A stretch of 64,000 nt of DNA, taken from NCBI GenBank assembly GCA_028866715.1, contig JAGWHO010000004.1, positions 1-64,000 on the forward strand, read 5' to 3'. Source of the DNA: Microcaldota archaeon (GTDB lineage Archaea > Micrarchaeota > Micrarchaeia > Micrarchaeales > Micrarchaeaceae). The translations under genes and the position numbers were made by a program. Positions 1 through 64,000 of this stretch are shown here, in pieces. The notes beneath the pieces are model-generated. The model searched no databases, was not told the DNA's origin, and saw only the letters and a program-made list of their open reading frames with translations. Every line of letters begins with the position of its first letter. Position 1 is the stretch's first letter.

Positions 1-317
1 GTAAAGCACCTATACCTGTTGAGTTAGATTGGTTACCATTCAATATATTACTTGAGGAGTATAAAGCTAATGGGAATCAATACCCATTTTACTCAAAAAC
101 AGCACAATCATTAAATGGCCATGAAGATTTATCTGTAGAGATTACTCAAAATGAGTGGAATGCCTCACGCAAAACAATATTTGCAGAAGCAGTCGAAGAG
201 ATTAACCATTTGAATAATAAAGCTGCGCAGGACAAAGAATTTATTGAAGGTCTAAAGAAGAGGATTTGGGAATCTAATAAGGCTAATTATAGTAAATTGC
301 TAAATATGATTAGTTAA
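1..317 (+). CDS. Unknown protein, C-terminal fragment (5' cut by window edge)
   Basis: An open frame runs from the window edge (first full codon at base 3) to a TAA at 315-317, about 104 residues, so the start lies outside the window. The fragment is rich in Asn, Lys and Glu, ends in a probable helix with many Lys and Asn residues, and has no motif I recognise. Its AT-rich codons (AAT, AAA, TTA, ATT) differ clearly from the genes after base 1048, which prefer AAG, GAG and ATA. It shares this composition with the next gene, so both may be acquired DNA. No function can be assigned. Confidence 0.55.
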   Translation, partial: KAPIPVELDWLPFNILLEEYKANGNQYPFYSKTAQSLNGHEDLSVEITQNEWNASRKTIFAEAVEEINHLNNKAAQDKEFIEGLKKRIWESNKANYSKLLNMIS

Positions 318-374
318 CCTCATTATTGAGAACCTAAGGATGATAATTAATAAGTCGTTGCGAGTCGTGACAGG

Positions 375-1022
375 ATGGAGGGAAAAGGGCTCTATAAGAC
401 GCTTGTTGAATACACACATAGTATAGATCGTTTGTCTCAATTAGGATATTGGGTTACTTTGGATGGTGTTTTTGTATTCACATTAGATTGCTACTCTGAA
501 GCCACACGATGTTATGATGCAGGGATAATCGAATCTTCAATAATAATGTGCAGAAATGCAATAGACTCAGCTATTTTTGAAGGAGTTGTCAAGGAACTAA
601 CACTATCAATCAATTATGCAGCGTGGAACTTTAAGGGTAAGTTTGGATTTAAAGAAGATTGGTGGAAAGAGTGGTTGTGGGCATCATCTGAAAGTAAAGA
701 TAAAGTTCTTACACTTGCCGTATATAAGATGAGACGCATAGGTTGGCTAATTCTCGAGGAAGAAGGCAAGAATAAACAACTTATCTTAAATGAAGACGAA
801 GCTGAAGAGATAAGTAAAATTAGAAGTAAGGGCAACTATTCTGCACATAGGGCAAGTGGTATAACACTTGACTTAGCCAGAGCTTCAAAAGAGAATAAGG
901 CAGATGTAAAAATTAGACATAGCAAGGAACAGGCTATGGTAGTCTTAGAAGAAACTGAAAAGTGGCTTGAGAAGATAATTTATCGATATAATGCTATTTA
1001 TGACAAAGGCCAAATTATATAA
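375..1022 (+). CDS. HEPN/DUF4145-like hypothetical protein
   Basis: The protein has 215 residues and looks all-helical. A segment near residues 52-72 (IIMCRNAIDSAIFEGVV) and a late RSKGNYSAH segment at 150-158 resemble the paired helices of DUF4145/HEPN-like domains, where an Arg-containing helix is followed by an R-x-x-G-N-x-x-x-H-type motif. HEPN folds occur in RNases of toxin-antitoxin and defence systems, but also in proteins without nuclease activity. The strict R-x4-6-H catalytic motif is not clear here. GTGA lies a few bases before the ATG. Composition is AT-rich like the fragment upstream and unlike the chromosome that follows. Defence function is a guess; the domain call is moderate. 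Confidence 0.6.
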   Translation: MEGKGLYKTLVEYTHSIDRLSQLGYWVTLDGVFVFTLDCYSEATRCYDAGIIESSIIMCRNAIDSAIFEGVVKELTLSINYAAWNFKGKFGFKEDWWKEWLWASSESKDKVLTLAVYKMRRIGWLILEEEGKNKQLILNEDEAEEISKIRSKGNYSAHRASGITLDLARASKENKADVKIRHSKEQAMVVLEETEKWLEKIIYRYNAIYDKGQII

Positions 1023-1047
1023 TCTATCCAAAAAGTCTCATTTCTGT

Positions 1048-2148
1048 TCATAAAGTACCCCTTTCTAAACAAAGCTTCAAAGCCCTTACGACACCTTGGA
1101 TCCGTTCAAAAGGCGCGTCAGTCTTTATGCTGGAGCCGTGCATGTGCGTGCCAGAGGCTGAAAACCCCTTCTTTTTGAGGATTTCCACAACCCTTGCCGG
1201 GCTGACCGAACTGACGCGCATCTTGGATGTCATCTCTGGTATCGAGTAGTAGAATGGCGTGTCTATCTCTTCTTTCAATCCGAGCACAAAATCCAGCGCC
1301 TTGCCTGAGAGTTCTCTTTGCATCGAGTTGAGTATGCGCTTGTCGTAAAGGTTGCCGAGCCACATCTTTCCTGCTGTCTCCATGACTGACTTGCATCCTG
1401 GGCACTTGGCCATGTCTGGGAAGAATGCCTTTTCATATGACCATCTCCTGCAGCTGTTGCAGTAGTGCACGTAGCCCAGTTCGTTGAGGCTCTCGTGCGC
1501 CCTTTCAGATCCATGAATCAGCCTGACGAATACCCGCATGTAGTGCATGTACGAGATTGACAGCAAAACCTCAATGCCGAGATCGAACAGGGCAGCGTTC
1601 CTGGCTATATGGCCAATGAGTATCCTTATGCCTGCCTCGTGGCAGAGCTCGTTGTGCAAGGGCCTTGCGTCATAAAGCCTGATGCATGCCTTCGCGTGCG
1701 CGCCGCACAGCACAGCAGTGTCCGTGACAGTCGCCATGAGGTAGCCGTTGCGCTCCGAGACCTTTATCAGGTCCTGCAAGTTTGTCGACACGCCGCCGAA
1801 AGGGTCGAAGTCTATTATGCCGAACTTCTCTCTTGTCGTGTTCGCGAATTCCTGTATGCTCTGATTGAGGCCTTTTGCCTTGACCCTGTTGAATAGAAGG
1901 TTTTTCTTCATTGCTAGAAAGGCATTCCTGTTCATGTCTATGAGCGTTATGTTCCTCGCCTGCACCTGCGTCTCGAGCGCGTATCTTATCCCGCGTATGC
2001 CAGTAGCCGCAGTGGAATCCAGAAGCCTTGTCTTTCTGTCTGCGACGCTTTTCACGAACGCAACGCTCAGATCCCTTGAGAGCGCAGCATTCGGGTTGAG
2101 GAACGCCTTGGTGTAATGCTTTATCCTTGCCCTGCCCTCGCTGTACAT
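1048..2148 (-). CDS. trm1: tRNA (guanine-26 N2)-dimethyltransferase Trm1
   Basis: Trm1 transfers methyl groups from SAM to N2 of G26 in tRNA. At 366 residues this is a normal archaeal size. Visible are the N-terminal FLNPNAALSRDLSV segment, the SAM site DSTAATGIRGIRYALE (about residues 43-58), the catalytic-loop motif IDFDPFGG, and a zinc ribbon made by YCNSC and KCPGC in the C-terminal half. It is the last gene of a minus-strand series (isomerase, aroD, DUF357, trm1), four bases after DUF357. The family assignment is strong. Confidence 0.95.
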   Translation of the reverse strand: MYSEGRARIKHYTKAFLNPNAALSRDLSVAFVKSVADRKTRLLDSTAATGIRGIRYALETQVQARNITLIDMNRNAFLAMKKNLLFNRVKAKGLNQSIQEFANTTREKFGIIDFDPFGGVSTNLQDLIKVSERNGYLMATVTDTAVLCGAHAKACIRLYDARPLHNELCHEAGIRILIGHIARNAALFDLGIEVLLSISYMHYMRVFVRLIHGSERAHESLNELGYVHYCNSCRRWSYEKAFFPDMAKCPGCKSVMETAGKMWLGNLYDKRILNSMQRELSGKALDFVLGLKEEIDTPFYYSIPEMTSKMRVSSVSPARVVEILKKKGFSASGTHMHGSSIKTDAPFERIQGVVRALKLCLERGTL

Positions 2149-2152
2149 CGGA

Positions 2153-2398
2153 TCACTGCTGCGGGTTTATCTCCCGGATCGCGTCGAGCAGGCCGTGCGC
2201 GTAGCTTATGCACGAAAAAGCCGTGAACAAATCGCCTTTGTCGAGGTAGCTCTTGGCGTCCTTCGCGTACATCTTAGAAAGCTCAATGACGCGCTCCTGC
2301 ATCTTGCCTTCGGGCCTTGCGGCGCCTATGTTGTCGTTGAACATGCGTATGTCCTTCTCTATGCGCTTGATGACAGGATTCGCCTCTTCCATGTTCAT
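2153..2398 (-). CDS. DUF357 family protein
   Basis: This 81-residue helical protein matches the archaeal DUF357 family. It has two long helices with a late AFSCISYAHGLLDAIREI segment typical of the family. Function is unknown; the short helical hairpin suggests a protein-binding role. The ATG overlaps the aroD stop codon (ATGA), so the two are translationally coupled, and trm1 follows four bases downstream. A second ATG two codons later (2392) could also be the start. Confidence 0.8.
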   Translation of the reverse strand: MNMEEANPVIKRIEKDIRMFNDNIGAARPEGKMQERVIELSKMYAKDAKSYLDKGDLFTAFSCISYAHGLLDAIREINPQQ

Positions 2399-3285
2399 AT
2401 CCCGCTGAGGAACTCCTTTGCCTCGTCCCTGATGAATCTCTTTAGCATGGGCATGTTATTGTATGTATCGATTGACATGCTTGCCCATGCCTTTGCCAGG
2501 TCCTTCCTCACCCAGTCGGGATCCCTTCTTATCCGTTTCCAGTTCTCCGGGCCGCCTATGTAACTGAATATTTCCTTCATGTCAAGTATGCTTACCTGGT
2601 TGAGGTTGTCCTGCCTTCCGTTCCTTTCAATGGAGCAGTACGCTATCGATCCGCCCACAAAGAGCGAGAGCACCCTTGAGAGCTTTCCGTACGGACCCAT
2701 GCCGAACACTGTGTACGGCTTCCTGTGTATTCTTAGGGACTGCGCGGCCTCGAGCAGCCTGAGCGTGTCGTCGGGAGCCTTTGGGGTGTACACCATCTTT
2801 ATTATGTCATGCGGGAGCGTGTGCATCCTCTCTAGAGTCTCGCGCATCTTCTGAAGGGACGGCATGTTCTGCTCATGTTTCGATATTATTATTCGCGTGT
2901 CGTTCTTTATCGCCGCCTTTATGAGCTCGTCCCTGGTCCTTGTCGGGGCATTCATCGGTATGTCGATGAACTGCGCGCCGTATTCCATGGCGTCTTTTTG
3001 CATCTGGACGCAGGTTTCATCGAATTCCGCGAATTTCCCCCCTTCAGTTCTTATCCTGCATGTAGTCACTACCGGGAGCTCGGACATCTGCACTATATCG
3101 GGTATGCGCTTGCGTTCCGCTATTTTAAGGAAGTCGTTCCTCAGCTCTGCAAGATTCGCCCCGAAGGCCTTTGCTACGCTTATGTCTTTGAGTACGGCCT
3201 CGCCGGTTTCCTTCTTTATTGTCGCTGCTATCTGCGGCTCCGACTTCATTGCCTCGAGGAGATGCCTAGCGCTACGCTTTGCCAT
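2395..3285 (-). CDS. aroD: 3-dehydroquinate dehydratase, type I
   Basis: Type I AroD dehydrates 3-dehydroquinate to 3-dehydroshikimate through a Schiff base. The substrate-binding E-x-R stretch (AELRND, residues 46-51), Arg79, the catalytic His137 (ISKHEQ) and the Schiff-base Lys163 (IIKMVY) are all visible. The conserved LNQVS segment marks the usual end of the enzyme. At 296 residues it is longer than the common 220-250, because about 50 residues follow, rich in Trp, Arg and Lys, which I do not recognise. No other shikimate gene lies in the window. It sits 52 bases after the isomerase gene and overlaps DUF357. Confidence 0.9.
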   Translation of the reverse strand: MAKRSARHLLEAMKSEPQIAATIKKETGEAVLKDISVAKAFGANLAELRNDFLKIAERKRIPDIVQMSELPVVTTCRIRTEGGKFAEFDETCVQMQKDAMEYGAQFIDIPMNAPTRTRDELIKAAIKNDTRIIISKHEQNMPSLQKMRETLERMHTLPHDIIKMVYTPKAPDDTLRLLEAAQSLRIHRKPYTVFGMGPYGKLSRVLSLFVGGSIAYCSIERNGRQDNLNQVSILDMKEIFSYIGGPENWKRIRRDPDWVRKDLAKAWASMSIDTYNNMPMLKRFIRDEAKEFLSGI

Positions 3286-3337
3286 GCATTGGTTTAGGAT
3301 CAGACTATTATAAGGCTTTTGACGGCGTTCGTTGACC

Positions 3338-4441
3338 TCAGTAGCCCTTGCCCATAGCGTCGAGCCGCGACTTCAGCTTGTCTATGGATGGGGTGACAAT
3401 AGGGTTCACGCCGCGGAGTATTGCAACGTAGTATGTAACGTACTCGAGATAGTATATGAGCGAGATGACCTTGCTGAGGTAGCTTGCGCCCTTGTACGGC
3501 GCCTTTATAGGCTCTACTCCCGATTCCTTGAGCAGCTGCTCTATTATGTCGAACCTCACCTTGACCTCTTCCGGATCTTCGTCGAATCTTAGCAGCACCG
3601 GGATTGCCTTGATATGGTGGCCGTCGGATATCCCGTTGGCAGCAAGCGAGCTGGCGGTGTCCCATGCCACAATGGAGTTGTGGCATATCTCAGGAATTTC
3701 ACCGCTGAAGGCGTGTATCTTCGCGTTCTCGTTAAGGGACTGCCTGAACCTCCTGCCTGCGGCTCTTGTAAATCTCGAACCGTAGACTATCGGCATGAAG
3801 AATTCCTCGCCATTGACTATCTTCCTCGCGAGCTCGACAGCGGGATTTGACGCGGAATCGGGATCGCTGCACTCCTTGCTTATCTGCTGCATGCACTCCA
3901 TGGCCTCGAGGGCATCGTTGCTTACATCCAGCATCCTGTTCTGGGAAAACATCTTGAGCAACGGGAATATGAGGCCGGGAAATGACGCCCTCTGAACCTT
4001 CAGCATCTCCGTCTTCATGTGCCTGAAGTTCTTGCTCTGCCTTGCGAACGCCTCCATCTTGCCGCCTGAACTCACGGCAAAGCCCTTTATGCCGGCTTTT
4101 TCGGCCTCGGAGACGAATTTCAGCGTCTCTGCGGTGTTGCCGCTGCAGCTTATGCCTATGACGAGAGCATCCTGCGGAGTTGATTCCGGAAGGTGGTAGT
4201 TGTTTATGACCTCGAATCTTATCTTCGATGCCAGCCTTCTGGCTATATCCGTTATTATGTCAGCCACTATGCCGGAGCCGCCCATGCCCGCCATGACCAC
4301 GTCATGAGGAATTGAGTCGAGCATTATTGTTGTAGTGCCATCCCACGACCTTCTTGCAAGCTCAGGCCATCTGTCGAGATCAGCCTTGAGGTCTGACGGG
4401 TCCACTATGCGTATTCTCTCCGATAAAGTTTGATTATCCAT
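3338..4441 (-). CDS. Bifunctional phosphoglucose/phosphomannose isomerase
   Basis: The 367-residue protein belongs to the archaeal PGI/PMI family, which interconverts glucose-6-P or mannose-6-P with fructose-6-P. Two SIS-type sugar-phosphate sites are visible: MAGMGGSGIVADI near residues 51-63 and the phosphate loop ISCSGNTAET near 98-107. A C-terminal bundle with a conserved His region follows. It is the first gene of the minus-strand series toward trm1. A TATA-like tract at 4487-4495 lies between it and the divergent gene at 4526. The role is likely gluconeogenesis/glycolysis or supply of mannose precursors for glycans. Confidence 0.9.
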   Translation of the reverse strand: MDNQTLSERIRIVDPSDLKADLDRWPELARRSWDGTTTIMLDSIPHDVVMAGMGGSGIVADIITDIARRLASKIRFEVINNYHLPESTPQDALVIGISCSGNTAETLKFVSEAEKAGIKGFAVSSGGKMEAFARQSKNFRHMKTEMLKVQRASFPGLIFPLLKMFSQNRMLDVSNDALEAMECMQQISKECSDPDSASNPAVELARKIVNGEEFFMPIVYGSRFTRAAGRRFRQSLNENAKIHAFSGEIPEICHNSIVAWDTASSLAANGISDGHHIKAIPVLLRFDEDPEEVKVRFDIIEQLLKESGVEPIKAPYKGASYLSKVISLIYYLEYVTYYVAILRGVNPIVTPSIDKLKSRLDAMGKGY

Positions 4442-4486
4442 CTAATCATTGCCCCAGAGGCAGGACATAGGGATTGCTCGCTTTGG

Positions 4487-4495
4487 TTATTTAAG
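4487..4495. promoter_or_regulatory. Shared TATA-like element of a divergent gene pair
   Basis: TTATTTAAG reads as a TATA box on both strands. Its centre is 35 bases before the ATG at 4526 and about 50 bases before the isomerase ATG at 4441. No other AT-rich box is seen in the short gap, so it may serve one or both genes. Confidence 0.4.
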
Positions 4496-4525
4496 CTTTG
4501 TGTGAGATGCATTACCGGTGTAGGA

Positions 4526-5125
4526 ATGGCAGAGCTTTGGAGCGATTATACGGACATGCTGATAAGCGGCATGGACAGGCAGATGAACACTAAGTTCAAG
4601 GTCTCTTTAAGGGATCTTCTCACTGACCCGAGCAGGTACGCGTCGCAGCAGAACATACAGATTACGGTCGGCAACATAAAGGAAGAGGTGAACAGGCAGA
4701 TTGACGCGAGGATAGCGGCGATGGGCGACGCGGCAAAGGCGCTTGAGGACGCCGCCGCAAAGGCAGATTCGCTTACAGGGCAGATATCGCAGAGCATAAA
4801 CGTCCAGGCAAGGCAGAACAGGGTGCCGGTCATAAAGCCTGTAGCAGTTGACAGGGACGTTACAAGGGAAGAGCGCATATATGTGGATAGCGCGAATGCG
4901 GACGTCTCGTCGCTCATAGAGAAGCTCGTCTCAACATCAACGCTTGTTGCAGACACTACAACAGCATACAAGAACTACCGCATCGGGGAGTGGCTGTTCA
5001 GCGGGCAAAAGAACTATGTGATGCGGGTCTACCTTCCCAGGAACGGCGTTGTATCGCTTGAGGCGAGCAGGGGCGAGCTGACAACCCTGCTTGACGCAGC
5101 AGCGGATTTCCTCAAGGGTGTGTGA
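4526..5125 (+). CDS. Coiled-coil hypothetical protein
   Basis: This 199-residue soluble protein has no recognised family. Residues about 45-95 are rich in Ala, Glu, Lys, Gln and Asp and look like a coiled coil. The C-terminal half (from about 130) looks alpha/beta, with IGEWLFSGQKNYVMRVYLP. An upstream in-frame start (4430) would run through the promoter and overlap the divergent isomerase, so ATG 4526, 35 bases after a TATA-like box, is preferred. The Fap7-like kinase starts 16 bases after its stop and is probably in the same transcript. Confidence 0.7.
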   Translation: MAELWSDYTDMLISGMDRQMNTKFKVSLRDLLTDPSRYASQQNIQITVGNIKEEVNRQIDARIAAMGDAAKALEDAAAKADSLTGQISQSINVQARQNRVPVIKPVAVDRDVTREERIYVDSANADVSSLIEKLVSTSTLVADTTTAYKNYRIGEWLFSGQKNYVMRVYLPRNGVVSLEASRGELTTLLDAAADFLKGV

Positions 5126-5141
5126 CATAGCAAGGCTGGTG

Positions 5142-5702
5142 ATGGCAGTCACTGGCACCCCGGGCTCAGGGAAGAGCCGCTTCGCTAAGAGGCTTGCCAA
5201 GGGCATAAAAGATTCGGAGGTAATCGAACTGAGCTACGTTGTGGAAAAGTACAAGCTCTATTCATCTAAGGACAGATACGGCTCCAAGATAATAAAGACT
5301 GAAGGATTGAGCAACACGGTTAAGAGGCTGGTAAGGGAAGAAAAAGGCGTCGCCATAATAGTGGGCCATCTCTTTCCCGAACTTCGTGTAATGGCGGACA
5401 TCACTCTTGTGACAAGGGCAGGGCTGGCAACGCTCGCGAAGAGGCTTGAGGAACGCGGTTACCAGAAGGGCAAGATAAGCGAGAACCTCGTATCAGAAGC
5501 ATTGGATTACTGCGGGCAGAATTCGAAAAGATTCTCCAGAGAGATCTATGAGGTAGAATCAGACAGGGAAAAGGCGTCTGCCCTCAGGTATGCCATAGCG
5601 AGGGCAAGCGGCAGGAAGGCCAAGAGACCCGTGAGCAGGGAGATAGAGAAGATAGCGGATATCGCAAAGCTTGCGAAAGGGGGCAATCCCTACGGGTTAT
5701 AG
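5142..5702 (+). CDS. Adenylate kinase 6/Fap7-like NTPase
   Basis: The 186-residue P-loop protein opens with MAVTGTPGSGKS, a Walker A motif at residues 4-11. It also has the family pattern GHL (a Walker B-like segment) and RGYQKGKISENLVSEALD, the lid and helix that typify archaeal AK6/Fap7 proteins. Members act as NMP kinases/ATPases; the eukaryotic Fap7 helps mature 18S rRNA with Rps14. The start at 5142 places the P-loop at the N-terminus as in the family. The C-terminal 25 residues are Lys/Arg-rich. It converges on the CCA enzyme with a 6-base overlap. Confidence 0.8.
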   Translation: MAVTGTPGSGKSRFAKRLAKGIKDSEVIELSYVVEKYKLYSSKDRYGSKIIKTEGLSNTVKRLVREEKGVAIIVGHLFPELRVMADITLVTRAGLATLAKRLEERGYQKGKISENLVSEALDYCGQNSKRFSREIYEVESDREKASALRYAIARASGRKAKRPVSREIEKIADIAKLAKGGNPYGL

Positions 5703-7121
5703 AGAGACGTTTATGCTGTAAGCCTGGTATATCATCTTGGCAATGCCCTCTGATGTGCTGTTCACGAAGAGCTTTGTGCGCCTCTTGTCAAGGTATGAGG
5801 GGAAGTCTACGCCCTTTGGGGTTAACGCATGCCTCAGCAGTTGCTCGGCTGTCGTAAATTTCGGCTTCTCTGTGCTCCTTATGCTATCGCCTGAAAGCGC
5901 GAAGAACAGCGAATTGCTGTGGGACTTCATGAACCGTTCTGCCGCCTCACCCATTATGACGCTAGGTCCTTTTGTTATGCACGACCTTATCGTCAGGTCC
6001 TTGACTACGAAGAACGCGATGACCGCTTCATTGTCCGCCATGTTCTGCGCCGACAGCGTAGGGCAGAAGCCGTGATGGGTCAGCGTGTCGTTGAGCTTCA
6101 GCCTCAGCCTCTTCACCTGCTGCCATATTATGTCTTCTGCGATTTCGTCTGTCTTGAAGTGCAGGACAAACATGTCAGTTCCAAGGTCTTTCGAGAGTTT
6201 GCTTAGCTTGGCCCTGGCGCCTATGTCGGAATAGCCGTGGCCGAAGAAGCTCTTGTCATTAGGGTTCTTTATCAGCTCGCGGCAGGCAAGGACAAGCCTT
6301 GCGAGCGATTCATCTGATACGCTTGCGGCAACGTTCCTGTTCTCGTCTACAGGGTCTATGACCACGAAATCCTTTCCGAATCTTTCTGAATACTTCTTGA
6401 CGTTCGCAGAGCCTTTGCCAAACTCGGGCTGCAGGCTGGTCATGTCGAGCGCAAGCGGCAGCTTCAGATTCGCGAACGCAGCTAGCAATCGCTCGAACGA
6501 CTTGTAATGGTATATCAGCAGTTCGCAGAGATACCCTGAGAAGCCCTCTATCCTGGCCTCGGCGCCGTATATGTGCCTCGAGTTAAGGAACGTTTTTAGA
6601 ATTCTGACATCGTCGCGCTGCTTCGATGTCAGGTTTGAAATGACGAAATCGTTGTGGAGCTGCGTCCTGTCAACAGCCGTGCTTCTTTCCTTTATGTCCC
6701 TTATCTTATATGCCGGGACGATCTCAACGTCGAGCGCAAGCTTGGAAAACTTTATCTTCGTGTACGGATGTTCTGCATAGTTCATCGAGTAGGTATCTCC
6801 GGCCTTCTTGTCTATTATCTTCTTGGCGATCTCAAGGCCTTTCTTCTCTATCTCTTTCTCATCCATCTTCCTCGGGAATAGCAGGAAGATGTCAACGTCG
6901 GATGAGCCCCTTATCTGCGTGCCCCTTGCGACCGATCCGGCAACCAGTATCTCGACGTTCTTTGGCGTCACCTTCTTGAGCTTCCCGACGACCTCGTTGA
7001 TGGATCTGGTAGTTGCCTTTATCTCTTCAGGGTTAGGCTTGACGTCGTTGAGCACCCTCTCGAGTAGCTTTGCGAGCCTGGGAAGCGCGCTCTTTTCTAT
7101 GCCGTATCTTTGTTCAGCCAT
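5697..7121 (-). CDS. cca: CCA-adding enzyme (archaeal class I tRNA nucleotidyltransferase)
   Basis: This enzyme adds CCA to tRNA 3' ends. The 474-residue protein has the class I nucleotidyltransferase signature GSVARGT..GSSDVDIF near residues 62-80, a third catalytic Asp in KLALDVEIVPAYK, and the archaeal central and tail domains. The ATG at 7121 gives MAEQRYGI; an in-frame TTG at 7130 is less likely. It is needed here because the tRNA genes in this window do not encode CCA. It is divergent from the tRNA-Ala gene. Confidence 0.95.
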   Translation of the reverse strand: MAEQRYGIEKSALPRLAKLLERVLNDVKPNPEEIKATTRSINEVVGKLKKVTPKNVEILVAGSVARGTQIRGSSDVDIFLLFPRKMDEKEIEKKGLEIAKKIIDKKAGDTYSMNYAEHPYTKIKFSKLALDVEIVPAYKIRDIKERSTAVDRTQLHNDFVISNLTSKQRDDVRILKTFLNSRHIYGAEARIEGFSGYLCELLIYHYKSFERLLAAFANLKLPLALDMTSLQPEFGKGSANVKKYSERFGKDFVVIDPVDENRNVAASVSDESLARLVLACRELIKNPNDKSFFGHGYSDIGARAKLSKLSKDLGTDMFVLHFKTDEIAEDIIWQQVKRLRLKLNDTLTHHGFCPTLSAQNMADNEAVIAFFVVKDLTIRSCITKGPSVIMGEAAERFMKSHSNSLFFALSGDSIRSTEKPKFTTAEQLLRHALTPKGVDFPSYLDKRRTKLFVNSTSEGIAKMIYQAYSINVSL

Positions 7122-7155
7122 CGTGCCCAACCGACGAGCTATATATCAATAGCAA

Positions 7156-7165
7156 TTAATATAAA
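7156..7165 (+). promoter_or_regulatory. TATA box of the tRNA-Ala gene
   Basis: TTAATATAAA is centred about 32 bases before the tRNA 5' end. A second AT-rich box at 7179-7187 (CTATATAAG) is too close to start the tRNA transcript and may belong to the divergent CCA-enzyme gene. Confidence 0.45.
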
Positions 7166-7192
7166 CGCTAATCCGCATCTATATAAGCGCGG

Positions 7193-7264
7193 GGGCTCTT
7201 AGCTCAGGAGTAGAGCGCGACGTTCGCAACGTCGAGGCCGCGGGTGCGAATCCCGCAGAGTCCA
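7193..7264 (+). tRNA. tRNA-Ala (CGC)
   Basis: All four arms fold. The acceptor stem GGGCTCT pairs with AGAGTCC and contains the G3:U70 wobble that marks tRNA-Ala. The D stem is GCTC/GAGC, the anticodon stem CGACG/CGTCG with loop TTCGCAA (anticodon CGC, codon GCG), and the T stem GCGGG/CCCGC with loop TGCGAAT. The discriminator is A and no CCA is encoded. The next coding start lies only 12 bases downstream. Confidence 0.95.
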
Positions 7265-7276
7265 CTCAGTGTGTCG

Positions 7277-7513
7277 ATGAGAATTAGTCTAAGGGTAATA
7301 CCGAATTCTAAATCAGAGGGCCTGCAGAAATTAGGGGCGCGTAGCTACAGGATTAAAGTAAGAGAGAAGGCGTTTGAGGGGCGCGCTAATGCTGCAGTGG
7401 TAGAGTTGCTCTCCCATCATTTCAAGGTTAAGAGATCCGAGGTTTCAATAATAAAGGGCCTGGCTGCCAGGGATAAAATAATAGAGATCAAGGGGTTAGA
7501 GGATGAGGTTTAA
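7277..7513 (+). CDS. DUF167 family protein
   Basis: A 78-residue YggU/DUF167-type protein: a small alpha/beta fold with the conserved pattern VREKAFEGRANAAVVELL followed by a basic strand and an EVSIIKGLAARDK loop. Function is unknown. The ATG at 7277 fits the family N-terminus (MRISLRVIPNSKSEG). The gene follows the tRNA-Ala 3' end by 12 bases without room for a promoter, so it is probably made from the tRNA transcript. The next gene overlaps its last 11 bases. Confidence 0.85.
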   Translation: MRISLRVIPNSKSEGLQKLGARSYRIKVREKAFEGRANAAVVELLSHHFKVKRSEVSIIKGLAARDKIIEIKGLEDEV

Positions 7514-7991
7514 AGTAAAGCAGTTTACCGTGACAGCTATGCTCTCTATTTTTGTGATAGGGGTTCTCTTTTCACTCCTGTTGCTTACTACACAGAACTA
7601 TGGGCCCCATATCTACGAGACAATAACAATAAACTCGAAAACTTTCAACATCACCGCGCTTGCGCTGAACGAGTCACAGTGGCAGAAAGGGCTGATGAAC
7701 GCCACAGTCACGAATAGCACTTTGATACTCTTCGAGTTCAACCAGACAGCGGATTGGCCATTTTGGATGTATAATACATACACAAATCTGGATATGCTTT
7801 GGATTAACTACAGCTATTCATCTGGTTCAGGGAATGTTATATACATCGTTAAGAACGCGACGAGCTGCTTCGTTGCCTCTAAATGTCAGATATACGATCC
7901 GCACAACGCTGCTAATTTCGTCCTCGAAGCGAAGGCAGGCTTCGCAAACAGGAACAACATAGGTGTAGGCAACAGCGTTGTGCTAAGATGA
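7503..7991 (+). CDS. Membrane-anchored DUF192 protein
   Basis: The 162-residue protein begins with a transmembrane helix (about residues 9-28) followed by a DUF192 domain outside the cell. Family landmarks are the W-x-x-GLM segment near residue 59, then WPFWMYNT, LDMLWINYSY and a late ANFVLEAKAGF segment. The extracellular part carries several N-x-S/T sequons. Function of DUF192 is unknown. The ATG overlaps the end of the DUF167 gene, so the pair is coupled; it converges with the AlkD-like gene two bases away. Confidence 0.85.
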   Translation: MRFKVKQFTVTAMLSIFVIGVLFSLLLLTTQNYGPHIYETITINSKTFNITALALNESQWQKGLMNATVTNSTLILFEFNQTADWPFWMYNTYTNLDMLWINYSYSSGSGNVIYIVKNATSCFVASKCQIYDPHNAANFVLEAKAGFANRNNIGVGNSVVLR

Positions 7992-7993
7992 GG

Positions 7994-8683
7994 TTACCGC
8001 GCCCTCAATCTTGCTGCTACAGCAGGGCTTCTCAGTTCCCTGAGCGCATCGGAAGCTATCCATCTCGCGCTCCTTGAATCCATGCTTTTTATTTGAGTAG
8101 CTACACGGATTGCAGCCTTGTTTAAGGTAAGGTTCCTCTTTCCTATGTTCCTGAGGGACCAGTTAACCGCTTTTTTCACAAAGTTACGCTCATCATCTGC
8201 AGCATTTACTATGCAAGGAAAGAACCCTATGAATAGGCCATCGTTTGCGGTCTTGTCGTGCACGGCTAATGCCGCCATAATCGCAAATCCAGCCCTTTTA
8301 GTAAATTCATGGTCTGCTTTTGCCCACTCCTTTGCTTTCTTATAAGCGAATCTCGTCCTGTCGAAGAGGTTCCCGCAACAACTGTCGCAGATGTCCCAAG
8401 AGTCCATATCACTTGCCCATCGGCCCATCTGCTTCTCGGTTACTAATGAAGGGTCGTCGATCATTGTAGCGAGTATTCTCGCTTCATGTATGCCTGAGGA
8501 CCAGAGCTCTTGCGCTAGATTGTGGTTTATCCCTATTGTTTTTGCCATTGAGCGAAGAAATGGGACAGACAAACCGAGCGCATTATCCGTATTTACGCCA
8601 AATTTTGACATGCTTTGCTTCCATTCAGGATTCGATGCAGAGCGGAGGGCAACGATTACCTTAGCGCACTCTGAAGCTTTCAT
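7994..8683 (-). CDS. AlkD-like DNA alkylation repair protein
   Basis: This 229-residue all-helical protein belongs to the AlkD/HEAT-repeat DNA glycosylase family, which removes positively charged alkylated bases. It has the family features GLSVPFLRSMAK, the helix HEARILATMIDDP, and the catalytic-site segment MDSWDICDSCC containing the Trp and Asp of the active site. VKKAVNWSLRNIGKRN is the conserved late helix. The ATG lies two bases after the ileS stop codon, so it is the second gene of the ileS transcript. Confidence 0.9.
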   Translation of the reverse strand: MKASECAKVIVALRSASNPEWKQSMSKFGVNTDNALGLSVPFLRSMAKTIGINHNLAQELWSSGIHEARILATMIDDPSLVTEKQMGRWASDMDSWDICDSCCGNLFDRTRFAYKKAKEWAKADHEFTKRAGFAIMAALAVHDKTANDGLFIGFFPCIVNAADDERNFVKKAVNWSLRNIGKRNLTLNKAAIRVATQIKSMDSRSARWIASDALRELRSPAVAARLRAR

Positions 8684-8685
8684 CT

Positions 8686-11600
8686 CTACGCCTTCCTTAC
8701 CGTTATCCTTACTATCTCTCCCTCAATATCAAATTCCTTCTGCGCTACGCCTTGTATCAGATGGTGTTCGAGCCTGGCTGCGTTGACGCCCTTCTTGACA
8801 GATGCCGCATTCTCTTTCAACAGAGTCGCGAGCTCGCCGAGGACTTCGTACCCAAGCTCTATCTTGTTCGACTTGTTCAGGCCCATCTCCTTCCTGACAA
8901 GCTGGATCCTTCGCTCGAACTCCCTGAGAAGAGCCTCGTCCTTTAGTTCCTTGTTGAGTGTCTTGTCTATTGATGCGCGCCCGTATCTGAAACTCACGGA
9001 ATCTGAGTCTTCTGCAGACTGCGTTATCGTGAAGTGCTCGCTGCTTATTTCTACATTTCCGCTTGCAGTGTGCAGCGTGTAATGCCCTTGCTTCCCTATT
9101 GCGCCCATTAGCTCCTTCGCATCGGCGGATTTCAACGCCTCTGCAACGTCCTTGGCCCTTGCCTTGAACGCAGGCCCGAGTTTGCCGAAGAGCGGGACGA
9201 CCTTTTCGTCTGCGCCGCTGCCCAGCTTTGCCTCTATCTGTTTGGCGTTTACGTAATCCGCAATTATCGGGGAGAGGAGCTCTACCGCGTTGAGCGAGGC
9301 ATCGTCCTTTACCTCTAACGTGGCCTTCCCAACAGGCCATCTGAGCGATATGTTTGCCTTCTCCCTGCTTGACAGTATTGCCGTGATTGCCTCCTTGGCT
9401 ACGTCCATCTCGTTCTCCAACGCCGAGTTTATTGCTTTCAGGTTAGGCTTGTGCCAGTCTTCGAGGAATATGCTCTCCTTGTTCTTGTACCTCTCAAGGT
9501 ATACGCTCTCGGCTACGAACGGGGTTATTGGAGATATGAGTATTATCGTCCTGTAAAGCGTGCAGTTGATTATGTCTATTATTTTCTTTGCTGCGCGCTT
9601 GTCGCTGTACAGGATGCGCTTCTTCGCTATCTTTATGTAAAACCTGCTGAAATCCTCGACAACAAAATCTTTGAGCACCACCGCGGCCTTGTACGGCTCA
9701 TAATCGTCTAGATATCTTGTCACTGCCTCTGTGACGCTCTCAAGCCTTGAGGCCATCCATGAGTCTATGTTGTCGAGCCCTTTTGCCGATATCTTCTTGA
9801 CCTTTGGCGAGTACTTCAGCAGCTCCTCATACTCCCATAGCAGCTTCGATGCGTTGTGCAGTATGTTGACAACCTTCTCCGAGTCCTTTATCGCCTGCAT
9901 CGCCTGCTCGTTAAGTGTTCTGTTAAGTATCGGGTTAGTGAGAGCGGACCAGAGCCTGAACGCGTCAGCAGTCGCGAACTTGAGCATCTCGCTAAGCGGG
10001 GCGTAATTGCCGAGGCTCTTGCTCAGTTTCTTGCCATCCTTTCCGAAGAGTATGCCATGGACCACAACGTTCCTCATCGGGTTCTTGTTGTATACCATGA
10101 CTCCTGCCTTCAGCATGCCCTGGAACCATCCCCGTATCTGCTCGACATACTCAAGCACAAGCTCAGTAGGAAGAAAATCCCCGAACTGCTCCGCTGATAT
10201 TCCTGCCCTGAAGGCGACGCTCGAGTCCCACCAGACATCAAATACATCGGGTATCCTTGTCATGTTCCCGCCGCATTCGCACTTCATGTGCGCCTTGTCG
10301 ATATCAGGCCTGTGGAGATCCTCCATGAACCTTACGAACTCCGGGTTTGTCGCCCTTGACTCCAACTCGGCTTTTGAGCCTATCACGGACCTGGAGCTGC
10401 AGCTCTCGCACATCCATATGGGCATTGGAATCCCCCAGTACCTCTGCCTGGATATGCACCAGTCAGGCGAGTTGGATAGAATGTCTTCCTCCCATTTCTG
10501 CGCCTCGTCAGGATACCACCTCGTCTTTGCGTTGTTCTTGATGAGCCTATTCTTCATTTTCTGGACGTTCATGAACCACTGCGTCGTGGCAAGGAATATG
10601 AGCTTGTTGCCGCACCTCCAGCAGTGAGGGTAGCTGTGCCTTACAGTGCCCTTGTGCAGAAGCGCCCCATTCTCTGCAAGATCCGAGAGTATCGTCTTAT
10701 TCGCTTCGGCAGGCACCTTCAGGCCTGCATACTGCCCTGCATCTGGCGTATATACGGCATCGTTGCCTACAGGCGAGAAGACGGGAAGCTTTGCCTTCTG
10801 GGCAAGCATGTAGTCCTCGGTTCCGTGGCCCGGCGCTATGTGCACCAGTCCTGTTCCTTCAGACATCGATACAAGGCTGTCAGAGAATACAACTTTGTGG
10901 TATTTCCTTAGGCTTTTCTGCATCTCCACTTTCGCCTCGAGAGGGCTGAGGTACTTTATCCCTTCGAGGTCGCTTCCGTAGAACTCCGCCTCGACAACCG
11001 CGCTCTCGTTGATTAGAGCCATAAGCGTCTCGAGCCTGTCCTTCGCGAGTATCAGATGCCTGTCGCCTGCCTTCACAAGAACATAGCGCTCCTTCGGATT
11101 CGCAGCTATCGCGACATTTGCGGGGAGAGTCCATGGCGTTGTCGTCCAGACGGCAAGATAGGTCTGGTCGTTCAGGCTTATCTTAGGATCAGATTTCTTC
11201 GAATCGATTTTGAATGCTATGAATATTGACGGGTCTTCGACATCCTTATACTCGACTTCCATGCTTCCTTGCGACAGGGGCGACTCGCAGTGCGGGCAGT
11301 ATATCAGGGTCTTCTTCCCTTCATAAAGGTATCCGTTATCGCTTGCTTTCTTGAACATCGACCATGCGGTCTCTATGTACTCGTTCTTATACGGCAGGTA
11401 CGGATTCTTGAAATCGAGGGATATTCCATACCTCTCGTAATCGGCGTCTATCCTTCCTATATACTTGTCGACGTACTCCCTGCACTTCTTCACGAATTCG
11501 TCGATCCCTATCTTTTCCTCTATCTCCTTCTTCGAGCTGACATGTAATTCTTTCTCCACCTTGTTCTCTATCGGCAGGCCGTGCACGTCGTAACCAGCGC

Positions 11601-11823
11601 GATCGACGACATCAAAGCCTCTATATCTCTTGTACCTCACGAATATGTCCTTGAGCGTCTTTACCCATATGTGGCCAGGGTGCAAATCTCCGGTAACGTA
11701 TGGAGGGCCGTCAAGGAAATAGAATTTCTTCCTGCCTGCGTTTTTCTCTCGGACTAGCTTGTTTACGTCTATGCGCTTCCAGTGCTCGAAGACCTTCTCC
11801 TCTCGTTCCGATAGGTTAAGCAT
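8686..11823 (-). CDS. ileS: Isoleucyl-tRNA synthetase
   Basis: A class I aminoacyl-tRNA synthetase of archaeal/eukaryal type, 1045 residues. The HIGH motif is HPGH (residues 48-51, in GDLHPGHIWVK) and KMSKS is KLSKS near residue 600. Between them lies the editing domain with TTTPWTLPANVA, and there are Cys pairs for zinc (CPHC, CWRC, CESC). The family N-terminus supports ATG 11823, but a TATA box (TTTATATAA, 11877-11885) is spaced for a transcript starting near the upstream in-frame ATG at 11850, which would add nine residues. AlkD-like follows in the same operon. Confidence 0.95.
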   Translation of the reverse strand: MLNLSEREEKVFEHWKRIDVNKLVREKNAGRKKFYFLDGPPYVTGDLHPGHIWVKTLKDIFVRYKRYRGFDVVDRAGYDVHGLPIENKVEKELHVSSKKEIEEKIGIDEFVKKCREYVDKYIGRIDADYERYGISLDFKNPYLPYKNEYIETAWSMFKKASDNGYLYEGKKTLIYCPHCESPLSQGSMEVEYKDVEDPSIFIAFKIDSKKSDPKISLNDQTYLAVWTTTPWTLPANVAIAANPKERYVLVKAGDRHLILAKDRLETLMALINESAVVEAEFYGSDLEGIKYLSPLEAKVEMQKSLRKYHKVVFSDSLVSMSEGTGLVHIAPGHGTEDYMLAQKAKLPVFSPVGNDAVYTPDAGQYAGLKVPAEANKTILSDLAENGALLHKGTVRHSYPHCWRCGNKLIFLATTQWFMNVQKMKNRLIKNNAKTRWYPDEAQKWEEDILSNSPDWCISRQRYWGIPMPIWMCESCSSRSVIGSKAELESRATNPEFVRFMEDLHRPDIDKAHMKCECGGNMTRIPDVFDVWWDSSVAFRAGISAEQFGDFLPTELVLEYVEQIRGWFQGMLKAGVMVYNKNPMRNVVVHGILFGKDGKKLSKSLGNYAPLSEMLKFATADAFRLWSALTNPILNRTLNEQAMQAIKDSEKVVNILHNASKLLWEYEELLKYSPKVKKISAKGLDNIDSWMASRLESVTEAVTRYLDDYEPYKAAVVLKDFVVEDFSRFYIKIAKKRILYSDKRAAKKIIDIINCTLYRTIILISPITPFVAESVYLERYKNKESIFLEDWHKPNLKAINSALENEMDVAKEAITAILSSREKANISLRWPVGKATLEVKDDASLNAVELLSPIIADYVNAKQIEAKLGSGADEKVVPLFGKLGPAFKARAKDVAEALKSADAKELMGAIGKQGHYTLHTASGNVEISSEHFTITQSAEDSDSVSFRYGRASIDKTLNKELKDEALLREFERRIQLVRKEMGLNKSNKIELGYEVLGELATLLKENAASVKKGVNAARLEHHLIQGVAQKEFDIEGEIVRITVRKA

Positions 11824-11964
11824 GAGTTCACGCCAACAGACAAACAGCATCTGGCGCTAATACCATGCTCTTGAACTTATATAAACGTTGCTGGGCTCTG
11901 AGTCGAAATATATTTATAATGATGAGTAGTCTATTACTATAGGCGACGTAAACAAGGCGACGGA

Positions 11965-12405
11965 ATGACGACGAACTTCGACAAGAGCAGGAGCGCAAGC
12001 GCAGAAAAAGAGCTTGACTCGAGAGTGGAGATGGCGGAACGCGCGCACATGCGCGGCGACAAGATGGCAGAAGCTGCTTACATGCAAAGTGGTTTAGTAA
12101 GCTACATAGGCAGCGTTGGAGGAGTTACCAAAGTGAACAGCAAGAAGGTGCTCGGGCATATAGTATACACCAAGGAGCTGATCGACGAGATAGCGAACAG
12201 CCCGAAGTATTTCCCTACAAAGGTAGACCACGAGTTATTCCTGACAAATGCCGCGGAGTTCTTCAAGTGCATAGGCAACGCCGAAAGCGAGAACGGGCTT
12301 AGGGTAAAGTGCGCAAAGATGCTCGGGATAGAGGGCATAGTGCTGCATGCGGAGCATCCCGAAAACCAGCTCGGCCAGTCTGATTTCATGCTGAAAAGCA
12401 GCTAA
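11965..12405 (+). CDS. Hypothetical protein
   Basis: A 146-residue soluble protein with no family I recognise. The first half is charged and helical (Ala/Glu/Lys/Met-rich) and the second half mixed, with two Cys. A TATA-like stretch lies at about 11907-11920, so it is probably a separate transcript, divergent from ileS. The ABC transporter operon starts 80 bases downstream behind its own AT-rich box. Confidence 0.65.
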   Translation: MTTNFDKSRSASAEKELDSRVEMAERAHMRGDKMAEAAYMQSGLVSYIGSVGGVTKVNSKKVLGHIVYTKELIDEIANSPKYFPTKVDHELFLTNAAEFFKCIGNAESENGLRVKCAKMLGIEGIVLHAEHPENQLGQSDFMLKSS

Positions 12406-12485
12406 GCCCTATTTGTAGGATAGAGTTTTATACCTTCAAATCGCTAGATTATCGAGCTAGACATAGTAGCTTTAGCTGTGAGCTT

Positions 12486-13478
12486 ATGCCGGATTCGATA
12501 ATAACGATCTCGAACGTGAAGAAAAGGTTCAAGACATACAAGGCAGGGGAGCACAAGAAAGGCTTCCTGGGAAGGCTGATGAGGAAGTATTACTACAACC
12601 AGGCCTTGGACGGGGTTAGCTTCGGCATCAAGAAGGGAGAGATTACAGCGCTTCTTGGCAAGAACGGCAGCGGAAAGTCAACACTCATAAAGATAATGAC
12701 AGGGGTGCTCCATCCTGACAGCGGAGAGGTGCTTGTTGACGGGATGAGCCCGTGGGGCGACAGGACAAGGCTGGCCAAGGAAATAGGTGTTGTCTTCAGC
12801 CAGCACAACAACCTGTACTTCGACCTGCCGCCAAGCGACACTTTTGATTACATGAAAAGCCTGTATAGCGTGCCCGAGCACGAGTACAGGCAGAGGCTCA
12901 GATACCTGTTGAAGCTGCTCGATTTCGAAGACAAGTACAAGACGCAGACGAGGCTCCTATCGTTCGGCGAGAGGATGAAGGGCAACTTCATATCCGCGTT
13001 GCTCCACAACCCGAAGATAGTGTTCCTTGACGAGGCGACTGTAGGGATAGACCTTCCGTCTAGGTTCGCGCTCAGGAAGGCGGTGCAGCAGATGAGAAAG
13101 GACTTTGGAACTACGTTCGTGATAGCCACGCACATCGTAGACGACATAGAGGCGCTGGCAGAGCGCATAATATTCGTTGACAAGAGCAAGGTGATATTCG
13201 ACGGACCTAGAGGCGAGTTCGACAGCATAATAGGCAACAAGAAGCACATAGAGCTCCAGTTCAGTGACGGAGTGGACCCCAAAATCAAGGGATTTGGGAA
13301 GGTGCTTGAGCAAGGCGAGGGTTACATCAAGCTTGAGATAGATTCAGACAAAGTGAAGGACAAGAGCCTGAGCAGGCTGCTCTTCAGCAAGGGCGTGATA
13401 GACTACAGCGTCTACGAGCCAGATCTGAGCTACATACTCGGCAAATTCTATGCAACACTCGACAAGCGCAAGAAGTGA
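12486..13478 (+). CDS. ABC-2 exporter ATP-binding protein (COG4586-like)
   Basis: The 330-residue ATPase energises an ABC-2 type exporter. Walker A is GKNGSGKST near residues 58-66, the Q-loop VFSQHNN, the signature LSFGERMK, Walker B IVFLDEATVGID, and the switch His is in IATHIVDD. The less common LSxGxRM signature and the two permease genes behind it fit the COG4586/4587/3694 arrangement. About 90 residues after the ATPase fold form a C-terminal domain. The substrate cannot be read from sequence. The first permease starts 4 bases after its stop. Confidence 0.9.
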   Translation: MPDSIITISNVKKRFKTYKAGEHKKGFLGRLMRKYYYNQALDGVSFGIKKGEITALLGKNGSGKSTLIKIMTGVLHPDSGEVLVDGMSPWGDRTRLAKEIGVVFSQHNNLYFDLPPSDTFDYMKSLYSVPEHEYRQRLRYLLKLLDFEDKYKTQTRLLSFGERMKGNFISALLHNPKIVFLDEATVGIDLPSRFALRKAVQQMRKDFGTTFVIATHIVDDIEALAERIIFVDKSKVIFDGPRGEFDSIIGNKKHIELQFSDGVDPKIKGFGKVLEQGEGYIKLEIDSDKVKDKSLSRLLFSKGVIDYSVYEPDLSYILGKFYATLDKRKK

Positions 13479-13482
13479 GCCC

Positions 13483-14283
13483 ATGTTCGCAAGCCTTGAG
13501 AAGTATTACGGATTGTTCCGGATAAGGGCAAAGGGCATAACGGTGTACAAGGGCGACTTCGTAGTAACGCTTCTGCTCAGGGTGCTGTTCCCTGTGCTCA
13601 TGATATTCGTCTGGACCGCAGTGTACGTCACAACAGGGACGACAAAGATAGCTGGATTTTCGCTTCTTGGCATATACGCATATTTCCTTATCACCGCCTC
13701 GCTTGCGCCGTTCAGGTCGGACATAGACGACATGATAGGCAGCGACGTGCTTACCGGGGCGATAGCGGTGTTCCTGGTCAGGCCGATAACGTACCTTTTG
13801 GACTCTATAATAACGGACCTTTCGACAGTTGTTGTTGGGTTCTTCACGCTTACCGTGCCGATACTTGCGTTAGCTGTGCTGTTCGTCCCATTGAACGCAA
13901 GCCTGCTGTTGTTCGGCCTATTCGGGGTCGAGGCGATAGCCGCTTATCTCATTTCAATGCTGCTCGAGATAATGGTAGGCCTGCTTGCTGTGTATTTCAC
14001 CTCCTATGCCGGCATGGCGGCAGTGATAAACAGGTGCATGTCATTCTTTGGAGGCGGGTTGCTGCCGCTCAGCTTCTTCCCGTCGCAGATAAGCACAGTA
14101 CTTTCGTATCTGCCGTTCCAGTTCCTGTACTATGTTCCTGCAGCAACGCTTTCTGGAAGCATAAGCGTGCAATCATCTTTGTTCAGCCTTGCGATAGCTG
14201 CGATATGGATCGTTGGGCTTTTTGTAGCTGCGAAGTTCGCCTGGCGCGCGGCTAAGAAGCACATAAACGCAGTAGGTGTATGA
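13483..14283 (+). CDS. ABC-2 type exporter permease, first subunit
   Basis: A 266-residue membrane protein with about six predicted transmembrane segments and the COG4587/3694-like layout: a cytoplasmic N-terminal helix, then FVVTLLLRVLFPVLMIFVW, and the conserved FLVRPI segment near residue 100. It pairs with the next permease to make the pore for the ATPase upstream. ATG 13483 just after the ATPase stop is chosen because upstream in-frame codons lie inside that gene. It overlaps the possible GTG start of the next gene. Confidence 0.85.
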   Translation: MFASLEKYYGLFRIRAKGITVYKGDFVVTLLLRVLFPVLMIFVWTAVYVTTGTTKIAGFSLLGIYAYFLITASLAPFRSDIDDMIGSDVLTGAIAVFLVRPITYLLDSIITDLSTVVVGFFTLTVPILALAVLFVPLNASLLLFGLFGVEAIAAYLISMLLEIMVGLLAVYFTSYAGMAAVINRCMSFFGGGLLPLSFFPSQISTVLSYLPFQFLYYVPAATLSGSISVQSSLFSLAIAAIWIVGLFVAAKFAWRAAKKHINAVGV

Positions 14284-14284
14284 T

Positions 14285-15085
14285 ATGCGGCAATCGCTAG
14301 CGAGTAGATTAATGAACGGTGCGCGTCTTGTCTACATATCACAGCTTTATTCATTTAAGATTGCGATGGTTTACAGGGCCCAGTTTGCCCTTACCATACT
14401 CGACACGTTCGTAGGCATGATACTCCCTATCGCGTTCATCACGATAATGTACAATGTCTCACAGGGCATATCAGGATGGAGCTTCTACCAGCTTCTGCTT
14501 CTTGTCGGGCTGGTGGACTTTGCAACGATCGTGGTATATTATGCAAACCCTGCTAGAATCAACAATGTACTAAGATTAGGCTATTTTGACACGTATTTGA
14601 CAAAGCCTCAGAGCCCTATTCTCATGCTGCTTACGAAAACAGAAGGAATGTGGTCTTTCTTCTTTGGCATGTGGTCAATAATCGTAATAGCGTTTGCTTG
14701 TGCCAACCTGAGCTTCAGCATGATGAACCTCGCGCCGTTCATAATAACGGTTCTTGGCGGAGTCGTGACTTTCATGCTCTTCACGGCGTTTACCGGAATC
14801 GCATCCTACAGGATCTTTTCGCAGGCGAATTCCCAGAACTGGCTGATGAGCAACATACTCTCTTTTGGGCAGTACCCGCTCAAGATATACGGAAATATCG
14901 GCGCAATAATCTTCACGTTCGCGGCGCCGATAGCCCTTGCAAGCTTCTACCCTGCTTCGCTGCTGCTTGGGAAGATTGGCATATTGTACTTCTTTGCAAT
15001 TTTCGGCCTTGAGGTTGCGCTCTCCGCCGTCTTCCTAAAGGCATCCGAAACTCTGCTCAAAGGGTATACCAGCGCCTCTGGCTGA
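14285..15085 (+). CDS. ABC-2 type exporter permease, second subunit
   Basis: A 266-residue protein with about six transmembrane segments, homologous in layout to the preceding permease, including the matching YLTKPQSPI segment in place of FLVRPI. Two different permeases plus one ATPase is the usual set for this exporter class. The ATG follows the previous stop by one base; a GTG at 14276 is an alternative. It converges with the acetyltransferase gene. Confidence 0.85.
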   Translation: MRQSLASRLMNGARLVYISQLYSFKIAMVYRAQFALTILDTFVGMILPIAFITIMYNVSQGISGWSFYQLLLLVGLVDFATIVVYYANPARINNVLRLGYFDTYLTKPQSPILMLLTKTEGMWSFFFGMWSIIVIAFACANLSFSMMNLAPFIITVLGGVVTFMLFTAFTGIASYRIFSQANSQNWLMSNILSFGQYPLKIYGNIGAIIFTFAAPIALASFYPASLLLGKIGILYFFAIFGLEVALSAVFLKASETLLKGYTSASG

Positions 15086-15090
15086 TTGCT

Positions 15091-15609
15091 TCACAGCCTC
15101 ATATACATATACTTCTGGCTCATTAGCATTTTACCCCGCTTTACGAATCCTATGCCGGTGCCATACTCCTTGAACCCTGCCTTCTTGAAGAACGCGACTG
15201 CAGGTCTGTTCTCTGCGAATGTACCGAGTGTGATTATCTTGAACTTGCCTCTTGCCGCCTTTAGCGTGGCCTTGACGAGCTTCAGCCCAAGGCCCTTGTT
15301 CCTATGTGCTTTCACTATCGCGACACCGAGCTCACCGACGGAGTTACCATCAGGCACCTTGGCATCTGTTATCTCTGCAACGCCGACCACTCTTCCATCA
15401 ACTTCTAGGACATAAGCAACCGCCTTCTTCTCCAGCATGTCCTTATACAGGTGTGAAAAATAGTAGATGTAATCAGGCATATTGGGCTTCTTTTTGTAAT
15501 CGCCCACGCTCATGGTTATGTGGGATTTGAGCTCTCTGTGCAGCTCCTCGTCGCACCGGAACATGTCATCCAAATCCCCCCACTTCATCTCCCTTATTTT
15601 CACTACCAT
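15091..15609 (-). CDS. GNAT family N-acetyltransferase
   Basis: The 172-residue protein has the GNAT acetyl-CoA fold: GVAEITD strand, GELGVAIVKAHRNKGLGLKLV (the pyrophosphate-binding R-x-x-G-x-G/A loop) and the late FFKKAGFKEYGTG segment. The acceptor is unknown. The ATG at 15609 gives MVVKIREMKWGDL, a typical start; the longer frame upstream would cross the promoter. A TATA-like ATATATATTA on the minus strand lies about 30-38 bases before it. Confidence 0.85.
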   Translation of the reverse strand: MVVKIREMKWGDLDDMFRCDEELHRELKSHITMSVGDYKKKPNMPDYIYYFSHLYKDMLEKKAVAYVLEVDGRVVGVAEITDAKVPDGNSVGELGVAIVKAHRNKGLGLKLVKATLKAARGKFKIITLGTFAENRPAVAFFKKAGFKEYGTGIGFVKRGKMLMSQKYMYMRL

Positions 15610-15686
15610 GCCATCGACCGCCTCTGTAAAACTAACTAATATATATCTGAAAAGCAAACAATTATAATAGGGCTTGTGGTGCAGGA

Positions 15687-16625
15687 ATGGCGACGCGTAT
15701 AAAGGACAAGTTGCAGCCAATATTGGCGCTTGATTACAGGTCAATAGCCAATGTCATCCACAGCGAAGCCGATGAGCTCGCGAAAGCTAAGGGTGTTGCG
15801 CAGCAGGAGCATCTCAGAGATGCAACATACGCAGTAGCTGAGAAGATTTCCAGCGAAATGAACGATTACCTACTACATGGGGTGTTCTACGGAAGCCATT
15901 GGAAAGGCATAAGCCTGGAACAGATAAAGTTGGAGCTTGCCCATACCAGGGACGGCCCGCCGGCTAACTACATGCTTGACGGAAAGGTATTCATTGACCA
16001 TCAATACTTCTACAACGGCATTATCATAGGTGCAAACAGCAAGGATGCGGCTCTCGAAGCCATGATAACTATGGCTGGGGTGTACATACACGAGTACGTG
16101 CATGCGGTTACCCACAATTACGCGGCGCACACAAAGACAGAGGAGTACATCAAAAACGCCAACATGCTCAGGGAGGGAATTGCAAGATTCATAGAGGTAG
16201 CATTCCTGAACTCTCTCGAGAGCCTGATAAGAGGCGATGGGAAGCCAAAAGAGGGGTACGTGAGTGCCTTGGTTGAAAGATTCACAAATTATGAGAGAGA
16301 TTACTTAGGTAGAGAGCTATCTGATTTGAACTCTTCTATCGAGTGGCTTATAGAGAGAGAAAGAATGAGCAGGACAGGAAAGAGAAACTATACCAGCAGG
16401 TTGAGCCTTGCCGATTACAGTGTAGAGATGAATACAGAGGGCAGTGGGCTTTGGCAGGCGACCATCAACGACTATTCGCTTGGCGCTGAGATCTGCTTCA
16501 TACTATATCTTGCACACGGCAGGAACTTGACCCCAACGCTAGAGAGATTATTCGGGCTGAAAGACGACGAGGAATTCTTAAGCGAACTATATCAAGCAAG
16601 GAACGACCTTTGTGGCAGACGTTGA
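15687..16625 (+). CDS. Predicted gluzincin-type zinc metallopeptidase
   Basis: This 312-residue protein has the zinc-peptidase motif HEYVH (His135, Glu136, His139, in GVYIHEYVHAVTHNY) followed 24 residues later by REGIARFIEV, whose Glu163 is placed like the third zinc ligand of gluzincins. No signal peptide or membrane segment is visible, so it is probably cytosolic. I cannot place it in a named peptidase family, and the substrate is unknown. It is divergent from the acetyltransferase and 50 bases before the PDH operon. Confidence 0.7.
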   Translation: MATRIKDKLQPILALDYRSIANVIHSEADELAKAKGVAQQEHLRDATYAVAEKISSEMNDYLLHGVFYGSHWKGISLEQIKLELAHTRDGPPANYMLDGKVFIDHQYFYNGIIIGANSKDAALEAMITMAGVYIHEYVHAVTHNYAAHTKTEEYIKNANMLREGIARFIEVAFLNSLESLIRGDGKPKEGYVSALVERFTNYERDYLGRELSDLNSSIEWLIERERMSRTGKRNYTSRLSLADYSVEMNTEGSGLWQATINDYSLGAEICFILYLAHGRNLTPTLERLFGLKDDEEFLSELYQARNDLCGRR

Positions 16626-16674
16626 CACCAACTATTAAAATGATTTCTTGAGTATGGTTATTGGGTGAAAGGCC

Positions 16675-17742
16675 TTGCTCAAGCAGGTGTTCGACGGTAC
16701 TGTAAGCTATCTCCAGATCCTGGATGAGAACGGCAATCTCGATTCTAGCCTGATGCCAGGAGACATCACCGACGACATGCTAGTGCAGATGTACAAATAC
16801 ATGTCATTCGCAAGAGAGTTGGACGCGAAGACATTGAGCCTGCAGAGGCAAGGCAGAGCGGTGACATATGCGCCGCTCATCGGAGAGGAGGCAACGCAAA
16901 TAGGCAGCGCTCTTGCGATGAGGAAAGGCGATTTATTTGTGCCCAACTTCAGGCAGCATGGAGTCTATCTTGTAAGGGGCATGCCTCTGGACATAATATT
17001 TCTTTACTGGAGGGGCTATGAGGAAGGCGGAGCGATACCTAAGGAGGTCGGCGGCTTCCCATATATAGTGCCGGTAAGCACGCAGCTCCCTCATGCGGCA
17101 GGTGTTGCCTTTGCGCAAAAATATGAAGGCAAGGATGTTGCGGTAGTGGCATATGTTGGCGACGGGGGGACTTCGGAAGGCAACTTCTACGAGGCGCTTA
17201 ATTTTGCAGGAGTGTTCAAGATACCGCTTGTGACGATAATAGAGAACAACCAGTGGGCAATATCAGTGCCAAGAGAAAAGCAGAGCGCTGCTCCGACTCT
17301 TGCACAGAAGGGTATCGCTGCCGGCATAAACGTCATCCAGGTAGACGGCAACGACGTCATTGCAGTATACAAGGCAACGAGAGACGCGATAGAAAACGCA
17401 AAGAACGGCCCTACGCTTATAGAGTGCGTGACATACAGGCTCAGCATGCACACGACTGCCGATGACCCGACGAAGTACAGGCCAGAGGCCGAGGTAGAGA
17501 TCTGGAAGAAGAGAGACCCTATAGACAGGTTGAGGATCTACCTCAAGGGCAAGAAGCTCTGGAACGACGATCTCGAGGCAAAGATGCAGGCTGAGAACAG
17601 GAAGACGATAGACGATGCCGTAGAAAAAGCGGAGCAGTTCAAGCCGAATCCTAGCGGCATGTTCACGAACATGTACAGCTTCATGCCGGAGACGTTGAAG
17701 GAAGAGCTAGACGATGCGGAGAGGAACAACTTTTACCAGTGA
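16675..17742 (+). CDS. pdhA: Pyruvate (2-oxoacid) dehydrogenase E1 component, alpha subunit
   Basis: E1 alpha binds thiamine diphosphate and decarboxylates a 2-oxoacid. Visible are LQRQGRAVTYAPLIGEEA, the ThDP/Mg motif GDGGTSEGNFYEALNF near residue 161, ENNQWAISVP, VDGNDV and the phosphorylation-loop region YRLSMHTTADDPTKYR. The frame opens with TTG at 16675, preceded by GGTGAAAGG as ribosome site; the next ATG (residue 28) would lose conserved sequence. It heads the E1 alpha, E1 beta, E2 operon. Pyruvate is the likely substrate; a branched-chain oxoacid role cannot be excluded. Confidence 0.92.
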   Translation: MLKQVFDGTVSYLQILDENGNLDSSLMPGDITDDMLVQMYKYMSFARELDAKTLSLQRQGRAVTYAPLIGEEATQIGSALAMRKGDLFVPNFRQHGVYLVRGMPLDIIFLYWRGYEEGGAIPKEVGGFPYIVPVSTQLPHAAGVAFAQKYEGKDVAVVAYVGDGGTSEGNFYEALNFAGVFKIPLVTIIENNQWAISVPREKQSAAPTLAQKGIAAGINVIQVDGNDVIAVYKATRDAIENAKNGPTLIECVTYRLSMHTTADDPTKYRPEAEVEIWKKRDPIDRLRIYLKGKKLWNDDLEAKMQAENRKTIDDAVEKAEQFKPNPSGMFTNMYSFMPETLKEELDDAERNNFYQ

Positions 17743-17747
17743 TATTA

Positions 17748-18713
17748 ATGATGACGAACATGGTAGGTGCCCTGAACAATGCGCTGGAGCTCCTCCTAAA
17801 AGAGAACGAGAACGTTGTTCTTCTCGGAGAGGACATAGGAAAAGACGGCGGCGTCTTCAGGGTCACTGACGGCTTGCAGAACAGGTTCGGCGAGAAGAGA
17901 GTAATGGACACGCCGCTTGCCGAATCTGTCATAATCGGATCTGCAGTAGGAATGGCCATGGCCGGACTCAGGCCAATAGCGGAGATACAGTTCGCAGGAT
18001 TCATGTACCTGGCATTTGACCAGCTGGTAAACCATGCAGCAAGGTACAGGAGCAGGTCGAGAGGCAGGTTTACTGTGCCGATGGTGGTAAGAACTCCGGT
18101 AAGCGGAGGGGTAAGGACGCTTGAGCACCACTCAGACAATCCCGAAGCATTCTATGCGCACATCGGCGGCCTGGTTGTTGTCGAGCCGTCGAACCCGTAT
18201 GACGCAAAGGGTCTGCTGATTGCGGCATCGCACATGAATGATCCTGTCGTCTTCCTTGAACCCACTAAGCTTTACAGGCTGTTTAAACAAGAGGTGCCTG
18301 AAGAGATGTACGAGGTGCCCATAGGCAAGGCAAACCTCATACAGGAGGGCAGCGACCTTTCGATAATAACATATGGCACGATGGTGCCGATAGTGAAGGA
18401 TGTTGTTGGAAAGAGGAAGCTGTCGGCAGACGTGATAGATCTCAGAACGATAAACCCGATAGACGAGAGCGCTATAATAAAGAGCGCGAAGAAGACCGGA
18501 AGGGTAGTCATAGCGCACGAGGCGTCGCTCAGCTTCGGGGTCGGGGCGGAGATTGCGGCGAGAATCGCCGAGAAGGCGATATTCGAGCTGTCAGCGCCGG
18601 TAGTCAGGGTGGGGTCCGACAGCTTCCCGTATCCATTCCCAGGCTACGAAAATTATTACATACCGAACGCAAAGAAGATATCTGCAGCGATAGACGAGGT
18701 AATGAACGCATGA
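17748..18713 (+). CDS. pdhB: Pyruvate (2-oxoacid) dehydrogenase E1 component, beta subunit
   Basis: E1 beta completes the ThDP site of the alpha2beta2 E1 enzyme. The protein (321 residues) shows VVLLGEDIGKDGGVF, DTPLAES, the conserved EIQFAGFMY and the late EASLSFGVGAEIA and FPYPF segments. GTGAT four bases before ATG 17748 acts as ribosome site; GTG at 17739, overlapping the alpha-subunit stop, is an alternative. Its own stop overlaps the E2 start (ATGA). Confidence 0.92.
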   Translation: MMTNMVGALNNALELLLKENENVVLLGEDIGKDGGVFRVTDGLQNRFGEKRVMDTPLAESVIIGSAVGMAMAGLRPIAEIQFAGFMYLAFDQLVNHAARYRSRSRGRFTVPMVVRTPVSGGVRTLEHHSDNPEAFYAHIGGLVVVEPSNPYDAKGLLIAASHMNDPVVFLEPTKLYRLFKQEVPEEMYEVPIGKANLIQEGSDLSIITYGTMVPIVKDVVGKRKLSADVIDLRTINPIDESAIIKSAKKTGRVVIAHEASLSFGVGAEIAARIAEKAIFELSAPVVRVGSDSFPYPFPGYENYYIPNAKKISAAIDEVMNA

Positions 18714-19924
18714 AGGAGATAAAGTTCGTCGATGTCGGAGAGGGCATAACTGAAGGCCACATCCAGAAATGGTTAGTGAAGGATGGCGACACGGTAAAGG
18801 AAGACCAGTCGATTGTGCAGGTAGAGACTGACAAGGCTGTTGTCAACGTTCCCGCTCCTATAGACGGGATAGTGAAGATCGCTGCTCCGGAAGGCTCGAC
18901 AGTTTATGTTGGAGGTATGGTTGCTTACATAGGCACAGCAGACGAGCTTGCGAAGGCCGAGAAGCCTCAGGCAAAGGCAGCTGCAAAACCCGCAGCAGAG
19001 GCCCCGAAGGCAACAGCGAAGGCAGAGCCTAAAGAGATACTCGCCGCGCCTTCGATTAGAAAGCTTGCAAGAGACCTTGGCGTAGACCTGAAAACAGTGA
19101 CAGGCACAGGGCCTGCAGGACGGATACTTGAAAACGACATAAGGAACATAGCGCATGAGGTATCGATACAATCAAGGCCTGTGCCGAAATTCTCAGAGGT
19201 TCTTGAAGAGAGACACCAAGAGCAGATAGAGAGGGTGCCTATGTCCGTGACTAGGAAGACGATAGCCAAGAACATGGAGGCTTCGTGGACAATACCGAGG
19301 GCCGTGCACATGGACATAATGGACGCAACTGAACTGTTCAACATAGTCCAGAAGGAAAAACCGAAGGTGCTTCAGCTGGGAGGCAAGCTCACGTATCTGC
19401 CGTTCATTATGAAGGCAGTTGTCGCGGCTCTTAAGGAAGATGGCAACGAGCGATTCAACGCAAGCTTCGACCACGAGAAGTTCGAGATAATAGTAAAGAG
19501 GTATTACAACATAGGCCTTGCTGCAGAAGGGCCTGACGGGCTCAAGGTCGTAGTGGTCAAGGATGTAGACAAGAAGAGCGTTGTCCAGCTTGCGAAGGAG
19601 CTCAAAGAGCTGGGGGACAAGGTCAAGAACCAGACCATAACACTGGAGGAGATGCGCGACAGCACGTTCACGATAACCAATATCGGCAGCCTTGGCGGCG
19701 GATTCCTCTCTGTGCCGATGATAAACTACCCCGAAGTGGCAATTCTCGGGATCCATATGGTAAAAGACGCTGCTGTGGTGAAGGACGGCAAGGTAGTTGC
19801 AGGAAAGATACTGCCGTTCTCGCTCTCGTTCGACCACAGGATAGTCGACGGGGCGGAGGCAGTGCATTTCGGCAACTCGCTGATAAAATATCTCGAGGAC
19901 CCGGAATTCCTGGATATGCTCTGA
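18710..19924 (+). CDS. pdhC: Dihydrolipoamide acyltransferase E2
   Basis: E2 carries the lipoyl arm and transfers the acyl group to CoA. Domains in order: one lipoyl domain (1-76, lipoyl Lys42 in VETDKAVV), an Ala/Lys/Pro-rich linker (about 80-107), the E1/E3-binding domain (APSIRKLARDLGVDLKTVTG, about 111-150), and the catalytic domain ending with FDHRIVDGAEA whose His near residue 376 is catalytic. At 404 residues with a single lipoyl domain it is a compact form. ATG overlaps the E1 beta stop. Confidence 0.93.
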   Translation: MKEIKFVDVGEGITEGHIQKWLVKDGDTVKEDQSIVQVETDKAVVNVPAPIDGIVKIAAPEGSTVYVGGMVAYIGTADELAKAEKPQAKAAAKPAAEAPKATAKAEPKEILAAPSIRKLARDLGVDLKTVTGTGPAGRILENDIRNIAHEVSIQSRPVPKFSEVLEERHQEQIERVPMSVTRKTIAKNMEASWTIPRAVHMDIMDATELFNIVQKEKPKVLQLGGKLTYLPFIMKAVVAALKEDGNERFNASFDHEKFEIIVKRYYNIGLAAEGPDGLKVVVVKDVDKKSVVQLAKELKELGDKVKNQTITLEEMRDSTFTITNIGSLGGGFLSVPMINYPEVAILGIHMVKDAAVVKDGKVVAGKILPFSLSFDHRIVDGAEAVHFGNSLIKYLEDPEFLDML

Positions 19925-19933
19925 TGTGAGCGG

Positions 19934-20425
19934 ATGGCGAACAATCACAACCACAACAAATCCGATAAGGCAAGGGAGCTCATACTCGAGTACCTTGACA
20001 GCGCAAAGCTCATGCAGATATGCACGTCAGCGGACAACAGGCCATGGGTCGCAAACGTCTGGTTCGGCCATGACAACGATCTCAACCTTTATTTCATATC
20101 GAGGAACGACAGAAGACACAGCATCGAGATAAAAAAGAATCCGAACGTCGCAGGCAGCATAGTCAAGCCGCCGTTCGAGGGGCTAGGCCAGAGGGTTCGC
20201 GGGATAACATTTGAGGGCACGGCTGAAGAGGTTCCGAATAATAAGCTCGGCGAAGCCTACATCTGGTACAAGAACAGGTATCCGCAGGTGGAGAAGCAGG
20301 CGACACTAGGAGACATACTTGGCAACTTCACCATGGCAAGGATCTACAAGGTCAGGCCGTCGCTTTACGTGCTGTTCGACGAGGTCAATTTCCCCGAAGA
20401 GCCGAGACAGGAGTTCAGGCCTTAG
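19934..20425 (+). CDS. Pyridoxamine 5'-phosphate oxidase-like flavin-binding protein
   Basis: A 163-residue split-barrel protein of the PNPOx-like FMN-binding superfamily. LMQICTSADNRPWVANVWFG and LYFISRNDRRHSIEIKKNP are the paired strands and the Ser/Arg loop that hold the flavin phosphate. FEGTAEEV is the next strand. The reaction is unknown; members reduce a range of small substrates. GTGAG lies just before the ATG, and it starts 9 bases after E2, so it is probably in the PDH transcript. It overlaps the HAD gene tail to tail. Confidence 0.8.
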   Translation: MANNHNHNKSDKARELILEYLDSAKLMQICTSADNRPWVANVWFGHDNDLNLYFISRNDRRHSIEIKKNPNVAGSIVKPPFEGLGQRVRGITFEGTAEEVPNNKLGEAYIWYKNRYPQVEKQATLGDILGNFTMARIYKVRPSLYVLFDEVNFPEEPRQEFRP

Positions 20426-21062
20426 ACATCATTTCTATTATTTTTAAAAGATCCTTGAAGTCATTGGCTTTCGATACATGGTCTGCTGTTCTGGTCTTTG
20501 AGAAGCCGTGGTACATTATAAACTTCATGCCTGCGGCGCGCGCTGCGAGCTCATCCACCTTGCTGTCTCCTACGTATATGCATTCGTTGGAAGCGACCCT
20601 AAGCCGCTTTGCCGCAACAAGCAGCGGCTCTGGATCCGGCTTGGGTTTCTTGTAGTCCTCAAAGCCGACAAGCGCGTCAAATGAGTCCTTGATATTGGCG
20701 TGTTTGAAAAATTCCCCAATCCACCGCCTTATTCTTCCGGTCACTATCGCGGTCTTGTATTTTTTTGAGAGCCTTTCCAACACGTATTTCACATGCGAAG
20801 GCACGGCCACGAGCTCGCTAGGATAGAGGTCTTCGGCATTGGACACCCACTCTTGCCATATCTCTTTTACCCTCTTCTCCGAACGCTCTCCGGTGAAAAG
20901 CCTTACGGAATCCATCATCGTTATAGTATGCCCCTTTGCGGCGAGCTTCCTTGGTATTTTGCCGTATCCGCTGCGCTCCATCTCGCGCTGGAAGAACACG
21001 ATGTTCGCTTCACGGGTATCAAGGAGCACGCCATCCATATCGAAGATTATCGCCTTTATCAT
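20415..21062 (-). CDS. HAD-superfamily phosphatase (phosphoglycolate phosphatase-like)
   Basis: A 215-residue HAD hydrolase. Motif I is DMDGVLLDT (nucleophile Asp8 and acid Asp10), motif II AIVTGR, motif III Lys in KKPKPDPEPLL, and motif IV GDSKVDELAARAAG. A helical cap lies between motifs I and II, as in beta-phosphoglucomutase and phosphoglycolate phosphatase relatives. The substrate cannot be set. It lies on the opposite strand between E2 and E3 genes, overlapping the flavin-protein gene by 11 bases. Confidence 0.85.
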   Translation of the reverse strand: MIKAIIFDMDGVLLDTREANIVFFQREMERSGYGKIPRKLAAKGHTITMMDSVRLFTGERSEKRVKEIWQEWVSNAEDLYPSELVAVPSHVKYVLERLSKKYKTAIVTGRIRRWIGEFFKHANIKDSFDALVGFEDYKKPKPDPEPLLVAAKRLRVASNECIYVGDSKVDELAARAAGMKFIMYHGFSKTRTADHVSKANDFKDLLKIIEMMSKA

Positions 21063-21128
21063 CGCAACACTACTAATAGGGTTATAATAGTTATCTGCAA
21101 TTAGAGTATTATTCTATTCGGTGCGCCA

Positions 21129-22496
21129 ATGGTAATGGGTTCGCTTCCAGAGCAGGTTGACATCGCAGTGATAGGCGGAGGAGTCGGCGGTTACGTCGCT
21201 GCGATACGGGCAGCAGAGCTCGGTAAGAGCGTCGCGCTTGTCGAGAAAAACAAGCTTGGAGGGCACTGCCTCAACTACGCATGCATACCTTCGAAGACGC
21301 TGATAAAGATATCTGACATATTCTATGAGGCGCAGCACTCGCAGAAATTCGGGATAACGGCAGATGTGAAGCTGGATGCGAAGAAGATGCTCGAATGGAG
21401 AATGAGCGTATCGAAGAAGCTTGAGGACGGGGTGGCATTCCTCTGCAAGTCCAACCAGATAGACGTGTTCAAGGGAACTGCAACTTTCCTTAATTCCAAT
21501 AGCCTACAGCTCACAGACGGCGTAACTCTTGAGTTCAAGAAGGCGATAATAGCGACGGGATCAGAGCCTGCGCCTCTAATCGGTTTCGAGTTCGGGGGCA
21601 GCATAATAGACTACAAGGAGGCGCTGATGCTTGATCACGTGCCTAAATCGATAGTCGTTATAGGCGCGGGTTACGTTGCGGTTGAGATAGGCACGCTTTA
21701 CGCCAAGCTTGGAAGCGCGGTCTCGATAATCGCGAGATCCGATGTGCTCTCGCATTTCGACAGAGACGCGGTTAACTTGGTTAAGAAGAGGATGCAAGCG
21801 CTCGGCGTAAAGATATACACAGGCACGACGCCTTTTTCGCATGACGGCAGCTCCCTTACACTGAGTGACGGAACCAAGATAGATGCCGAATACATAGTGG
21901 TTGCGATAGGCCTCACCCCGTATACCACTGGCCTGGAGCTTGGCAACACAAAGGTAAAAACAGATGATAAGGGCTTCATACAGGTCGACGGCTCGCTGAT
22001 GACCGATGACGAGAGCATATACGCTGTCGGAGACGTGATCGGAGAGCCCATGCTTGCGCATAAGGCGATGAGGCAGGGCGTTGTTGCTGCAGAGGCAGCA
22101 TCAGGCATGAACTCAAGCTACGACAATCTTGTCGTGCCTGCAGTCATCTTCTCGGATCCTGAGATTGCCATTGCAGGCACAGTGGAAGAGAGCGCAAGCA
22201 TAAAGGTCACCAAATTCCCGCTTACCGCGCTAGGAAGGAGCATTGCGCTTGACACGACGGACGGATTCGCCAAGATAGCTTACGACAGTTTCAATGTTGT
22301 CAAGGGCGTAGAGATAGTTTCAGATGAGGCAAACTCGATGATTGCCGAGGCGGCGCTCATGATAGAGATGGGCGCCACGCTTGAAGACGTCGCCGACACG
22401 ATACATCCGCACCCGACATACAGCGAGGCGGTCCAGGAAGCGGCTGAGGCCGCGCTAGGCAGGCCGTTGCACTTCTTCTATGGCAAGAAAAAATAG
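21129..22496 (+). CDS. lpdA: Dihydrolipoamide dehydrogenase E3
   Basis: E3 reoxidises the lipoyl group of E2 with FAD and NAD+. The FAD site is IGGGVGGYVAA (about residues 13-23), the redox disulfide CLNYAC near 46-51 within GGHCLNYACIPSKTL, the NAD site VIGAGYVAVEIG near 176, YAVGDVIGEPMLAH for FAD, and the catalytic HPHPTYSE near residue 426. At 455 residues it is normal length. It is separated from E1/E2 by the opposite-strand HAD gene and has its own promoter region. An alpha/beta hydrolase follows. Confidence 0.93.
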   Translation: MVMGSLPEQVDIAVIGGGVGGYVAAIRAAELGKSVALVEKNKLGGHCLNYACIPSKTLIKISDIFYEAQHSQKFGITADVKLDAKKMLEWRMSVSKKLEDGVAFLCKSNQIDVFKGTATFLNSNSLQLTDGVTLEFKKAIIATGSEPAPLIGFEFGGSIIDYKEALMLDHVPKSIVVIGAGYVAVEIGTLYAKLGSAVSIIARSDVLSHFDRDAVNLVKKRMQALGVKIYTGTTPFSHDGSSLTLSDGTKIDAEYIVVAIGLTPYTTGLELGNTKVKTDDKGFIQVDGSLMTDDESIYAVGDVIGEPMLAHKAMRQGVVAAEAASGMNSSYDNLVVPAVIFSDPEIAIAGTVEESASIKVTKFPLTALGRSIALDTTDGFAKIAYDSFNVVKGVEIVSDEANSMIAEAALMIEMGATLEDVADTIHPHPTYSEAVQEAAEAALGRPLHFFYGKKK

Positions 22497-22503
22497 TGAG
22501 CTT

Positions 22504-23226
22504 ATGGATTACGACACGGATTTTGAGGAGGGCTATCAGCAGATATCGTTTGGGTCTTTGCATTACAGGCACCATCAGGGCGGGAAGAAGAAGCTTATAT
22601 TCCTCCACGGGCTAGGCGGCAACACCAAGGTTTGGACCAGGCTGATGCAGTACATCCCGGGAGAGTTTGACGTCTGGCTTCTAGATCTTCTAGGTCATGG
22701 AGGATCCGACGCGCCTGCGCTTGAGTACACCACGAACATAGAGTTCCAGGCTGTGCGCGAGTTCATATCAACGAAGAACCTTCTGGACAGCTACATAATA
22801 GGCCACTCGTACGGCGCATGGGTGGCAGCGTTCTACGCGTCGCAGCAGTATGCATCCACATGCAAGGGCATAGTGCTCATAGACGCGGCAGGCCTGCAGG
22901 CTGAAGGGCTCGGCGACGAGCGCAAGCGCATAGAAGAGATAAAATCGCTTATGAAGATGAACAACAACCGCGAGCATGTGATAAGAAGCGTGCTTGAGAA
23001 TGTCGGGCAGTTCAGGCTCGGGCCGAAGACGTTGGCAGTAATAAAGGTGCCTGCGCTCATAATCTGGGGGTCTAACGACGACATAACAGAGCCGAAGTAC
23101 GCGGACATGTTCGCTGAGCAGATAAAGAACACGAGCAAGATAATGATAGAGAATGCAGGCCACAGCCCGCATTACACGAATCCTGAGGAAGTGGCGAAGC
23201 TGATAACAGAGTTTGTCAGCAAGTGA
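22504..23226 (+). CDS. Alpha/beta hydrolase
   Basis: The 240-residue protein has the alpha/beta hydrolase triad: nucleophile Ser in IGHSYGAW, Asp in WGSNDDI and His in NAGHSPHYT, with the oxyanion segment FLHGLGGNTKVW. The real substrate is unknown (ester, thioester or C-C bond). The start chosen is ATG 22504 with GTGAG before it; ATG 22480 inside the E3 gene is possible. Since it follows E3 by seven bases it is cotranscribed, so a role near acyl or lipoyl metabolism is conceivable. Confidence 0.82.
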   Translation: MDYDTDFEEGYQQISFGSLHYRHHQGGKKKLIFLHGLGGNTKVWTRLMQYIPGEFDVWLLDLLGHGGSDAPALEYTTNIEFQAVREFISTKNLLDSYIIGHSYGAWVAAFYASQQYASTCKGIVLIDAAGLQAEGLGDERKRIEEIKSLMKMNNNREHVIRSVLENVGQFRLGPKTLAVIKVPALIIWGSNDDITEPKYADMFAEQIKNTSKIMIENAGHSPHYTNPEEVAKLITEFVSK

Positions 23227-23976
23227 TTAGGGCTTCAGCCTTCTGAAGGCAAGCGTGCCGGCTACCACCATCACCACGGCAAATCCCACAAGCACGCTGA
23301 AATCAAGCCAGAGATTGTACGTGTGCAGGTTCAGCAACAGGCCCCTTAGCAGATCAACTGCATAGGACAGAGGGTTCACGCCGACGAACGCCGCAAGCCA
23401 TGACGGCAGGTTGTTGGTGGGGAAGAGCGCTCCGCTCAGGAAGAAAAGCGGGAATACTACGAAGCCGCCGATAAGCCCGAAGCCCTCGGTGCTGTTCATG
23501 AACGAGCCGATTATCAGGCCTATGCTCACTACGCTGATCGCTACTATGAACATCGTGAGGAGCGTCAGCAGCACAGATAGCACGGAGTAATGTATGCCGA
23601 AGAATACGCCTAACGCAAGCAGTATCATCACCTCTATGAATGCGTCGGTCGTGCCACCAAGAGCCTTTCCGAAGAACATGGTGGTCCTGCTTATCGGAGC
23701 CACTAGGACCTCTTTCAGGAAATCTATTCTCTTGTCGAGCACGATGTATGCGCCGAAGAATATGCATGTGAATAGCACAGTCATCACCAGTATGCCCGGG
23801 AATATGAACGTCTGGTAGTTCGCGCCCTGTATGCTAACCGCAGAGCCAAGCCCTGTGCCGAATACCACGAGCCACATAAGGGGATTGAGCAGCGACGAGA
23901 ATATTCTTGACTTCTCTCTCATGAAGACCTTGAGTTCCCTGTACCACATGCCGTAAAGGCCGGTAAGCTCACTCAT
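23227..23976 (-). CDS. ABC-2 type exporter permease (DrrB-like)
   Basis: A 249-residue membrane protein with six predicted transmembrane segments, of the ABC-2/DrrB type. Typical features are the N-terminal WYRELKVFMREKSRIFSSLL segment, FLKEVLVAPISRTTMFFGKALG after the second helix, and FFLSGALFPTNNLPSWL near residue 180. Its start overlaps the end of the ATPase gene by 8 bases, giving a two-gene exporter. The cargo (lipid, drug or glycan) is unknown. It ends one base after the convergent hydrolase. Confidence 0.88.
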   Translation of the reverse strand: MSELTGLYGMWYRELKVFMREKSRIFSSLLNPLMWLVVFGTGLGSAVSIQGANYQTFIFPGILVMTVLFTCIFFGAYIVLDKRIDFLKEVLVAPISRTTMFFGKALGGTTDAFIEVMILLALGVFFGIHYSVLSVLLTLLTMFIVAISVVSIGLIIGSFMNSTEGFGLIGGFVVFPLFFLSGALFPTNNLPSWLAAFVGVNPLSYAVDLLRGLLLNLHTYNLWLDFSVLVGFAVVMVVAGTLAFRRLKP

Positions 23977-24943
23977 TTCTAGACCTCGCCTGTATCATTC
24001 TCTGGCTCCATCCGCCTTCCGCGCTGTTGTCCTCTATGTTCCTGCCAGTGTATTTTATGAACACGTCGTTGAGCGACGGGGATCTCGCCTCTACGGATTC
24101 AACTTTTCCAATCTTCTTAAGCAGTTCCTGCAGGTGCAGGTCCGAGTCCTTCACAGTAAGCCTCAGTATGTCGCCGCTGCGCTCTACCTTCTTTACGTAT
24201 TTGAGCCTTCGTATGGCCGCGGTGTTGGGGCTCTTTATCTTCATTGTGATGATGTCGCCGCCGAGAGATTTCTTCAGGTTTGCAGGAGTGTCTGTGGCGA
24301 TTATGCGTCCTGCGCTTATTATGCCGACACGGTCGCACAGCACATCGGCCTCGTCCATGTAGTGCGTGGTTATTATGACTGAAACCCCTCTCTCTGTCGA
24401 GAGTTTTTTTATGTACTTCCAGAGGTGGTCTCTTGTCTGAGGATCCAATCCGAGCGTAGGTTCGTCAAGGAACAGTATCTTCGGCTGGTGCATCAGCCCT
24501 CTTGCGATCTCAAGCCTTCTTCGCATACCGCCGGAGTATGTGCGCACTATGCTGTTCTGCCTGTCCGTGAGGTCGACCAGCTTGAACGCTTCCTGTATCC
24601 TCTTCTCAAGATCCGCGACCTTGACCCCGTAAAGAAGCGAGTGTATGTAAAGGTTCTCTTTCCCTGTAAGCAGGTCGTCTGAGCTCGGCTCCTGAAACAC
24701 GAATCCTATGGCAGCCCTGACCCTGCTCGGTTCCTTCAATATATCGTGGCCGTCGACATACGCAGTGCCCTTTGTCGGCTTTATCAGAGTTGCCAGCATT
24801 GAAAGGGTCGTGGTCTTGCCCGATCCGTTTGGCCCCAACAGGCCGAAGATCTCGCCCTGCTTTACCTTCAGGCTGATGCCGTTTACCGCCTTGACGTCTC
24901 CGAAGTGTTTGTGAAGTCCATCGATCTCAATGACGTAGCTCAT
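23969..24943 (-). CDS. ABC-2 type exporter ATP-binding protein (DrrA-like)
   Basis: The 324-residue ATPase has Walker A GPNGSGKTTT (near residues 37-46), Q-loop VFQEPSSDDLLTG, signature YSGGMRRRLEIARGL, Walker B ILFLDEPTLGLDPQTR and switch His in TTHYMDEADVLCDR, all matching the DrrA/CcmA-like group. The C-terminal region of about 100 residues is the DUF4162-like regulatory tail. It is the first gene of the pair with the permease, which overlaps it. The promoter lies in the 100-base divergent gap before 25045. Confidence 0.92.
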   Translation of the reverse strand: MSYVIEIDGLHKHFGDVKAVNGISLKVKQGEIFGLLGPNGSGKTTTLSMLATLIKPTKGTAYVDGHDILKEPSRVRAAIGFVFQEPSSDDLLTGKENLYIHSLLYGVKVADLEKRIQEAFKLVDLTDRQNSIVRTYSGGMRRRLEIARGLMHQPKILFLDEPTLGLDPQTRDHLWKYIKKLSTERGVSVIITTHYMDEADVLCDRVGIISAGRIIATDTPANLKKSLGGDIITMKIKSPNTAAIRRLKYVKKVERSGDILRLTVKDSDLHLQELLKKIGKVESVEARSPSLNDVFIKYTGRNIEDNSAEGGWSQRMIQARSRNE

Positions 24944-25044
24944 CTGCGCACCGCTCTCAATGGTGATGCAACTTATTTAATCCAATAGCATCAAATCCGC
25001 GAATGTATTAAAAAGCTAATCCGATTGAGTAGATACTGGTTGCA

Positions 25045-25767
25045 ATGCCTGATTACAAGAACAAGAGAAATTTCGTGCTAACGGTATCGCAGAGCGAGAC
25101 GCCTGAGGTCCAGCTCATAAGGCTCAGGGCTCAGGACGGACAGCCGTACTCGTTCGATCCTGGCATGTTCATAATGATTTCCGGCGTAGATGCAACAGGA
25201 AAGGAGTACATGGCGAAGGCATTCTCCATTGCTTCAGAGCCCGAGGTCAACGAGCTGGAGCTCTTCGTTGTGAAGGAGCACGACGGCCACACCTCGCATT
25301 TCACGCTGACGAAGCCGGGAGACGTTTATGTTGTGGCAGGGCCGAGCGGCCAGTTCAAGTTCGTGGCTTCAGAGGACAAGAAGGTGCTTTACCTTGCAGG
25401 AGGGACCGGCCTTGCTCCGTTCATGTCCATGGTCAGGCACATAAAGAGGATAAACGCTGACACGGACGCCGTCATGCTCTACAGCATAAAGTATCCTACA
25501 GAGATAATCAAGAAAGACGAGCTTAATCAGATCGCCACTCAGATAAACCTCAAGACTTACATAACGGTCACAAGGCCGCAGGAGGGAGACGGCTGGGCAG
25601 GACAGACCGGCCACATAGACGCCGAGATGATAAGGAAATATGCGCCGGATTACATGGAAAGAACTCCTTACATATGCGGGCCGCTGGCTTTCGTGAAGGG
25701 ATGCAAGGACGCGCTGATTGCTCTTGGAGTCCCGGCAGCGAGGATAAAGGCGGATGTCTGGGGTTGA
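25045..25767 (+). CDS. FAD/NAD(P)H oxidoreductase, ferredoxin reductase-like
   Basis: A 240-residue flavoprotein with the ferredoxin-NADP reductase fold. The FAD site is AKAFSIASEP (near residues 57-66), the nucleotide site GGTGLAPFMSM, the NADH-binding Cys in YICGPLAFV, and the end ADVWG resembles flavodoxin/phenol-hydroxylase type reductases. No iron-sulfur domain is attached, so it passes electrons to a separate partner. Its stop is followed at once by a thioredoxin-like gene, a plausible partner. Confidence 0.88.
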   Translation: MPDYKNKRNFVLTVSQSETPEVQLIRLRAQDGQPYSFDPGMFIMISGVDATGKEYMAKAFSIASEPEVNELELFVVKEHDGHTSHFTLTKPGDVYVVAGPSGQFKFVASEDKKVLYLAGGTGLAPFMSMVRHIKRINADTDAVMLYSIKYPTEIIKKDELNQIATQINLKTYITVTRPQEGDGWAGQTGHIDAEMIRKYAPDYMERTPYICGPLAFVKGCKDALIALGVPAARIKADVWG

Positions 25768-25768
25768 C

Positions 25769-26206
25769 ATGCCATACATGGAGATTAATGCAGAGAATCC
25801 CGAAAACGCATACAGGGAGTTCCAGAGGATATTCGCCGAGCACGAGTTGTCCAGGAAACCGATGGTTGCCTATTTCTTTGGCGGCGAGAGCAGCAAAAAT
25901 ATATGGTGCAGCTGGTGCAGGGCCGCAGAGCCGGTATTTGCCAGGTTAGCAGAGAGGTTTTCAGATGCCGTTGATGTCTATGCGGTAGCGGTGGGCAATG
26001 AAGAGAATTGGAAGAATATGGACAGCGGAGGGGCAAGGATAAATCCGTTCTTCGCCAACGCGCCTAATGTGGTTTCGGTCCCTACGCTAGTTGTCGCTGC
26101 AGTTTATCATGGCGCATTTAGGATTGCGGCGCGGGTATCTATACCTGAAGACCCCACAGAGCTGGACCTGGAAAAAATAGTGTCTGCTTTTGTGAAGCTT
26201 GGTTGA
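25769..26206 (+). CDS. Thioredoxin-like protein (TRP14/DUF953 type), WCSWC active site
   Basis: A 145-residue thioredoxin-fold protein. FFGGESSKNIWCSWCRAAEP (about 36-55) places a C-S-W-C redox pair (Cys47, Cys50) in the setting of TRP14/TXNDC17-like proteins, whose motif is WCPDC. The cis-Pro is in VVSVPTLVV. It presumably reduces disulfides in the cytosol. ATG 25769, one base after the reductase stop, is chosen; ATG 25754 would overlap that gene. The tight link suggests the reductase feeds it with electrons (inference). Confidence 0.75.
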   Translation: MPYMEINAENPENAYREFQRIFAEHELSRKPMVAYFFGGESSKNIWCSWCRAAEPVFARLAERFSDAVDVYAVAVGNEENWKNMDSGGARINPFFANAPNVVSVPTLVVAAVYHGAFRIAARVSIPEDPTELDLEKIVSAFVKLG

Positions 26207-26213
26207 AGACGCA

Positions 26214-26906
26214 TCACAGCTTGTTCAATCTGTTGAGCACTTCGCTGATGTCGAGCTTCGTGGAAAGGAGAGGTATGCGCTCGACCTGGGCTATCTTTAT
26301 CGCAAGCTTGTCCACGTTTGTTATGTTGTGGAGCACGATTATCTTCGGCTTTATGGGCGCGACCCTTATCACAACGAGCGGTGACCTTCCGCTGGATACC
26401 CTCTCAAATAGGAAGGCTCTCTCAGTTGTGGAGCCGAACAGTTTTGGATATTCCGCAGGGGACATTTCAAGGATTACACGCAGGCTGTCGAGCCTTGTGT
26501 AGCCGAACAGCTTTACTGAATCAAGGTAATTTGGATTTGCGACTATCTTGCCCTCTATTATCCTGCAGAAGTCTACGCCGCTTATCGGAGCGGCAAAATC
26601 GTGAATATCGTAGAACGGGACCTTGTCCTCACCCTTTGATGTGAACTTGGTGAGGCCGCTTATGACAGTCCCTCCTCTCGATGTGTCTATTGTGAACAGC
26701 GCATCAACGAATCTTCTTATGACGCCGACGCCCGGGCTCAATCTTCTGTTGCTCTCGTAGTCGCTTATCGTTGACGTTGATATCTTTATCTGCTTGGCCA
26801 AGTCTATCTGCGTTACGCCGAAGAGCTCCCTCCACTTCTTCATGGCGCTGCCTGGGCTGTCCGAGAGCGTTATCTCTCCAGCTATCTTCTCCCTTAGCTC
26901 GTCCAT
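26214..26906 (-). CDS. Archaeal HTH transcriptional regulator (COG1709-like)
   Basis: A 230-residue protein with an N-terminal Xre-type helix-turn-helix (about residues 22-60: FGVTQIDLAKQIKISTSTIS, the recognition helix ending in DYESNRR). A conserved archaeal domain follows, with PISGVDFCRIIEGKIVANP and the late IIVLHNITNVDKLAI. This is the layout of COG1709 predicted regulators. Its targets are unknown. A GTG in frame at 26915 is an alternative start. It lies convergent to the thioredoxin-like gene. Confidence 0.85.
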   Translation of the reverse strand: MDELREKIAGEITLSDSPGSAMKKWRELFGVTQIDLAKQIKISTSTISDYESNRRLSPGVGVIRRFVDALFTIDTSRGGTVISGLTKFTSKGEDKVPFYDIHDFAAPISGVDFCRIIEGKIVANPNYLDSVKLFGYTRLDSLRVILEMSPAEYPKLFGSTTERAFLFERVSSGRSPLVVIRVAPIKPKIIVLHNITNVDKLAIKIAQVERIPLLSTKLDISEVLNRLNKL

Positions 26907-26945
26907 GACACCCACGATACACTACTATGCGAACGTATCTTTTAA

Positions 26946-27656
26946 TTACCTTCTGGTCTTTTTCTTTGCTGGGTGGCCCTTGGCCCGATCAACGTTCTTG
27001 TATAGGGCGTCAACGTACTCCTGGCTGACGTTTGCCTTGCCGTCGCCCGGCTTCCCTCCTTGCGCCTCGGGCCTCTTCTTTATTGCACCGTATGCCACGA
27101 CAATGATGCCTGCGATGAACAGAAGTATGTTTATAACATTCACAATCTGGTAAGGACCTATCGCGCTCGCGCCCACCTGCACCCATTCAAGCTGCGCGGC
27201 TACAGTACCGTTGCTGGAGGGGCTCCCGTTTGTGTTGTCAACAACGACGTCTATGCTACGGTTCTCTGCAGATGAGAGCGCGCTGAGGTTCTTAGGATAG
27301 ACGAGCTCCGCAAGCGATGACGGATTGCCTATGAACGAGTTGTTCGGCAATATGAGCCTTGCATAGGATATGCCTGAGAAATTCTTGACGGTGTTCATGC
27401 CGGATACCCATCTAGAGAACGTCACATTGTTGAATATGTAGATATAAGCCGGCTTGCTGAGCGATGCCTGGACCACTAACACTGACCTGTTTGCCATTGT
27501 TATCGGCAACGATGCGTAGCTACCTTGGTGGACCGTGAGGTTCTCCGCCATTATGCCGTTCCTTATGCTGCTGCCCAGCAGCGATCCTGATATGAAAAAC
27601 GATGCAATCGCGATCGCTATTAGCGCCAGCCCTATGTAGATTATCTTCTTCCTCAT
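26946..27656 (-). CDS. Membrane protein with extracellular domain, unknown
   Basis: A 236-residue protein with an N-terminal transmembrane helix (about 6-28), an extracellular region of about 140 residues bearing several N-x-S/T sequons, a second transmembrane helix (about 171-191), and a Lys/Arg-rich cytosolic tail. I do not recognise the outer domain. It lies between the regulator and an acetyltransferase on the same strand, so these may share a transcript. Confidence 0.7.
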   Translation of the reverse strand: MRKKIIYIGLALIAIAIASFFISGSLLGSSIRNGIMAENLTVHQGSYASLPITMANRSVLVVQASLSKPAYIYIFNNVTFSRWVSGMNTVKNFSGISYARLILPNNSFIGNPSSLAELVYPKNLSALSSAENRSIDVVVDNTNGSPSSNGTVAAQLEWVQVGASAIGPYQIVNVINILLFIAGIIVVAYGAIKKRPEAQGGKPGDGKANVSQEYVDALYKNVDRAKGHPAKKKTRR

Positions 27657-27693
27657 CTTATCATGCCTATTTGCGTGTCAAGTTTTATAAAGT

Positions 27694-28269
27694 CTATATC
27701 TCGGTTATGCGCGGCTTGATGTCATCAGCGTATTCGCTCTTCAGGAGCGCGAACGCGTACTTGTCTACATATTTGTCGCCGTGCAGCTCCGCTTGTTTGT
27801 GCAGCCCCTCGATGCTGTAGCCCAATCCTGCAAGCAGCTCTGAAGAGCGCGTGTTGAACGTGTATGTATAGGCATACAGCCTGTTGAGCTCAAGCTCGAT
27901 GAACGCCAGGTACTCCAGGAGCCTCAGGGCCTGCTTCGTATAACCTTGCCCCCAATAGACCTTGCCGAGCCAGTAGCCTATCTCTGCTGTCTTGTTCCTT
28001 ATGTCTATGTTCATGAGGGTGCACGCGCCGATGAGCCCGTATTTGACATGGTGTATGCCGAAGTGCAGCCCGCGCATCTCCTTTCTTGCGGCTATAGTGG
28101 CCTTTACGAACTCTATGGCGTCTGATTTCTCGTACGGGCTCGGGAATGTGCCTGGCGCCGATACGCTCCTTGCCACCTCGGGGTCGTTCGCGTTCTCTAC
28201 TATAGCGCCGACATCATCCATGGCCAGCAGCTTTATGTAGACGTCGAAGCCCTTTTGCACCAGCTCCAT
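27694..28269 (-). CDS. RimJ/RimL-type GNAT acetyltransferase
   Basis: A 191-residue acetyltransferase of the RimJ/RimL group. Typical are IGACTLMNIDIRNKTAEIGYWL, VYWGQGYTKQALRLLEYLAF (acetyl-CoA loop) and the late YTFNTRSSELLAGLGYSIEG. Members acetylate protein N-termini or small molecules; the target is unknown. It is divergent from the KaiC-like ATPase with about 95 AT-rich bases between. Confidence 0.88.
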   Translation of the reverse strand: MELVQKGFDVYIKLLAMDDVGAIVENANDPEVARSVSAPGTFPSPYEKSDAIEFVKATIAARKEMRGLHFGIHHVKYGLIGACTLMNIDIRNKTAEIGYWLGKVYWGQGYTKQALRLLEYLAFIELELNRLYAYTYTFNTRSSELLAGLGYSIEGLHKQAELHGDKYVDKYAFALLKSEYADDIKPRITEI

Positions 28270-28363
28270 GCTCTCGGAGTATACTCTCTCGCACCTGCTT
28301 TAAATGGTTGCGTGGCTTTAATATGTTTAATAAGCTTTTCTGTGTTATACTTAGCGTGTTTTG

Positions 28364-29086
28364 ATGGGCGATGACAGGGTAAAGACGGGAATAACAGGGC
28401 TTGACGCCATGCTCGGCGGGGGCATACCCTCAACAGACCAGATAATAATAGCCGGAGGCCCTGGTGCGGGAAAGACGCTCATATCTTTTGAGATCCTTTA
28501 CCACAACGCCAAGGCAGGCATACCTACGGCGTTCATCGCCTTGGAGGAGCAGCCGAACACAGTGGTAAAGAACGCTAAGCAGGCCTTCCCCGAGTTCACC
28601 GACATAGACGACCTCATAAATAGCAAGCTGCTGTTCGTTGACGGAGAGGACCCGGCATCGAAGATAACACCCTCGTCAGACTCGCAGACATACTCTTTCG
28701 GTAACGTAGTCTCTGAGATAGAGGGCATAATAAAGGTCAACAACGCGAAGGTAGTCGTGATAGATTCGATATCGCTGCTTAAGCTCATGCTTCCAGACAA
28801 GCTGATATACAGGAAATCCATGATAGCTCTGGTATCAAACCTGAGAAGGCTTGGCGTAACTACAATACTCACGAGCGAGATAAGCTCTTATGAGCGCAGC
28901 AGGCTCAAGTTCAACGAGGAGTTCTTCATCTTCGACGGCCTTGTCACCATGTATCAGACTGGTGAGGAGGACAAGCGAGTGTTCGCTCTCGAGATAGTCA
29001 AGCTAAGAGGGAGCGCGCACAGCAAGGCGCTCTCGCCCTACGATATAACGTCCCAGGGCTTCAGGATATTTACGCTTGAGCAATGA
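28364..29086 (+). CDS. KaiC-like RecA-superfamily ATPase
   Basis: A 240-residue single-domain KaiC/RadA-like ATPase. GITGLDAMLGGGIPSTDQ is the KaiC entry motif, Walker A is GGPGAGKTL, Walker B VVVIDSISLLKL, and GEEDKRVFALEIVKLRGSAHS the late conserved strand. Archaeal single-domain KaiC proteins are linked to signalling and motility switches. ATG 28364 follows an in-frame TTG. Its end nearly meets the start of a Cys-rich surface protein gene, so the two are probably cotranscribed. Confidence 0.88.
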   Translation: MGDDRVKTGITGLDAMLGGGIPSTDQIIIAGGPGAGKTLISFEILYHNAKAGIPTAFIALEEQPNTVVKNAKQAFPEFTDIDDLINSKLLFVDGEDPASKITPSSDSQTYSFGNVVSEIEGIIKVNNAKVVVIDSISLLKLMLPDKLIYRKSMIALVSNLRRLGVTTILTSEISSYERSRLKFNEEFFIFDGLVTMYQTGEEDKRVFALEIVKLRGSAHSKALSPYDITSQGFRIFTLEQ

Positions 29087-29090
29087 TCCG

Positions 29091-30182
29091 ATGTTCGGGT
29101 TCAGGCACAGAGATAAAGAGGCAGAAGACGAGAGTAAGCGGCGCAAGCCTGTTCTCTCTGAACGCGAGCGCAAGATAGTGTATATAGGCGCAACCGTAAT
29201 TCTTGTCGCGGCTGCGCTTGTCTCTCTTCTTGCACAAAGCGCAGTCCGTTCAAACGGGGTAAATGGCTGCTCCGGCATAATCCTGCAGCAGCAGCGCGAC
29301 TCGTGCTACAATCAGTTTGCCATCGCTACGAAGAATATCACGGCCTGCGGCGCGATAGCAGGCGCTGCGCTTAGATCCTCGTGCTCCAGCACAGTTGCAG
29401 AGAGCCTCTCTACCCCCGGGCTCTGCGGCAAGGCAGGCCAGGCTGGTTATTCGTACTCAAACTGCGTCATCAACATCACGCTGTCGACAGGCCATGCTGC
29501 ATATTGCTCGCTGCTCAACGGCACGCTTGCCTCTACATGCGCCTACGATCTGGCTGTCCAGCAGAAGTTCGCGAACCTGACAACGTGCTACGGGATAGCT
29601 AACTCTACGCTTATGGACTCCTGCATGGGTACTTATTATTACAACAGCGCAATACTCCACGGATCCGCCTCATACTGCGGGCGGATACCAGGCAGCAGCA
29701 ACTCGAGCATACTAGGTTCGATACTCTCGCAGGGGTCGAATTACTCCAATCCCGAGCAGTATGTGATATACAGCTCGATAAATGTGTCGCCGCGCAACTA
29801 CTGCTACTACAGGATCGCGACAGCAACATTGAACAGGAGCGTCTGCTCGTCTACATCCGGGCTCCTCTCCACCCTGTGCAACGACACGTTCATAACCCTT
29901 AATTCGACTGCACAAAGTTACAATGTCACGACGGCATGCGGCTCCCTGCCTGGCTACCTGCAGGACATCTGCAACTACGGTGTCGCGAGCCAGCTCGCGC
30001 TCGCAAACAAGAACGTCTCCTACTGTGCATCGCTGCAGGGAACTACATACAGATACTCATGCATAACGACACTGGCTTCGAGCCTCAGGAATGCGACATA
30101 CTGCAGCTATATCCCGAACACCACCGTAAGCCAGGCGTGCGTGAATTCAGCGATCAATGCGACGAACTCCACACACGCATAA
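29091..30182 (+). CDS. Cys-rich repeat surface protein, membrane-anchored
   Basis: A 363-residue protein: a basic cytosolic start (about 1-28), one transmembrane helix (about 29-49), then about 310 extracellular residues with 20 cysteines at alternating short (about 10-12) and longer (about 12-18) spacings. Repeats read roughly C-x-x-x ... L-x-x-x-C ... A ... N-x-T-x-C. The even Cys count suggests about ten disulfides. There are many N-x-S/T sequons, so the domain is probably glycosylated. No family is recognised. TTG at 29076 is an alternative start. It follows the KaiC-like gene directly. Confidence 0.75.
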   Translation: MFGFRHRDKEAEDESKRRKPVLSERERKIVYIGATVILVAAALVSLLAQSAVRSNGVNGCSGIILQQQRDSCYNQFAIATKNITACGAIAGAALRSSCSSTVAESLSTPGLCGKAGQAGYSYSNCVINITLSTGHAAYCSLLNGTLASTCAYDLAVQQKFANLTTCYGIANSTLMDSCMGTYYYNSAILHGSASYCGRIPGSSNSSILGSILSQGSNYSNPEQYVIYSSINVSPRNYCYYRIATATLNRSVCSSTSGLLSTLCNDTFITLNSTAQSYNVTTACGSLPGYLQDICNYGVASQLALANKNVSYCASLQGTTYRYSCITTLASSLRNATYCSYIPNTTVSQACVNSAINATNSTHA

Positions 30183-30218
30183 ATATTTTGGCGTCGCAAA
30201 TACTCTGTTGCGGATTCT

Positions 30219-31604
30219 ATGGATGAGAAGATAAGCGGCATAGTCACAGCAGTGAAGATGCAGCCAAACCCTATCGATAACGTATACACCATACTTTCAG
30301 ACAGGGTATACAGGCTCAGATCAGGTATAGATCTGAAGCTCATGGAGCGCGTATCAGGCGTAGCTTCAGGCGGAGCCCTGACAGAGGTAGAGGTAAACGG
30401 CCAGGCTACAGAGAAAGAGTACAAAGAGACGGTCTCAAGGCACATAGACGGAGCGCTCAGCGGCAAGAGGCTTTTGCTTGAAGGCAAGCCGTACGCAGAC
30501 CTTGTCGCAAGAATGACGCCGAGGCTGCTCGATGCGGCAAGAACTCTTCTTGAGAGGCTCGTCACTGGCGCTCCGGTAATAGTGAGGTTCCACAATGACG
30601 GAGATGGGGCATCAGGGGCAATCGGCCTTTACAGGGCGGTCTGCAGCCTCCAAGATGACATATCTGAAGCGGAGTTTGACGTCTCTTGGAGGATGAACAG
30701 GAGCATAGCCTATACAACCGAGGCGTTCTACAGCGACGAGCTTAGGTTCAACGGATACAACAGCGTGGCAGGGCCTTTGGTGCTGATAACGGATTTCGGC
30801 ACTACCGAAGAGAGCCTCGAGGCGATAAAGCTCGCTAAAGGAAGGCTTGAGCTTGTATGGATGGACCACCACAAGCCTTATGACGGATTCCCGAGAGGCA
30901 TGATAGGCAACTACATCAACACATGGGACTTTGGAGGCGATTCCGCGCTGAGCGCAGGCGCAATGACCTGCATATTCTCGCGCCTGTTCTCCGATGCGGA
31001 TTCAAGCGACATGATCGAGGCATCGTTCGTATCGGATTACAGCCCCTATGCAGAAACCGGCAACAAAAGGGCGAACGACATCTCGCTCATGCTAGACTAT
31101 TTCACCTCAAGAGGAGGCAGCTATCCGCCGGTGACGCCAAAGCAGATCGACGCAATAATAACAGATGATGGAAAATCTGCTGAGATGGTGGCAAACGCGA
31201 GGCACTCGCTTGAGGAGGCAATGCGCGCAGGGCTGAGCAACATCAGAAGATATTCGAACAACAATGGCATCAACATACATGTGCTCGATTTCGGCCACGT
31301 AGCGAACCTCGGCCTTGAATATCCGCTGCCTGGAAGGTTCAGCTCCAAACTGCAGTCGCATCTAGAATCGCTCAACAACGGCAGGACCATGACGATAGTG
31401 CACTACGGCAGCTACATATCGATGAGGGTGAGCAGGGACATCCTCGGCAGCATAGACGTATTGCAGCTGATAGCGAGGCTGAAGGAATCAGATGCGACAA
31501 TCGGCGGAGGAGGGCACAGGGAGGCGGCAAGCATAAGGACCACAAAGGAAAAGATACCGGATCTGATGAAGCTGCTGCTGATAGAGCTCGGCGCGCAGAT
31601 CTGA
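30219..31604 (+). CDS. DHH-family phosphoesterase (archaeal RecJ-like)
   Basis: A 461-residue DHH/DHHA1 protein. The metal motifs are HNDGDG near residue 124 (the H-x-D-x-D-G motif), an Asp in LITDFGTTEE, MDHHKP near 216 (the DHH motif), an Asp in SFVSDYSP, and the DHHA1 glycine motif GGGGHREAA near 429. The first 100 residues are a family-specific N-terminal domain. Archaeal relatives are single-strand exonucleases (RecJ/GAN-like), some bound to the replisome. It lies tail to tail with the clamp-loader gene. The exact substrate is open. Confidence 0.85.
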   Translation: MDEKISGIVTAVKMQPNPIDNVYTILSDRVYRLRSGIDLKLMERVSGVASGGALTEVEVNGQATEKEYKETVSRHIDGALSGKRLLLEGKPYADLVARMTPRLLDAARTLLERLVTGAPVIVRFHNDGDGASGAIGLYRAVCSLQDDISEAEFDVSWRMNRSIAYTTEAFYSDELRFNGYNSVAGPLVLITDFGTTEESLEAIKLAKGRLELVWMDHHKPYDGFPRGMIGNYINTWDFGGDSALSAGAMTCIFSRLFSDADSSDMIEASFVSDYSPYAETGNKRANDISLMLDYFTSRGGSYPPVTPKQIDAIITDDGKSAEMVANARHSLEEAMRAGLSNIRRYSNNNGINIHVLDFGHVANLGLEYPLPGRFSSKLQSHLESLNNGRTMTIVHYGSYISMRVSRDILGSIDVLQLIARLKESDATIGGGGHREAASIRTTKEKIPDLMKLLLIELGAQI

Positions 31605-31605
31605 A

Positions 31606-32838
31606 TCAGCCGTACCTCTGCATTATATGATCGACTTCCTTTTTCTCCAGCTGGTAGCTTGACATGAATGAATCGTAGATGTGCTCGTGCTCTGCGCCTG
31701 CGGATATCTCGGCCTTCGCTATCAGGCTCAGCATTCTCATCTCGTCCTTTATTATCGAAGATACGCTTGCATGGAAGCTCCTCTGCAGTTTCGATGCGAT
31801 TTCCTTGTCGGTCTTCCTCATGGTCTTCGACGAGCTGAGCGACTTTATCGTGCTCGGGAACATGTATCTTACTGTTGTGTCCGGCGCCCTGCTTTTCGCG
31901 AGCGCGACGCCGCTTGACATCATGACGTTCATGTAGCGCCAGTACGTGTAGTACTGCGAGCGCATGGCCCGCGTCGAGAATATGGTAGCGTTTGACAGCA
32001 TAGCGAACGCGCGGTGCATGTCTGCGTTGTCCCTGTATCTCTTTGGTATGTTCTCATCAATCCACTTTATCAGCATGTCATTGTCAAGGTCTGTGTTCGC
32101 CGCCGCGCGCAACGGCATGCCCAGCGTGTGGCTGGCGAATATCTTGTCAAGGGTGTTGAACACGTCTATCTTCCTGTCCCTTAGGCCTATCACCTCTGTC
32201 GCATCGTCGTCGCAGCCTATTAACACGTAGAAATCGTTTATCGCGCTCCTTGCGTCGCCGTTTGACCTGTTCGCTATCAGGTCTATGTTCTCCTTGCTGA
32301 CGTTGAGGCCCAGCCTCTTGCCTATGCCCAAAAGTATATTTGACACTACAATCGGGGCAAGCTTTCTGAACTCTACGTTGTCGACCTTGCCCCTTAGGAA
32401 GGATATGTCAGAGCTCCACGGATCGTTCGCTATGAAAACGATCGGGTTCTTGGCCGATTCTATAAGCTTGTTGATTGCGCCGCTAGCTCCGGCGTCGAAC
32501 CTGGTCGCGAGCTCGTCTATCTCGTCAAGCAGTATGAGGTTCCTCTTGCCGGAAAGCGTCCTTGATGTTGACGCGGATATGAGCCTCTTCTCTATCGTCT
32601 CCTTGTCCCTGTAGTCGCTGGCGTTCAGCTCGACCACGTTCCATTTGTACTCATCTGCAAGGAGGTGCGCCGCTATGGTCTTTCCGATGCCTGAGGGCCC
32701 GTGTATCATTATGGGCCTCCTTTTTGTGCCTGAGTTGACCTCCTGAGCAAATGTCCTGAGGGTTCTCAGCGCCTCGGTATTCCCGAGTATCATTGCAAGC
32801 GAATCAATCCTGTAAATTTCGTCGAGATCAACGCGCAT
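31606..32838 (-). CDS. rfcL: Replication factor C large subunit
   Basis: The large subunit of the archaeal clamp loader that opens PCNA. The 410-residue AAA+ protein has Walker A GPSGIGKT (about 46-53), Walker B LILLDEIDELA, the NASDYRDKE loop typical of RFC large subunits, sensor 1 FIANDP and sensor 2 NGDARSAIND, then a helical collar. A PCNA-binding PIP motif at the very C-terminus is not obvious. A TATA-like tract (32868-32878) lies about 33 bases before the ATG. Confidence 0.93.
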   Translation of the reverse strand: MRVDLDEIYRIDSLAMILGNTEALRTLRTFAQEVNSGTKRRPIMIHGPSGIGKTIAAHLLADEYKWNVVELNASDYRDKETIEKRLISASTSRTLSGKRNLILLDEIDELATRFDAGASGAINKLIESAKNPIVFIANDPWSSDISFLRGKVDNVEFRKLAPIVVSNILLGIGKRLGLNVSKENIDLIANRSNGDARSAINDFYVLIGCDDDATEVIGLRDRKIDVFNTLDKIFASHTLGMPLRAAANTDLDNDMLIKWIDENIPKRYRDNADMHRAFAMLSNATIFSTRAMRSQYYTYWRYMNVMMSSGVALAKSRAPDTTVRYMFPSTIKSLSSSKTMRKTDKEIASKLQRSFHASVSSIIKDEMRMLSLIAKAEISAGAEHEHIYDSFMSSYQLEKKEVDHIMQRYG

Positions 32839-32977
32839 AGGAATCGCTCTATATTGGATGCCTCTTCAAATATTTAAGTCTATCATAGGGCTTTCGCGCC
32901 GCTTTCCATAAGCCTTTAATAACCTCAACAGCAATGGTATATGCGAAGACATAGGCGTCAGCCGGGCATAATAAACC

Positions 32978-32986
32978 TTTTATAAT
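32978..32986 (+). promoter_or_regulatory. TATA-like element before the uppS gene
   Basis: TTTTATAAT lies 53 bases before the ATG at 33035 in the longest gap of the window (32839-33034), so a transcript would start near 33008 with a short leader. Nothing else in the gap is recognisable; no RNA gene fold was found. Confidence 0.35.
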
Positions 32987-33034
32987 GCTATTGTAAATTA
33001 TCTCTGGCGCGGTTTTCAGCAATAATGTGGTCAA

Positions 33035-33760
33035 ATGGTTAACCCCAAGAGGTCAAGCACTCGCACTTTAAGTAACGTGCCTAAGCACGTGGCTCTGATT
33101 CCTGACGGAAACAGAAGATGGTCGAACAAGAACAGGCTGGCGCTTTTCAGCGGATACCAGATGGGCGTCAAGAAGTTCATAGACTTCAGCATATGGGCCA
33201 AGTCCTTCGGAGTAAAGACCCTTACGGTATGGGCGCTCTCTACCGAAAACGTAAAGGCAAGGAGCAACCTTGAGCTCAATGCGCTATACAAGCTGTACGT
33301 CCAGGCCGCTACAGACCCGAAGATACTCGCGGATTTGAAGGCGAACAACGCGCGCATAAGGGTCATAGGCAACATGTACCTTGTGCCCACTAAGGTCAAG
33401 GATGCGCTGCTGAGCCTCGAGAAGAAAACGAAGATGTACAAGGAATTTACGATAAATCTGCTGATAGGCTACGGAGGCAGGGACGACCTGCTTTATGCGG
33501 TGCGCGACATCCGCTCAGAAAGGGCAAAGAACCGCATAACCGAGAGCATGGTAGGAGAGCACATAAGGACGTCATCTGTGCCCAACGTAGACCTGCTCAT
33601 AAGAACTTCAGGGGAGCAGCGCCTGTCCGGGTTCCTGCCATGGCAGACGAGCTATTCAGAGCTTTATTTTGCAAAGAAGTACTGGCCGGATTTCAAGAAG
33701 AGCGACCTCAGAAAGGCGCTCGTCGAGTTCTCTGAGCGTCAGAGACGATACGGCAAGTGA
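33035..33760 (+). CDS. uppS: Cis-prenyltransferase (UppS-like polyprenyl diphosphate synthase)
   Basis: The enzyme extends isoprenyl diphosphates with IPP to give the long polyprenyl carrier of glycan synthesis. Conserved regions are HVALIPDGNRRW (catalytic Asp24), the loop VWALSTENVKARSNLEL, INLLIGYGGRDDLLYA, and RTSGEQRLSGFLPWQTSYSE with the Arg and Ser residues that bind IPP. Length, 241 residues, is typical. It starts a cluster with DUF2070 and a dolichol-kinase-like gene. Confidence 0.93.
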   Translation: MVNPKRSSTRTLSNVPKHVALIPDGNRRWSNKNRLALFSGYQMGVKKFIDFSIWAKSFGVKTLTVWALSTENVKARSNLELNALYKLYVQAATDPKILADLKANNARIRVIGNMYLVPTKVKDALLSLEKKTKMYKEFTINLLIGYGGRDDLLYAVRDIRSERAKNRITESMVGEHIRTSSVPNVDLLIRTSGEQRLSGFLPWQTSYSELYFAKKYWPDFKKSDLRKALVEFSERQRRYGK

Positions 33761-33772
33761 CCGAGTGTTGTC

Positions 33773-35614
33773 ATGGAGTCGGCAAGCTACGACAGTTTCC
33801 TTAAAGGAGTCAACCCGTTTCACAGGAAGATACCAAAGACGCGCTTCCTCCTTCTCGGGATGCTAATCGCGAGCGTAATTGTAGGGATGATAGCTGCGCT
33901 ACTGATAAACCATAGCACTGCTGCAGCGGACTCAGGCTACATAATCCTCAACGGGGCGATAGCGGGCATACTCGCGCTCATGCTGCCAACGCTGCTCACG
34001 ATAATATTTGTGAAGTCCATCAGAAGGTACATAGACACGAAGTATGTGGCGTTCGTATCGCTGATAGGTTTTGTTGCCTATTCGTTCTTCGTGCTCTTGG
34101 GCAGCGTGCTCTTCGTCTTCACAGGCAGCTACAATCTCGCAAACGTGGTAATACTTGTTGGCGATGCCAGCATATTCGGCTGGTGGTTCTTCGTCAACAA
34201 GATGATGCTAGGCCAGAGGAAGCGCGCTGTCCTGTTCGCTGTAGTGCAGCCGATACTCAACATAGTGCTGTTCATACCCGGAGGCAGGGACATAATCTCG
34301 TTCTCCGGGCCATTCAGCACCCTGCTGGTGAAGCTCTTTGCAGGAATGTTCATATTCATGCTAGTCGGCTACACGATAATGTACGTGCTCGACAGGCCTA
34401 TGAGGAAGAGGGGCTTTCACGGCATCGACGCCTTCTCTCAGATGCTGCAGAACTGGCTGTTCGACATCAACATATCTGCGCCGTTTGGCGGCAAGTTCGG
34501 CAAGCTGCAGAGTATCGAGACAGACACAGTGCTCTTCAGAACAGTGAACGGCAAGATGAAGGCGATCATGTTCATACCAGACATACATTACGGCCCGTCA
34601 GGCACTCTCGGAGGAAGCAGCTTCCCGTATCTGCTTGAGAGATACGTCTACGCGAAGTACGGAGTGCCTGGGTTCATAATGCACTGCGCAGTGAACATGG
34701 ACCACAACCCGATATCAAGCTCGCAGATAGGCAGGCTCAAAGAGGCGCTTGACAACGGAGTCGCAACCGCAAAGGGCGGCTCTGCCGCAGGCGTGTCTTT
34801 CTCAAAGAGCAGCTACAGAAATTCCACCATAACAAGGCTGGGCCTGGGCCCGGTATCGCTGTTCACGCTTACAAGGGCGCCCCGCATAACAGAGGACGTT
34901 GCCCCAGAAGCCGCTGCGGTTCTCAAGAAGGAGCTGGTCAGCACTTTCGGGCCGAGCGTGCTTGTAGACGCGCACAACTCCAGGTATGAGGATGCGCCGC
35001 AAGCGGAGCTCGACGGCGTTGCGATAAACTCTGTGTACGTGGACAACTACCTTGGCGCGATAAGGAGACTGCGCGGCACCTCTGCAGGCGCAAGGGTTCT
35101 CAAAATGGGCATAGCAAGCGAGGACATATACTACAGGCTCAAGCACCCGCTTGACATAGCGAAGGGCAACCTCAACGTAGCGGTCTTTGATACCGGAAAG
35201 CAAAGATATGCGATAATACAGTTCAACTCCAACAACATGAGCCCCCAGTTCAGGAGGCAGGTTATAGCGCATGTCGCAAAGGCGTACAGGCTTGACGCGG
35301 AACTTTACACCTCTGATACCCATGCGGTCAACTCCATAGGTTTTGACGCCGAGAACGTGCTTGGCACATACACCAGGGCAAAGGAGATGTTGCCGTTCGT
35401 GGACAAGGCCATAGCCAAGGCGCTGTCGAACATGGAGCAGGTCAGGGCATACCACGCAAGCGAAGAGATGAAGAACTTCAAGGTGTGGGGGCCAAATGCG
35501 ATGGAGAAGATCCTCGCGCTCTCTACAGGCATATACAAGATAGCGAGGACTGTAGTCCCGTTCATAATAACAGTAGGCTTCCTGGCGGCGACGTGGGCGG
35601 TACTCGTTGTCTGA
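33773..35614 (+). CDS. DUF2070 family membrane protein
   Basis: A 613-residue archaeal DUF2070 protein: about seven transmembrane helices in the first 210 residues, a large soluble domain with family motifs (FIPDIHYGPSGTLGGSSFP, VNMDHNP, LVDAHNS, YAIIQFNSNNMSP), and a final transmembrane helix. Function is unknown. The His/Asp pattern in the soluble part resembles a metal or phosphate-binding site. It begins 12 bases after uppS and is probably cotranscribed, which hints at a role with polyprenyl lipids. Confidence 0.88.
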   Translation: MESASYDSFLKGVNPFHRKIPKTRFLLLGMLIASVIVGMIAALLINHSTAAADSGYIILNGAIAGILALMLPTLLTIIFVKSIRRYIDTKYVAFVSLIGFVAYSFFVLLGSVLFVFTGSYNLANVVILVGDASIFGWWFFVNKMMLGQRKRAVLFAVVQPILNIVLFIPGGRDIISFSGPFSTLLVKLFAGMFIFMLVGYTIMYVLDRPMRKRGFHGIDAFSQMLQNWLFDINISAPFGGKFGKLQSIETDTVLFRTVNGKMKAIMFIPDIHYGPSGTLGGSSFPYLLERYVYAKYGVPGFIMHCAVNMDHNPISSSQIGRLKEALDNGVATAKGGSAAGVSFSKSSYRNSTITRLGLGPVSLFTLTRAPRITEDVAPEAAAVLKKELVSTFGPSVLVDAHNSRYEDAPQAELDGVAINSVYVDNYLGAIRRLRGTSAGARVLKMGIASEDIYYRLKHPLDIAKGNLNVAVFDTGKQRYAIIQFNSNNMSPQFRRQVIAHVAKAYRLDAELYTSDTHAVNSIGFDAENVLGTYTRAKEMLPFVDKAIAKALSNMEQVRAYHASEEMKNFKVWGPNAMEKILALSTGIYKIARTVVPFIITVGFLAATWAVLVV

Positions 35615-35630
35615 AAGGCCCTGCGTAATG

Positions 35631-35640
35631 TTATAAATAA
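35631..35640 (+). promoter_or_regulatory. TATA box of the dolichol-kinase-like gene
   Basis: TTATAAATAA is centred 33 bases before ATG 35669 and 21 bases before the GTG alternative, in a 54-base gap after the DUF2070 gene. Confidence 0.4.
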
Positions 35641-35668
35641 ATGACGCGATAAGGTTGTGCTGATAACG

Positions 35669-36655
35669 ATGCAGATAACTCTGGACCTATACGCTTTGCT
35701 GTTCATCATAGTCACGACAGCGATAGCAGCAGTGTACTGCGTCGATTCCTGGAGAAAGAGGACAAGCGGGTACATAATACCGCTCGTGCTCAGCGTCATC
35801 ACGGTTTATTGCGTGCTGTTGCTGCTGCAGCCCGGCTCTGCGCAGTTCTATACTCAACTGTCGCTTGGGGCAGGCATAGCCATAATCTCGACGATCCTTG
35901 CCGCGTTCTACATAACAAGGCCGATGGCGTTCCTGCCTGTCATGGCGCTGCTCATAGCCGCGTCCCTGCTTTACATACTGACATACCCGGGATCGATGCT
36001 GTTTGCAGGCATGTTCGGCATAGGCACGATGTACGGATTGACGTACAGGAGCATAAGGAACAGGTCAAGCCCGCTCAAACTGGTGAAGAAGAGGAAATCG
36101 ACAGAGGTGAACAGGGATTTGATACACATACTTCTCGGCATAATACTCGTGGCCGTGCTCTTCTCCACAGGATTCACGAGAGCCACAGAGATAATATTCG
36201 GGTTGATACTGCTGGGCTACATAGCCAACAACATACTCTCTACGAACAGGCTGATCGGCATCTATAAGAGGATACTGCCGCTGGAGCGAAGCAACGTCGT
36301 TTACGGTGCCGGTGCCATGCACCTTGCTGCCGGCGCCGCATTGATAATAGGGTTCATCCCGAACTTCAACTTTGCCATGTTCGGCATAATAGCGCTGTTC
36401 TTTGCCGACCCGATAGCGACCATAGTCGGCCTGAACCTGAGCAGGGCGAAGATACCGTTCAACCGCGAGAAGACTGTTGCAGGCAGCCTTGCCTTTTTCG
36501 CGGTGGCCGCGGTGCTCGGATACCCGTTCGTTGGCATATATTCCATATCTTTCGGGATAATACTTGCGATAATTGAGAGCCTGAACATCCTTATAGACGA
36601 CAACATACGCGTTGGCGTAGTGACTGTGCTGCTTTACGCGCTTATTTCGCTCTGA
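35669..36655 (+). CDS. Dolichol kinase / CTP-dependent lipid kinase-like membrane protein
   Basis: A 328-residue protein with about ten transmembrane segments. The C-terminal half resembles the dolichol kinase/phosphatidate cytidylyltransferase superfamily: NRDLIHILLGI, GAGAMHLAAG, FADPIATIVGLNL and NREKTVAGSLAFF, the last two being the cytidine-nucleotide binding pattern. It probably phosphorylates a polyprenol or cytidylylates a lipid. A TATA box (35631-35640) lies 33 bases before the ATG; GTG 35657 is an alternative. The neighbour uppS supports polyprenol metabolism. Confidence 0.75.
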   Translation: MQITLDLYALLFIIVTTAIAAVYCVDSWRKRTSGYIIPLVLSVITVYCVLLLLQPGSAQFYTQLSLGAGIAIISTILAAFYITRPMAFLPVMALLIAASLLYILTYPGSMLFAGMFGIGTMYGLTYRSIRNRSSPLKLVKKRKSTEVNRDLIHILLGIILVAVLFSTGFTRATEIIFGLILLGYIANNILSTNRLIGIYKRILPLERSNVVYGAGAMHLAAGAALIIGFIPNFNFAMFGIIALFFADPIATIVGLNLSRAKIPFNREKTVAGSLAFFAVAAVLGYPFVGIYSISFGIILAIIESLNILIDDNIRVGVVTVLLYALISL

Positions 36656-36748
36656 TTTCCAAGAGTGTCTTGGCACAGAATACCACTAATCCCTGAAAAA
36701 TAAATCCATTTAAAAGGCTTCTCTTTCATAACTGCTCACCGGGTGTTA

Positions 36749-37099
36749 ATGTTGGTGAAACGAAGGGGGTTTAGCCTGTATGATATTGAAGAGTATCTCA
36801 AGGAAGCTGGGGCCGAAAGGGTAAACGAGAAGGCTGTGATGAGCCTTGAACGCGAGCTTCAAGAGACGGTCAACGAACTGGTTGAAGAGGCAGCAGTGTA
36901 CGCGGATTACGCAGGCAGAAAGAGGCTGATAAAGAGATCGGACATCAAGCTTGTTGTGGGCGGAGCGCCCAGGAACGGAAGGTACGTAGCGCTCAAGAAG
37001 CGCGTTGTCAACAAAAGGGTAGCAAAACCGAATGAGAAGGCGATGCTTGCGATGCGGCTGAACGCAATGGTCGCTACAGCAGCCCGAGATACTTCATAG
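36749..37099 (+). CDS. Histone-fold protein with C-terminal tail
   Basis: A 116-residue protein. Residues about 8-70 match the archaeal histone fold: YDIEEYLKEAGAERVNEKAV for helix 1 and loop, a long second helix (about 29-55), and AGRKRLIKRSDIKLVV for loop 2 and helix 3, with the conserved R-K and DI. About 46 residues follow as a basic tail (VALKKRVVNKRVAKPNEK, then a helix), which classical archaeal histones of about 66 residues lack. A TATA-like ATTTAAAAG is at 36708-36716; GTG 36743 is an alternative start. It overlaps the next gene tail to tail by 26 bases. Confidence 0.8.
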   Translation: MLVKRRGFSLYDIEEYLKEAGAERVNEKAVMSLERELQETVNELVEEAAVYADYAGRKRLIKRSDIKLVVGGAPRNGRYVALKKRVVNKRVAKPNEKAMLAMRLNAMVATAARDTS

Positions 37100-38117
37100 A
37101 GAATCCAAGCGCGACGAACAGTGCAGATATCGCCCACATCGTAGCGGATATCTGCCACTCCTTCATCGGCCTTATGTTCATTATGAAATGCGTCCAACTG
37201 TAGATTTTCTTGCCGTACTTCGACTTGAATGTGCCGTCCTTCTGCAGCACGCCAAGATCGGTTACGTGGAACCTCTTTCTCGCATGGAGTATGAACTCTA
37301 TTATCCAAGGCAGGAATATTATAACACCGAACGACTCCATGTTGCCCAATATCATTGCAGCGACTAGCCCTGTGCCAACAGCATAGGTGAAGCTGTCGCC
37401 AGGCACTATCCTGGCAGGGTATACAGTATAGACCATAAATCCTGCTATCGCGGCAAAGAGCGCCCCTGATATTATTGCGCCGTTCGTTGTGCCAAACACC
37501 AGGCTATACAAGAGAAGGCCTAGGCTCGCCACAAGGCCAGACCCAGCTATTATCCCGTCGAAGCCGCCAAGAAGATTGAATGCGTTTGATGCGAATATCA
37601 CTGCAAGAGGCACTATTATAAGCGGGTAGAGTATACCGAAGTCTATCATGCCCAAGAAAGGGACGCTTATGGTTGAGACGCCCGCGTTTATCGCCATGAG
37701 GGGGATTGCCCCAACAAGCGTGAATAGTGGTTTCTGCCACTGCTTCAGACCCTTGTGCGTGTCCATCAGGTCCGTTGACTTGACGAGCTTCTTGGTGACG
37801 TTTATGTCGTCTATGAACCCTGTGAATGATATGAGAGCCACTGCGATAACTGCGGCGAACAGGTAGAGCAGCGACGATGTCGGTATGTAAAGGTCGAAGC
37901 TCGCACCGAATATGTACGTAAAGAGACCCATTGCAAAGCCAAATGCCACGGCTATGCCGCCGCTGCTCGCGAGTATGGGCCTCTTTTTCTTGTTGTGGTC
38001 TATGACTGTCACGCCTGCGCCCTTCATGTACGTTATGAAGAACCTTGTCACAATTACTGTTATGATGAACGCGACTATTGCAGGGACTAGTATAGTAAGG
38101 AACGTCTTGTAAGGCAT
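37074..38117 (-). CDS. Polyprenyl-phosphate GlcNAc-1-P transferase-like (Alg7/MraY family)
   Basis: A 347-residue membrane enzyme with about ten transmembrane helices of the family that joins a sugar-1-P from a UDP-sugar to polyprenyl phosphate. Signature sites are GFIDDIN, SNAFNLLGGFDG (Asn/Asp catalytic loop), PGDSFTYAVGTG and the His-rich HARKRFHVTD loop, closer to eukaryal Alg7/archaeal AglH than to bacterial MraY. It would start lipid-linked glycan assembly. ATG 38117 is used, since the longer frame opens with TTG 38138. Its neighbours supply the lipid carrier. Confidence 0.9.
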   Translation of the reverse strand: MPYKTFLTILVPAIVAFIITVIVTRFFITYMKGAGVTVIDHNKKKRPILASSGGIAVAFGFAMGLFTYIFGASFDLYIPTSSLLYLFAAVIAVALISFTGFIDDINVTKKLVKSTDLMDTHKGLKQWQKPLFTLVGAIPLMAINAGVSTISVPFLGMIDFGILYPLIIVPLAVIFASNAFNLLGGFDGIIAGSGLVASLGLLLYSLVFGTTNGAIISGALFAAIAGFMVYTVYPARIVPGDSFTYAVGTGLVAAMILGNMESFGVIIFLPWIIEFILHARKRFHVTDLGVLQKDGTFKSKYGKKIYSWTHFIMNIRPMKEWQISATMWAISALFVALGFSMKYLGLL

Positions 38118-38213
38118 GTTACCGATATGGAGTAGCAAATTCAGTCTTTTAAGTGTTTCTGTGGGCGCGCTCCGTTAATAAATATTTGAACAAATCAACT
38201 TATCCTGATAGGA

Positions 38214-39065
38214 ATGGTGATGAAGAAGCGTGAGGATGGACTGGCGCAGGAGACAAGGGGCTTTAATCCCGTAGACGCATTCAGGATAAGATCCCTCGCA
38301 GAGCTGGATGGGCTTACCTCGAGATTGAACAGGGAGAAGGACAGGCTCAGCAACGAGTTGGGGTTCTATCTCGAACACTACAAGGATAGGCTGGATATCC
38401 CTAGGTTGTGCAGGGCGCTCGCCGTGCCCGGCCACATTGCAGAGACAGAGAGAAAGGCAAGGTCGAAGAGAAGCACAGAGAGCCTTTCAGCTGTGTATGA
38501 TATCGTGCTTAAGGATTATAAGTCCAGATGGGGGCCGATGCTCAGACAGGACAGCAGCACACAACCAAAAGAAAGAGCGATACTCTGCGATGTCGGCGAG
38601 ATTGCAGTATACCTCAGGATGTACAACGACATAGAGCTCATATACAAAGAGCCGGAGATTTCCAAGTTCTTCCCTTACGGAAATCCGTTCAGGCACATGC
38701 TTGAGTTGCAGAAGATGGGCGCGCTCATTGCCAGGTACAAGTACGTATCAAGGAAGGGTGGAGAACCTGTGGAAAAGCTTGTGAGCTACCACCCAATAGG
38801 GTTCTGGAGCGACGAGCTCGAGAGCCCGGGCTGCAACATAAACCACAACGTGCTCGCAGTACACACCCAAGGGGACGAGATGTTCACGATGTACAAGATA
38901 TGGGGCGAGGGCGATGAGCAGCTACGTGTTTTTAAGGGGGATACGCTACGCAGCACAAGGTACTTTGCCGAGAGATTCGGCGACACGGTAGTGCGGTGGG
39001 GCAAAGACGATGTTCTCGCAAAGCTTGAGGGAAGAGAGAAGCCTGGAACTGAGTTCCTGTACTGA
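38214..39065 (+). CDS. Hypothetical protein
   Basis: A 283-residue soluble protein with no recognised family. The first half is helical and highly charged (about residues 25-105). The second looks alpha/beta with HNVLAVHTQGDEMFTMYKIWG. A TATA-like TTAATAAATA centred about 32 bases before the ATG suggests a leaderless transcript. It stands alone before the tRNA-Arg gene. No function is suggested. Confidence 0.65.
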   Translation: MVMKKREDGLAQETRGFNPVDAFRIRSLAELDGLTSRLNREKDRLSNELGFYLEHYKDRLDIPRLCRALAVPGHIAETERKARSKRSTESLSAVYDIVLKDYKSRWGPMLRQDSSTQPKERAILCDVGEIAVYLRMYNDIELIYKEPEISKFFPYGNPFRHMLELQKMGALIARYKYVSRKGGEPVEKLVSYHPIGFWSDELESPGCNINHNVLAVHTQGDEMFTMYKIWGEGDEQLRVFKGDTLRSTRYFAERFGDTVVRWGKDDVLAKLEGREKPGTEFLY

Positions 39066-39081
39066 TTCTGCGCATGCATCG

Positions 39082-39091
39082 TTATTTATTA
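39082..39091 (+). promoter_or_regulatory. TATA box of the tRNA-Arg gene
   Basis: TTATTTATTA is centred 31 bases before the first base of the tRNA, the normal archaeal distance. Confidence 0.45.
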
Positions 39092-39116
39092 CTAGAGATG
39101 CATATCTCTCATCAAA

Positions 39117-39190
39117 GCCCCCATAGTATAACTTGGATAGAACATGAGCTTGCGGAGCTTATGATCCGGGTTCAAATCCCGGTGGGGGCG
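39117..39190 (+). tRNA. tRNA-Arg (GCG)
   Basis: The acceptor GCCCCCA pairs fully with TGGGGGC. The anticodon stem is TGAGC/GCTTA with loop TTGCGGA (anticodon GCG, codon CGC), and the T stem CCGGG/CCCGG with loop TTCAAAT. The D arm is the weakest part, with one mismatch, but carries GG and A20 as expected for tRNA-Arg. Discriminator G, no CCA encoded, no intron seen. Confidence 0.9.
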
Positions 39191-39228
39191 CTAATAAAAA
39201 TATAGACTGTGATGATCAGTGTGATTAG

Positions 39229-39606
39229 ATGGTAAGCCGAAAATTAGTAAAATCGTTGATAAAGGAGTACGAAAAGGCATGGATAACTAGGAATCCTGAA
39301 GCTATTGCAAGTATATTCACAAAGAATGGAATATATCACGAGCGTGTTTTGGAGAAGCCGTTTGTTGGTTCGAATCAGATAAAGAAATACTGGGTGGATA
39401 AGGTGATTGGGGAACAAAAAAACATCAGGTTCAAGCTTCTGAATTTTTATATTCAAGATGACACCGCAATAGCGGAGTGGGAGGCAAGGTTCCATAATAC
39501 AAAAAAGAATGCAGAAATTCACATGAAAGAGGTAGCAATTCTTAAAATAAAAGGAAATAAAATAGCCGCTTTGCGCGAGTATTGGGCTTCTGAGACGCTA
39601 AAGTGA
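39229..39606 (+). CDS. SnoaL-like/NTF2-fold protein
   Basis: A 125-residue NTF2-superfamily protein: helix SLIKEYEKAWITRNPEAIASIF, then strands TKNGIYHERVLEKPFVG, IQDDTAIAEWEARF and IAALREYWA. The fold binds small molecules or acts as an isomerase; no reaction can be inferred. Codons are more AT-rich than the neighbours and the gene starts 38 bases after a tRNA, a usual place for inserted DNA. GTGAT four bases before the ATG is the ribosome site. RtcB follows after 4 bases. Confidence 0.8.
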   Translation: MVSRKLVKSLIKEYEKAWITRNPEAIASIFTKNGIYHERVLEKPFVGSNQIKKYWVDKVIGEQKNIRFKLLNFYIQDDTAIAEWEARFHNTKKNAEIHMKEVAILKIKGNKIAALREYWASETLK

Positions 39607-39610
39607 ATCG

Positions 39611-41047
39611 ATGATAAAGAAGATAAACGATTTCCTATGGGAGATAAGTGAGAAGGAACAAGCGAACATGCAGGTTCCTATCCATGTGTATGCCAACGAG
39701 CGCATAATCAACTCCATGGGCAGGGACAGGACACTCAAGCAGGCCATGAATGCGGCTGCGCTCCCCACGATAGTCAAGCATATGCTTGTGATGCCTGACG
39801 GACACGAGGGATACGGCTTTCCGGTAGGCGGAGTCGCTGCCTTCGATGCCAACGATGGGATAGTATCGCCAGGCGTCGTCGGATATGACATCAACTGCGG
39901 GGTAAGGCTGATAAACACGAATCTGAATTTCAAAGACCTGAAGCCAAAGATGAACGAGGTGATGGACAACGTCTTCAACAACGTTCCTAGCGGTGTTGGC
40001 AGCAGGAGAAACATCGGATTCACGCACTCGGATCTCGAGAAGGTTAGCAGTGAAGGAGTCGGATACGTAGTCAAGAAGGGCTTCGGGGTAACCGAGGACG
40101 TAGACCATATAGAGGAATACGGCTGCATAAAGGGCGCTGACCTCGATGCAGTAAGCGAGATGGCGCAGAAGAGAGGCCTCAGGGAATTCGGCACCCTAGG
40201 CGCAGGCAATCACTTCCTCGAGATACAAAAAGTCGAGAAGGTATTCGATGAAAAGCTAGCAAAGGGGTTCAACCTTCACGAAGGCAACGTTGTAATAACG
40301 ATACACAGCGGTTCAAGAGGCTTCGGCCACCAGATATGCAGCGATTACCTGAGAACTTTCACGGATTACCAGATAAAGAACAAGATAGTTCCTCCGGACC
40401 CGGAGCTTACGTACGCATACACCAACACAAAGGAGGCTGACAGCTACCTGAAGGCGATGAGATCTGCGGTCAACTTCGCATTTGTCAACAGGCAGATAAT
40501 GACAGACGCGCTGAGAAAAAGCTTCGAGCAGGCGTTCGGGAAGAGCTCCGATTCCCTTGGAATGGAGCTTGTATACGACGTTGCGCACAACATCGCGAAA
40601 CTTGAGGAGCATATAGTAGATGGCAAGAGAAGGAAACTTTATGTGCACAGGAAGGGCGCGACAAGGGCGTTCGGCCCTTCGCGTGAGGATATACCCAAGA
40701 AGTTCAAGGCGTACGGCCAGCCTGTCCTCATACCTGGCAGCATGGGCACCGCAAGCTATGTGCTTGCAGGCCGCGACGAGGCGATGACAGAGACGTTTGG
40801 ATCGTCATGCCACGGTTCCGGCAGGGTGATGTCAAGGCACCAGGCGATAAGGGAGATACCCGCATCGAAGACCCTTGGCGATCTCAAGAACAAGGGCATA
40901 GAGCTCAGGGTCAGGAACAAGAAGCTAATAAGCGAGGAGGCCGAATGGGCCTACAAGAACGTGGATGACGTTGTCGCAAGCATAGCAGGCGCGAAGATAT
41001 CCAACATTGTCGCGAGGCTCGTGCCTCTTGGAGTGACGAAGGGCTAG
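39611..41047 (+). CDS. rtcB: tRNA-splicing ligase RtcB
   Basis: RtcB joins tRNA exon halves with GTP and Mn2+. The 478-residue protein is full length without an intein. It shows MPDGHEGYGFPVGG, GVVGYDINCGVR (metal Cys), GAGNHFLEIQ, HSGSRGFGHQ, and SSCHGSGRVMSRHQAI with the His that becomes guanylylated. GTGA stands before the ATG. None of the three tRNAs in the window has an intron, so its substrates are elsewhere. Confidence 0.97.
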   Translation: MIKKINDFLWEISEKEQANMQVPIHVYANERIINSMGRDRTLKQAMNAAALPTIVKHMLVMPDGHEGYGFPVGGVAAFDANDGIVSPGVVGYDINCGVRLINTNLNFKDLKPKMNEVMDNVFNNVPSGVGSRRNIGFTHSDLEKVSSEGVGYVVKKGFGVTEDVDHIEEYGCIKGADLDAVSEMAQKRGLREFGTLGAGNHFLEIQKVEKVFDEKLAKGFNLHEGNVVITIHSGSRGFGHQICSDYLRTFTDYQIKNKIVPPDPELTYAYTNTKEADSYLKAMRSAVNFAFVNRQIMTDALRKSFEQAFGKSSDSLGMELVYDVAHNIAKLEEHIVDGKRRKLYVHRKGATRAFGPSREDIPKKFKAYGQPVLIPGSMGTASYVLAGRDEAMTETFGSSCHGSGRVMSRHQAIREIPASKTLGDLKNKGIELRVRNKKLISEEAEWAYKNVDDVVASIAGAKISNIVARLVPLGVTKG

Positions 41048-41056
41048 TTGCAAATC

Positions 41057-41066
41057 TTTTTATATG
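41057..41066 (+). promoter_or_regulatory. TATA box of the pilin-like gene pair
   Basis: TTTTTATATG is centred about 29 bases before ATG 41092. It supports that start over the upstream in-frame ATG at 41071, which would lie before the expected transcript start. Confidence 0.45.
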
Positions 41067-41091
41067 TGCTATGCGTGAAGTGAGTGGTTCA

Positions 41092-41562
41092 ATGCTTAAA
41101 GCACAAAGCGCAATGGAGTATCTCACCACGTACGGGTGGGCAATCCTGATAATAGCCGTAGTCGTCTCTGTGCTCGCAGCAGCAGGGTTCTTCAGCACCA
41201 AGACATACGTGCGAGATTACTGCTTTTTGCCTGCGGATTTCAGCTGCATAAACGGATATCTCGGCTCCAACGGCAACTTCGTGGTTAACCTGCAGCAGTC
41301 AACGACCGCGCCAATAAACATAACAGCGCTCGGCTGCAACACCAACGCGACTGTGGCGTACATGACATCTTATTCGCCTGCGCTTTATGTTCAGATAGGG
41401 AACAATGTCACAGAGTCGGTGCCGTGCTACTACGTGAACGGGACAAGATACGTACAGCCGCCTGGAACCATATTCAAGGGCTTCCTGTTAATCAACTACA
41501 CTGACCAGCAGACAGGCTTCCCGCACACGGAGATAGGCAAGCTCATAGAGGTTGTGACATGA
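41092..41562 (+). CDS. Pilin-like protein with class III signal peptide
   Basis: A 156-residue protein starting MLKAQSAMEYLTTYGWA followed by a hydrophobic helix, the archaeal class III signal arrangement where a PibD-type peptidase cuts near the Ala-Gln and the helix packs into a filament or anchors the protein. The outer part (about 30-156) is Thr/Asn-rich with several N-x-S/T sequons and four Cys. The exported domain is not recognised. Its stop overlaps the start of the next gene, which has the same N-terminus. Confidence 0.8.
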   Translation: MLKAQSAMEYLTTYGWAILIIAVVVSVLAAAGFFSTKTYVRDYCFLPADFSCINGYLGSNGNFVVNLQQSTTAPINITALGCNTNATVAYMTSYSPALYVQIGNNVTESVPCYYVNGTRYVQPPGTIFKGFLLINYTDQQTGFPHTEIGKLIEVVT

Positions 41563-42488
41563 CGATGAGAGCGCAAAGCGCTATGGAATATCTCACCACT
41601 TATGGGTGGGCGCTTGTGGTTATTGTAGTTGTTGTCATATCGCTCATCTCGCTTAACGTCTTCAACGTCAACGGCATAGGGCCCAAAGCCCAACCTGGCG
41701 CCTGCCAGGTCCAAAGGCCATACGGTTCAGGCACTGTCCAATTCATAAATCTGATAGGCACGTGCAATGGCGAACTCCCGCAGTTCGCCGCATACTTCAA
41801 TGGCAACACTGCGGTAGGGAATGTGCCCGCATCAAGCACATTGACAACCCCGTTCAGCAGCAATGCGATAACCCTTAGCGGATGGTTCAAGGTGTATAAG
41901 ATGCCAGCAAGCGGGTTTGCGCCGGTGCTGTACTTTGGCAGCACAGGGGCCTCGTACTGCTCACCTGCGGATCTTCAGATTAACCCACCTTCAACGATAT
42001 ATGCGCAAGTACAGCAGATTGCCGGTTCAAACAGCGTGAGCGTCTACAACAGCGTATTAACCAATACGTGGTACAACGCAGCGCTCACGTTCACGAGCAA
42101 CGGTGCGATAAGCCTTTACCTTAACGGGCAGCTTGCCAACACAGTTTCGACGACAGCGTATCTCGACACGCCAGGACAGGTCTACAACCTCGACTTCGGT
42201 TCCAACCTCGGTACGGCAAGCAGCGGCTCATCGGCATGTGGCGGCGGTCCGTATTATTTCAACGGCACAATGGCAAATGTGCAGCTGTACAACACCGCGC
42301 TCTCCGCGAACGACATAACCGCGCTATACCAGGAGGGCATAGGCGGGGCTCCGATAGACCTGCAGCACATACAGGGATGGTGGCAGCTCAACCAGAACAT
42401 AAACGACTACAGCGGCAATCTGGAGAACGGCACAACTGCGAATGTAGTCTGGCTCGCCAACTGGCAGAGCGGGTACACGACCCCGTAA
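41559..42488 (+). CDS. Pilin-like N-terminus fused to a LamG/concanavalin-like domain
   Basis: A 309-residue surface protein with the class III signal start MRAQSAMEYLTTYGWA plus a hydrophobic helix, then a LamG-type lectin fold (about 65-290). Typical are ITLSGWFKVYK, NTWYNAALTFTSNGAISLYLNGQ and FNGTMANVQLYNTALSANDI, ending with IQGWWQLNQNINDYSG. LamG domains bind sugars or proteins. It is coupled to the preceding pilin-like gene by ATGA. A role in adhesion or host contact is a guess. Confidence 0.82.
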   Translation: MTMRAQSAMEYLTTYGWALVVIVVVVISLISLNVFNVNGIGPKAQPGACQVQRPYGSGTVQFINLIGTCNGELPQFAAYFNGNTAVGNVPASSTLTTPFSSNAITLSGWFKVYKMPASGFAPVLYFGSTGASYCSPADLQINPPSTIYAQVQQIAGSNSVSVYNSVLTNTWYNAALTFTSNGAISLYLNGQLANTVSTTAYLDTPGQVYNLDFGSNLGTASSGSSACGGGPYYFNGTMANVQLYNTALSANDITALYQEGIGGAPIDLQHIQGWWQLNQNINDYSGNLENGTTANVVWLANWQSGYTTP

Positions 42489-42521
42489 GTGATATTAACC
42501 TGCTCGTTCAAAGAGCATCGC

Positions 42522-42821
42522 ATGACAACAACGCACAACGAGCAGCAGTACACGCGCAAGGACCTCGAGAAGCTCCTCAGGACCTCTGAATCCGAGATCC
42601 CGTTCGTGCTGAAGTGCGTCTACGAGAACAGGTGCACCTATACCGCGCTTGGCCGGATGCTGAAACCGTACTCCGTGAACGAGGACAAGTTCAAGCGTCT
42701 TTGCTCCTATCTGATAAAAGAGCATCTTGTCGAGCCAGACAGCGGCATACAGACGCCCATAGAACTAACGCGTAAAGCAAAAGACGTGATAGAGCTGAGG
42801 TTCGACAGGAAGTATCCGTGA
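42522..42821 (+). CDS. Small winged-helix-like protein
   Basis: A 99-residue protein. EIPFVLKCVYENRCTYTALGRML, then FKRLCSYLIKEHLVEPDSG and PIELTRKAKDVIE, have the spacing of a winged helix (helix-turn-helix, wing, and an LT-x-K-x-like final helix), so it may bind DNA. The start at ATG 42522 is chosen over GTG 42489 right after the LamG gene. It may regulate the neighbouring surface genes. Confidence in the fold is modest. Confidence 0.6.
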   Translation: MTTTHNEQQYTRKDLEKLLRTSESEIPFVLKCVYENRCTYTALGRMLKPYSVNEDKFKRLCSYLIKEHLVEPDSGIQTPIELTRKAKDVIELRFDRKYP

Positions 42822-42830
42822 CGCAAACGC

Positions 42831-42838
42831 TTATAAGC
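42831..42838 (+). promoter_or_regulatory. TATA box of the tandem L12-like gene
   Basis: CTTATAAG is centred about 30 bases before ATG 42865. It lies just after the stop codon of the winged-helix gene, so the downstream gene likely has its own leaderless transcript. Confidence 0.45.
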
Positions 42839-42864
42839 AGCACGTGAGATGCACCTCCGATACG

Positions 42865-43344
42865 ATGGCTAAGGACAACAGCACCATGGTCTCAAGCGAC
42901 GACTCAGACCAGCTGAAAGAGGACGTTGGATACAGCACCCTCAGGGCGGTGGTCAAGGCGGCCACAGACGCGTCTGTCGCGCTTGCAATGAAGGGCTTTG
43001 AGACAGTTTTCAAGAGCGATGAGGTCAGGGCCAACATAGACAAGGGCATAATGACATACTTCTATGCTGCTGGCATACTCAGCTTCTGCGGCCGCGAGAT
43101 AAACAGGGAGAACATAACCAGGATACTAGAGGCCATAGACATAGAGCCGAATAACGTGCTGACGGACGTGCTTCTAAAGACAGGTTTGAAAAGCCACATC
43201 GTCTATGCGTATGCTTACTACTATCTGCTTATAAACGGCAAGAGCACCACAGACGCGAACATAATGAGGGTGATAGACGCGCTCGGCCTCGAGCCGGACA
43301 AGGCAAGAATCAAGACGCTGAAGGCTGCGCTCGGCCTGCCGTGA
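42865..43344 (+). CDS. Protein with two tandem ribosomal P1/L12e-like helical domains
   Basis: A 159-residue protein. Residues about 63-107 (MTYFYAAGILSFCGREINRE, then an ILEAIDIEPN turn) and 111-157 (a Tyr-rich helix, GKSTTDANIMRVIDALGLEP, DKARIKTLKAAL) each match the N-terminal dimerisation domain of archaeal ribosomal stalk protein P1/L12e: Y-x-A helix, G-K/R-x-I/T loop, N-x-x-x-V/I-L-x-A-x-x-I-E, R-x-K-x-L. The hinge and acidic C-terminal tail that recruit GTPases are absent. The first 60 residues are unrelated. Ribosome or stalk binding is possible but unproven. Confidence 0.75.
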   Translation: MAKDNSTMVSSDDSDQLKEDVGYSTLRAVVKAATDASVALAMKGFETVFKSDEVRANIDKGIMTYFYAAGILSFCGREINRENITRILEAIDIEPNNVLTDVLLKTGLKSHIVYAYAYYYLLINGKSTTDANIMRVIDALGLEPDKARIKTLKAALGLP

Positions 43345-43345
43345 A

Positions 43346-43873
43346 TCATTTCAATTGGAATTCCTTCTTTATCTTGTTGACCTTCGGCCTTATCACGAAG
43401 GCGCAGTACGGTTGCAATGGATTCCTTTTGAAATAGTCCTTGTGGTAACCTTCTGCAGGATAAAAGGCATCGAGTCTCTTGACCTCGGTTAGTATCTTGT
43501 TATCGAACTCGACCTGCAGATTGCCTATGAATTCGTTTATCGCAGTTTTCTGCTCTTCTTTTGTGTAGAGTATTATTGACCTGTATTGCGAGCCCACGTC
43601 AGCGCCCTGCCTGTCCTTAGTTGTCGGATCGTGCATCTTGAAGAATATCTCAAGCAGCTTCTCAAGAGGCGCAACCTTGGGATCGTACTCAACCCGAAGA
43701 ACCTCGGCGTGGCCGGTATCGCCATTGCATACTTCGTCGTATGTGGGGTTCTTCGTCTGCCCTCCGGCATAGCCTGGAGTAACCTTTTGTACGCCATTGA
43801 ACATGGAGAAAACCGCTTCGGTGCACCAGAAACAGCCGCCGCCAAAGACTATGATTTCAGACAATCTTATCAT
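43346..43873 (-). CDS. msrA: Peptide methionine sulfoxide reductase MsrA
   Basis: MsrA reduces the S form of methionine sulfoxide. The 175-residue protein has the active site GGGCFWC (catalytic Cys14, Cys17 beside it), then VTPGYAGGQTKNPTYDEVC, GHAEVLRVEYDP and PAEGYHKDYF near the end. It is translated from the msrB mRNA, its ATG lying 17 bases inside the end of msrB. Together they repair both stereoisomers. It converges with the L12-like gene. Confidence 0.95.
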   Translation of the reverse strand: MIRLSEIIVFGGGCFWCTEAVFSMFNGVQKVTPGYAGGQTKNPTYDEVCNGDTGHAEVLRVEYDPKVAPLEKLLEIFFKMHDPTTKDRQGADVGSQYRSIILYTKEEQKTAINEFIGNLQVEFDNKILTEVKRLDAFYPAEGYHKDYFKRNPLQPYCAFVIRPKVNKIKKEFQLK

Positions 43874-44261
43874 CGATTTTCTGGCCCTTGGGTATGAACT
43901 TCATGGATATAGAGTTTACGCAGTAACGCGTGTTCTTCTTTGTCATCCCCTCGCCTTCGAATACGTGGCCGAGATGCGCGCCGCAGTTGGCGCAGAGTAT
44001 CTCGGTCCTCATGCCGTCTGCATCAGGCTTCCTCCTTACAGCACCGTTTATCTCATCATCGAAGGCGGGCCAGCCGCATCCGGAGTTGAATTTGTCTTCT
44101 GATTTGTAGAGCGGAGCGTTGCACCGCTTGCAGATGTATGTGCCTTCCTTGAAGTTGTGGTCGTACTCGTTTGTAAACGGGGCCTCTGTTGCCTTGTGTA
44201 TGATTACCCGCTTCTCCTCGTCGTTAAGCTCGTTGTACTTTGGCTTTTTCGCCTCGTCCAT
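43857..44261 (-). CDS. msrB: Peptide methionine sulfoxide reductase MsrB
   Basis: MsrB reduces the R form of methionine sulfoxide. The 134-residue protein has a zinc site from Cys44/Cys47 (CKRC) and Cys90/Cys93 (CANC), SGCGWPAF, GHVFEGEG and the catalytic Cys114 in TRYCVNS. It is the first gene of the msrB-msrA pair. The neighbour on the other side, a methyltransferase, is divergent. Confidence 0.95.
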   Translation of the reverse strand: MDEAKKPKYNELNDEEKRVIIHKATEAPFTNEYDHNFKEGTYICKRCNAPLYKSEDKFNSGCGWPAFDDEINGAVRRKPDADGMRTEILCANCGAHLGHVFEGEGMTKKNTRYCVNSISMKFIPKGQKIDDKIV

Positions 44262-44313
44262 ATAGGTTTCTGGAAGCCAAACTTAATATATCTGATTAAA
44301 CAGAGCAGATGCT

Positions 44314-44997
44314 ATGGCATCGCTGCAGCTTGACCGAAATGCAAGGCAGTGCTGGGACAACGAGTGGAGGTCCAAGAACTTCAGTACGAACTTTGCTAGC
44401 GAAGCGATATCTCCTGGGTTGGTGAAGGGCAAGGATGTTGCAGAGCTCTTCTGCGGATCCCTGGGATATTATAATGGCTATCTCGATGAGGCGAAGAGCG
44501 TCACGCTTGTCGATGTGTCTAGAGTAGCGCTTGGAATGGCGCAGAAAAATATGGATACTCTTGGAGCAAAGCTTCTGAGAAAGGCCGGTCTAGTGAACGC
44601 GGACGCGGTAAGCATACCATTGAGAGACGAATCCGTTGATACAGTTCTGATGACCGAGGGGCCGCAGTTCGCAGGAACAAGATTCATAGAGCTGTTCATG
44701 GAAGCGAAGAGGATAAGCAGGAAGCATATAGGCTTCGCGACCACGCATCCTGAAAACCTAAAGAAGTACGGCGCCAAGACCGTTGATTTCGACCTTTGCA
44801 CGCTCTACCAGAGCGAAACTGTCGGGAAGAAGGCCGCGTTCAGCCTTGAAAATATTGAGCTGTTGATGAGCAGAGAGTATCTTGACATGAAAATAAACTC
44901 AGCCGCGTTCTTCACTATGGATTACTTCCACGATGGCTTGCGGGAAGATGACAGGCACGTAAAGGCCAGGATGTACGTAGAGCTCGAGAAGGCCTAA
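44314..44997 (+). CDS. SAM-dependent methyltransferase, class I fold
   Basis: A 227-residue protein with a Rossmann methyltransferase core. Motif I is VAELFCGSLGYY (near residues 41-52), followed by VTLVDVSRVAL with the ribose-binding Asp, NADAVSIPLRDESVDTVL (motif II-III), then a helix and strand region. The substrate is unknown. It overlaps the phosphatase gene tail to tail by four bases. Confidence 0.75.
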   Translation: MASLQLDRNARQCWDNEWRSKNFSTNFASEAISPGLVKGKDVAELFCGSLGYYNGYLDEAKSVTLVDVSRVALGMAQKNMDTLGAKLLRKAGLVNADAVSIPLRDESVDTVLMTEGPQFAGTRFIELFMEAKRISRKHIGFATTHPENLKKYGAKTVDFDLCTLYQSETVGKKAAFSLENIELLMSREYLDMKINSAAFFTMDYFHDGLREDDRHVKARMYVELEKA

Positions 44998-45404
44998 CCT
45001 TCAAGACTGGCCGCAAACTCCTTTACCTTTCGTTCGACCTGCAATATGTTGTCGCGCCTCATCACCTCGTTCATGTCGCTTGGGTTCTCCACCTCCATAA
45101 AAACAAGCTTGCCTGAGTTCGACAGATATCTTGGGACCTTTTCCTTCTCGAGCATCCAGACAACCTGGTCTGCCTCGTCGATCATGCTCTTCGTCAGCTG
45201 CTTCCTGACGCCGCCTGAGATGTCGTAGCCCATAGACCGCATTATGTCTATGTTGTCCTGCTTTATCGGCAGGCCCTCGCGCTCTTCAAGCGCGACCTCG
45301 AGCCCTGCAGACATAGCCGTGTGTTTTGTGGATATGCTGTTGAATATGCCGGCGGCTGCCTGGCTCCTTCTGCTGTTTGCCCTGCAGACGAACAGAACCT
45401 TCAA
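44994..45404 (-). CDS. ArsC-type low-molecular-weight phosphatase
   Basis: A 136-residue protein of the low-molecular-weight tyrosine phosphatase/arsenate reductase fold. The phosphate loop is CRANSRRS (Cys7 to Arg13, C-x5-R), close to the ArsC pattern C-x-x-N-S-x-R-S. TTG at 45404 is used as start because it fits the family N-terminus (KVLFVCRAN) and lies about 33 bases after a TATA-like AATTATAGC on the minus strand; no ATG is near. A reductase would need extra Cys, which is not seen, so phosphatase activity is more likely. Confidence 0.75.
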   Translation of the reverse strand: MKVLFVCRANSRRSQAAAGIFNSISTKHTAMSAGLEVALEEREGLPIKQDNIDIMRSMGYDISGGVRKQLTKSMIDEADQVVWMLEKEKVPRYLSNSGKLVFMEVENPSDMNEVMRRDNILQVERKVKEFAASLEG

Positions 45405-45483
45405 CCCGATCAACCTGAGATTAATAGGTGTTATGCTATAATTACTTTTTGGCAAGCTCTTTCTTGGATATGAGAAGCAATGG

Positions 45484-46611
45484 TTATAGTCCAAATATGC
45501 GTTTAGTCTCATTGACTAACTTAGGGTTCTCCATAAAATCAGTGTTATCGATGAACTGGTTGATTGCTCCAATTGGCGGGAGCCCCCTTATCTTGGCGCT
45601 CTTTATGTGCTTTAGTGTTTCAAAATAGAAAAAATCTCCATGGGGGATCAGGTAGGGTTTATGTTTGCTCTGAGGGTATACGGAAGTGTCCAATGGTTTG
45701 GTTATCTTAAGTTGATTGTGCTTCTTTGCCACTATCCCATAAGCTTTACTAAGGGAACGCTCCCTTGTTTTGTAGTCTTTGGCCTCGTAGACCCGGGATA
45801 GTATCGGAGACAATTTCGCAGATATTTCGAGGTCCTTGAACGCCCTACCGAACCATTTCCCATACGGCATGTACTTTCGCTCCATCAGAAAGCTTAGCTC
45901 CATGAGGTATTTTACCATCTTCGATGCGGCGAACGCTGACCCTAGCTCGTCCCCGGCTCCCGCAGCCCTGCCTACGAACGTGCCTTCCTGAGTTATCTTT
46001 AACCATTGAGTGGCTAGCATGTACAGCCATATATCTCTAGGGTAATAATTGAACTTCGCCCTTACCTTTGTCAAATCCCCAATGCCGTCATGAAAGACCT
46101 TCCCAGAAGTGATCTCCAAAAGTTTTTGCTGCGGGATGGCTAGCCAATCCCTAAAGGAGGGCTCTTTGTGCGGGTTGAGTAGGAGATGCGTCTCAAAATA
46201 ATCTTTTACAGTTTCCACGTGGACGTGGTGGTTTACCATTCCAGAAGCCTTTGCCTCGATGCTGTTAATCACTATTTTCTTACCCTCCCTACCCAACGCT
46301 TTGTCACGCATTACGAATCCTTTGCTGTAATTGGTTGGCACCCCCAGTATCTCATACGGCAGGTTCTTCGACATTGAGGATAGTATCTTATTTTTGTACC
46401 TTTTGAAATCGTTTTCCTTGAGGAATATGCTGACGCGAGGCCCCCACATATGTGTCATCGAGAGCTTGTCATCGTATCCAAGCACATCAGAGCCGTACCC
46501 TATAAGGGCAGCGGCATACTTCAGATTTGGAAATTCGGACCTCAGTATGGGTCTGACTGCCTGGCGGTAGAAGAGCTCATTTAACTTTAGGCCTTTAACG
46601 AAGCGCACCAT
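45484..46611 (-). CDS. DUF4037-like nucleotidyltransferase-fold protein
   Basis: A 375-residue protein. GSDVLGYDDKLSMTHMWGPR near residue 40 matches the start of DUF4037 proteins, where a G-S and acidic residues sit as in nucleotidyltransferases, followed by the domain segment DWLAIPQQKLLEITSGKVFHD and RDIWLYMLATQW. Enzymatic activity is not shown. ATG 46611 is chosen because it lies 25 bases after a TATA box (46632-46640). Codons are more AT-rich than neighbours, so it may be acquired. Confidence 0.75.
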   Translation of the reverse strand: MVRFVKGLKLNELFYRQAVRPILRSEFPNLKYAAALIGYGSDVLGYDDKLSMTHMWGPRVSIFLKENDFKRYKNKILSSMSKNLPYEILGVPTNYSKGFVMRDKALGREGKKIVINSIEAKASGMVNHHVHVETVKDYFETHLLLNPHKEPSFRDWLAIPQQKLLEITSGKVFHDGIGDLTKVRAKFNYYPRDIWLYMLATQWLKITQEGTFVGRAAGAGDELGSAFAASKMVKYLMELSFLMERKYMPYGKWFGRAFKDLEISAKLSPILSRVYEAKDYKTRERSLSKAYGIVAKKHNQLKITKPLDTSVYPQSKHKPYLIPHGDFFYFETLKHIKSAKIRGLPPIGAINQFIDNTDFMENPKLVNETKRIFGL

Positions 46612-46631
46612 AAAAACGATTGGCATGTAGC

Positions 46632-46640
46632 CTATATAAG
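46632..46640 (-). promoter_or_regulatory. TATA box of the DUF4037 gene
   Basis: CTTATATAG on the minus strand is centred 25 bases before ATG 46611. This spacing points to a leaderless transcript and helps choose that ATG over 46626. Confidence 0.5.
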
Positions 46641-46663
46641 AATATCATGACAACGCGCATTTA

Positions 46664-46735
46664 AGCCCCGAGAGGGAATTGAACCCTCGACCTCTTGTTT
46701 ACAAGACAAGCGCTCTACCACTGAGCTACCGGGGC
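46664..46735 (-). tRNA. tRNA-Thr (TGT)
   Basis: On the minus strand the acceptor GCCCCGG pairs with TCGGGGC. D stem GCTC/GAGC, anticodon stem CTTGT/ACAAG with loop CTTGTAA (anticodon TGT, codon ACA), T stem GAGGG/CCCTC with loop TTCAATT. Discriminator is T, as in several archaeal tRNA-Thr genes. No CCA is encoded. A TATA-like GATAAATAC (46760-46768) lies about 29 bases before it and overlaps the end of the flippase gene. Confidence 0.95.
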
Positions 46736-46763
46736 GCGATAATAGATTATGGCATATGAGTAT

Positions 46764-48362
46764 TTATCTCTTAATAAAGAGGCTGCTGTACCTTACTAGG
46801 CCGTCGAAAAGCGGCTTGAGTATCAGCAGCTTTCCGCCTATCTTCTCTATGAATTCGAGGTTCTTCTTGTTTGCGCCCTTGAACAGCGCGAGCAGGGCAG
46901 GATACAGAACAAGCATTATCACAAGGTTCGTCACAAGCGCGATCTTGCTCTGGTTGAGAAGATACGATATCGGATACAGGATCGCGAGGATTATTATCGA
47001 GACCAGCGAGACCTTTATCAGCTTGGCGTACTTGTGCTCCAGCTTGAACTGGTGGCGGAGCGCCCTGATGTATATCAAATCGAGCACCAACGGGGTTATC
47101 ACGAACAGCGAGAGCAGCACGCCGATGTCCTTAAGGTATGGAGTAAGCACGACAAGCAATATGAGCTGTATCGCAACGGCGCTTACCTGGTATATCATGA
47201 ATCTCTTTGTGTTTCCGAATCCCACGATCAGGGTTCCGGCGTACGTGCCTATAAGCCCGACGGCCATGCCAGCTACCATCACAGCAAAGTAGAGCGGCGC
47301 GTTCACGTACGACGCAGGGAAGAGCAGCCTTATCAGAGGAGTTGAGACTGATATGAGATACGCAAGCATTGGGAAGAGGATCAATGCGGTGTAGTAGACG
47401 CTGTTGTTGTATAAAGCGCCTATCTTCTTGGCCGTGTCCACCTTCATCAGCGCGCGGGAGAATGCAGGCAGCAGTATGAGCGCTATGTCGGTTATTATTA
47501 TCTCGACGAACCTCGCCAGCTTGTATGCCGCGCCGTAGTTCCCCACTATGGTTGCAGTTACGAATATGCCCAAGAACAGGACTGCGAAGTTGGCTGCGCC
47601 GTTCATCGCCACATGGGATGCCACTACCGGCATCGAGAAAGAGGTTAGCTTCTTCGAGTCTTCCTTTGAAGGCCTGACGGCATTGCACTTGGCTTTTATC
47701 ATGAGATATGCAATCCCAACGAGCCCTCCTGCAAGCAGCCCCAACGTGAACCCTATCACAGCGCCGACGACACCGTATCCGAGCAGCACAAGTATTACAG
47801 AAAGGACAAGGCTAGCTGAGGAGTACACTGCGTTGCTTATCGTGGCTTCTTTGACCAGCCCGACACCGACCTGCGCGGCAAGCGAAAGCTGGTAGAGCAC
47901 ATTGATGAATTCTGCAATCGAACCTATCATGAACAGCAGGGTAAGCGACGGATTGTGGTATACGCTAGACGCGAGCCAGCCGCTGATGAGAATGCCGACT
48001 ATCGCGACAGCAGCGCCTACCCCCAAGGACAAGGCATAGCCGCTGCTGAGAAGTCTGCTAATCCTGCTGGTGGAATTGAGCTCAGGCAGCATCTTCCTGA
48101 ACGCGGTCCCGACGCCAAAGTTACTGCCTATGCCGAGAAGCGTGGCGAATGCAATAACTATGCTGTATATTCCGAAGTTTGCAGGCTGGAGGTAGAACGC
48201 AAGGAATATCAGCAATACAAGCGTGAGAATGGAGGTAAGCACATCGCCGATCACGTAGATGACGCCGCGCTTTGCGGCGACTAGCGCCAGCTCCTCTACT
48301 TCAGAAGAGGTCTTGGTGCCCTCTATGTGCCGCTGTTGCCTCTTGCTTATCGTCTGCGCCAT
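46764..48362 (-). CDS. Polysaccharide flippase (MOP/MVF-like)
   Basis: A 532-residue membrane protein with about 14 transmembrane helices, of the oligosaccharide flippase superfamily that moves lipid-linked glycans across the membrane. The pattern FGIYSIVIAFATLLGIGSNF near the N-terminus and LALILLPAFSRALMKVDTAK-like middle helices fit the family. It probably serves the same glycan pathway as the UppS/Alg7-like cluster, though it is unlinked. Its stop codon overlaps the tRNA-Thr promoter. Confidence 0.88.
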   Translation of the reverse strand: MAQTISKRQQRHIEGTKTSSEVEELALVAAKRGVIYVIGDVLTSILTLVLLIFLAFYLQPANFGIYSIVIAFATLLGIGSNFGVGTAFRKMLPELNSTSRISRLLSSGYALSLGVGAAVAIVGILISGWLASSVYHNPSLTLLFMIGSIAEFINVLYQLSLAAQVGVGLVKEATISNAVYSSASLVLSVILVLLGYGVVGAVIGFTLGLLAGGLVGIAYLMIKAKCNAVRPSKEDSKKLTSFSMPVVASHVAMNGAANFAVLFLGIFVTATIVGNYGAAYKLARFVEIIITDIALILLPAFSRALMKVDTAKKIGALYNNSVYYTALILFPMLAYLISVSTPLIRLLFPASYVNAPLYFAVMVAGMAVGLIGTYAGTLIVGFGNTKRFMIYQVSAVAIQLILLVVLTPYLKDIGVLLSLFVITPLVLDLIYIRALRHQFKLEHKYAKLIKVSLVSIIILAILYPISYLLNQSKIALVTNLVIMLVLYPALLALFKGANKKNLEFIEKIGGKLLILKPLFDGLVRYSSLFIKR

Positions 48363-48429
48363 GCAATCTTCTTTGAACGTTTATATGCTACAAAGAGTAA
48401 TTTAATAGCTTTCCAGTAGAATATCAAGC

Positions 48430-49260
48430 ATGCAGCCGCTTGTGGGGATGGCGGTATCGTCATCAGGCAGTCTTGACAGATCGGTAGACAGGGCGCTGCA
48501 TTTCGGATGCAACACATTTCAGATGTTCGTCAGCAGCCCCATGATATGGAAGGTCAAGGAGCTTTCTAAGGAAGAGGTAGACGCATTCGTGGAGAAATCC
48601 GGCGCGACTAAGCCGGTAGTGGTGCACATGCCATACCTGCCGAATCTTGCCTCGCCCGACAGCTTCATATACGACAGGTCAAGAGAGACGCTAAGGCTCA
48701 ACATAGAGAGATGCAACCAGATAAAGGCTGATTACCTTGTGCTCCATCTCGGAAGCGACATGGGGAATGGCAAGGAGCAGGGAACGAAGAGAGTCATTGA
48801 TGGGATATCTGAGCATATAGACAAGATAGACGGCAAGCTCCTTCTGGAGAACCAGGCCGGCAATGCGAACAGCGTGGGCTCGGACCTTAACGGGCTGAGA
48901 GAGATATACGAAGGCATAGCGAGCAAGAAGGTTGGCTACTGCATAGACACGTGCCATGCGTTCGCTGCAGGGTACGACATAAGGAAAAAAGAGGTCATGG
49001 AAGATATGTCTAAGATAATAGACACGCGCAAGATAGATGTGATTCATATCAACGACTCCAAGTTTGAGCTCGGTTCCGGAAGGGACAGGCACGCCAAGCT
49101 AGGAACAGGGTTCATAGGCATGGAGGGCTTCAGGAACTTCTTGGGGTTCAATGGCATGGCAAGGAAACCGCTGATACTTGAAACACCTACCGACAGGAGC
49201 GGCGACGAGCCCATAAGCGAGGTGAAGAAGCTCAGGGATCTGGCTGAGCAATGCCTGTAA
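48430..49260 (+). CDS. nfo: Endonuclease IV (AP endonuclease family 2)
   Basis: Endonuclease IV cleaves DNA at abasic sites using three Zn ions. The 276-residue protein is full length, with Glu/His/Asp metal ligands in VVVHMPYLPNL, LVLHLGSDMG, LLENQAG, GYCIDTCHAFAAG, VIHINDSKFELGSGRDRHAKLG and LILETPT. It is preceded by a divergent gap with the flippase. It ends where the convergent trpS begins, with no base between. It would act together with the AlkD-like glycosylase in base repair. Confidence 0.93.
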   Translation: MQPLVGMAVSSSGSLDRSVDRALHFGCNTFQMFVSSPMIWKVKELSKEEVDAFVEKSGATKPVVVHMPYLPNLASPDSFIYDRSRETLRLNIERCNQIKADYLVLHLGSDMGNGKEQGTKRVIDGISEHIDKIDGKLLLENQAGNANSVGSDLNGLREIYEGIASKKVGYCIDTCHAFAAGYDIRKKEVMEDMSKIIDTRKIDVIHINDSKFELGSGRDRHAKLGTGFIGMEGFRNFLGFNGMARKPLILETPTDRSGDEPISEVKKLRDLAEQCL

Positions 49261-50385
49261 TCAGTCTCTTAATATGAATTCGTCTACGCGGTCGCGCATC
49301 CTTTCCTTGTTCTGGTTGTGCTTCTTCAGAAACGCGTTTATTGTATCCGCAAGCCTTGCCTTGTGCTCGCCCGCAAGGAGGGTTCCGTTCTTCTCCGCCT
49401 TGAATATCTCGGCTAGCTTCTTGTCGTCAGGCTCAAAGAAGTATTTGTAATACTGGCATATCATGCACTTGTCGACATCGCCGCCCAGTTCCTTCTGAAG
49501 CTCGGCCGTGGCCTGCTGCCCTGTTAGCGCGCGGTTGATCTTCTTCTTTACCTGCTCCGGCGTGTCTTTAAGGTAGATTGCCGTGTTCTCCTCGCTCGAA
49601 GACATCTTCGACTCGCCGTTAAGCCCTGGCATGAACTTAGTGTGCATTATCGCTGGCTTGTAATAGCCAAGCTTGCCTATGACGTCCCTTGCTACCCTGA
49701 AGTGGACATCTTGATCAATCGCAAGCGGTATCAGGCAGGGCACGTTTCGCCCCTCCTCGACAGACTTCAGAAAAGCTGGCACCGCCTGCATGCTTGTATA
49801 GAATATCTGGCCGATGTTTGACTCGTTCGTAAACCCAAACGCGTCCTTTACTGTTGAAAATGTTATGTGCCTTGCGACCTTGACTGCCTCCTTGTACATC
49901 TTGCCTGCGTACTGCGTGTCGAAGAATATCTTTGTCTTCTCAGGCTTGAAACCGAGCGCGATTATGTCAAGTACGTTATCATACGAGATGTCATGTATCT
50001 GCTCCAGGGTCATGTTGAGGCTCTTCTTTGCCAGGTATTTCTCCTCGTCAGGTATCTGTATGTACACGTCAACGTCAAACTTCTCCTGCAGCCATCGGAC
50101 CAGCTCGAACGGAAGAAGATGGCCTATGGACATCGGGCCGGACGGCGCCCTGCCAGTGTAGATGTAGAAGGGATTGCCCTTCTCGTATTCGTTTAGTATC
50201 CAGTCAAGCTCCCTATGGGCATAGAATATCTTTCTTCTTAATAGGAAGTGCAGCGTCTTTGTGTGCTTGGTTATGCGCTTTTCTAGAGCCTCGTCTATCA
50301 GCTTGATGCCATACTGCTTGGCGAATTTCTCATAATCCACTTTGCCCTCTACCTTGTAAGCGTCAACGTGGTAAGCCTCTGCCAT
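49261..50385 (-). CDS. trpS: Tryptophanyl-tRNA synthetase (archaeal type)
   Basis: The 374-residue class I enzyme charges tRNA-Trp. HIGH is SIGH in GRAPSGPMSIGHLLPFE and KMSKS is SKMSSSEENTAIYLKDT. The order of domains fits archaeal/eukaryal TrpRS. ATG 50385 gives MAEAYHVDAY; an upstream in-frame ATG at 50406 is less likely since a TATA-like CATTTAAGC (about 50413-50422) lies about 30 bases before 50385. Confidence 0.95.
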   Translation of the reverse strand: MAEAYHVDAYKVEGKVDYEKFAKQYGIKLIDEALEKRITKHTKTLHFLLRRKIFYAHRELDWILNEYEKGNPFYIYTGRAPSGPMSIGHLLPFELVRWLQEKFDVDVYIQIPDEEKYLAKKSLNMTLEQIHDISYDNVLDIIALGFKPEKTKIFFDTQYAGKMYKEAVKVARHITFSTVKDAFGFTNESNIGQIFYTSMQAVPAFLKSVEEGRNVPCLIPLAIDQDVHFRVARDVIGKLGYYKPAIMHTKFMPGLNGESKMSSSEENTAIYLKDTPEQVKKKINRALTGQQATAELQKELGGDVDKCMICQYYKYFFEPDDKKLAEIFKAEKNGTLLAGEHKARLADTINAFLKKHNQNKERMRDRVDEFILRD

Positions 50386-50450
50386 GAAAACCATTAAGAG
50401 TAGCAAATTAAGGCTTAAATGGATTTCCTACGCAAAGTAAATGTGGTAGG

Positions 50451-51401
50451 ATGGTGACAGTCAATAGTATTTACAAGCAGTCGTTCGAGAGTTCTTGGGT
50501 CAAAAGCCTTCGAATTTATCGGGATAAGGGAGACGCAGACGTCAAGATACCTCAAAATGAGACCACAATCTTTAGGTCAAAAGGAAAACAACTCGTTTTC
50601 ATAGCAGGTTTGCACATAAACGAAAGAACTCCTTTCGTGGATTTCATTGAGACCGTTATAAAGTACGCAAAACCGCAGGCTGTTCTTCTGGAGCAGCCAA
50701 GCAACCTCTCAAAAGAGAGCCTGGAAAGAAACAAAAACTCAAGGAAATCAGAAGTGCAATATGCAATATTGCTAGCTGAGAAGCACGGCGCAGAGATAAA
50801 GCCTATGGACCTGTCGTTGAAAGAGGAGTTTACGCCGTATCTCAGGCACGCTGATAAAGATGCGATAAAGGCGGGCATATTAATCAGCCTGATGAGGCAC
50901 TATACTGGCCTTAAGAAATACTATGGCAAAGAGCTCAGTACCTTCAAGGATCAGGACTTTTACGACCAGGCGATAATGGAGTTCATTAGAAACATTTTCA
51001 TGGGATGGAATGGCAACTTCAAGAAGGCTTTTGTAGATCTCTCAGAAAATTATAAAGGGTCTTTGTTGGACAGAGTCAAGAAAATAGATCAAGAAGCGAT
51101 CAAGAAATATATCGGACCTGGTTTGACATTCGAGAGTGCAGTAGATATTCAAAACATACAAGCGCCATATCCCTGGGGCAAATACGAGCTCAACAAGATA
51201 GTATCATGGCATAATGCCTGGCGCAACAAGAGCATGATAGACACATGCATCAAAAACCTCAAAAAGCATCGGAGCGTAGTAGCGCTAGCAGGCTCTGGGC
51301 ACATACAGGAGTGCCGGGATTTCATCACAACAGAGATGAAGAAAGAATTCGGAAGCGTAGAGGTGAGGCGGTGGAAGGAGCTAGGTTCAGGAAAAATGTA
51401 G
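50451..51401 (+). CDS. TraB/PrgY-like protein
   Basis: A 316-residue soluble protein resembling the TraB/TIKI/ChaN superfamily. The N-terminal FIAGLHINERTPFVDFIETV carries the conserved G-x-H, VLLEQPSN a conserved Glu, and the C-terminal NKSMIDTCIKNL and VVALAGSGHIQECR the late Arg-Asn and G-x-G-H motifs. Family members are putative metal-dependent hydrolases; no membrane helix is seen. Codons are more AT-rich than usual here. The RNHCP gene overlaps its last 31 bases. Confidence 0.7.
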   Translation: MVTVNSIYKQSFESSWVKSLRIYRDKGDADVKIPQNETTIFRSKGKQLVFIAGLHINERTPFVDFIETVIKYAKPQAVLLEQPSNLSKESLERNKNSRKSEVQYAILLAEKHGAEIKPMDLSLKEEFTPYLRHADKDAIKAGILISLMRHYTGLKKYYGKELSTFKDQDFYDQAIMEFIRNIFMGWNGNFKKAFVDLSENYKGSLLDRVKKIDQEAIKKYIGPGLTFESAVDIQNIQAPYPWGKYELNKIVSWHNAWRNKSMIDTCIKNLKKHRSVVALAGSGHIQECRDFITTEMKKEFGSVEVRRWKELGSGKM

Positions 51402-51673
51402 AGGACTTCCTTTGCGAGCACTGCGGCGCAGATGTCAAAGGAAACGGCTTCACAGACCACTGCCCGAAATGCCTTTGGAGCAAGCACGTCGACATAATGC
51501 CTGGCGACAGGCTGTCCGATTGCAGGGGCATGATGAAGCCGGTTGGGGCTGAATACGACAGGAAAGGATATTCGATACTCTACAGATGCATGAAATGCGG
51601 CATGGAGAAGAGGATGAGAGCCGCAGAAAACGACGACATGGAGCTTATTCTGTCGCTGTTACAGACTGTTTAG
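51371..51673 (+). CDS. RNHCP zinc-ribbon domain protein
   Basis: A 100-residue protein of the RNHCP family, starting with GTG 51371 inside the end of the TraB-like gene. FLCEHCG, TDHCPKCLWSKHVDIMPGDR, CRGMMKPVG and LYRCMKCG give eight cysteines for two zinc sites; the family name motif RNHCP is TDHCP here. Function is unknown. GAGGTGA, a perfect ribosome site, lies 4 bases before the GTG and decides the start; upstream ATG codons belong to the overlapped gene. It converges with the next gene by 15 bases. Confidence 0.82.
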   Translation: MEGARFRKNVEDFLCEHCGADVKGNGFTDHCPKCLWSKHVDIMPGDRLSDCRGMMKPVGAEYDRKGYSILYRCMKCGMEKRMRAAENDDMELILSLLQTV

Positions 51674-52669
51674 TATGACATCGTCTTCGCGATCGTTGTC
51701 CAGCCTTATGTGGATCGGCATCTTTGCGCTGCTTTTCAGCTGGCTGAGCTGGTAATAGAACCCCCAGGTGTCCTTCTTGAAGTTGTATTTCTTGCAGAAG
51801 CCAGTGTAATACCTCAGTGCGCCATTTGCGCCCTCGATATTCCCAATGTCCAGGCAGTTCTGTATCTTCTGCCTGAGATTGTCGTAAGCGAGCATCAACG
51901 ACCTTTTCGCCATGTCTTTGCCCAACTCGTATTCTATTGCAAGCTCGGCGCGCGCAATCGCTTGAAGCGCTATCTGAGCGGCCCAGTAACCGCTGTCCAT
52001 TTGGAGCATCTTGTTGATCCTCATCCTGAGCGCCTCGCATGCGTGTTCCGCTGCCTTTATTTCCTTCTCTCTTGTAAGATACTCTTTCGCAGTGTTCAGC
52101 GTCTCCATGAACTCATAGAACGCATGCTGGTACATTTGCGCCTCTGCGAGCCTGTACCCGACGAGCATGAAGTGGTCGTACTTTTCCTCTGCCCATTGCC
52201 CGGCCTTGGAGCGCGCCTTGTCGATGATGTCCTGCCTGAGCATCAGGCGGATTGCTGCTCTAACGCCATGGAACGGATGTTCCTTGGTTATATAGGTGTT
52301 TACTGCCGTCTCCCCGCATTCGTTTATGATCTTAGGATCCGCGCCAAAATCCAGCCCAACGTCTGCAGAGTTCTCCAATAGATGCGCGCCTTCGTAGAAT
52401 TGGACTGGGTTCGTGGCATTGTTGATCATGTCCTTGCCTGCGGCGATGCCGAGATTCATGGCCTTCCCCACAAGCCGGTCAAATGAGATATTGAGCTGCT
52501 CGATGTCCGTTTCGATGTGGTTGACTTTTACAAAGTAGGCAAGAGTCCTGTAACCGTTTGCTGCGGTCTTTATATCTCCTGCCAGCTCTGCCCACTGTGC
52601 ATCGTCCAGCCTAGTCTTAAACGCGGATATCTTGCCATCAGACTTCGCTAACCTGAGCATGTTGTCCAT
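51659..52669 (-). CDS. Helical-repeat hypothetical protein
   Basis: A 336-residue all-helical protein without a recognised family. Segments such as GDIKTAANGYRTLAYFVKVN, LAEAQMYQHAFYEFMETLNT and IEGANGALRYYTGFCKKY have TPR/SEL1-like spacing, so it may be a protein-interaction scaffold. There are no signal or membrane segments. It lies between the RNHCP gene and the ATPase promoter and is divergent from the latter. No function is inferred. Confidence 0.65.
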   Translation of the reverse strand: MDNMLRLAKSDGKISAFKTRLDDAQWAELAGDIKTAANGYRTLAYFVKVNHIETDIEQLNISFDRLVGKAMNLGIAAGKDMINNATNPVQFYEGAHLLENSADVGLDFGADPKIINECGETAVNTYITKEHPFHGVRAAIRLMLRQDIIDKARSKAGQWAEEKYDHFMLVGYRLAEAQMYQHAFYEFMETLNTAKEYLTREKEIKAAEHACEALRMRINKMLQMDSGYWAAQIALQAIARAELAIEYELGKDMAKRSLMLAYDNLRQKIQNCLDIGNIEGANGALRYYTGFCKKYNFKKDTWGFYYQLSQLKSSAKMPIHIRLDNDREDDVILNSL

Positions 52670-52763
52670 CAGAAGTAGAATTCCATATGTTTTTTGAGAT
52701 ATTTATACGTTATCCAGCCTCGCCTATTCCGTGTCGTTCGTTTCCCTTGCAGGAGGTTAAACG

Positions 52764-52790
52764 CTTATATACGTTTGCTTGAATATATTA
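52764..52790 (+). promoter_or_regulatory. Promoter of the A-ATPase operon
   Basis: Two TATA-like boxes are present: CTTATATAC (52764-52772) and AATATATTA (52782-52790). The second is 24 bases before ATG 52810, fit for a leaderless transcript. Which is used cannot be told from sequence. Confidence 0.5.
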
Positions 52791-52809
52791 TCACTATTTG
52801 TGCATTCAC

Positions 52810-53136
52810 ATGGGCGGCGACCCTAAATCAATCGACGAGGTCCAGGAAGCGGAATCTAAGGCAGGAAAGCTGGTTGAGGACGCTAAGAGCGAGCATGACC
52901 GCGTTATCGCTGCGGCAAAGGAGAAGGCAGCGAAGATGATTTCTGAGGCAGAGGTTTCTGCAAAGGAGAAGAAGGCAGAGCTGCTCAAGGAAGCGGTAGA
53001 AAGGCTTGAATCTGAGAAAAAGAAGAGCGTAGACCAGGCCATGCACGGATCGCACAAGGTCAAGGACAAGAGGCTTGGCGTGCGCGAGAAAGAACTGATT
53101 GTCAAGAAACTCGCTGATATGATATTAGGTGGTTAG
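52810..53136 (+). CDS. atpH: A-type ATP synthase subunit H (peripheral stalk)
   Basis: A 108-residue coiled-coil protein rich in Ala, Lys and Glu, first gene of the A-ATPase operon, as subunit H/AhaH is in many archaea. It pairs with subunit E to form the peripheral stalk linking subunit I to the catalytic head. ATG 52810 fits the promoter spacing. The next gene starts at once after its TAG. Sequence is too low in complexity for a firm family match, but position and shape agree. Confidence 0.82.
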   Translation: MGGDPKSIDEVQEAESKAGKLVEDAKSEHDRVIAAAKEKAAKMISEAEVSAKEKKAELLKEAVERLESEKKKSVDQAMHGSHKVKDKRLGVREKELIVKKLADMILGG

Positions 53137-55014
53137 ATGCTTCATACGGAAAGGATGCAGAAGATACGCATTCTCTCCGTTGATGCTGCAAAATACAGCC
53201 TGATACGCGAGCTGCAGAGGCTAGGGGCGATTGACCTCAGAAAGAGCGAGCTCAAGCTGGGCGACGACTCTGCGTCTGATATGCTGCCCAGGATATCCGA
53301 CCGACTGGTAAAATTCAAGAGCGTATTATCCATATTGGGCGAGCCGAAGAAGAACGGGATTTCCAGGCCTAAAGCCGAAGCGCAGCTTGAGGCTCATGAG
53401 CTTCTGAATAGATGCGACAGCTCAGAGGTGGTTAACGAGGTATTCAAGATATCCGAAGAGAGGAAGGATCTTGAAGAGCATATAAAGTCGATAGCCGATG
53501 CGCTCAAGACCGCAGGGATGTTCTCATCGATGGGAATAAACTTCGGAAAGCTGAAGAGCAGTTCTCTCGGTTTCAGGGCAATCCTAGTTGGCAAGAGGTA
53601 CCTTGCAGCTTTCAAGGACATAATAGAAAGCGGCGATATAAGGTCGGAGCTCATAGAGAGGGAGCTCAAGGACGGCAGGACTGTCGTGTTCATTGCGTAT
53701 GACATCAAGCAGGCAAGCGGCGTCGACGACGCGATAAAGGGCGTGAAGTGCGCAGAGATAAACATAACCAATAAGATGCTTGACGCAGAGCCGGAGGTTC
53801 TCATCGAGAGGCTCGAGAAGGAGCGCGCAAAGGCGAAGAGCAGGATAGTTGAGATCGACGCGAAGATATCGGCCATCAGGGGCAGGAGCTATTACGACGT
53901 TGCGGCGCTGACCGAGATGCTCGAAATTGAATACGAGAGGGCAAACGTGAGTTCGACGTTCAAGCGCACATCGAAAACATTCGTGATCGAGGGTTGGGCC
54001 CCGAAAAAGGAGCTCGACAAAGTAAAACTGGCGGTTGCAAAGGCGACAGACGGAGTCTACAGCCTAGAGGAGATGAAGGATGGCGAACTTGCGCCCACCC
54101 TCACAAGGAGGCCAAGGACGATAAACCCGTTCTCGTACATACTTGATTTCTATTCTGTTCCGAGGAGCGACGAGATAGACCCGACATGGATATTCATATT
54201 CTCGTTTGCGATATTCTACGGGATGATGGTCAGCGACGTAGGCTATGGGATAATATCGCTTGCGTTTGCCACCTGGCTGGCAAAGAGATCAGACCCTGAA
54301 GGATTGATGTACAACGTATCGAAGATCTGGCAGCTATCCGCAGTGTCGGTGATAATCTTCGGAATTGTATCGAACCAGTTCCTTGGTTATTCGTTTGCGC
54401 CGTTCAACGGCATAAAGATAATCGACTGGATCAACGGCGCTCCTATGATAATACTTGCAACAATACTGATGGGCATAGCGCAGGTCATTCTAGGGCAGGT
54501 CTTCAGCTTCGTGAACAAGCTCAGGCATCACGAGACCAAGCTGGCTATCAGCAAGCTCACAGCGATAGCAGCAATACTTGCAGGCATAGTGGCCATCGGC
54601 GGGGGATTGTTCCATGCATTCAACGGCACTGCAACGCTTGTGGGCGCAGGGATTGCAGTGGTATCATTGGTGATAACAGGGGTATTCAGCGGCATTGAGG
54701 CAAGCGAGCTCACCAACCTGATAACCCACCCATTGAGCTACACAAGATTGATGGGCTTCGGGCTCGCGAGCGTGATAATAGCCTCGCTCATAGATCAGGC
54801 TTTCACGCCGACGTTCGCGCACGGCCCATTGCTATTTATAGGTTTCTTGATAATCTTCATCGTCCTGCACCTGATGAACATGGTGTTGGGCATATTCGAA
54901 GGGATAATACAGAGCGCAAGGCTGAATTTCGTGGAATTTTTCTCGAAATTCTACACAGGCAACGGCATAAAGTTCAGGCCTTATTACTACAAGAGGCGTT
55001 ACACGAAAGATTGA
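53137..55014 (+). CDS. atpI: A-type ATP synthase subunit I (membrane stator)
   Basis: The 625-residue a-like subunit: a cytosolic N-terminal half (about 1-340) with long coiled helices, and a C-terminal half of about seven or eight transmembrane helices starting at PTWIFIFSFAIFYGMMVSDV, the family hallmark, ending LIIFIVLHLMNMVLGIFEGI. It carries the ion half-channels against the c ring; the key Arg is expected in the late helices. GGTGG lies before the ATG, overlapping the end of atpH. Confidence 0.93.
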   Translation: MLHTERMQKIRILSVDAAKYSLIRELQRLGAIDLRKSELKLGDDSASDMLPRISDRLVKFKSVLSILGEPKKNGISRPKAEAQLEAHELLNRCDSSEVVNEVFKISEERKDLEEHIKSIADALKTAGMFSSMGINFGKLKSSSLGFRAILVGKRYLAAFKDIIESGDIRSELIERELKDGRTVVFIAYDIKQASGVDDAIKGVKCAEINITNKMLDAEPEVLIERLEKERAKAKSRIVEIDAKISAIRGRSYYDVAALTEMLEIEYERANVSSTFKRTSKTFVIEGWAPKKELDKVKLAVAKATDGVYSLEEMKDGELAPTLTRRPRTINPFSYILDFYSVPRSDEIDPTWIFIFSFAIFYGMMVSDVGYGIISLAFATWLAKRSDPEGLMYNVSKIWQLSAVSVIIFGIVSNQFLGYSFAPFNGIKIIDWINGAPMIILATILMGIAQVILGQVFSFVNKLRHHETKLAISKLTAIAAILAGIVAIGGGLFHAFNGTATLVGAGIAVVSLVITGVFSGIEASELTNLITHPLSYTRLMGFGLASVIIASLIDQAFTPTFAHGPLLFIGFLIIFIVLHLMNMVLGIFEGIIQSARLNFVEFFSKFYTGNGIKFRPYYYKRRYTKD

Positions 55015-55033
55015 TGGTTAAAAGGTAGTTCAA

Positions 55034-55270
55034 ATGGCAATAGGATTGGAGACTGCAATAGCAAGCATAGGAGCAGGATTGGCTATTCTTGGAGGCGCGA
55101 TAGGGACAGGAGTCGCGCAATCCGGAATCGGAAGCGCAGGAATTGGACTGATAGCGGAGAAACCCGAGCAATTGGGTATGGCCCTGTTGTTCCTGGTCTT
55201 GCCGGAAACCCTGCTCATATTCGGATTCGTGATAGCGATCCTGATAATGCTGAGCGCAGGCATAGTCTAA
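55034..55270 (+). CDS. atpK: A-type ATP synthase subunit K (c ring proteolipid)
   Basis: A 78-residue, two-helix proteolipid. Helix 1 is the Gly-rich SIGAGLAILGGAIGTGVAQ with Gln29; helix 2 carries the ion-binding Glu58 in LVLPETLLIFGFVIA. After Glu58-Thr59 comes Leu rather than the Gln seen in sodium-type rotors (E. hirae NtpK), and Phe stands where Tyr is common, which suggests proton coupling (inference). Single-hairpin size means a ring of full ion-site density. Confidence 0.95.
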   Translation: MAIGLETAIASIGAGLAILGGAIGTGVAQSGIGSAGIGLIAEKPEQLGMALLFLVLPETLLIFGFVIAILIMLSAGIV

Positions 55271-55285
55271 CGATACGGTAAGTTT

Positions 55286-55945
55286 ATGCCGCTTAACGAG
55301 ATAAAGCGCAACATAGAGGACTCGGCCAAGAAGGAGGCCAAGTCCGTACGCGATTCGGCAGAGAAGGAACGCGACTCTATTCTTGAGGCTGCGATGGAGC
55401 AGGTCAAAGAGATAAGAAAAGCGGCGAACGACGCGATAAGCGGGGAGCTCGAGCGCCTTGAGAGGGAGTACAAGGCAAGCGCAGAGTTCGAAGAGAGGAA
55501 CATAATGCTCGCTGCAAGGCAGGCCGCCCTTGAGGCCGAGCTCAACAGCGTGAGGAACGCGCTGGTGAAGAGGATAAAATCCCATCCTAGCTACCCGAAG
55601 CTCTTCAAAAATGCGATAAAGAGCGCGATTGCGCTGTATCCTGACAAGGAGTTCACAATAGTTACTGCAAAGAGCGACACGAAGCTGGTGGACCAGAAAG
55701 GCGTAAGGGTCGAATCAGGAAACGTGAATGGAGGCCTTGTCATATATTCTAATGACAAGTCTGTTAGGATAGACGCAACTGTGGATAAACTCGTTGATTC
55801 CAAAATGGATGAGATAAGATCAATGATGCTTGAGCACATGCCTATCCCTGAGGCAAAGATGCACCAGACCGAACACAAGCACATCGAGAAAAAGTCGGTG
55901 AAGAAGCCTGCAAAGAAGGCGCCACAGAAGAAGAGGAAGAGATGA
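55286..55945 (+). CDS. atpE: A-type ATP synthase subunit E (peripheral stalk)
   Basis: A 219-residue stalk protein: an N-terminal coiled coil (about 5-90, with DSAKKEAKSVRDSAEKERDS), then the compact C-terminal alpha/beta domain that binds the catalytic head (VNGGLVIYSNDKSVRIDATV). An extra tail of about 25 residues at the C-terminus contains 11 Lys/Arg among the last 19 residues, which ordinary subunit E proteins of about 190-205 residues lack. It lies between K and C as expected. Confidence 0.88.
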   Translation: MPLNEIKRNIEDSAKKEAKSVRDSAEKERDSILEAAMEQVKEIRKAANDAISGELERLEREYKASAEFEERNIMLAARQAALEAELNSVRNALVKRIKSHPSYPKLFKNAIKSAIALYPDKEFTIVTAKSDTKLVDQKGVRVESGNVNGGLVIYSNDKSVRIDATVDKLVDSKMDEIRSMMLEHMPIPEAKMHQTEHKHIEKKSVKKPAKKAPQKKRKR

Positions 55946-55950
55946 TATAG

Positions 55951-57024
55951 ATGGCACTCGTTGGCATGGCAGCTGCAAGCCGTTACGGCTACTCCAACGC
56001 CAGGGTCAAGGCTATGGAGTCGAAGCTTGTTGGAAACGAGTTTGTGAAAGAGATATCAAAAATAAATGAGATAGAGACGATAATTGCGAAGCTCCTCCAA
56101 ACGGATTACAAGCGCTACATCGAGGAATTTGGCGGCAAGGACATAAAATCGGAACTGATAGATTTTGCGCTTAGGAAGAGCTTCAACGACAGCACTGAGA
56201 AGCTGATAAAGGTCACGCCGAATGACCAGAAGGACACGATAATGAGGATAGTGAGCAAGTGGGACGTCTACAACATAAAGCTCGCGCTCTATGCCAAGTC
56301 TAATGGCAAGAGCTATGACGACATATCGAAATATGTGATCAGCACGTATCTGGTAAGCCCTGAGATAATGAAAGAGGCAATGGCGGAGGCAAACGTGGAC
56401 TATATGGTCGGGAAGCTGGTGCTTAGCACGCCCTATAGGCTGGTGCTCGATGCGGCGCTTGACACTTACAGGAAGACGAACGGCAACATGACAGAGGTTA
56501 GCGCTGCCATAGACAAGGCGTTCTTCGACGACCTCGGAAACACGATATTCAGGCTTGCAAGATCGAGCCATGAGGCTGCGATGGTGGTCAAGCTCGACAT
56601 AGAGATGAGGAACATGCGCGTGCTTATAAGGTCGAAAAGGCACAACAGCAGCGCCTCCAGGATAAAAGATCTTTTGATACCTAACGGGATAACCCCGACA
56701 GACCAACTCGTCAAGATATACGAGAACGCGCGAGACATACGAGAACTGGTAGACAGCATAAAGAGCTTCGACCTCAAGAATGTATATGCGCAGTACGAGG
56801 CCAGCAAGGACAAGCGAATCCTTCTCTTTGAGATAGGCATGAGGAACATAATCTTTGAGCGAATGATAGCGCTGCTAAGGCACAGCATGCTATCCCTTGG
56901 GACGATAATCGCGTTCTTTTACCTGAAAGAGATGGAGATATTCACGTTAAGGGTCATAATACAGGGCAAGGCTTACGGCCTGAGCCCAGAAGACATCAAT
57001 TCAATGATAAAATGGCAGATATGA
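55951..57024 (+). CDS. atpC: A-type ATP synthase subunit C (d-like rotor cap)
   Basis: The 357-residue, all-helical subunit C/d that joins the central shaft to the c ring. It begins ASRYGYSNARVKAMESKLV and ends YLKEMEIFTLRVIIQGKAYG, both typical of the family. It overlaps the atpF gene by 13 bases. ATG lies behind ATGAT-like sequence at the end of atpE. Confidence 0.93.
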   Translation: MALVGMAAASRYGYSNARVKAMESKLVGNEFVKEISKINEIETIIAKLLQTDYKRYIEEFGGKDIKSELIDFALRKSFNDSTEKLIKVTPNDQKDTIMRIVSKWDVYNIKLALYAKSNGKSYDDISKYVISTYLVSPEIMKEAMAEANVDYMVGKLVLSTPYRLVLDAALDTYRKTNGNMTEVSAAIDKAFFDDLGNTIFRLARSSHEAAMVVKLDIEMRNMRVLIRSKRHNSSASRIKDLLIPNGITPTDQLVKIYENARDIRELVDSIKSFDLKNVYAQYEASKDKRILLFEIGMRNIIFERMIALLRHSMLSLGTIIAFFYLKEMEIFTLRVIIQGKAYGLSPEDINSMIKWQI

Positions 57025-57353
57025 GCGAGAGGAGGATTGCGGTCATTGGCGACAAGCTATTAACCGCAGGCATGAGCCTTGCAGGGGTCAAGCATGTCTA
57101 CAGCGCCAGCAACGGCGAGGATACCGAGCGTACAATCAAGGAGGTTGCAACCCTTCCGGAGATAGGCCTGGTTGTGTTGCAGCAGGGGCTCATAGAGCAG
57201 ATAAAGGACAGAAAGGTGCTGAACATGGTTGACAGCAGCTTGTCGCCTATATTCATAGGCGTGCCTGCATTCAATGAAGAGGAGAAGAGCGTGGATTCTC
57301 TAAGAAGACTGATACTGCGCGCAATAGGGATAGACATACAGCAGATGAAGTGA
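57012..57353 (+). CDS. atpF: A-type ATP synthase subunit F
   Basis: A 113-residue, alpha/beta subunit F of the central shaft, with the family patterns [36 protein letters not shown] and the late PIFIGVPAF. The gene starts inside the end of atpC; ATG 57021 would trim three residues and is an alternative. GTGAT before the next ATG couples it to atpA. Confidence 0.92.
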
Positions 57354-57357
57354 TATT

Positions 57358-60300
57358 ATGGGAACAATAATCAAGGTCGCCGGCCCGCTCGTCGTCGCAG
57401 ACGGGATGAGAGGCAGCAAGATGTACGACGTTACTAGAGTAGGGTCAGAGGGATTGATAGGCGAGATAATACAGCTCAAGGAAGACACCGCCGTCATCCA
57501 GGTCTATGAAGACACGAGCGGGGTAAGGCCTGGAGAGCCGGTAGAGAGCGAGGGAGTCCAGCTATCGCTTGAGCTCGGGCCAGGAGTGCTTACAAAGATA
57601 TACGACGGGGTCCAAAGGCCGCTTGACGTGATAAAGGCGAAGAGCGGGATCTTCATACAGAGAGGGATAAACATACCCTCGCTTGACAGAAAGAAGAAGT
57701 GGAAATTCGCGATAGAGAAAGGGGTGTCAAAAGGAACGCAGGTATCCGAAGGCCACATACTCGGCCATGTACAGGAAACCGAGCTGATAAAGCACTACAT
57801 AATGGTCCCGAGCGGAGTGAAGGGCAAGATAAAATCGATAAAGGAAGGAAGCTTTACAGTAGAGGACACGATTGCAGTTGTCGAGACACAGAAAGGCGAG
57901 GTCAAGATAACCATGATGCAGAAGAGGCCAGTAAGGCACGCTGCAAAATATCTTGACAAGATACCGTCAGACACGCCATTGATAACAGGCACTAGAGTAA
58001 TTGACACATTCTTCCCCGTAGCCAAGGGAGGAGCCGCCGGCATACCCGGGCCTTTCGGATCAGGGAAGTGCGTCACTGGGGACACTCCGGTCCTTTTAGG
58101 GGACGGTTCAGTCTCGAGCATGAGAGATCTTTACGAGTCTTCATTGTCGAACCTGGCATCAATAACCCAAAATGGTGCAGAGACTCTCGTGAGGCTGAAG
58201 AGGCCGATAGAACTTTACTCTATGGTTTCAGGCAAGATCACAAAAAGCAAATCAGATGTTATATACAGATGCATGAGTGATTACGTCTTGCAGGTCAGAA
58301 CTAGGACCGGAAGGACAGTAAAAGTAACTCCTGTCCATAAGCTCTTCAAGATAGCGCTGGACGGCTCGATAGTGGAGACAGAGGCAAAAGAGCTTAAGGT
58401 GGGTGACTTCATAGCGTCCGCCAGGAAGGTAAAAGTCGATAACGCAGAATGCGGGATAACATTTGAAAAGAAATACGATTGGCATTACAAAAAGAAGATT
58501 GACATGCCTGTGGCAATGTCTCCTGAGCTTGCGGAGTTCCTGGGGTTCTTCGTGGCAGAGGGGCATATCAGAGGAGGAAGGACCTTAGTGTTTACAAATT
58601 CAGATGAAGCTCTGCTTCTAAGGTTCAAGAGTCTGGCCAAGGAGATATTCGGGCTGGATGGGAGGATTGAGTACCAAAAAGGCAAGACGCCTAACGTGCT
58701 ACTGGGCAGCGTTGTGCTTGCTGATTTTGTCAGATCGCTGGTTGGGGGCAGCTCGGCTGCAGACAAGGAGTTCCCAGCATCGGTTTTGAGGTCCAACGAC
58801 AACTGCATAAGGAGCTTCTTGGCTGCTTATTATCTTGGGGATGGGAGCTACTATGGAGGTCAAGTCGAGTTCTCCACAGCAAGCATGAAGCTGAAGATAG
58901 GGTTGTCGTATGCGCTGACCCGCCTCGGCATCCTGCACTCAATGTCTAAAAAGGCAATAAATGGAACCAGTTATTATAGGATATTCGTAAGAGGCAAGGA
59001 CCAGCTTGGGCTGCTTCACAGCAATATGTCCAGCGGGCTCGCATCTAGCTACGGAAAGATAGACAGCATATCCAGCTATACGCGCTCTGTGGACCATGGC
59101 TGGAGCGGAATAGACATCGTGCCGGTATCTGGCACCACTCTTGCTGCTTTATACGCCGCCTCTTCCGCAGGGTATAAGACGCTGAAAGACAATGGCATTG
59201 AGATCCACAATTATATAAGCGGCGGAGAGGCCATCAGCATGCAAAAGTTCAGAAAATTCGTTTCGGTGCAGGAAGGCCAGAAATCAGATGCGTTGAACAA
59301 GGCCATATCCCTCAGCGATTCGCTTGAGCACATAATATGCGACGAGATAGTTGAGATCAAGAAGGTGGATGGCCCATTGCCGGTGTATGATGTATCGACG
59401 CCTGACTTTGGGGCTAATTTTGTGGGTGGATTTGGCGGGATACTGCTGCATAACACAGTGACTCAGCAGTCGCTTGCGAAGTACGCGGACAGCAGCATAG
59501 TGGTGTATGTAGGCTGCGGCGAGAGGGGAAACGAGATGACAGAGGTTCTCACGGAGTTCCCTGAGCTCAAGGACCCCAACACAGGAAGGCCGCTCATGGA
59601 ACGAACGGTGTTAATTGCAAACACAAGCAACATGCCTGTAGCCGCAAGAGAGGCGAGCATCTACACAGGTATAACGATTGCGGAATATTTCAGAGACATG
59701 GGCTACGACGTTGCGCTCATGGCAGACTCAACATCGAGATGGGCGGAGGCCATGCGTGAGATATCAGCAAGATTGGAAGAGATGCCTGGAGAGGAAGGGT
59801 ATCCTGCGTATCTGCCGAAGAGGCTCGCAGAGTTCTATGAGCGGGCCGGAAGAGTCAAGACGCTAAGCAACAAGATAGGGTCTATTACTGTTGTAGGCGC
59901 AGTCTCGCCGCCAGGAGGGGACATATCTGAGCCTGTGTCGCAGGGAACGCTCAGGGTAATAAAGACCTTCTGGGCGCTCGACGCGTCGCTCGCAAGCTCA
60001 AGGCACTTCCCGTCTATAAACTGGCTGCAGAGTTATTCTCTTTACCACGCAGCGCTTGAGAAGTGGTATCTGGACAGCATAGGCGAGGATTTCATCAATG
60101 CAAGAGACGATGCCATGCGGCTGTTACAGAGGGAGGCAGAGCTCAAGGACATAGTACAGCTTGTTGGGGCAGATGCTCTTCCAGAGACGGAGAGGCTTAC
60201 CCTTGAGATCGGCAGAATGATAAGAGAGGATTTCCTGAGGCAGAACGCCTTCGATGCCATAGATGCGTCGACAAGCATGAAGAAGCAGCTCCTTATGCTG

Positions 60301-60495
60301 AAGACGATACTGCACTTCAGGAACAAGGCGGCACTCGCGCTTGATGCAGAGGTAACGATAGACAAGATAATAGCCGCAAAGGTCAGGTCCAGGATTGCAA
60401 GACTGAAGGAAGCCAAGGAAGACGCGATAGAAAAAGAGGCAAAGAGCGTGAACGAGGACATCGACAAAGAGATATCCCAGATAATGAAGGAGTGA
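57358..60495 (+). CDS. atpA: A-type ATP synthase catalytic subunit A, interrupted by an intein
   Basis: The precursor has 1045 residues: 237 of N-extein, a 462-residue intein, and 346 of C-extein, so the mature catalytic subunit is 583 residues, the usual length. The P-loop GPFGSGK ends the N-extein and the C-extein opens with T-V-T-Q-Q, so splicing rebuilds GPFGSGKT. After it come [34 protein letters not shown] and [19 protein letters not shown], all typical. ATP hydrolysis or synthesis depends on splicing. GTGAT stands before the ATG. Confidence 0.97.
58069..59454 (+). mobile_element. Intein with LAGLIDADG homing endonuclease in atpA (VMA-b site)
   Basis: A 462-residue in-frame insertion. 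It begins [10 protein letters not shown] (block A, Cys1), has TPVHKLF in block B, two endonuclease motifs LGFFVAEGH (near intein residue 155) and AAYYLGDGS (near 253), and ends [17 protein letters not shown] (blocks F and G, His-Asn end). The +1 extein residue is Thr. It sits inside the P-loop between Lys and Thr, the site known as VMA-b from Thermoplasma and Pyrococcus inteins. Both splicing and homing motifs look intact, so it may be active. Confidence 0.95.
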
Positions 60496-60499
60496 TGTT

Positions 60500-61885
60500 A
60501 TGGCAATGAATTTCGAGACGGAGTACAAGACGATAAGAAGCATAGCAGGCCCGCTCATAGTTGTAGACAAGGTGAGGAACGCTGCCTACAACGAGGTAGT
60601 GAAGATAAACATGCCTGACGGTAGCAGCAAGCTTGGCCAGGTGCTTGAGAGCACAAACAAATACGCGGTAGTCCAGCTCTTCGGGCAGACTACAGGCATA
60701 AACGTCAGCGAAACATCTGTCAGCTTCCTTGGCGACACGTTCAGGGTTGGGGTATCAGATGAGATGCTAGGCAGAGTATTTGACGGCCAGGGAAGGCCAA
60801 GAGGCCTCAACGCCGACATTATAACAAAAGAGAAAAGAGACATAAACGGCGAACCGCTCAATCCTGTGTCAAGGGCCATGCCAAAAGACTTTATACAAAC
60901 GGGCATATCCACGATCGACGGGCTTATAACTCTGGTAAGAGGGCAGAAGCTGCCGATATTCTCAGGCTCCGGGCTCATGCACAACCAGCTCGCTGCGCAG
61001 ATAACAAGACAGGCAAAGGTAAGGAACAGCACTGAGAACTTCGCTGTCGTGTTCGCAGGCATTGGGATAACACACGACGATGCCGCATTCTTCATAAAGG
61101 ACTTCGAGAAGACTGGCGCGCTCAAGAGGACAGTAGCATTCATGAACCTTGCCGACGATCCGAGCATAGAGAGGATTCTCACGCCAAGGCTTGCACTAAC
61201 AACAGCAGAGTATCTTGCCTATGAAAGAGATATGCACGTGCTAGTCATACTCACAGACATGACAAACTACTGCGAAGCACTTAGAGAGCTTGCGAGCGCG
61301 CGTGAGGAGGTGCCTGGCAGGAGAGGATACCCTGGTTACATGTACACAGATCTCGCAAGCATATACGAAAGAGCGGGCATCGTCAGCGGAAAGAAGGGCA
61401 GCATAACGCAGCTCAACATACTTACAATGCCGAACGACGACGTGACCCACCCGATACCTGACCTGACGGGCTACATAACTGAGGGCCAGATATACCTGAG
61501 CAGGGAATTGGCAAACAAGAAGATTTATCCTCATGTAGACCCATTGGGCTCGCTGTCAAGGCTTATGAACAACGGTATAGGTTCAGGCAAGACAAGAGAG
61601 GACCACAGAGGCGTAGCAGACCAGCTTTATGGAGCATATGCAAAGGCAAAGGAGGCGAAGAGCCTCAGCTCGATAGTAGGGATGGAGGCCCTGAGCGCCA
61701 TGGACAGGCAGTACCTCAAGTTTGGGGACGCATTCGAATCGAGGTTCATATCTCAGGGGTTCTATGAGGACAGAAGCATAGAAGACACGCTCAACATAGG
61801 CTGGGAGCTCCTGTCTGAGTTCGAGAAGGGTGAGCTCACAAGAGTGAAGACGGAGCACATAGAGAAGTACCACAAGAGGAAGTGA
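60500..61885 (+). CDS. atpB: A-type ATP synthase regulatory subunit B
   Basis: A 461-residue, non-catalytic subunit alternating with A in the head. It shows [28 protein letters not shown] in place of a P-loop, [29 protein letters not shown] and [18 protein letters not shown], all typical. A GGAG/GTGAT stretch lies before the ATG, overlapping the end region of atpA. It has no intein. Confidence 0.97.
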
Positions 61886-61886
61886 G

Positions 61887-62516
61887 ATGCCGGTAAACCC
61901 TACAAGGATGAACCTTATCAACACCAAGAGGAGCATAAAGCTTGCAAGGAAGGGCCATTCTCTGCTGAAGAGGAAGAGAGAGATACTTGTGATGGAGTTC
62001 CTCGGGCTGCTCAAGAGCTCGACAAAGGACAGGTCATATCTGCAGGAGATGCTGCAGAGGGCGTACAAGAACCTGACGATAGCGTCGACGTACGCTGGCG
62101 ACCTGGAGCTCGAGCAGGCAACCAACTACATAAAGGAGCCGAAGCCGATAAGGGTGACGCTCAAGAACATCATGGGTGTGAGGATACCCGAGATAGAGAG
62201 GAATGTCGAGAGCATCGACATATTGGACAGGGGGTACAGCCTTCTCTCGACGAGCTCCTCGATAGATGATGTATATGAATCGTTCAACGACACGATAAAC
62301 GCAATAGTCGACGTGGCGAAGAGGGAGCAGGGGCTCAAGAGACTCGTGATAGAGGTAGACAAGGTGAAGAGAAGGGTCAATGCGCTTGAGTACGTCGTCA
62401 TGCCGAACCTGTCGAAGAGGTCGAGATACATATCGATGAGGCTCGAGGAGATGGACAGGGACACGTTCTCGGGCCTGAAGCATGTAAAGAAGAGGTTACA
62501 GAATAAGGCAGAATAG
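61887..62516 (+). CDS. atpD: A-type ATP synthase subunit D (central shaft)
   Basis: A 209-residue coiled-coil shaft protein. The N-terminal PTRMNLINTKRSIKLARKGHSLLKRKRE and the C-terminal KRRVNALEYVVMPNLSKR are the conserved paired helices of subunit D. It is the last gene of the operon, one base after atpB stops. The convergent VOC gene ends 88 bases away; no clear terminator hairpin is seen in between, only short T runs. Confidence 0.95.
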   Translation: MPVNPTRMNLINTKRSIKLARKGHSLLKRKREILVMEFLGLLKSSTKDRSYLQEMLQRAYKNLTIASTYAGDLELEQATNYIKEPKPIRVTLKNIMGVRIPEIERNVESIDILDRGYSLLSTSSSIDDVYESFNDTINAIVDVAKREQGLKRLVIEVDKVKRRVNALEYVVMPNLSKRSRYISMRLEEMDRDTFSGLKHVKKRLQNKAE

Positions 62517-62603
62517 AAAAATTACTTTCTAGTTCTAGATTTGTTTATGACGTAATTGGAGCCTAATGGTTCGCCGCCTTGCTCGGGCGATGCCCTTCTT
62601 TCC

Positions 62604-63023
62604 TCACTTCTTTTCAGCGGCAACGAATATCCAATGCCTGTGGAATTTATCATACATTTGGCCATACATCCCAAATGGCATCTGGTGTAGTTCTTGGAAC
62701 CTATCCTTTTCCGCGCCAACTGCGAGCTTGCCAAAGACCGCCTTTACTTCATCATAATTGCCTGTAACAAATATTGCGTACATCTCTCCCAATACTGGTT
62801 CATATTGCGGTGCCGCCATCCAGTCAGTGGCAGATATGTCAATAGCCCCATTTTTTATGTGTGCATTGATAATCCTGTTATGCTTTTCTTCTGGAAACTG
62901 GGCTTTCATTGGCGTATCTGCAAGCTTTGTCAGAGTTAATTCTCCTCCAAGACATTTGTGGTAAAATGCCATAGCCTCGGCACAATTGCCATCAAACAGG
63001 AGAAATGGCGTGGTTTGTAACAT
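62604..63023 (-). CDS. PhnB/VOC-fold protein (glyoxalase-like)
   Basis: A 139-residue protein of the PhnB/3-demethylubiquinone-methyltransferase-like VOC group. LLFDGNCAEAMAFYHKCLGG is the first half-fold and AIDISATDW plus VTGNYDEVKAVFGKL the second; the late FGMYGQMYDKFHRHWIF is a family hallmark. Substrate unknown. It is preceded by a perfect ribosome site and is AT-rich, unlike the leaderless pattern nearby, so it may come from bacteria. It follows the GNAT gene by 30 bases. Confidence 0.88.
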   Translation of the reverse strand: MLQTTPFLLFDGNCAEAMAFYHKCLGGELTLTKLADTPMKAQFPEEKHNRIINAHIKNGAIDISATDWMAAPQYEPVLGEMYAIFVTGNYDEVKAVFGKLAVGAEKDRFQELHQMPFGMYGQMYDKFHRHWIFVAAEKK

Positions 63024-63027
63024 ATTT

Positions 63028-63034
63028 TCACCTC
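63028..63034 (-). promoter_or_regulatory. Strong ribosome binding site of the VOC gene
   Basis: GAGGTGA on the minus strand, four bases before ATG 63023, fully matches the complement of the 16S 3' end. Only the RNHCP gene (51371) shows an equally strong site in this window. Confidence 0.7.
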
Positions 63035-63053
63035 TTTAAACATAAAATTCAAA

Positions 63054-63515
63054 TTATTTAAATTCTCTTAGTAGGAGATGTGCCTCACGCACATATTGTG
63101 CTTCGGAGAACAGTCTTTTCATGCTTGTGCTAAATGGCCATATAGTGGTCATTATGTGGAGATCCTTCTTCCAGGCTATGCGCTTTGTCTCTTTGAGCAG
63201 CGCCTTCCCCACACCTATGCCCCTGTATCTCTTACTAACGTATATCTCGTCAAGGTATATTATTTTCTTGAACGTGAAGAAGTTACTGAATTTGCTCACT
63301 GAAAGATGCGCATATCCGACAACTTTGCCGTCCGCCTCTGCCACAATGAATATCTGATTTCTTTTCCTCATTTCTTTGCGCGCATTCACATTGTCCAGAT
63401 ATCTCTTGCTTACGTATCTGCTCTTGGCTGCGTGGATCCTCCAAAGGTCATGCATCATTCTAGATACGGTTGCCTTGTCCCTGTCCTCCATTGGCCTTAT
63501 CAGGATTTGCGCCAT
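63054..63515 (-). CDS. GNAT family N-acetyltransferase
   Basis: A 153-residue GNAT protein. FIVAEADGKVVGYAHLSV is the central strand, IYLDEIYVSKRYRGIGVGKALL the acetyl-CoA loop (R-x-x-G-x-G), and the late MKRLFSEAQYVREAHLLL the last strand and helix. The acceptor is unknown. It starts two bases after the end of the upstream sugar-nucleotide transferase and is cotranscribed with it. Confidence 0.88.
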   Translation of the reverse strand: MAQILIRPMEDRDKATVSRMMHDLWRIHAAKSRYVSKRYLDNVNARKEMRKRNQIFIVAEADGKVVGYAHLSVSKFSNFFTFKKIIYLDEIYVSKRYRGIGVGKALLKETKRIAWKKDLHIMTTIWPFSTSMKRLFSEAQYVREAHLLLREFK

Positions 63516-63517
63516 GC

Positions 63518-64000
63518 CTAGCCCTGCTTGTGCGCTGCACTGTACTCGTCAAATACCTGTCTGTATATTTCCAGCGTGCCGATGTCGTGCCACTTTCCAC
63601 TGTAAACGTGGCCTTCGACCTCAGTATTTGTAATGAGCCATTCTATGAAATGGCCAATTGCATCGGGGTTCTTTCCGTTGCCAAGATATTCGTTGAACTT
63701 TCCTAGCATCTCCTTCGGTATCACGTAGATACCTGTGCTTATCAGCGTGCTTTTCGGTTCAGGCGGCTTCTCTGCGAAGGCGGTTATTTTAGTTCCGTTT
63801 ATCTCGACAACGCCGAGTTTCTTGGCCAGATCTTTTGATTTGATATCATAAAGCCCAACGACAGGCCTCTTCGTTCTTTCGAAGTGCGATATTATGTCTT
63901 TTATGCTGAAGTCAAATAGGTTATCGCCTGCAATAACGATTATATCGTCCTTTATTCCTGCTTTCTCTATAGCATGTGAAATGCCCTTGACTTGACCGAA
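63518..64000 (-). CDS. Sugar-nucleotide transferase, C-terminal part (5' cut by window edge)
   Basis: The frame runs to the window edge without a start, about 160 residues. IVIAGDNLFDFSIKDI is the metal-binding G-D-N loop, ITAFAEKPPEPKST and ISTGIYVIP follow as in glucose-1-phosphate thymidylyl/uridylyltransferases, and the end KWHDIGTLEIY is the conserved product-side strand. It activates a sugar-1-phosphate for glycan synthesis, so it may feed the lipid-linked glycan pathway. Exact sugar and nucleotide are not known. Confidence 0.85.
   Translation of the reverse strand, partial: FGQVKGISHAIEKAGIKDDIIVIAGDNLFDFSIKDIISHFERTKRPVVGLYDIKSKDLAKKLGVVEINGTKITAFAEKPPEPKSTLISTGIYVIPKEMLGKFNEYLGNGKNPDAIGHFIEWLITNTEVEGHVYSGKWHDIGTLEIYRQVFDEYSAAHKQG

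Follow-up and report, generated by a model that had tools for sequence, protein, structure and literature searches.

The N-terminal domains of the ribosomal stalk proteins P1 and P2 consist of four helices, of which helices 1, 2 and 4 make up the dimer interface (PMC4379515). Recruitment of stalk proteins to other work has seldom been found. In archaea, the KaiC-like ATPases, to which the archaellum regulator ArlH belongs, are seen as signalling proteins (PMC8978795). Here, we analysed a stretch of 64,000 nucleotides (the window) from a tiny acid-mine archaeon of the Micrarchaeota with a genome of 878 kb in 25 contigs, where a forward-strand gene (42865..43344, ATG at 42865 and stop codon at 43342-43344 according to the ORF list and the family alignment) encodes a protein of 159 amino acids. 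Both halves of this protein are of P1 ancestry and they are fused in one chain, which we call di-P1. The first P1-type domain (43048..43179, forward strand) has helices at residues 62-74, 81-90 and 97-105, and the second (43198..43332, forward strand) at residues 112-123, 130-139 and 146-156. The short linker (K-S-H or K-N-H) contains His111 (codon 43195..43197, forward strand), and this residue is conserved in 93% of the clade of the window protein and in 86% of a clade found in KaiC operons; Y65, L72, G76, Y114, Y116, Y119 and G125 are the other conserved residues.

Two tandem domains of the P1 dimerisation type had been proposed in an earlier sequence-only reading of this DNA, and this is borne out by the TIGR03685, profile-profile and Foldseek comparisons. 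The NCBIfam model of archaeal P1 (TIGR03685) matches residues 63-100 and 113-156 with a score of 49.8 bits, which is below the curated equivalog cut-off of 100 bits, and when scanned singly each half is recognised by the same model (E 6.6e-6 for the first and 2.7e-6 for the second). In profile-profile comparisons with the canonical P1 of the same order, copy 1 reached Prob 98.4 (E 5e-15) and copy 2 Prob 98.0 (E 2e-13), and the copies matched each other with Prob 98.4, as compared to 0.3-2.5 in the negative controls. The second half also finds the stalk P1 of P. horikoshii (3a1y) in a phmmer search of the PDB (E 8.6e-5), and P1/P2 stalk proteins were the only matches below E 0.1 when a 47-row family profile was compared with the whole PDB, copy 1 fitting best on archaeal P1 (1.3e-8) and copy 2 on yeast and human P2. 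The AlphaFold2 model of the protein alone (pLDDT 93.0, pTM 0.78) has a long helix (residues 11-49), a short helix (52-56) and three helices in each copy, and its top Foldseek match in the PDB is the solved archaeal stalk P1 (3a1y_A, prob 1.00, 0.6 A over 42 columns); stalk proteins of yeast and human are further matches. The E value of the top match is modest (0.41) because the domain is short. It is very improbable that unrelated short three-helix repeats have come to resemble P1 by convergence: short helical domains easily give weak matches, Pfam PF00428 stays below threshold (E 0.039) and the fold E value is modest, but the halves match P1 independently and in the same register, the structures agree at 0.6 A, and no other family gave a comparably strong match.

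The earlier description of the layout was right about the two P1 domains and about the missing GTPase-binding tail, as the window protein has neither acidic hinge nor LF tail and none of 94 family proteins (0/94) ends in an LF-type, factor-binding tail. What it overlooked is the long N-terminal helix (residues 11-49; 42895..43011, forward strand), which appears in the AlphaFold2 model and is absent from canonical P1, and the loss of helix 4. Helices 1-3 are present in both copies, whereas helix 4 is missing from both, since the P1 match stops short of it and the model shows three helices per copy. An origin of the N-terminal helix as a copy of the P0 spine helix found no sequence support (hhalign Prob 0.3). 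It seems that the two copies, P1a and P1b, pack as an intramolecular pseudo-dimer.

The gene stands by itself. A TATA-like box (CTTATAAG, 42830..42837, forward strand) about 30 bp 5' of the ATG suggests a gene-specific promoter and a near-leaderless mRNA, and a conserved operon was sought for the clade of the window protein and none was found. The neighbours are two pilin-like proteins with a AQSAMEYLTTYGWA-type signal (41071-42488, the second with a Laminin_G_3 domain), one protein of 110 amino acids, and MsrA beside MsrB (43346-44261), downstream of di-P1 and convergent to it. A normal P1 gene (C22:19119, C-terminus EEEAAGGLASLFGG) with a tail adjoins the P0 gene (C22:17921) elsewhere in the same genome, and this pair is ordinary and intact, like the other P0 loci inspected. 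The di-P1 gene is on another contig (C20) and is not encoded beside P0 or P1; conserved ribosomal neighbours were not seen for any clade of the family, and a keyword look at a 2026 survey of archaeal hibernation factors (PMC13324472) turned up no such protein.

According to the sequence-only reading, the fused pair could mimic a P1 dimer, attach to P0/L10 or cap the stalk, and may in this way regulate translation. In the fullest form of this idea, the protein would occupy a P0 spine helix as a tail-less competitor and lower the recruitment of translation factors, acting in hibernation or slow growth. We consider this rather unlikely, although it is an explanation to keep in mind: helices 1-3 are kept, the tail is missing, the gene is solitary with its own putative promoter, and similarity to P1 is strongest in the clade of the window protein. 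However, both copies are without helix 4, which in P1/P2 contributes to the dimer interface (PMC4379515), the added helix of 39 residues might fill the groove, and the gene is unlinked to ribosomal genes. For the clade of the window protein a stalk cap is possible, P1 ancestry being all that speaks for it. Of the members of the family that were compared, none is as similar to canonical P1 as the window protein (full-sequence E 3.5e-13 with TIGR03685, versus about 1e-3 to 1e-2 in the KaiC-operon clade), and thus a surface for P0 or P1 may persist in it. Instead of binding P0, it could also exchange with free P1 as a heterodimer partner and store or titrate P1, as the fold is the same and exchange of P1 family proteins on and off ribosomes is known (PMC3794596). 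This we find improbable, because two domains paired within one chain should already fill each other's interface, helix 4 is lacking and the gene is unlinked to that of P1.

We searched 295 genomes of the phylum by profile, of which about 167 belong to the same Micrarchaeota order and 128 lie outside it. Full-length relatives were present in about 66 of the about 167 genomes of the order and in none of the 128 others (0/128), where just matches of canonical-P1 strength were found. In a scan of the genomes of 84,980 species the family appeared in Micrarchaeota-titled records, in one titled Marsarchaeota and in one titled 'uncultured archaeon'. An origin from a phage or virus was considered and rejected: relatives turned up neither in phage records nor in IMG/VR, and the fold did not match any viral one. 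The proteins have either a single unit (about 160 amino acids) or a double unit (about 320 amino acids, four P1-type domains), and one profile covers all clades, the window protein included, with the same unit of N-terminal helix, P1a and P1b. The presence of the family is patchy across genera, as might be expected of a drifting paralogue without function, but dN/dS values of about 0.07-0.26 (from related pairs with usable dS) indicate purifying selection, and together with the residues conserved from Y65 to G125 they leave hardly any credibility to such an explanation.

In a tree built from 140 units, the window protein belongs to a clade of 28 single-unit proteins (support 98/95), which is separate from the KaiC-operon clade of seven members (100/97) and from the double-unit clades. 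Double-unit proteins have multiplied in five genomes (G061, G073, G194, G241 and G277), and four-domain paralogues reach about ten in some genomes. Tandem arrays of seven (L102:3946-10334) and four family genes (L103:3354-6700), mostly of the four-domain form, are an unusual lineage-specific expansion for such small genomes. Two single-unit genes lie side by side at L072:4329-5275 (G041) and at L148:5222-6288 (G056), and in G041 the tree joins each of the two to one half of a fused double-unit protein found in relatives, i.e. a split or unfused form. The model of a four-domain protein (pTM 0.85, with a disordered linker at 162-168) gave only noise in a fold search. The four-domain versions and this pTM suggest that two units pack together in such proteins, and the window protein may consequently act as a homodimer. 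That other sister lineages carry many four-domain versions, with up to about ten of them in some genomes, looks unlike a stalk cap and tells further against a competitor for P0.

Linkage to KaiC-like ATPases was found in other parts of the family. In 17 of 53 genomes, the distance between a family gene and the gene of a KaiC-like ATPase (PF06745) is at most 1.5 kb, as compared to 1.4 expected, and random placement did not reach the observed count in any of 200,000 simulations (0/200,000); these counts are not independent, and because the genomes are related the statistic overstates independence, though the cases come from two families and have several distinct flanks. Most of the KaiC-adjacent genes (15/18) are on the same strand. 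In seven loci (L051, L139, L140, L141, L142, L121 and L052) two KaiC genes are followed by di-P1, all on one strand, with 0-17 bp between genes or overlaps of 4 bp, and L143 and L144 have this trio with di-P1 first. For the KaiC-KaiC-diP1 operons in general, which recur in several unrelated flanking contexts, the gaps range over 0-29 bp besides the overlaps of 4 bp. KaiC pairs were present in 17 of the 28 genomes with members outside the clade of the window protein versus 3 of 69 others (Fisher 4e-9); same-strand pairs were found in 0 of 25 genomes with the window protein's clade only and in 3 of 44 without a family member. The pairs are not strictly dependent on di-P1, because those of G016, G024 and G039 stand without a family gene beside them. 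KaiC pairs without an adjacent di-P1 are seen at L156, L157 and L158, and in L156 the pair is followed by a thioredoxin-like ORF of 120 amino acids. None of the 28 members of the window protein's clade adjoins KaiC (0/28), the nearest KaiC to the window gene is 13.8 kb away, and four genomes carrying this clade (G017, G040, G072 and G118) have no PF06745 match at E 1e-10. The window does contain a KaiC-like ATPase module (26214-30182), in which an HTH_3 regulator (26214-26915) and a membrane protein (26946-27656) on the reverse strand are accompanied by KaiC (28361-29086) and a Cys-rich protein of 368 amino acids (29076-30182) on the forward strand, and similar sets in L054 and L146 contain family genes.

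As several cousins are in operons with KaiC-type ATPases, the stalk domain has probably taken on a new role, and the tie of the sister clades to KaiC rather than to ribosomal genes argues against a role in translation. The explanation we favour, tentatively and at slightly less than an even chance, is that the P1-derived pseudo-dimer works away from the ribosome as a protein-protein adaptor, which the sister clades use together with KaiC ATPases. Duplication and fusion of a P1 gene within one Micrarchaeota order, in the course of which helix 4, hinge and tail were lost, would have produced a single chain in which two archaeal P1 N-terminal folds form a pseudo-dimer and a new long N-terminal helix is added. 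Most likely no longer on the ribosome, the P1 pair could act as a helical protein-protein adaptor by attaching to a partner that it then positions or controls. In the sister clades this partner would most likely be the KaiC-like ATPase pair of the same operon, with which linkage was observed and binding may be supposed; in the clade of the window protein, an ATPase of the KaiC or another family whose gene lies elsewhere may take this place, or the partner may have changed. The adaptor explanation is favoured by P1 ancestry, the absence of helix 4 and tail, the KaiC linkage, the lack of ribosomal neighbours, the intact P0 and P1, and the four-domain forms with their pTM of 0.85, whereas the window protein's clade without KaiC adjacency and the genomes of that clade without a PF06745 match count against it. 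For the family as a whole, it is conceivable, with similar reserve, that a stalk domain duplicated, fused and moved off the ribosome gave rise to an adaptor family for KaiC-type signalling, and probably for other partners, in Micrarchaeota, with tandem four-domain arrays in some lineages.

A fused P1 pair or a P1-derived partner of KaiC was not found in the curated families, solved structures and open-licence literature searched, in agreement with the sequence-only reading that knew of no protein with this layout; such absence is not proof, and the di-P1 family is apparently undescribed and confined to one archaeal order. If P1 has become a KaiC adaptor, a universal ribosomal fold would be linked to archaeal ATP-driven signalling, the KaiC-like ATPases of DPANN would gain a partner protein and structural work a single-chain P1 pair; should di-P1 bind P0 instead, it would regulate translation through the stalk. 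Compared to archaeal P1 (aP1/L12e, TIGR03685; 3a1y), di-P1 contains two sets of helices 1-3 from the N-terminal dimerisation domain and shares the motif Y-x-Y-A-A...L..x-G-(K/R)-E-I..E-N, but it is fused in duplicate, has an additional N-terminal helix, is without helix 4, acidic hinge and LF tail, is not encoded beside P0 and scores below the curated cut-off. We set the di-P1 family apart from P1, as a relative within a known fold family and not as a P1 member. In the eukaryotic P1/P2 heterodimer (2lbf, 4beh), as in di-P1, two P1-type domains that are related but not equal make one unit; unlike in di-P1, they are separate chains with helix 4 and tails and are bound to P0 on the ribosome. With the archaeal KaiC-like ATPase systems (KaiC/ArlH type, PF06745) the connection is one of gene order, in that the sister clades share an operon with two such ATPases, whereas the window gene itself is unlinked to KaiC.
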